Shown here: positions 1 through 21,863 of the stretch, piece by piece
How positions within the stretch are numbered: position 1 is the first letter of the stretch
Layout of the letters: the number at the start of each line of letters is the position of its first letter
Virus record (IMG/VR): IMGVR_UViG_3300031521_000374
Location: 1-21,863 of that record
Direction: 5' to 3' (one strand)
DNA length: 21,863 bases
DNA from: a virus
Program-made: the position numbers and the translations under genes
Notes under the pieces: model-generated
Databases searched by the model: none
Told to the model about the DNA's origin: nothing
Seen by the model: the letters and a program-made list of their open reading frames with translations, nothing else

Positions 1-80
1 TAGTCACCAACATTTAAAACTTCTTGTGTTTCTTTTTTGCCATAGCGGATAATGTCCATGTACGATTTGTGCTCTTTCAT
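1..80 (-). CDS. Putative RNA ligase, N-terminal fragment cut by the left window edge
   Basis: Only the first 26 codons are inside the window. They start at an ATG at 80, with AAGGAG about ten bases upstream. The readable protein contains YMDIIRYGKKETQEVLNVGD. From memory this resembles the start of phage RNA ligases, where a similar stretch comes shortly before the adenylated lysine motif (KxDG), but that motif lies outside the window and cannot be checked. If correct, the enzyme would join or repair RNA ends using ATP, a common phage answer to host tRNA-cutting defences. It has its own promoter at 154-183 and a leader of about 65 bases, so it is separately controlled from the genes upstream. 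The start and RBS are seen directly; the family call is from memory and only moderately sure. Confidence 0.5.
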   Translation of the reverse strand, partial: MKEHKSYMDIIRYGKKETQEVLNVGD

Positions 81-133
81 TCTTTACTTTTCTCCTTTTA
101 GTTTTATAATATATTTCACAGCAGATATAAAAA

Positions 134-172
134 TCACTCACTATGATATGTTGATTGTAGCACAGTGAGTGA
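134..172. promoter_or_regulatory. Inverted repeat bracketing the -10: possible operator
   Basis: TCACTCACT at 134-142 and AGTGAGTGA at 164-172 are perfect 9-bp inverted copies separated by 21 bases. One arm lies in the promoter spacer and the other just downstream of the predicted transcription start, so a protein bound to both would cover the -10. The loop is too long and there is no T-run, so it is not an intrinsic terminator. Operator function is inference. Confidence 0.4.
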
Positions 173-183
173 GAGGGTGTCAA
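154..183 (-). promoter_or_regulatory. Vegetative-type promoter for the RNA ligase fragment
   Basis: On the minus strand a perfect TTGACA (183-178) is followed after 18 bases by TACAAT (159-154), with TG one base before the -10, making an extended -10. The predicted start is near 147. The -35 sits just past the stop codon of the gene ending at 189, so the promoter uses the only gap between the two genes. A 9-bp inverted repeat brackets the -10. Confidence 0.75.
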
Positions 184-188
184 CTATT

Positions 189-596
189 TTATTTCAATTC
201 TTCCATAATCGCATCAATCTCAAGCTCAACTTTCTTATCTGCACTCAACAGTTGATGAAGTTTAGATTCCAATGCTTTAAGTTTATTCTCTTCCTCTTTC
301 TGGATGATGACATTTAGCTTGGCTTTGATATCTGTAATCCAATCCATCACATTGTATCCTGAAATATTAAATTCTTTCAGCAATCCCAATTCACAAGCTG
401 ACACTGCGTATGAATTTAGTTTGACGACAATACCAATCAATTGTTCACGATTCAATACATTCAAATTGTGTCGAATTCCATCAAGTTCAATTGAACAATT
501 TGTAATCGGTGAAAACTTAACTGCTTTGGCTGCCAACTTCTTCTTCTCAGCCACCTGTTTCTTTAGTTCCATTACTCGCGTGTCGTTTGTGCTCAT
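189..596 (-). CDS. Hypothetical protein with charged helical ends (135 aa)
   Basis: The function is not recognised. The protein is soluble, with Lys/Glu-rich, probably helical segments at residues 8-25 and 95-135 that could form a coiled coil. The middle (about 30-80) is more ordinary globular sequence. There is no signal peptide, membrane segment or metal-binding cysteine pattern. The ATG overlaps the TGA of the upstream gene (ATGA at 596-593), so the two are probably translationally coupled. It is the last gene before the RNA ligase promoter. It could be a small structural or scaffolding partner of its neighbour, but nothing in the sequence shows this. Confidence 0.75.
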   Translation of the reverse strand: MSTNDTRVMELKKQVAEKKKLAAKAVKFSPITNCSIELDGIRHNLNVLNREQLIGIVVKLNSYAVSACELGLLKEFNISGYNVMDWITDIKAKLNVIIQKEEENKLKALESKLHQLLSADKKVELEIDAIMEELK

Positions 597-1657
597 TTTT
601 TAACCTCCTCATAAAATTTGCCATTGGCAAGATATCTACGAACCTTGAATGGTTTGTATTTGTTGTAAGCTTCTTCGTAAGTAAACTCTTCATATTGTGT
701 ATTACCATAGTAACCAGTCCGTGGAATTTGTCTTTTTATACAATCTGTTTCTGGATACAATTGTATGGAGTTGTAATCTGAACTATTATACCTACTTGAG
801 CCTTCTGGATGACTTGTGAGAAAATATCTATTCCATCTACATGCTTTGCAAATCAAGATAAACTCATCGAATGTCATAGGAATGAATTCATCTTTTGAAA
901 CATCGTAAGGAGAATAAGATGTTTTACCTTCCAATTGCTCCATTAACTCAGCATAATTCTCAATACAGTTTTCATCAATTACACTTATGATTCTACCACT
1001 AATGGATTTCATTTGAGTAAAATCCATATATTTAGTTTTATCATATCTAACATTTTCTTGTGCAAAGAAATAATGTTTCCCTTTATTCGTTTTATAGTAG
1101 TGGTAGTGGTAATCGAATCTGCCCATATAAATCAATTCTTCATTTTGCTTAGTTTTATATTTTGCTCCAAGAATTAATTCTTTGGATTTAATATAATTTT
1201 TCTCATGGACTATATCATTGAATTCTTTCATTTCAATGTAATCAGGTGATTCACATGGGATTAGAATCAAATCTTTACCATCCCATCCGTATATGAATTC
1301 ACCCTCTAACCCTTTGCCTTTTGTTGAAGTAGCGTTCTCGAGGATGTAAAGTAGATTAGGAATGGTTATCTCGAATTCAAAACCTCGACTGTCGAAAACT
1401 CTGCAATAGGTCTGACGATGATTCCAACCTGTGGAATATCCACCTGCCTTTTTATTCAATACAAAATTACTTGTTGGAACGTTATCAAACTCTTCATTTG
1501 GAATTTTAGAATCTCTCCAAGATTGCCATGATGTTTCTTTTCGTAGTTTATTGTTGGCATCCCAATAAATAATGTAAGCAAGTTTTTGAGTGTAAGTGTC
1601 ACTACGATTTTGAAATCCTACGTTAATTCTGGTTGGTATAAAAATATTACTTTTCAT
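593..1657 (-). CDS. Conserved phage protein of unknown function (354 aa)
   Basis: This 354-residue soluble protein is rich in aromatic residues (Tyr, Trp, Phe), for example TGWNHRQTYCRVFDSRGFEF in the first third. From memory, very similar proteins beginning MKSNIFIP or close to it, followed by an INVGFQ-type stretch, occur in many unrelated phages without an assigned function. No nuclease, ATPase or transferase motif is visible. The start ATG at 1657 has AAAGGAG six bases upstream. The stop overlaps the start of the next gene by four bases. It lies just downstream of the broken homing endonuclease, so in the ancestral order it probably followed the ribonucleotide reductase directly. Confidence 0.85.
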   Translation of the reverse strand: MKSNIFIPTRINVGFQNRSDTYTQKLAYIIYWDANNKLRKETSWQSWRDSKIPNEEFDNVPTSNFVLNKKAGGYSTGWNHRQTYCRVFDSRGFEFEITIPNLLYILENATSTKGKGLEGEFIYGWDGKDLILIPCESPDYIEMKEFNDIVHEKNYIKSKELILGAKYKTKQNEELIYMGRFDYHYHYYKTNKGKHYFFAQENVRYDKTKYMDFTQMKSISGRIISVIDENCIENYAELMEQLEGKTSYSPYDVSKDEFIPMTFDEFILICKACRWNRYFLTSHPEGSSRYNSSDYNSIQLYPETDCIKRQIPRTGYYGNTQYEEFTYEEAYNKYKPFKVRRYLANGKFYEEVKK

Positions 1658-1709
1658 TATTACTCCTTTCGTAATTTAGATTGTGTTGTCAATAGGTGTG
1701 AGGGAATTA

Positions 1710-1733
1710 TTTTATGATATATTTTATGATATA
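1710..1733. repeat. Perfect 12-bp tandem duplication
   Basis: TTTTATGATATA occurs twice head to tail (1710-1721 and 1722-1733). Read on the minus strand the unit encodes Asn-Ile-Ser-stop, so the duplication doubles the end of the degraded endonuclease frame, including its stop codon. It looks like a slippage duplication in decaying sequence. The AT-rich block lies about 55-75 bases upstream of the start of the gene at 1657, but no matching -35 was found. Confidence 0.7.
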
Positions 1734-2203
1734 TTTGAGGTGGTTTGTGGAAGTTTGGTGTGGGTTAGGACTTGTCCTTGGAGATTGGATTCGATGAAAG
1801 TTATCAATCCATCATCAAGAGATGTGTAGGTTAATTTAAACACTTTATTGTAAGGGTCATAATATTTAAGTCCGTTCTTACAAATATCATCAACGTTCTC
1901 ACATAACGCTTTAATTCTAATTTTTACAGATTCATCATGAGATGTTTGTACTGGTAAATTTGTGTGTTTGCCTTTGATAATAATGAAAGGTACGAATGAA
2001 ATTTTATCTTTTCTTGGATAAATACGAACACCTTCAACCTTATCTCTTACTCTACCAATTTCAGAATTATACATGTCTATAAGTTCTAAATGTTTGTCAT
2101 ATTTAGTGGTATTGTAAACAGAGTGATTTATCATATCTGAATACAACCACTTTACAAACATATAACAATCGTTATTTCCCGATATTTTTAACGCACTACA
2201 ATT
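1724..2203 (-). pseudogene. Detached C-terminal part of the LAGLIDADG homing endonuclease, AP2-like tail
   Basis: This stretch continues the frame of the endonuclease (2204-2770) without a shift, beyond a single TAA at 2206-2204. Its first residues, NCSALKISGNNDCYMFVKWLY, look like the beta strand and following helix expected after the second LAGLIDADG motif. An ATG at 2161 could open a separate 145-aa protein, but it has no convincing Shine-Dalgarno site and lies inside the domain. Further on, about 44-90 residues after that ATG, the pattern GVRIYP, then IIIKGK, then HDESVKIRIKALCEN resembles the three strands and helix of an AP2-type DNA-binding domain. I read this as the lost tail of one 348-residue-position protein. 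It could be expressed as a fragment only if internal initiation occurs. Confidence 0.65.
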
Positions 2204-2770
2204 TTAATTTTTCTTATAGCTAATAGAAGAGCCTACATTTAATTCTGATTTCAAGAAATTTTTGATTTGGAACAAAGTGTCTCTACAAGGATGAGTATAT
2301 GCTATTCCGGTTCTAAATCGTAAACCACCTTTACCATCATCTCCATAGAAACATGTAATACTACCGTCTGTATCTAAGAATCCAAGTAAAAATGCTTTCA
2401 TATATTCTTCTGGAATGTTTTTATACACTCTATTTGGTTTAAATTCCAATAATCCATATTTCTCAAAGGTTGGAGTGAAATAGCTTGATAAATTTATTCT
2501 ATGAGACTCAATAACAGATACAATTTCAGGACGAGTATTGTTCACTGGTATACGACTTGCTATCGAATGATTTGGTTGTAGCATATTGTTAAAAAATTCT
2601 ATGATATACTTTTCTGTACTCCCAACTGTCATTCTTCTTTTACTTTCTTCACACGAACCATCGCCAAGAAGATATCCAATTAGATATGCCTCATCGTGAT
2701 TTGATATTTCGGTAAAATCTTTAACCGTATATGTTTTATTATTTTCCATTTTAACATTTATAAATGTCAT
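2204..2770 (-). CDS. LAGLIDADG homing endonuclease, truncated by an in-frame stop (188 aa)
   Basis: Homing endonucleases cut a recipient allele lacking the element and spread by repair. Both signature helices are present: IGYLLGDGS (acid at about D37) and FLLGFLDTDGS (acid at about D135), so both catalytic aspartates are intact. The ATG at 2770 has AAGGAG at good spacing. The protein stops at residue 188, right after a SISYKKN stretch, where the second half-domain normally needs several more strands and a helix. These are encoded in the same frame beyond the stop. The truncated product is therefore probably inactive. Flanking genes are complete, so this is a free-standing element between the reductase and the gene at 1657, not an intein; no intron is needed to explain it. 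Confidence 0.85.
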   Translation of the reverse strand: MTFINVKMENNKTYTVKDFTEISNHDEAYLIGYLLGDGSCEESKRRMTVGSTEKYIIEFFNNMLQPNHSIASRIPVNNTRPEIVSVIESHRINLSSYFTPTFEKYGLLEFKPNRVYKNIPEEYMKAFLLGFLDTDGSITCFYGDDGKGGLRFRTGIAYTHPCRDTLFQIKNFLKSELNVGSSISYKKN

Positions 2771-2790
2771 ACAATCTCCTTTTATAATAC

Positions 2791-2822
2791 CCTAAAAGAT
2801 AACCATTTGGCTACCCTTTAGG
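2791..2822 (-). promoter_or_regulatory. Strong intergenic RNA hairpin between reductase and endonuclease
   Basis: In the minus-strand transcript a 14-bp uninterrupted stem (11 Watson-Crick and 3 G-U pairs) closes a 4-base AAAU loop, starting CCUAAAG and ending UUUUAGG. On the plus strand the three wobble pairs would be C-A mismatches, so the structure is meant for minus-strand RNA. No T-run follows, so it is not a classical terminator. It begins about ten bases past the reductase stop and ends just before the endonuclease RBS. It may protect the reductase mRNA 3' end or modulate endonuclease expression. Confidence 0.6.
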
Positions 2823-2832
2823 ATTAGTTTAT

Positions 2833-5184
2833 TTACTTAACTGGACAACTTCCGCCGACACAATCTGATTCAATAATTTCAAACTCTTCACCTTTTTCAT
2901 ACTTTTGCAAAACTTCTTGTTTAAATTTAGGAGTGATTTTCAACATTGCATCATATTCCTCTTGTGTGAGAGATTCATATGGAAGCAACTCATACATCGA
3001 ATCTGTTAGAGGCAAGAAACTCAGTCCAATAATGGAGTCCCAGTTTTCCCAAACCCATTCCTCCACCGCTTCCCACTCGTCATCACGAACTGTCACCGTA
3101 CAGCTCACATTATGATTCGAGTATTCATCCATAAACATCTTATAATTTTCAAGTTGTTCGATTGCCGTAACCTCATACTTTGTCTTGCCTTTAGGACTTC
3201 TCATAGGAAATTCAAATACAATGGTTGTGGCATTTTCTTTTGTTTGACCAACCTCTGGATTCCATCTGAATCCCATCTCCTTCATAGCTTCAGCAAGAGG
3301 GTCGTTTACAGAAATTCGGATGCGCCTAGTGTATAATTCACTATGTTGGTAGTGTATACCTGACGACACTCCTGCGAGTAGACTAATTGTGCCAGATGGT
3401 TTATTGGTGCAATGCAATACCGGAGGGTTTAACCCAAGTTCTTTTGCGTATCTTTCAGATTCATCAATTGTAATTTTTCTAAGTTTATTAAGAATTGCAC
3501 GTTGATTGCCATCGGTGAGTTTTAATTCGTTTACAAAATCCTGCCATCCTGTAATAGAACAGCCAATCAATCTATCACGTTTATTAATCAAGTCCCAACT
3601 ATGCAATTCAAAATCTACCATAGTCATACGATAACCCATACGAGCAGAAAGTCTTTGAGCTTCATATAGTCCATCTTCATCTAAAATTCCATCTTTAACA
3701 AACATAATAGGAACAATCTCAGTTAAATTACACATGCCACGACTATCCAACAAAATTTCAGTGCAAGCATTTACGCCTTTGAAGTTAGGTCTTCTTTTAA
3801 TAGCGTGTTCTGCGTTGACCCAAGCTGGTTCTCCTGAGTATCGCATAGTCTTCATTTGCCAATTCAATTTCTCTCTTGTGGGTTTTGCATAATACATAAT
3901 GGAATTATTACTCATTTGGCGATGAATAATTTCTTCATTGATAATCCATTTTCCATTTTCCAACTTGTATAAGTTGGTTTTTGCATTAGTCACATCTTCA
4001 TCATCTTCGTCAAACAATATGACCTCTGCCGTTCTGCGTACACCTCCGCTTACAACATTCTCGCCTAATATATTTGCAATATCCATAGCATCAATTGGTT
4101 GTAGTTTTGTTTTATTTCCAAACTTACCTTTTGATTGTTTGAATACCATTGAAATCTTATTTAGCATCTTTCTCATACTTTCGTGACCAGATGAGTATCC
4201 GCCGAAAGTTTTTAAAATTTGCCCCTTCTCACGAATATTATCATAGTCAATAAGGATTGTGTCAATGTTGCTATATATATTCCGTGAATGGATTTCAATA
4301 AAGAATCTTAAAGCTTCCACCCAGCCTTCTTTGCTGTCTGAGATTGTAATTGTTGCGATGTTATTTTGGAATGTAAGTTCAGTATTTTCTTTGCGTTTAC
4401 CTTTTGGAATAGGTGTGTAGTAAGCATCAATAATTTCGATATCATTTCTAACAGGTGGTAGTTTTTCTACGTCTGTTTTCCCAATTCTAAATCCTTTACC
4501 TGCACCAATCAACAAAAGATAGAATGCTTCATGGTATGCTTCAAGCTCATCCAATACAATGAATGCACAATTAAAGTTTGACATAGGATATTTTCTACTT
4601 ACTTCTGTATTCGCAACCCACAGACTTCTTCCTGATGGAAATTGTCTGAGGTTGTAAATATTATCAAACAATTTTTCGGCTTCAACAATAGATGTATTTG
4701 GAGCTAAACCACAATTGTACTCTACAACCCTAGCTACAGTCTCCCACCACATTTCTCTGCGTTTGAGTTCTGGTAAAAAACGACTATATGTTCTCACATA
4801 AGTAAATTCACTCATTGCTGTGGGGAATGGATTAGGTTTGTGTTTATACTTTGAAATGAAATCCTTAGATAGAAATTTATATGGAGATTTCAAACTGCGT
4901 TCATCATTTTTCTTGTCACGATATTTAATATAAGCACGAGCAACCTTAAAATGCCCCATATTAGCTAAAGCTTCTTCAATGCAATCTTGTAGAACTTCTA
5001 TCCCAATTGGAACACTTTCACTTTCCTCATCAAACAACATCAAAACTTCATCTTCCACATCTTCCGCAATTTCTCTTGCTTGTTCTTCTGTAAACTCAAA
5101 TTCCATCAAAGCTTTCATCACAGCGTAAACGATTTTATCTCCTGAATATTCAACTACTTCACCCGAACGTTTAATTACCTGCAT
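2833..5184 (-). CDS. nrdJ: Adenosylcobalamin-dependent (class II) ribonucleoside-triphosphate reductase
   Basis: It reduces ribonucleoside triphosphates to dNTPs using coenzyme B12 as radical generator. The 783 residues show an ATP-cone at the N terminus (about 1-90, starting MQVIKRSGEVVEYSGDK), which usually gives dATP/ATP control of activity. The catalytic barrel has C206 in NCAF, the C474/E476 pair in NACTEI and C485 in MCNLTE, matching the redox and thiyl cysteines of the monomeric Lactobacillus-type enzyme. The tail ends DCVGGSCPVK, giving C775 and C780, the mobile re-reducing cysteine pair of that subfamily. All key residues are present and there is no intein. The start lacks a strong RBS (AGGGTG only). 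It is fed by the promoter at 6064-6093 and followed by a homing endonuclease, as phage reductase genes often are. Confidence 0.93.
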   Translation of the reverse strand: MQVIKRSGEVVEYSGDKIVYAVMKALMEFEFTEEQAREIAEDVEDEVLMLFDEESESVPIGIEVLQDCIEEALANMGHFKVARAYIKYRDKKNDERSLKSPYKFLSKDFISKYKHKPNPFPTAMSEFTYVRTYSRFLPELKRREMWWETVARVVEYNCGLAPNTSIVEAEKLFDNIYNLRQFPSGRSLWVANTEVSRKYPMSNFNCAFIVLDELEAYHEAFYLLLIGAGKGFRIGKTDVEKLPPVRNDIEIIDAYYTPIPKGKRKENTELTFQNNIATITISDSKEGWVEALRFFIEIHSRNIYSNIDTILIDYDNIREKGQILKTFGGYSSGHESMRKMLNKISMVFKQSKGKFGNKTKLQPIDAMDIANILGENVVSGGVRRTAEVILFDEDDEDVTNAKTNLYKLENGKWIINEEIIHRQMSNNSIMYYAKPTREKLNWQMKTMRYSGEPAWVNAEHAIKRRPNFKGVNACTEILLDSRGMCNLTEIVPIMFVKDGILDEDGLYEAQRLSARMGYRMTMVDFELHSWDLINKRDRLIGCSITGWQDFVNELKLTDGNQRAILNKLRKITIDESERYAKELGLNPPVLHCTNKPSGTISLLAGVSSGIHYQHSELYTRRIRISVNDPLAEAMKEMGFRWNPEVGQTKENATTIVFEFPMRSPKGKTKYEVTAIEQLENYKMFMDEYSNHNVSCTVTVRDDEWEAVEEWVWENWDSIIGLSFLPLTDSMYELLPYESLTQEEYDAMLKITPKFKQEVLQKYEKGEEFEIIESDCVGGSCPVK

Positions 5185-5220
5185 AACACCCTAACCCTTT
5201 CTCAATTAAATCCCAACGTC

Positions 5221-5466
5221 CTACTCCATTGTTTCCTTGCTTAGCTCATCAATATTATTTTTCAAATAGTCTGTAACCTTTTGATATCCTTTGGTGTTAT
5301 TACTTTCATCAAATCCACGAAATTTAACACGAGCAGGATAAGCATTTTTAACTTTACCATCTTCCACATCTAAACAGATAGCCCATCCGAACACATGGAG
5401 TGTTTGGTTGATTAACCAAAGTAAGCCACAGTTTCTAAATTCGTCCCAAGTCTTTTCAGTGACCAT
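5221..5466 (-). CDS. Small conserved phage protein (81 aa)
   Basis: The function is unknown. The protein begins with a Trp/Leu-rich segment, WDEFRNCGLLWLINQTLHVF, then a short beta-like stretch and YPARVKFRGFDE, and ends with a charged helix. From memory, small proteins of this pattern are common in phages of Gram-positive and Gram-negative hosts with no known role. There is no signal peptide. The hydrophobic patch is too interrupted by polar residues to be a membrane helix. Its ATG overlaps the TAA of the upstream gene by one base (TAATG at 5468-5464), so coupling is likely. It directly precedes the reductase gene. Confidence 0.8.
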   Translation of the reverse strand: MVTEKTWDEFRNCGLLWLINQTLHVFGWAICLDVEDGKVKNAYPARVKFRGFDESNNTKGYQKVTDYLKNNIDELSKETME

Positions 5467-5690
5467 TATTTCCCCTCCATCATCTCAACCAACAACCTAA
5501 CAGCCTTCTCACAATTAATCCCATTTTTACCCACAAAACAACCATCCAGAATAATAGCCTCAATTTGCTCTCTAAGCAACTTTTTCTCAATCACTTGTCT
5601 AATCTTAAACGCTTGCTCATGAGCGCTAAACGGGGTTGTTTCAGCGTAGCCACGGCTGAGTTTAGGTGGAACCATATATTCTGTACTCAT
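5466..5690 (-). CDS. Hypothetical small protein (74 aa)
   Basis: Not recognised. The first 25 residues are Pro/Ser/Thr-containing and probably extended. Residues 26-50 form a charged helix (KIRQVIEKKLLREQIEAIIL), followed by a short Cys/Gly segment and a terminal helix. There is no membrane segment. The start ATG overlaps the TGA of the upstream gene by four bases, with GGAGAG upstream. It belongs to the run of three small genes transcribed from the promoter at 6064-6093 ahead of the reductase. Confidence 0.75.
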   Translation of the reverse strand: MSTEYMVPPKLSRGYAETTPFSAHEQAFKIRQVIEKKLLREQIEAIILDGCFVGKNGINCEKAVRLLVEMMEGK

Positions 5691-6034
5691 CCAATCTCTC
5701 CTTTACATTTATCACAAACATATTCCCTGACTTCCCTTTTGCCACCACATCTCTCGCAAGTATAACTTGCTTTAATTTCGGCAGCTCGTATACAGTTATC
5801 AACGACACGATTAATTATATCATTTTCTGAAAGTGTGTGATAAAATCTCAAATTATTAAATTTACTTTTTACTTGGATACAAATAATTTGACAATAGGTA
5901 GGAAGTGATTTGTTAATTACCTCAATTTCCTCACATAAATACCAAATCAAGTCATACCAACCTTGAGGACATTCATATAAATTTTTGTTAAGGATATTTG
6001 GAAATCTAATGTTTAATTCGTCGTATGTTTTCAT
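5687..6034 (-). CDS. Small zinc-ribbon protein of a common phage family (115 aa)
   Basis: The N-terminal half contains CPQGWYDLIWYLCEEIE and, further on, IQVKSKFNNLRFYHT. From memory this is the hallmark of a widespread phage/prophage protein family of unknown function, in which a Gly-Trp-[FY]-Asp motif is followed by a K-F-G-x-L-R-F-Y type motif. The C-terminal end holds two CxxC knuckles (CERC about residues 93-96, CDKC about 108-111) that should bind one zinc, suggesting protein or nucleic-acid contact. The ATG at 6034 has AAGGAG eight bases upstream. It is the first gene after the promoter at 6064-6093, with a leader of only about 20-25 bases. Confidence 0.82.
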   Translation of the reverse strand: MKTYDELNIRFPNILNKNLYECPQGWYDLIWYLCEEIEVINKSLPTYCQIICIQVKSKFNNLRFYHTLSENDIINRVVDNCIRAAEIKASYTCERCGGKREVREYVCDKCKGEIG

Positions 6035-6063
6035 TGTTGTGTCTCCTTGGATGGGATAGTTTT

Positions 6064-6093
6064 ATAATATCATGTTGAGTGGTTGGTTGTCAA
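6064..6093 (-). promoter_or_regulatory. Vegetative-type promoter for the small-gene/reductase unit
   Basis: Minus strand: perfect TTGACA (6093-6088), an 18-base spacer ending in TGA, then TATTAT (6069-6064), an extended -10 arrangement. Predicted start is near 6057, giving a short leader to the ATG at 6034. It lies in the gap after the ligase stop, so it separates ligase expression from the reductase group. Confidence 0.8.
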
Positions 6094-6103
6094 TGGAGAC
6101 TGG

Positions 6104-8044
6104 TTATTTAATCATTTCAAGAAATTCATTTTCCGTGATGATTTTAACTCCAAGTTGATTTGCCTTGACACTTTTAGAACTTTGCGATGGATTATTACAA
6201 ATCAAATAATCAGTTGTCTTGCTAACTCCACCTCCAATCTTTCCACCCAATGAAACAATTTTACTTTCTAACTCTTTGCGATTCTTAAAATGTTCAACAT
6301 CACCTGTAATTACAAAAGTTTTATCATTGAGGATGTCAGATTCGGTTTGTTGTTTGGGTTGAGTCATTACAAGGTCAACACAAAGCAATGCGATAGTTTT
6401 CTCCATTGATTCATTCCAATGGACATATTCATTCAGTGAATTACCTGCCGAATCTCCAATCAAATGATAATAGGTGTATTTATCGCTACTTAGAAGATTG
6501 TCTATATTTTCAAAATACTCTGCCAATTTCCTACTTGCAGTCTTTCCAATCTGAGGAATGGACAAACCATATAACACTCTATCTAATGGTTGGGTCTTGG
6601 ACTTTTCAATTTCAGCAATCAAACTGTCAACTTTCTTTTTACCAAATCCATCAAGTTTATAAAGTGTTTCTCGATTATTTGGAATATTATAAATATCAGA
6701 TACACTTGATAATACACTCAATCCATTCTTCAATTTAATCTCCATAATCTTCTTGATACTTTCTTCACTAAATCCTTGAATATCCATTGCATTACGACTA
6801 CAGAAGTGAACCAACCTACCAAGGACTTGTTTCTCACATTGATAATTTGTGCAGAATTGATGTACTCCTTGATGAACTAATGTTGAGCCACAGAATGGAC
6901 AATTCAATACTTTTTCAAATGTGCCTGAACAGGTTTCGTTGTCTGTTAGCTGTGGTATAATTTGGTTCTTCTTAGTGACCAAAATTGTATCACCAACTCC
7001 CAATTCCAACCCTTTGATATAATCATAGTTATGGACGCTTGCTTTCTCAACCATTGTATTATCAATTTCAACTGGTTCAAATAAAGCAGTATAAGATAGC
7101 TGTCCAGATTTTCCTACGTCTACAAGGATATCAAGTAGAGTCGTTGTGACTGATTCATCAAAAAACTTATACGCGATTGCATTATTAAAGTGATGTGAAG
7201 TTTTTCCTAATGACAATCCATAGCCAATATCATTATGAGCAAGAACCAATCCATCTGTATCATATGATAAGCCACCCCTATTATTCGTCATACGTTCAAC
7301 TTCTTGTGCAAGATTATCTTTTGTAACCAATACATGTTCAACAACATTAAATCCTTCTTTTGCTAACTCATTCAATTCTTCCATCTTGGTATCAAACTCA
7401 CATTCAAGAGTTCCAAATGCAATAAATCTAATTTCTCTATCTGCTACAATTTTAGAATCTAACATACTTGAAGTAGCATTAGCAAGATTTCTTGCGTTTG
7501 CATATTTATCATCATCTTGAAGGCGAGAGTTTATTTCTCCCAATTTCTCACGGTACATCATTCCTTCGCCAACAACTTGAATGTGGCTGAATGATTTTAC
7601 TTCTTTGGGAATCCCAATAATACTAATTGCATTGTGCGTAATATCCTGCCCTTCATTGGTTGCAGAACTCCCTCTGGTTGCAAGATATTTTAATCTCACA
7701 TCGTAATTAGCAATCTGTGTGCCACCGTCTAATTTACGCATTAGAACACCTTCTCGATTGCCCAACCATTTAATTAAATCATCAATTGATTTAGTTTTTC
7801 CAAGTGATAGTAATGGAGTTGAATGTTTAATCTTAGGAAGATTGCTCGCTACAGTATATCCTGCGTGTTGCGTTGGAGAGTTTGAATAGATAATACCAGT
7901 TTCTTGTTCGAGTTTAACAAGTCGGTCAAAATCTGAGTCCCACTCACTGTCACTCATGAGTGAATGACCAGTATTGTAATAACTTCGTGATGCATCGTTT
8001 AAAGATTCGATTAAATTTTTAATGACGGTTTCTTTCGTATGCAT
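6104..8044 (-). CDS. ligA: NAD-dependent DNA ligase, full length
   Basis: It seals nicks by transferring AMP from NAD to the 5' phosphate. All domains of a bacterial LigA are present in 646 residues (E. coli has about 670). The NMN-binding region at 1-65 contains SYYNTGHSLMSDSEWD. The adenylation domain has K104 in KLDGG, then YDTDGLV (about 261-267) and AYKF with K293. An OB fold follows at about 305-370. The zinc finger has C382, C385, C398 and C403. Helix-hairpin-helix repeats lie at about 415-545, and a C-terminal BRCT domain at 571-646 (FVITGD, LGGKIGGGVSKTTDYLI). No key residue is missing. The ATG at 8044 has AAGGAGG upstream. It is monocistronic or nearly so: its own promoter precedes it and the next promoter lies right after its stop. 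Confidence 0.95.
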   Translation of the reverse strand: MHTKETVIKNLIESLNDASRSYYNTGHSLMSDSEWDSDFDRLVKLEQETGIIYSNSPTQHAGYTVASNLPKIKHSTPLLSLGKTKSIDDLIKWLGNREGVLMRKLDGGTQIANYDVRLKYLATRGSSATNEGQDITHNAISIIGIPKEVKSFSHIQVVGEGMMYREKLGEINSRLQDDDKYANARNLANATSSMLDSKIVADREIRFIAFGTLECEFDTKMEELNELAKEGFNVVEHVLVTKDNLAQEVERMTNNRGGLSYDTDGLVLAHNDIGYGLSLGKTSHHFNNAIAYKFFDESVTTTLLDILVDVGKSGQLSYTALFEPVEIDNTMVEKASVHNYDYIKGLELGVGDTILVTKKNQIIPQLTDNETCSGTFEKVLNCPFCGSTLVHQGVHQFCTNYQCEKQVLGRLVHFCSRNAMDIQGFSEESIKKIMEIKLKNGLSVLSSVSDIYNIPNNRETLYKLDGFGKKKVDSLIAEIEKSKTQPLDRVLYGLSIPQIGKTASRKLAEYFENIDNLLSSDKYTYYHLIGDSAGNSLNEYVHWNESMEKTIALLCVDLVMTQPKQQTESDILNDKTFVITGDVEHFKNRKELESKIVSLGGKIGGGVSKTTDYLICNNPSQSSKSVKANQLGVKIITENEFLEMIK

Positions 8045-8069
8045 TTCAATTCCTCCTTATAATAAAATA

Positions 8070-8111
8070 ATATGAGCCTACTCGAAGTTTTATTCCCTCG
8101 TAAGCCCATAT
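8070..8111. promoter_or_regulatory. Imperfect palindrome overlapping the ligase promoter -10 and leader
   Basis: GTAAGCCCATAT at 8100-8111 and ATATGAGCCTAC at 8070-8081 are inverted copies matching at 10 of 12 positions; the two mismatches become G-U pairs in minus-strand RNA. The upstream arm includes part of the -10 box (8108-8113). The predicted start (near 8101) falls inside that arm. As DNA it could be an operator. If transcription starts a few bases earlier it would place a hairpin at the extreme 5' end of the mRNA. Confidence 0.5.
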
Positions 8112-8137
8112 TATCATAGTTGCATATGTGGTGTCAA
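8108..8137 (-). promoter_or_regulatory. Vegetative-type promoter for the DNA ligase gene
   Basis: Minus strand: perfect TTGACA (8137-8132), an 18-base spacer ending in TGA, then TAATAT (8113-8108), an extended -10. The -35 overlaps the TGA stop of the resolvase gene (8136-8134). The leader to the ligase ATG at 8044 is about 55 bases and contains the palindrome arm. Confidence 0.8.
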
Positions 8138-8652
8138 GTGATTTGGTGGATTAATTTCGCAATATCATAAGAATAATTTACCTTCTTCAATTTCTGCTCA
8201 ATCAACACGCCACCATGTTCAATAATATCATTTTCATTTATGGATTTCTTAGTCGTTGATTTATAAAACTTGTAAAAATCCACAATGTTCAACCAATACG
8301 TTTTTTCAATCTCCGCAAAGTTAAACATGAATCCAGCTTTAACACCAGTGGTTTGTGATGCTTTGAGTAGACCATTGATTTGTGAGATTTTAATATTCTT
8401 ACCAGATTGACCTTTTTCAGTTTGAAAGCTGAAGGCTGTGGATTTGGATGATTTGAGTTCGAGGGGATAAAAGATTCCATTTGTGAAGAAGAAACAATCA
8501 TAATCGTTTGTAATTGAAAAACGAAGTCCGTTTCCTTCTGTATCTCCGAAGCTTGAAGCAGGGTCGCGCAATCTGTAGTAGTAGCAGTCTGGTACGGATT
8601 CTATTGATTTTTTAATTGCGAGTTCAAAAATTTTGCCCGAATTCATTGCCAT
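8134..8652 (-). CDS. recU: RecU-like Holliday junction resolvase (172 aa)
   Basis: RecU-type enzymes cut four-way junctions symmetrically, resolving recombination intermediates and branched replicating DNA. The match rests on GKIFELAIKKSIESV at the N terminus, YYYRLRDP, then the restriction-endonuclease-like core NDYDCFFF...YPLELKSSKS. This supplies D52, E65 and K67 (the D-ExK metal site), followed by KISQINGL and the GFMFNF strand. At 172 residues it is shorter than Bacillus RecU (about 200) and lacks much of its N-terminal arm, as other phage versions do. The ATG follows the upstream TAA immediately (TAAATG), with GGAGAGG upstream. It is the last gene of the replication block and probably acts with the ERCC4 nuclease before it. 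Confidence 0.82.
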   Translation of the reverse strand: MAMNSGKIFELAIKKSIESVPDCYYYRLRDPASSFGDTEGNGLRFSITNDYDCFFFTNGIFYPLELKSSKSTAFSFQTEKGQSGKNIKISQINGLLKASQTTGVKAGFMFNFAEIEKTYWLNIVDFYKFYKSTTKKSINENDIIEHGGVLIEQKLKKVNYSYDIAKLIHQIT

Positions 8653-9192
8653 TTATTTAACCTCTCCATTCTTTAATAGCTCTCTCAAGAAATAATAAAA
8701 GTATGCATAGATATAGACTGGGAAAGCTTCGTCACTTACAAATTTAAAAGCCACATCATATCTATGTTCAAAACTCATAATGCTGGCTATAAAAGATTTT
8801 CTATCGTATTGAGCCTTATATTTACCCTGAAAAAGATTATCCCATGTATCTGCAATAGCTATAGTCATCTTCCCATTAAACATAGCCAACTCTTCTTCAA
8901 AACGGGCACGATTTTTTGTCATATTTTGAGAAATTTCATCAAGACTATTTTTACGTTCCACGACAATATCTTTATCAAAATACAAATCACTCATAATTCC
9001 ATATTCAGGCATTGCCTCAAGGTAGAAACTATAATCACCTTGAGACAATGTAATATCTTTATATTTGCAACGACTTTTATGGTCACACCATTCTTTAACA
9101 TGAGTAGATTTCTCACGTTTATCAATCAATATTATAATACTACCGCATATTTTCTTGATTTCGTCATCTGTAAACTTTCTGTATTTAATCAT
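8653..9192 (-). CDS. ERCC4-type (XPF-like) structure-specific nuclease
   Basis: The family cuts branched or flapped DNA. The diagnostic nuclease signature is complete: LIDKREK (D24), QGDYSF (D53) and VVERKNSLDE, which gives the exact ERKx3D motif (E79, R80, K81, D85). Only the nuclease domain is present in 179 residues. There is no helicase domain or clear tandem helix-hairpin-helix, as in stand-alone phage and archaeal-type versions. The ATG at 9192 has GGAGG four bases upstream. It sits between polymerase and resolvase, which suggests processing of recombination or replication forks. The fold call is firm; the exact substrate is unknown. Confidence 0.88.
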   Translation of the reverse strand: MIKYRKFTDDEIKKICGSIIILIDKREKSTHVKEWCDHKSRCKYKDITLSQGDYSFYLEAMPEYGIMSDLYFDKDIVVERKNSLDEISQNMTKNRARFEEELAMFNGKMTIAIADTWDNLFQGKYKAQYDRKSFIASIMSFEHRYDVAFKFVSDEAFPVYIYAYFYYFLRELLKNGEVK

Positions 9193-9202
9193 TAATCCTC
9201 CA

Positions 9203-12200
9203 TTATTTGCGAATAACTTCCCATTTTTTCAGAATCAATTCTACTTCATCAATATTAACCCATTGACCATCAATTTTGCGCTTACGTTTTTCTTCAGCAA
9301 TTTCATTTGTAACAATGATATCGCCAACTACAAATTCATTATTATCAAAAGCTTTACCTCTGACTTTAATTTTTTCTGTACCACCTTTAGCGAGTCGGTG
9401 TAATGTGATGAATTTGTTGCTAAAGGATTGTTCAATGATAGTCACAATTGCATATGAGTCTGGAAGCTCTGATACGAGAGTTTGTGCATAACCGAGATAT
9501 TCAAGTTCGTGTTGGACTTTTTGTTGTACGCCAATATCTTTGTCGGGAATAGTTTCTGAAATAGATTTGATGATGCTCGTTGTGTCAACTAATTTGTATT
9601 GCTTCTCAGTTTGTGTTGAAAATTGCTCTATTATTGATTTGTATTCAGGATTAATTTTTTCTTTTGACATTTGTTTCTTGCCATAAAACGTATTAAACAC
9701 TTCTACGGTTTTTAACAACTTTTTTGCTTTACCAAATTCATCGAAGAATCCAAGCAATATTAAAATTTCAAGTTGTCTTGAATTTACAGAGCAACCTTTG
9801 ATATCTACCAATAGCTCTGCAAAAGATTCATATTGATTATCTTTTAGTGAATACAACTCTTGTGCAATCAATTCGTTTAGATGTTTAATGCTACTCATAC
9901 CTTTGTAAATTGTGTTTGTTTCTTTGTTGATAGAGTAATCAGCTTCGGAGTGCCTAAATTTTATGGACTCAACCTTAATATCAGTAAACCCATTTATAAA
10001 CTCAAAAACCCTCGTTGTTTTATCTTGATTGCTTTTGCATACATTTAGTGCAGTAGCAACAAATTCAAGTGTATAATAATGTCTCAAATAAGCACACATC
10101 AAGCCTATGGCGGAATATGGTACAGAATGGTTTGATGAAAACAAATATGAGCTGGCATCTTCAATTACTTGAATAAATGATTTTACAATTTCTTCCGCTT
10201 CTGATTTAGACGTATTGTATTGTTCTTGCATTGTTTTTACAAATCCATCAATAATCCGTGGCATAAACTCTTCTGTTCCGGTCTTTTTTGCAAAACCTCT
10301 TCTAACAATATCCGCCTCGCCCATTGTAAAACCACAGAATTTATTTAGGAATTCAATGATTTGTTCCTGAAAAACTAATCTACCTAATGTTGGAGATAAA
10401 AATTTATCTAATGCTTCATGACCATTTTCGTAAAACTCACCTTTTGCCAAAGAATATCTGTAACTTTCTCCAGCCGGACGTATCGCTCCGTTGCCGATAG
10501 ATAATAAATCTACCAATTTCACATTTGGATTAAGTTGTTTGATTTTTTCAATGGTTCCTTTTGAAAACAATTGCTTATAATACGCATACGCAGAATCAGA
10601 TTCCCACTGGAATATTTGAATACTACTTTTCATTATTTCATCATATAAGCTTTGGTCTTCCATATCAAAATTATCCATTGTTAATCTTGGGATTCCTGCG
10701 AGGGCACAAGTTTTATTAATTACCTCAATATTGTCCAATCCAAGGATATCAAGTTTTACAAAATTTAATCCGTCCACTTCTTTCATGTTGACTTGTGCTA
10801 CTGGATAATCACACGTAGAAAGAGTAAATGTTCCAAGTATATCATCTAATGGCATTGGGGAAACGATTGTTGCTGATGGGTGGGTTCCAATTGACACAAC
10901 AACCCCGATAAGCAAATCAACGTATTCAAAGATTTCGGGATACTCATTTCTCCATTTATCTTCCTGCGTTTCTATTGTAGAACACATTTCACCTACAGTT
11001 CCTAAATCAATATTAAATGTTCTGCACACATCTCTTATTGCCCCTTTGATTGCTATGGTATTAAACGTTACAATCTCCGCACAGTATAATCCATGTTTAT
11101 TATAAACATATTGCTTAACCCAATCCCGTTGTGATGGAGGCCAATCCGTATCCACATCAGCCAAGCTAATTTTATTAGGTGAAAAGAGCCTTTCAAAGTT
11201 CATATTAAACTTTAAACTGTCAACGTCCGTAATGTTTAATAGATATGCGTTAAGTGACCCCGAAATACTTCCACGAGAGGGGCCGGGGAATATCCCCTCT
11301 TTTCTACCCGCAGATTTAATATCCTCTTCAAGCAACATATAATCTATTACACCAAGTTTTTTCATAACGCCAAATTCATAGTTTAGACGATTTTTATAAT
11401 CTTCTGTGTTTGGATATTTATCAATTCCTCTTTCATAAAATCCCTCTAATACTTTAGCTTTAAATACTTTATTTGGATTTTTATATAACTTAGGATATTT
11501 ATACGACCTATCCAATGAAAATGATTCAATTGATTCTGCGATAACATTTGTGTTCTGGATTGCCTCAATTACAACATCCATTGGCAAGGAGTTTTGATTT
11601 GTAAATGCTTTAACTAATTCATCGTAGGTCTTAAATGATAAATCCCACCCTGCTTCATTTTCAAATAGAATTGATTTTGATTTCTGCAAAACATCTCTTC
11701 CTTTTAGATGCTTTGCGTTTAATGCGTGAGTATCTGTACAGGCCACCAATGGAATTCCAGTTTGCCTATGGACTTCATAAAGTTTCTGGTTATAAAGAAT
11801 TTGTGAATCAACTTTGTGGTGCTGTATCTCTAAATAACAGCGATGTTTATTTTTTTTCATAAATTCAATAAAGTCTCTTTCTAATTCAGCGTCTTCTGAG
11901 TTTAAGATTCCGCCCAAACATGCCGTTGAAATTATGACGTTATCACTAAATGATTTTAACTCCTCATACGTGATACGAGGTGCAAAGTAAAAATGACCAT
12001 CTTTTCTATTACATGCTAAATCTGCTGAAAAAGCTGTGTTTAATTCTTTTACAGCGTCCCAGTTCTTAGCAATGAGCAGAACGTGATAGTTATCTCTCTT
12101 TTTTTCTTCTGTGGATAAAGTCACGTAGCCTTCAATTGCGTGGATGTACTTTATGCCAACTTCATCACAATATTGTTTTTTATTTACCCACGAAAGAAAG

Positions 12201-12343
12201 TTACCGTGTTCGCTAAAGGCAATTGATGTCATGCCCGATTCTTTCGCCAATTTGATGTAATCCTTGTAATGTGTAACTGAATCAATTGTTGTAAATGCAT
12301 TGCTCAACATGGAGTGAAGATGCAATACTGTGTAGTTTTTCAT
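9203..12343 (-). CDS. dnaE: DNA polymerase III alpha subunit, DnaE type
   Basis: This is the replicative C-family polymerase. The N-terminal PHP domain keeps metal-site residues (H8, H10, E45/H46, and D204/H206 in CTDTHAL). The palm has GPSRGSISGSL (about 354-364), then D396 and D398 in LADVDTDW and D532 in VKLDILGLD, corresponding to the three catalytic aspartates of E. coli alpha. The fingers region contains SIGTHPSATIV. A helix-hairpin-helix region and an OB-like tail follow (about 945-1020). The protein has 1046 residues, slightly shorter than host DnaE, and no inserted 3'-5' exonuclease, so it is not PolC. The ATG overlaps the HNH gene stop by four bases and its GGAG lies inside that gene. 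No separate proofreading exonuclease is seen in the window. Confidence 0.95.
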   Translation of the reverse strand: MKNYTVLHLHSMLSNAFTTIDSVTHYKDYIKLAKESGMTSIAFSEHGNFLSWVNKKQYCDEVGIKYIHAIEGYVTLSTEEKKRDNYHVLLIAKNWDAVKELNTAFSADLACNRKDGHFYFAPRITYEELKSFSDNVIISTACLGGILNSEDAELERDFIEFMKKNKHRCYLEIQHHKVDSQILYNQKLYEVHRQTGIPLVACTDTHALNAKHLKGRDVLQKSKSILFENEAGWDLSFKTYDELVKAFTNQNSLPMDVVIEAIQNTNVIAESIESFSLDRSYKYPKLYKNPNKVFKAKVLEGFYERGIDKYPNTEDYKNRLNYEFGVMKKLGVIDYMLLEEDIKSAGRKEGIFPGPSRGSISGSLNAYLLNITDVDSLKFNMNFERLFSPNKISLADVDTDWPPSQRDWVKQYVYNKHGLYCAEIVTFNTIAIKGAIRDVCRTFNIDLGTVGEMCSTIETQEDKWRNEYPEIFEYVDLLIGVVVSIGTHPSATIVSPMPLDDILGTFTLSTCDYPVAQVNMKEVDGLNFVKLDILGLDNIEVINKTCALAGIPRLTMDNFDMEDQSLYDEIMKSSIQIFQWESDSAYAYYKQLFSKGTIEKIKQLNPNVKLVDLLSIGNGAIRPAGESYRYSLAKGEFYENGHEALDKFLSPTLGRLVFQEQIIEFLNKFCGFTMGEADIVRRGFAKKTGTEEFMPRIIDGFVKTMQEQYNTSKSEAEEIVKSFIQVIEDASSYLFSSNHSVPYSAIGLMCAYLRHYYTLEFVATALNVCKSNQDKTTRVFEFINGFTDIKVESIKFRHSEADYSINKETNTIYKGMSSIKHLNELIAQELYSLKDNQYESFAELLVDIKGCSVNSRQLEILILLGFFDEFGKAKKLLKTVEVFNTFYGKKQMSKEKINPEYKSIIEQFSTQTEKQYKLVDTTSIIKSISETIPDKDIGVQQKVQHELEYLGYAQTLVSELPDSYAIVTIIEQSFSNKFITLHRLAKGGTEKIKVRGKAFDNNEFVVGDIIVTNEIAEEKRKRKIDGQWVNIDEVELILKKWEVIRK

Positions 12344-13122
12344 GCGTTCATCTCCAATCCATATTTTTCAAACAAGTGTTTTTGCGGCGACATATCTCCG
12401 TACAATTCTAACTCAGTTTTTAATCTCGCTACAACTGCATCATCAAAATCTTTAAATGTGCCTAAGTTTAATCTCTTTTTATCATGCACAATATAAGCCT
12501 TATATCTACTTTCTAATTTGACCCAAGACACACCAACTACGCCAGATGTATTACTTTTCTTTTTGTTTAAATTTTTCATATTTTCAGAGTGTGAAACTAT
12601 TCGTAGATTTATTTTTCTATTATCCCACGGTTGACGATTGATGTGGTCAACATCGTCTAATTTATCTCCAAACCTTCCAAGAATTAAACTGTGTAATAAA
12701 ATGTATTTATTTTTGCCATCAACTACATCGTATCTCGTTCTTAAATATCCGTCTTTATGTTTGTGCCATGTGTATGGTTTGATTATATCATAATCTTCTT
12801 CATCTATAAAATATTCGTAACCACACATTGTTTTCATTGTTATATATCCATCTGTATACAGTGGCTCACAAAATGACCTTTTGGTGTGCATACATTTAAA
12901 ACAAACATTGGATACATTATAAACCAAAGAATGTTCTCCTACTATATTTTCGTATCCACAATCGCAAACGGTTTTCCATACACTGGTTTCTGAATTCGAT
13001 TTTTTATACATCCCAATAAATTCAATTACCGTCTTTGAGCCTATCTTGCATCCAATAAAATTCTTAAATCCATCAGACAGAATGTTTGATGTCTTATTGC
13101 TTTCGTCATATACCTTTTTCAT
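12340..13122 (-). CDS. HNH homing endonuclease with AP2-type DNA-binding domain
   Basis: A mobile endonuclease. The parts in order are: a Cys4 zinc site (C53, C55, C74, C77); the HNH core with H144 in LLHSLILGRFGDK, VDHIN (D159, H160) and DNRKINLRIVSHSENMKN; then an AP2-type domain at about 190-245 (SGVVGVSWVKLESRYKAYI, NLGTFKDFDDAVVARLK). I choose the ATG at 13122 because GGAGG stands just before it. An upstream GTG at 13149 extends the frame but has no RBS and lies inside the previous gene. The stop shares ATGA with the polymerase start. All motifs look intact. It splits what was probably a direct nuclease-polymerase junction, and it targets either that junction or a neighbouring conserved gene (inference). 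Confidence 0.9.
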   Translation of the reverse strand: MKKVYDESNKTSNILSDGFKNFIGCKIGSKTVIEFIGMYKKSNSETSVWKTVCDCGYENIVGEHSLVYNVSNVCFKCMHTKRSFCEPLYTDGYITMKTMCGYEYFIDEEDYDIIKPYTWHKHKDGYLRTRYDVVDGKNKYILLHSLILGRFGDKLDDVDHINRQPWDNRKINLRIVSHSENMKNLNKKKSNTSGVVGVSWVKLESRYKAYIVHDKKRLNLGTFKDFDDAVVARLKTELELYGDMSPQKHLFEKYGLEMNA

Positions 13123-13132
13123 TTTTCCTCCA

Positions 13133-14149
13133 TTATTCCACCATCTCACTCAAATACTTTTTATAATATGGACACTTATGACTATGATTGCACAATTGAC
13201 CGCAATAAAAAGATGTTGATTTATCAATAACAACCGGACTCCAATCTGATTCATCGGTATTCTTTGCATTAATTGCATTAACTGTATCTACAATATATTG
13301 TTTAGTTTCTGCAATTGCTTCATCTGTCAACTCATATTCAATAATACAATCATGCATTGTAAAAGCGTCTTGAACGACCTGTGGTAGTCCTGAGATGCTA
13401 TTTTCTGCAATTGCCTTATCAATCATCATATCAATCTCAAAGTCGTCATATGAGTCAGGAAATTGATTTTTAATAGGCTTCTCCATTTTAGCAACCCATT
13501 TACCTCTGTTGCATAATGTGCGTTTTACTTTTTTATTCTTCTGTACAAAATCCACATACATATATTTCAACATCATCCATGCTACCTTGCGAGGGATATA
13601 ACCTTCAGATTGTTTTGCTAATGCATATACTACAAGTTGTCTTCCTGCATGATGAAGCTTTTCGCCTTTAAATTCGCTACTCGTTTTCCAGTCAAATACA
13701 TCTGCGTATTCACCGTCATAGAAAGTTGCGTCACTGAATCCATATATCCACAATCCCGGCTCAACTTCAAATAGAATTTCTTCCTCTGTTTTTAACTCCA
13801 TATCCATTTTTTTATATGTCTCAGCAAAATGTTTAATATCGGCAATCCATGAATCTGCAATCTTCTGGTTAGGAAAATCAAAGCCCAAAATATCTGCTTC
13901 CATCAACCCATCTTCTATGACCGACTTCAAACATGATTCATCTTTTTCTCCATTATAAATTGACTCAAGGGCATCATGTAATTTATTCCCCATCATAGAA
14001 TAAATGTTTGGTCGCCCTCTATCTTTTGGTTCTTGCACATAAGTTTTATAATATGAATACTGGCAAGTATCAAATGCATTGAGCCTACTGATTGAGTATA
14101 ATGGGATTTTCTTATCCCGTAATTCTTTAACCTTTTCTTTAATTTTCAT
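13133..14149 (-). CDS. PD-(D/E)xK nuclease of the RecB/Cas4/AddB Fe-S type
   Basis: The family comprises exonucleases that resect DNA ends. The motifs are in the expected order: ISRLNAFDTCQYSYYKTYV (C29), MGNKLHDALE (H58), GFSDATF (D140), VFDWKTSS (D153, K155) and GRQLVVYA (Q171, Y175). Near the C terminus three cysteines at C316, C320 and C326 (FYCGQLCNHSHKCPYY) pair with C29 to form the one-plus-three pattern known for the 4Fe-4S cluster of AddB and Cas4. There are no helicase motifs, so it is a stand-alone nuclease of 338 residues. The ATG at 14149 has AAGGAG upstream. Its place between primase and polymerase suggests a role in recombination-dependent replication. No cas1 or repeats are nearby, so it is not part of a CRISPR system here. 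Confidence 0.88.
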   Translation of the reverse strand: MKIKEKVKELRDKKIPLYSISRLNAFDTCQYSYYKTYVQEPKDRGRPNIYSMMGNKLHDALESIYNGEKDESCLKSVIEDGLMEADILGFDFPNQKIADSWIADIKHFAETYKKMDMELKTEEEILFEVEPGLWIYGFSDATFYDGEYADVFDWKTSSEFKGEKLHHAGRQLVVYALAKQSEGYIPRKVAWMMLKYMYVDFVQKNKKVKRTLCNRGKWVAKMEKPIKNQFPDSYDDFEIDMMIDKAIAENSISGLPQVVQDAFTMHDCIIEYELTDEAIAETKQYIVDTVNAINAKNTDESDWSPVVIDKSTSFYCGQLCNHSHKCPYYKKYLSEMVE

Positions 14150-14158
14150 ACCTTCTCC

Positions 14159-15193
14159 TTATAACCAAACTATGTGGTTGTTGTATAATTCTTTAAACGC
14201 CATTTTGCCTAAATCTGTTGGAGCCATTTTGCTTCCACTTTTTAGAATTTCATTATATCTATCAAATATATATCCTACTTGATATTGTTGAAATACATTT
14301 TGAGCTTGTAATTTTTCTGCCTCTGAACGAATTTTATCTTCAGTTAAACCTTCGTCAAACATGAGAATATATTTTTCAGCGTTTAATGATTTTAAATATC
14401 TTTGATGATATGAACTAATATTGCTACCACCAACAGATGCTCCAGTTTTATAACCCATACTATCAAGTTGTTGTGGAAGTTTTTCACTCTCGCCTATCAT
14501 ACAAATTTTCTTATTTTGTATATCAGAATAATTTAAACTATATCCATATATTGCTTTGCTTTTTGCAAATGGAATTATGGGCAACCATTTACTGATATCT
14601 GCATCAGGAAACTGTGTATTTATTCTGCCCATGACTCCGACAATTTCTTCATTATGATTATACCAAGGCACACTCACTCTCATTGTGGTGGAATCATATC
14701 CTACATTGTATTTAATTTGTGTATCAATTGATATACCATCTCTCAAGAATAACATATTCGGAGACATTTTAAAATCATTCATAATTTCATCTGGATAAGT
14801 TTGTAAATCAATATCTTTAATTGAATTCTTAGATTGTATCTTTTTATAATATGCCCCGAATGGAAGATATCTTTCTATGGGAACAAGAGCATCATCAGAC
14901 AATCCTAACGTTGAGTACATATATTTTAATACATTTCTGAATGATGTGTTTAATTTATTTTGAATCAGTGAAATTATATCGCCAGATAATCCGGTAGAAA
15001 AACATGTGAATGGAATATTTTCTGAGCCATATTTTATAACTACACTTGTTGGATTTCTGTCATAGTCTCGACTGCATCTAATTTCTTGTCGTGATGAATT
15101 CCTTTTTATATTACAGAAATCAACAGAATGTAGTAATTGCTCTATTTTATCCGGTTCATCTTTTAAATATTCCTTTAGAGCAATTACATCCAT
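14159..15193 (-). CDS. DnaG-like DNA primase with a degenerate zinc-binding domain
   Basis: It makes RNA primers for the replisome. The N-terminal region has the shape of a CHC2 domain (RCSRDYDRNPTS at about 39-50, then FTCFSTGLSGDIISLI at 62-77). However, only C40 and C64 of the usual ligands remain: the His position is Tyr/Asp and the last Cys is T67, so zinc may not be bound. The catalytic Toprim core follows with IGESEK (E235/E237), ILMFDEG (D280) and a late VGYIFDRYNEILKSGSKMAPTDLG, corresponding to the acidic motifs. At 344 residues it is much shorter than host DnaG and lacks the C-terminal helicase-binding domain. It has a strong SD (AGAGGTGA) and starts nine bases after the helicase stop, so the two are coupled. 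Confidence 0.85.
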   Translation of the reverse strand: MDVIALKEYLKDEPDKIEQLLHSVDFCNIKRNSSRQEIRCSRDYDRNPTSVVIKYGSENIPFTCFSTGLSGDIISLIQNKLNTSFRNVLKYMYSTLGLSDDALVPIERYLPFGAYYKKIQSKNSIKDIDLQTYPDEIMNDFKMSPNMLFLRDGISIDTQIKYNVGYDSTTMRVSVPWYNHNEEIVGVMGRINTQFPDADISKWLPIIPFAKSKAIYGYSLNYSDIQNKKICMIGESEKLPQQLDSMGYKTGASVGGSNISSYHQRYLKSLNAEKYILMFDEGLTEDKIRSEAEKLQAQNVFQQYQVGYIFDRYNEILKSGSKMAPTDLGKMAFKELYNNHIVWL

Positions 15194-15202
15194 TAGTCAC
15201 CT

Positions 15203-16678
15203 CTATTTGCTAAAAGCCCTATCATGATAAGGATTGCAAAATCCAATTTCAGTCCATTTATTCCACTGACCATCAAACTTGAATACCAAGGCTTGATTCG
15301 CCTCATCATTGCGAGTCTTTGTGTGAAAGAAAAGTTTATACTTCTTATTGCGGTCAAGTTCCACTATTTCACGAACATTTGTATATTTGCCATGTTCATC
15401 TCTTTTTAGATTATGTGGTTTGATATCATATTTATCACCATCAAATTCATCTTCCCATACATCCCTGAACATGATAATTTCAGAAAATACTTCTGCAATT
15501 TGTTTACCATTAGCAAGACATTGTAAATCAAGAAATCTCTTATTCATCATATGCAATGCTAATTGTAGTGTGACAATGCAAGCAACATTTTCCTTTGATA
15601 CGGCTTGAAATAACTTCTTTGAATCAGATAGCAAACTTTCCCATGCCGATTTATTATTATCTTCTGCGAGTTTCATTGTATCATAGATTACCAAGTCAAG
15701 TCCAAGTTTACTTTGTTTTTTTATAACCTTTGTGGTCTTTTCAATATTATAATCAAATGTCTTGACAAACTTCAACTTCGGCTTATACTCTCTATTGATA
15801 ATTTCTTGTGCTTCTTTGATTTTAACTATATCCTCATCCGTGAATGTGCCAGTTTTTAGTTTCTTGCGTGTGAGATTATAATAATCCAACCGTCTTACTA
15901 ATACATGAATGAGCAGAAGCAGTTTATAAACCTTATTCTGTTGCTCGTTGGATATAATCATGACATTGCCACCAGATTCTACTATGGGAATAGCATACAC
16001 ATCCATTATAACAGACGATTTACCTCCATTGGTATAAGAACATACAGCAGTAATATCTGCACGAGGAACGCCCAATGTGAGCCTATTCAAACGTGGAGCA
16101 TATTTACCATATCCAATACCCATCTCTTCACCACGTTTACATGATTCCAGAAATTCATCATCAATTCCTAAATCTTCAATTTCAACGTCCATTGTTTTAG
16201 CAATGATAGAGTCATTCAGAATGTATTCATAATAATCAAATACTTCCTGTGTGGTCATTTTGTTGAATTTATCCATATTACTGATAACATTAAATCCCTT
16301 ATCATGCAATGTTAGTAGAAAATTGTTCTTAGATAAATTATCATAATATGCATCTGCATTAGTGGCATCAACAATTGAAATCATTTCATTAATTGAATTC
16401 CAACCACCTCTGCGTTCATAACCATTTTTTAATACCGGATTAGAAACCGTAAAAGCCGCAATACTTGCATCATCAAATGAGCGATACCCATTCTTAAATA
16501 ATTCCATCCCCAATGAATAGTAAAATATTCCATCTTCTGTGAGGAATGTTTTATTTGCCACTACATCTGTATAATCTCCATATTTTTCTGGGTCTGAGAA
16601 TAGACATGCTATAAAATTACCTTCCATGATATTCCTATTTGATACAAGTTCACTTGGATATAAATCTAATGTTTTCAT
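15203..16678 (-). CDS. dnaB: DnaB-like replicative helicase
   Basis: A hexameric 5'-3' helicase that opens the fork. The N-terminal helical domain spans about 15-110. The RecA-like domain starts near 195. Walker A reads CSYTNGGKSS (K220, S221), with Ser where most P-loops have the first Gly. MIISNEQ supplies the catalytic Glu (E245), and LDLVIYD is Walker B (D333). CIVTLQLAL matches the DnaB SQL segment and GKQIAEVFSEIIMFRD the late sensor motif. At 491 residues it is the size of a full DnaB. The ATG overlaps the upstream TAA (TAATG) with GGAGG four bases before it. Primase follows at once, and the unknown gene in front may load it. Confidence 0.9.
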   Translation of the reverse strand: MKTLDLYPSELVSNRNIMEGNFIACLFSDPEKYGDYTDVVANKTFLTEDGIFYYSLGMELFKNGYRSFDDASIAAFTVSNPVLKNGYERRGGWNSINEMISIVDATNADAYYDNLSKNNFLLTLHDKGFNVISNMDKFNKMTTQEVFDYYEYILNDSIIAKTMDVEIEDLGIDDEFLESCKRGEEMGIGYGKYAPRLNRLTLGVPRADITAVCSYTNGGKSSVIMDVYAIPIVESGGNVMIISNEQQNKVYKLLLLIHVLVRRLDYYNLTRKKLKTGTFTDEDIVKIKEAQEIINREYKPKLKFVKTFDYNIEKTTKVIKKQSKLGLDLVIYDTMKLAEDNNKSAWESLLSDSKKLFQAVSKENVACIVTLQLALHMMNKRFLDLQCLANGKQIAEVFSEIIMFRDVWEDEFDGDKYDIKPHNLKRDEHGKYTNVREIVELDRNKKYKLFFHTKTRNDEANQALVFKFDGQWNKWTEIGFCNPYHDRAFSK

Positions 16679-17163
16679 TAATCCTCCAGAAAAATTGATA
16701 TATCTTTGCGTTGATTTGTTGCTGTAGATTTTATATTTGCATTGATTATGTCTAATTCCACATAATTCCCATCGGTTGATTTGGGTTCAATTATTTTCAC
16801 AGTTGATATGTTATTTTTGATTATGGCTATTATATAGGAAGTTTTTTGAAATATATTATTAAACTCTTTTGTGTTAGCATAATCAAAACTTGCTTTATTT
16901 TGGCGTATACATTCATATATTAAATTTTCTGGATACTCTAAGGATTTTAGTTTTGAAATAAACATAGGTGGGACAATCCCATTATCAAATATCATCTCAG
17001 AAACTAAATTGATTAAGTGGCTTTTAGATTCCTTATCCTTTTTCCATTCATTATACACGGACTCATCTTTAAAATACTTACTTAGTTTTCCAACTTGCCC
17101 TTTAAAGAAGATATCATTTGTACCAGATTCACCCGTTATATAACACTTAACTTTTCGTGCCAT
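16678..17163 (-). CDS. Unknown protein ahead of the helicase; possible helicase partner (161 aa)
   Basis: Not firmly recognised. It begins MARKVKCYITGESG and has a charged middle helix (VYNEWKKDKESKSHLINLVSEM). It also has the stretch FQKTSYIIAIIKNNIS, which from memory recurs in phage proteins encoded beside replicative helicases. No Walker motif, zinc site or membrane helix is seen. Two facts suggest a loader or regulator: it is placed one overlapping base from the helicase gene, and its SD (AAAGGGG, 17177-17171) is built into the switch-like leader after the Sak4 gene. By analogy, phage helicase loaders (G39P, gp59 types) are small, poorly conserved and next to the helicase. This role is inference. 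Confidence 0.75.
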   Translation of the reverse strand: MARKVKCYITGESGTNDIFFKGQVGKLSKYFKDESVYNEWKKDKESKSHLINLVSEMIFDNGIVPPMFISKLKSLEYPENLIYECIRQNKASFDYANTKEFNNIFQKTSYIIAIIKNNISTVKIIEPKSTDGNYVELDIINANIKSTATNQRKDISIFLED

Positions 17164-17170
17164 TATTACA

Positions 17171-17194
17171 CCCCTTTGTTAAAAAGAAAAGGGG
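17171..17194 (-). promoter_or_regulatory. SD-sequestering hairpin, alternative to the terminator
   Basis: In minus-strand RNA CCCCUUU (17194-17188) is perfectly complementary to AAAGGGG (17177-17171), the Shine-Dalgarno of the gene starting at 17163, with a 10-base loop. A G-U pair can extend the stem. The same CCCC segment forms the 3' arm of the terminator, so the two structures exclude each other. This makes a three-segment switch; the trigger is unknown. Confidence 0.5.
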
Positions 17195-17207
17195 CAATTA
17201 AGCCCCT
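17181..17207 (-). terminator. Intrinsic terminator after the Sak4-like gene
   Basis: Minus-strand RNA: a 6-bp GC-rich stem, AGGGGC against GCCCCU, with loop UUAAUU, followed by UUUCUUUUU. It begins five bases after the TAG stop of the upstream gene, so a terminating ribosome would cover its 5' arm. It lies inside the replication unit with no obvious promoter behind it, so it should be partial or regulated rather than absolute. Confidence 0.8.
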
Positions 17208-17211
17208 ATCA

Positions 17212-18276
17212 CTATTCTTTTAGAACTGCTACGATTGCTGACAATCCCTCTGTGCTTAGTTCTGTTGCATTTTTGAAGTTTTTAATTCCGTGTTTAGCCA
17301 TGATTGCTTTAATTCGTTCCTTTGCATCTTCTTCAGCGTTTGGAAACTTTTGTTGAATAAATGTAACCATTTCTTCATTTTTTCCATCTTCTGATTCTGC
17401 TACGGTTTCTGCAATAGAAGCTTCTTTCGCAAGTTCGGCTTTTTCTTTTGCATCTTGCGCTTTCTTTTTATCAAACTCTTTGTCAGAAAAATCTTTGCCC
17501 AGTGAATTTTTAATACCTTCTTCAACCGCTTTGAAATAATTCATTGCTCCGTATTCAACACGATTTGGGATATTATCAAAACGTGAACCTGCATCAATAA
17601 ATCCATCTGAACGGAAATACATATAACGTTCTGTATCTTTAAGCATACTTTCTTCAATAACTTTTTCAGTTACGATATTACACACAACGTCTGCTTTATA
17701 AGCAAATACGTTATAGTAATCAGCAGAAAGGTTAGATGTGATAATGCTATACGGGTCGCCATCAGTCTTTTGTTTAATCTCACGGAACTTGTTATGACCA
17801 ATCATAAAGAGTCCAGATTTTACACGTTTAAGTCGAGTAAGTTGTTCAGTAAGGAGCATAGATAGACGCTCTCGCCCTTTACCATATCCTCCAAAAGCCT
17901 CGTTAATTGACTTGCAATCCGTTTGTTTTTCAACTTTATGCATTCTGATAACTTCTTTGATTGCCATATTCACAAGTTCATCAATAGTATCAATGGCAAT
18001 CATTTTAAATTCATTGTCATCAGGATTTTTAACAAGCTCATCAACAATCGCTACAAACTCTTTCCATGTCATAGGATTTTCATAAACCAAACCATCAATT
18101 GCATGGAATCCATCTTCATCTCCCAATGAAATCAGCAGAAGTTTGTCAATGTCTCCATAAACGTCTTTTGCAAGATTTGCCATTAGAGTTGATTTACCAA
18201 TTTTCCGTTCTCCAATAATAAGATGACAATAATTCTCAAGATTCACCTTAACAGTATTCTTTTTTCCCAGTGCCAT
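17212..18276 (-). CDS. Sak4-like RecA-fold ATPase (AAA_24 type)
   Basis: Such phage proteins are single-domain RecA/RadA relatives that act in strand annealing or exchange with an SSB. Walker A is IIGERKIGKSTL (G22-S29) and Walker B is FKMIAIDTIDEL (D95). SGLFMIGHNKF matches the sensor strand. The ATPase core covers about 1-235. A highly charged linker (about 255-300, rich in Lys/Glu/Ala) leads to a small C-terminal helical domain (about 302-354). The ATG at 18276 has GGAGG six bases upstream. It lies directly after the SSB candidate, the pairing known for Sak4 proteins. A nucleotide-binding helicase loader is the alternative. The ATPase call is firm; the recombinase role is likely. Confidence 0.85.
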   Translation of the reverse strand: MALGKKNTVKVNLENYCHLIIGERKIGKSTLMANLAKDVYGDIDKLLLISLGDEDGFHAIDGLVYENPMTWKEFVAIVDELVKNPDDNEFKMIAIDTIDELVNMAIKEVIRMHKVEKQTDCKSINEAFGGYGKGRERLSMLLTEQLTRLKRVKSGLFMIGHNKFREIKQKTDGDPYSIITSNLSADYYNVFAYKADVVCNIVTEKVIEESMLKDTERYMYFRSDGFIDAGSRFDNIPNRVEYGAMNYFKAVEEGIKNSLGKDFSDKEFDKKKAQDAKEKAELAKEASIAETVAESEDGKNEEMVTFIQQKFPNAEEDAKERIKAIMAKHGIKNFKNATELSTEGLSAIVAVLKE

Positions 18277-18308
18277 TGTTTACCTCCATAGGTTTAAGTG
18301 AGTGTCTA

Positions 18309-19409
18309 TTAAAACAAATCCTCATCATCGTCATCCATTTCAAACAATTGAACTCCAGTTTCTTCTTTCACTTGTGTTACAGTTTTAGTTTCAGATGTTG
18401 TATAAATTTGTGCTCTGAATTCTTCTTCTGACAATCCGCTATCAACTGCTCCATCTGTGAATGCTCCCTCAATCAGTGGTTTAGAGAGTCGGAATTCAAT
18501 TTTATTACCACCTACAGGTTTTGTTTTGGGTTTAAAATCTTCAATCTTAGAAATTCCCAATTCAACTTGTTCTCGTTGACTATCTGTAAGCATATCTTCA
18601 GTAAATTCCACTTCTTCTGCACCACGGAATGCATTGATTTCCCATGGAATATGGCAGAATGAATCTCCAGAAATCTTGAAGATGTTTTTAAGATAATTCA
18701 ATCGTTTCACATGGTCGGGATTATTAACATCTACTTTGGATGCATTGATTACAAAATTCATTGGCATAAACTTACTGCCAGTATCTTTGTCAATGTATTG
18801 TGAAACATACCCTGCAACATCAATAAGCTTGTCTTCTTCAAATCTATCTTCTGTCATAGAATCTGCGTTGAAGAATACATCTACCGTACATTGGAATCGT
18901 GGTTTTTCGTCTTCATTCGCAAGTTTGATAAACTTAGGATTGAATTTCTGATAAGTTTTTCCTCCACCTGATTCAACTTTAAAATCACCGCCAATATAAA
19001 TCTTCTTGCCTGCGTGCTTTGGAAATTCTTCTTTGAGATACTGAACCATATCATATTCATGTAGAAAAACTTTTTCTTCGCCAAGATTAACTTTTAGAAG
19101 CTTAAAATCTGCAACCATGTTAATGATTTTTTGGTCATTGCGGTCTTTCCAAGGAATCTCAAGTTTGGAACCTTTTTTGTCTCCTTCATTTTTACTGAAT
19201 GAAGAAATCTTGCCTTTGCTATCCACTGTTGAACAACTGAAAATTTCTGCAAATTGACCATTAGATTTGTCAACATTCATGCCAAACTTCATTTTTGTAA
19301 GATTCCATTTTCCGTCTTTACTTTTTGATTCTTCAAAGAATTTCATTTTGCTTTCCGCTTTAGGAATAAAAATCTCTCCCACAAAATTAAACTTGTTGTT
19401 AAATGCCAT
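18309..19409 (-). CDS. ssb: Probable phage single-stranded DNA-binding protein
   Basis: The 366 residues begin FNNKFNFVGEIFIPK, which resembles the first OB strand of SSB proteins. WNLTKMKFGMNV and FAEIFSCSTV follow as further strands. A second beta-rich block at about 120-230 (KIYIGGDFKVESGGGKTYQKF, DVAGYVSQYI) may be a second OB-like domain. The C terminus is a flexible linker ending MDDDDEDLF, an acidic tip with a final Phe like the protein-docking tail of bacterial SSB. Size and layout are unlike E. coli SSB (178 aa), so this is a divergent phage form. The ATG at 19409 has GGAG eleven bases away. It is the first gene of the replication block and has an unusual cytosine-poor leader. The identification is by pattern, not certain. 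Confidence 0.7.
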   Translation of the reverse strand: MAFNNKFNFVGEIFIPKAESKMKFFEESKSKDGKWNLTKMKFGMNVDKSNGQFAEIFSCSTVDSKGKISSFSKNEGDKKGSKLEIPWKDRNDQKIINMVADFKLLKVNLGEEKVFLHEYDMVQYLKEEFPKHAGKKIYIGGDFKVESGGGKTYQKFNPKFIKLANEDEKPRFQCTVDVFFNADSMTEDRFEEDKLIDVAGYVSQYIDKDTGSKFMPMNFVINASKVDVNNPDHVKRLNYLKNIFKISGDSFCHIPWEINAFRGAEEVEFTEDMLTDSQREQVELGISKIEDFKPKTKPVGGNKIEFRLSKPLIEGAFTDGAVDSGLSEEEFRAQIYTTSETKTVTQVKEETGVQLFEMDDDDEDLF

Positions 19410-19491
19410 AACTTTTAAATCTCCTCTTCATCTCTTCATATTTTATAATACATTACTGCCAACTAAACCCTTACCAAATCCCAACTTCCCA
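19410..19491 (-). promoter_or_regulatory. Cytosine-depleted, G-tract-rich 5' leader of the SSB candidate mRNA
   Basis: From 19406 to 19516 the plus strand has a single G (19458), so the leader RNA has a single C. Just after the predicted start the RNA runs GGGAAGUUGGGAUUUGG, then UAAGGG: four G-tracts of two or more bases that could stack as a two-layer G-quadruplex. Canonical GC hairpins are impossible here. Such a leader could be a binding site for the SSB-like product itself (inference). Confidence 0.45.
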
Positions 19492-19521
19492 ATCATACCA
19501 CAATCCCAATCCTATTGTCAA
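19492..19521 (-). promoter_or_regulatory. Vegetative-type promoter for the replication block
   Basis: Minus strand: perfect TTGACA (19521-19516), an 18-base spacer ending in TGG, then TATGAT (19497-19492), an extended -10. Predicted start is near 19485. The spacer and early transcript contain three TTGGGA repeats that could be a protein-binding site. It appears to be the only promoter for about 11 kb of genes down to 8134. Confidence 0.82.
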
Positions 19522-19545
19522 TCAATCCACAAAAGAATATTATTC

Positions 19546-19761
19546 CTATTCTTCATCCTCAATCTCAACCAATTCAGCAATTGAAACCAATTCAAATACT
19601 CTCGTTTCCAACTCACCACTCAATTGAATGCCCAGTTTCTTTTTAGCACTTGAAGCAAGAATCCCTTCTACTACGATTCCTTGGACTGTTGTTCCACGAA
19701 TTTGACTACCCTCTTCAATAAACTTTCCATCGACCATAAATCCTTTTGCAAATGTTAGCAT
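19546..19761 (-). CDS. Hypothetical small acidic-tailed protein (71 aa)
   Basis: Not recognised. I start it at the ATG at 19761, which has GGAGG eight bases upstream. An in-frame ATG at 19776 overlaps that RBS and has none of its own. The protein is Gly/Val-rich and beta-like through about residue 50, then ends in an acidic helix (ELVEIEDEE). There is no membrane segment or motif. It is the last gene before the replication promoter. A weak AT-rich hairpin overlapping its stop (19533-19553) is too poor to call a terminator. Confidence 0.75.
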   Translation of the reverse strand: MLTFAKGFMVDGKFIEEGSQIRGTTVQGIVVEGILASSAKKKLGIQLSGELETRVFELVSIAELVEIEDEE

Positions 19762-19797
19762 TTGTAAATCCTCCATTTTCTCATTTTATATTTTGTA

Positions 19798-20223
19798 TTA
19801 CATTGAAACCTTTTCAATATCTTTCGTAGCTTTCATAGCTTTCTCATTCAACTCATTAACAGCTTTAGCCAATTCACCAACCGTAATTCCATTCGCTTCA
19901 ATCTGAAAATTATTAATCGTACTATTAAACCCTGTAGATTTTAATACTCGTGGTTCAACTGAGCAATCAATATTAACACACGGAACGAATGTTAGTGCTT
20001 CAGCAACTGCATAACTACCGTCTGGGTTGCGTTGTTGGGTCGTAACTTGAACAAGACAATCATTTCCTACGTTACACACTTTACTCGATTTCATCCAGCC
20101 TTGACTCTGTGAGGATGCTTTACATAGAAGTTTAAAAGTATCGCCATCACCATACACAACCAAATCTGAAATATTTGCTTTAGCACCTTTAACTTCGGTA
20201 ATTCCCAAATCTTTATCTGTCAT
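19798..20223 (-). CDS. Conserved phage protein of unknown function (141 aa)
   Basis: The start at 20223 is supported by GGAG six bases before it and by its position one base after the upstream TAA; an in-frame ATG at 20244 lacks an RBS. The protein contains VYGDGDTFKLLCKASSQSQG followed by WMKSSKVC, and LVQVTTQQRNPDGSYAVAE. From memory this pattern recurs in phage proteins of unknown function. It is predicted to be mostly beta, with a C-terminal charged helix (LAKAVNELNEKAMKATKDIE) that could form a coiled coil. No enzyme motif is seen. It shares the promoter at 21172-21200 and lies two genes before the SSB candidate. Confidence 0.8.
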   Translation of the reverse strand: MTDKDLGITEVKGAKANISDLVVYGDGDTFKLLCKASSQSQGWMKSSKVCNVGNDCLVQVTTQQRNPDGSYAVAEALTFVPCVNIDCSVEPRVLKSTGFNSTINNFQIEANGITVGELAKAVNELNEKAMKATKDIEKVSM

Positions 20224-20224
20224 A

Positions 20225-20443
20225 TTATTCTCCAATCTTTTCAATTGTACAAGTCATAGGTGAAAAATTCAAATAATCATTTACCAAGCCTTCTGTAAAA
20301 GTGTGTCCAAGCAATGTCCTATGAACAGCAAGTAATACTTCATCCAATCTATTATTTGGAATACTTGTAGTTGTTTCAGTTTGAAAATATGATTCTTCGT
20401 TTCCATCCATGAAATCTTCAAGTTTGATTGTAACTTTAATCAT
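20225..20443 (-). CDS. Hypothetical small acidic protein (72 aa)
   Basis: Not recognised. It is soluble and acidic, with an N-terminal beta-like stretch (MIKVTIKLEDF), a Thr-rich loop, one predicted helix (NNRLDEVLLAVHRTLLG) and a short C-terminal strand. The ATG at 20443 is preceded by AAGGAG. Its stop is one base from the start of the next gene, and that gene's GGAG lies in its last codons, so they are likely coupled. Size and placement resemble small host-takeover proteins of phage early regions, but there is no direct evidence of such a role. Confidence 0.72.
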   Translation of the reverse strand: MIKVTIKLEDFMDGNEESYFQTETTTSIPNNRLDEVLLAVHRTLLGHTFTEGLVNDYLNFSPMTCTIEKIGE

Positions 20444-20457
20444 TTAGTTTAATCTCC

Positions 20458-20910
20458 TTATCTCACAAACTTCCTATAAGCCAACGTTCCCAATGTTCCA
20501 ATCAAAGCAATAACTATCACAAATGAAAATATATTTGCCATTCCAGTTAGAAACGGATGTTCATTTACTGGTTGTTGAAATGGAGCAACTTGACCCGTTC
20601 CAGTATTCACAATTACAGGTTTCTGATTATGATTTCCAAACAGCATTTGATACATAAGCATATCCTGAAAGAATGAATTATGTTGAACATAATGAACTTC
20701 TTTGTGAATCACAGGTGATGTAGTTACAGGTTTTGCAATTGGTTTAGCTACTGTTTTAGTGTCCTGAATTGTAGTTTTAACCACAGGTTTAGCCGTTTGA
20801 GTTTTAGTCAGTGTAACTTTTGGTTTACTATATGATGCTGGTTTCGATGAAAATGACTTCGTTGATGTTGAATGATAAGACGAATGATGTGACGATGAAC
20901 TTCTAGCCAT
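20458..20910 (-). CDS. Low-complexity protein with a C-terminal membrane helix (150 aa)
   Basis: Residues 1-30 are Ser/His-rich (RSSSSHHSSYHSTSTKSFSS). Residues 30-70 alternate Lys, Pro, Thr and Val (AKPVVKTT, AKPIAKPV), probably an extended rod. A short conserved-looking segment, HNSFFQDMLMYQMLFGNHN (78-96), follows. A hydrophobic helix at about 124-144 ends in RKFVR, so it is probably a tail-anchored protein with most of the chain on the N-terminal side. No signal peptide is seen. RBS AAGGAG is five bases before the ATG. It follows the two-helix membrane protein by 12 bases. The pair may modify the host envelope early in infection (inference). From memory, similar Ser/His-led membrane proteins occur in other phages. 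Confidence 0.75.
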   Translation of the reverse strand: MARSSSSHHSSYHSTSTKSFSSKPASYSKPKVTLTKTQTAKPVVKTTIQDTKTVAKPIAKPVTTSPVIHKEVHYVQHNSFFQDMLMYQMLFGNHNQKPVIVNTGTGQVAPFQQPVNEHPFLTGMANIFSFVIVIALIGTLGTLAYRKFVR

Positions 20911-20922
20911 TATTGTTCTCCT

Positions 20923-21126
20923 TTAATTTTTCGCTATAATAACTGCGCCAACCAACACGATTCCCAAAACAACCAATACTACCAACGTACTAATCCAAAT
21001 AGGACTCAATACCCATAGCCATGACCATGCAATACAACCAAGTAGTTTAAGAGTTATAAATACAATAGTAAGCAATCCTACAAAACCAATTCCACCTGAA
21101 CTTGTTGAACTTGATGTTTTAGACAT
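20923..21126 (-). CDS. Small two-helix membrane protein (67 aa)
   Basis: A Ser/Gly-rich N terminus (MSKTSSSTSSGGIG) leads to a hydrophobic helix at about 12-32, a Trp-rich turn (CIAWSWLWVLSPIWI) and a second helix at about 44-64 ending AKN. This is a hairpin membrane protein. From memory, short proteins with this layout are common in phage genomes without known function. The length and two helices could suit a holin. However, the gene lies in an early replication region with no lysin beside it, so I do not call it one. AAGGAG precedes the ATG, and it is the first gene after the promoter at 21172-21200. Confidence 0.78.
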   Translation of the reverse strand: MSKTSSSTSSGGIGFVGLLTIVFITLKLLGCIAWSWLWVLSPIWISTLVVLVVLGIVLVGAVIIAKN

Positions 21127-21171
21127 TTTACTCTCCTTTTAATTTAAGTTTTATAATTACCCTACCAACCC

Positions 21172-21200
21172 ATCTTATCATTTCGCCAATCCAGTGTCAA
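21172..21200 (-). promoter_or_regulatory. Vegetative-type promoter for the small early genes
   Basis: Minus strand: perfect TTGACA (21200-21195), a 17-base spacer ending in TGA, then TAAGAT (21177-21172), an extended -10. The leader begins with GGGTTGGTAGGG, a G-tract run similar to the SSB-candidate leader, and is followed by AATTATAAAAC and AAGGAG. It lies in the gap after the stop of the gene ending at 21205. Confidence 0.78.
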
Positions 21201-21204
21201 CAAA

Positions 21205-21537
21205 TTATCCCATATTCTTTTCAAAACATTTTACACAACACTTCTCTCCACAATTATATTCTCTCAAGTCATCAATATTAACTTGAATTTCACCACATAC
21301 ATCACAAACACCACGCAATATGTGTAATTCTTTTTGACTAAATGTATCAAGTGGATATTTAATACCCCAATCCCTTTCCATTTCCATAAACTCAACTTTA
21401 TTCGCTTTCGTGTCAATCAAACACCCAACTCCATCAAATGTACAGAATGAGCGAGTTGATTTTTGAGAGTCATCCCACATGTGATTAATGTGCCATCCTG
21501 CTTGTTTCATGTCATTGTAGAATTGTTTAGCGTTCAT
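21205..21537 (-). CDS. Small zinc-ribbon-like protein (110 aa)
   Basis: The function is unknown. The N-terminal two thirds read as a small alpha/beta domain (FYNDMKQAGWHINHMWDDS, CTFDGVGCLIDTKANKVEF). The C terminus holds two CxxC pairs, CDVC (about 78-81) and CVKC (about 101-104), plus further cysteines in NCGEKC, enough to bind one zinc. The ATG overlaps the TGA of the nucleotidase-like gene by four bases, with GGAGG just upstream, so it is translated with it. The zinc pattern suggests nucleic-acid or protein binding. A second zinc-ribbon small protein occurs at 5687-6034, but the rest of the sequence differs. Confidence 0.8.
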   Translation of the reverse strand: MNAKQFYNDMKQAGWHINHMWDDSQKSTRSFCTFDGVGCLIDTKANKVEFMEMERDWGIKYPLDTFSQKELHILRGVCDVCGEIQVNIDDLREYNCGEKCCVKCFEKNMG

Positions 21538-21863
21538 ACTGCCTCCCTAATCATATCCGCATAAATCTCAATAGTATTAATCAATTCCTCATCCCACTTA
21601 GTAGCAATTGCACCTTTCCAATCCTTATTATAAGGCATAAGTCCGCTATCCATGAATAGAATTCCGTATGGATTATCCTTTAGATTCCGAGAATGGTCAT
21701 CAACTACCAATCCTGTTAGGAAATCTTTGCCCATAACAACCACACTATCAGTTTTAACAATCAAATGATAATCATCAAAATATTTATTAAAACCATTTGA
21801 TTCCAAGAATTTAATTTTATTAATGGCATTATTTGGATGACAGATGCTACAAATTTGAAGCGA
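21534..21863 (-). CDS. HAD-family 5'-nucleotidase-like protein, C-terminal part, cut by the right edge
   Basis: The frame is open to the right edge with no stop, so the gene begins beyond 21863. A TTG at 21806 could pass as a start but lies inside the domain. The readable 109 residues fit the second half of a HAD phosphatase of the deoxynucleotidase (NT5C) type. ICSICHPNNAINKIKFL is a candidate motif II Ser/Thr region. VVVMGKDFLTGL supplies the motif III lysine. VVDDHSRNL is the motif IV acidic pair, and ILFMDSGLMPYNKDW is a typical end. The family removes phosphate from (deoxy)nucleotides, fitting nucleotide-pool control together with the reductase. The N-terminal catalytic DxD is outside the window, so the call is likely but unproven. 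Confidence 0.7.
   Translation of the reverse strand, partial: SLQICSICHPNNAINKIKFLESNGFNKYFDDYHLIVKTDSVVVMGKDFLTGLVVDDHSRNLKDNPYGILFMDSGLMPYNKDWKGAIATKWDEELINTIEIYADMIREAV

Follow-up and report, generated by a model that had tools for sequence, protein, structure and literature searches.

A hairpin with terminator features downstream of a phage sak4 gene is conserved in position among relatives

The stretch of DNA analysed here, a 21.9-kb viral record (21,863 nt; hereafter, the window), carries on its minus strand a replication module of the SPbeta type, in the order unnamed protein, Sak4, small conserved protein, DnaB-like helicase, primase, PD-(D/E)XK nuclease, HNH protein and DNA polymerase III alpha subunit (PolIII alpha), and a comparable gene order occurs in Perkons, TR-TP1, Goe12, phage 949 and others. 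The gene identities in the first-pass annotation were borne out by PHROG and Pfam matches, which give Sak4, the small conserved protein, helicase, primase, nuclease and PolIII alpha, with the family of the small protein lacking a Pfam match. Distant blastn against phages gave no match, and viral searches with single proteins returned only near-identical copies of the same phage. From the GC content (33-34%) and the hosts of its relatives, the host is presumably a member of the Bacillota. The main features of the module are:

19492-19521, minus strand: best promoter-like site upstream of the operon, TTGACA-18-TATGAT with TG before the -10 (consensus match only)
18309-19409, minus strand: unnamed protein, upstream of Sak4
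17212-18276, minus strand: Sak4-like single-strand annealing recombinase, 354 aa (PHROG 124, E 7e-32; Pfam AAA_24, E 2.8e-27)
16678-17163, minus strand: small conserved protein between recombinase and helicase, 161 aa (PHROG 4680/6344)
15203-16678, minus strand: DnaB-like replicative helicase (PHROG 239, Pfam DnaB_C)
14159-15193, minus strand: DNA primase (PHROG 47)
9203-12343, minus strand: PolIII alpha (PHROG 405 and Pfam)

Between the promoter-like site at 19492-19521 and position 15775 there is no other site on this strand with at least 10 of 12 consensus matches, and transcription of the replisome genes therefore probably relies on readthrough from upstream. The gap between the Sak4 stop codon and the next gene is 48 nt long and, with its borders, comprises:

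17214-17212, minus strand: Sak4 stop codon TAG, 5' of the hairpin
17207-17202, minus strand: segment 1, AGGGGC, 5' arm of the hairpin (sequence and fold)
17201-17196, minus strand: hairpin loop, UUAAUU
17195-17188, minus strand: segment 2, GCCCCUUU, 3' arm and first U residues (sequence and fold)
17190-17181, minus strand: U-tract of an intrinsic terminator, UUUUCUUUUU (sequence and tail score)
17177-17171, minus strand: segment 3, AAAGGGG, Shine-Dalgarno sequence (SD) of the next gene (sequence and fold)
17163-17161, minus strand: ATG of the small-protein gene

The three segments lie where the first-pass annotation had put them, with four bases separating segment 1 from the Sak4 stop, so that it starts at the fifth base, and the element does mark the boundary between recombination and replisome genes, a position kept in relatives. 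Segments 1 and 2 (minus strand, 17207-17190) pair as a GGGGC/GCCCC stem with UUUUCUUUUU directly behind it, and the terminator half of the arrangement proposed there thus stands: the stem has 6 bp, five of them G-C, and a loop of six (the UUAAUU hexaloop is also present in four other relatives); seven of the eight bases after the GC core are T; and the tail score, 4.55, is the fourth highest among 42 relatives. Under a loose criterion seven terminator-like matches were found in the 12-21.9 kb region, 3.3 +/- 1.8 being expected, and the 17207-17190 hairpin was the richest in G-C pairs (5/6). A strict criterion, set after the site had been seen (5-bp all-GC stem plus at least six T in eight), gave exactly one site in the window and none in 200 local-composition shuffles. 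The foldability of the 48-nt gap alone does not significantly exceed that of dinucleotide shuffles (z -1.1, P 0.16), and the significance of the hairpin hence comes from the combination of stem and U-tract and from comparison with relatives.

The exact 22-mer AGGGGCTTAATTGCCCCTTTTC, which spans the hairpin plus UUUUC, was found in 12 stretches, three of which are this phage. Among the other nine, two of which share their context, the 22-mer lies behind an unrelated reading frame, 4-35 nt past its stop codon in eight and 117 nt past it in one; any gene that begins close by has a different SD, lacking AAAGGGG. Judged by these contexts, AGGGGCTTAATTGCCCCTTTTC is apparently a stock terminator sequence. 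The identical 22-base hairpin after unrelated frames was seen in viral contigs L013-L017, L019, L020, L022 and L023.

Relatives were gathered by alignment searches with Sak4 and the helicase, giving IMG/VR loci, together with annotated phages; junctions downstream of Sak4 were located by HMM and thinned to 47 at less than 80% alike. Manual curation removed seven loci that had no gap, were truncated or were not followed by a clear gene, and five further loci from a search of genome contigs stand outside the junction counts. As MAFFT could not align the stems across relatives, the comparison used position and energy statistics and loop-anchored counts rather than a covariance model. The best hairpin reached -10 kcal/mol or lower in 43 of the 47 non-redundant junctions, with 42 retained after inspection; four relatives (L007, L106, L085 and L093) lack such a hairpin and that of L072 is of a different kind. 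The median energy was -14.9 kcal/mol, stems were often of 8-17 bp, and the GC core began 5-27 nt (median 12) past the Sak4 stop codon, in hairpins of very dissimilar sequence; no primary-sequence motif common to the relatives was found downstream of Sak4. Taken singly, 38 of the 47 junctions had P<0.05 against dinucleotide shuffles (Fisher combined ~1e-40, a value that ignores shared ancestry). By comparison, 56 control gaps, 40-140 nt long, taken from three of these genomes and not including the gap before Sak4, had a median of -3.5 kcal/mol, with 5 of 56 at -10 or better (Mann-Whitney P 7e-15 for Sak4 junctions versus control gaps). In 15 of 33 relatives the gap upstream of Sak4 likewise folds into a hairpin at -10 or better, and hairpins are therefore common on both sides of Sak4, less regularly so upstream. 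We found nothing in the literature on this hairpin in phages, in a search that most subscription journals fell outside.

Constraint in the relatives is visible at the level of the RNA. The sense hairpin is more stable than the antisense one in 36 of 42 cases and less stable in 4, G-U pairs number 49 in the sense against 14 in the antisense strand, and eight of 16 tetraloops are GNRA. Such asymmetry, together with the G-U pairs and GNRA loops, points to selection on the coding-strand RNA, and the selected object is most likely an RNA hairpin on that strand. In the L043-L057 group, whose flanks are nearly identical, the stem is altered by compensating substitutions; with two compensatory pairs, and 26 of 500 shuffles scoring as high, this group alone gives a modest signal.

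Terminator features recur among the relatives as well. The mean U content of the 8 nt past the GC core is 0.58, versus a background of 0.33, and 25 of 42 relatives have a U-rich tail (at least five of eight). A convincing U-tract is missing in the other 17 (TR-TP1, Sundance and L050, for example), which implies that termination is not the sole conserved function. In L032 (phage L47), L060, L066 and L069 the hairpin is followed by a promoter-like sequence that departs from the consensus at one position at most, and the same succession is found in phage 949, a relative of L47; these promoter-like sequences suggest that the hairpin marks a transcription-unit boundary. Moreover, the phiCDIF1296T record has a terminator, annotated by its depositors, at the corresponding site behind an ERF recombinase gene. 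According to a review and a Term-seq study, B. subtilis terminators are found near stop codons, which agrees with transcription outpacing translation (PMC7858274, PMC12207403), and the spacing between hairpin and stop codon seen here agrees with that of Bacillota terminators (PMC12207403, PMC7858274).

That a boundary hairpin is conserved in position among relatives, and bears terminator features in this phage, we regard as genuine. The element probably works as an intrinsic terminator that leaks, or as a boundary hairpin, marking the end of the recombinase segment and reducing expression of the replisome genes. RNA polymerase starting at the promoter-like site near 19.5 kb would transcribe the upstream gene and sak4, and a fraction of the polymerases would halt at the U-tract, a few bases past the sak4 stop, while the remainder would continue into the small-protein, helicase, primase, nuclease and polymerase genes, leaving the annealing protein in excess of the replisome parts. 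In the readthrough RNA the hairpin formed by segments 1 and 2, being the more stable state, would stay folded and keep segment 2 off the SD, so that the next gene could be translated. The hairpin may also supply a protected 3' end for sak4 mRNA. We infer termination, its partial extent and its effect on stoichiometry. As the window shows no promoter downstream of the hairpin, efficient termination would shut off essential genes, and leakiness or antitermination must be assumed.

Like intrinsic (Rho-independent) Bacillota terminators near stop codons, the window element combines a GC-rich stem, a loop within 3-8 nt, a U-tract and proximity to a stop; unlike them, it lies inside what appears to be a single operon and must leak, and in many relatives only the hairpin, and no U-tract, is kept. 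In phage and bacterial operons, internal attenuating terminators adjust stoichiometry by ending only part of the transcripts. With these the window shares a location between genes needed in different amounts and no visible downstream promoter, but the hairpin here recurs at one junction across many divergent phages, and its readthrough is presumed. As in attenuation leaders of the terminator-antiterminator or SD-sequestering kinds, mutually exclusive pairings can be drawn; unlike in these, the alternative pairing is not conserved, neither leader peptide nor aptamer was seen in the window, and both states are off.

A less likely account, though one with some weight, is that the hairpin acts after transcription, stabilising the processed 3' end of sak4 mRNA or blocking exonucleases (segmental stability), with termination a variable extra. 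Its persistence in relatives without a U-tract would fit such a role, as would the often long stems with GNRA loops and the occurrence of the hairpin after Sak4 even where the downstream gene differs (FADO, Bco136 and similar phages). The clearly raised U content past the hairpin, however, argues against it, and so do the lineages in which a promoter-like sequence follows, as these look like transcription-unit ends.

The first-pass annotation had instead proposed a three-segment switch, in which pairing of segments 1 and 2 terminates transcription and pairing of segments 2 and 3 permits readthrough but hides the SD, the choice being set by a ribosome at the sak4 stop or by another signal. The mutual exclusivity of the two pairings is thermodynamically real: the predicted structures are of similar stability (-11.6 kcal/mol for 1-2 and -9.4 kcal/mol for 2-3), and the GGGG of the SD, ~92% unpaired in the full RNA, falls to ~0-3% unpaired in silico once the 5' half of segment 1 is removed. 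Left intact, however, the more stable hairpin 1-2 is predicted to prevail, with the SD open. Also in keeping with a switch, the window arm ranks first among 40 arms in its match to the window SD, and that SD first among 40 in its match to the arm. Yet the alternative pairing is not conserved: mean arm-SD duplex energy across the phages compared, the window among them, was -7.4 with their own SD versus -7.0 with swapped SDs (P 0.10), and -8.0 versus -7.5 after overlapping cases were removed (P 0.08; P 0.16 with the window also excluded), while removing the 5' arm lowered SD accessibility by more than 0.4 in only 6 of 41 relatives. Such complementarity is cheap, since the SDs of all these phages are rich in purines and the 3' arms in pyrimidines, and the same 22-mer precedes SDs without AAAGGGG at unrelated junctions. 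Moreover, both states as originally drawn leave the downstream gene off. Coupling to a ribosome finishing Sak4 is unlikely given the presumed Bacillota host, in which RNA polymerase outruns ribosomes (PMC7858274, PMC12207403) and a ribosome at the sak4 stop would seldom arrive in time to block segment 1. Control by a ligand, also suggested at first, fares no better, as 48 nt leave little room for an aptamer, the window has no Rfam match and no conserved motif was found. From these sequence comparisons the SD-sequestering state is probably incidental, and a regulatory terminator-versus-SD switch, a possible function that comparison does not support, appears improbable.

A DNA-level element, such as a cruciform or single-strand replication signal beside the replication genes, would account for inverted repeats at a replication-gene junction but should be strand-neutral, and we rejected it as very improbable on the strand asymmetry (36/42, with the G-U excess and GNRA loops). 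Chance, that is, an ordinary purine/pyrimidine-rich gap without function, is hardly credible either: the window gap alone does not fold significantly better than shuffles, but position and structure are conserved at ~42 of 47 divergent junctions and stem plus U-tract occurred in 0 of 200 shuffles.

Returning to the boundary hairpin as a leaky terminator, we tentatively extend it, with rather less confidence than for this phage, to SPbeta-type modules in general: a dedicated hairpin between recombinase and replisome genes, conserved in position and free in sequence, may set the ratio of annealing protein to replication machinery through partial termination or RNA processing, and may outlast near-complete sequence replacement. 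If functional, it would give a wide range of Bacillota phages a conserved point of control between their recombination and replication genes, and deletion of a stem only a few base pairs long could directly test how annealing protein is balanced against helicase and polymerase. The retention of terminator-like hairpins despite loss of the U-tract also bears on the purpose of intercistronic hairpins.

Other hairpins were noted around Sak4 and elsewhere. In the FADO/Bco136-like group (L011, L012, L040, L045, L050 and L059) the SD of Sak4 itself lies within the 3' arm of a leader hairpin, CCCCUU...AAGGGG, just before the start codon, with loop-side sequences that vary between phages; absent from the window, this hairpin is a candidate for translational control of Sak4. 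In L011, L012, L040, L041, L051 and L064 the Sak4 hairpin is followed in the gap by another one, around the SD of the gene downstream (cell-wall peptidase-like in FADO), with a partly conserved CUAGAGUAACGAUUCUAGGA that is perhaps a protein-binding site. Within the window, minus strand, a long hairpin (~-23 kcal/mol) followed by UUAUUUUAUU lies at 8045-8133, after a resolvase gene and before an NAD-dependent ligase gene, and a strong hairpin (~-21 kcal/mol) lacking a U-tract lies at 2771-2832, downstream of a ribonucleotide reductase gene.
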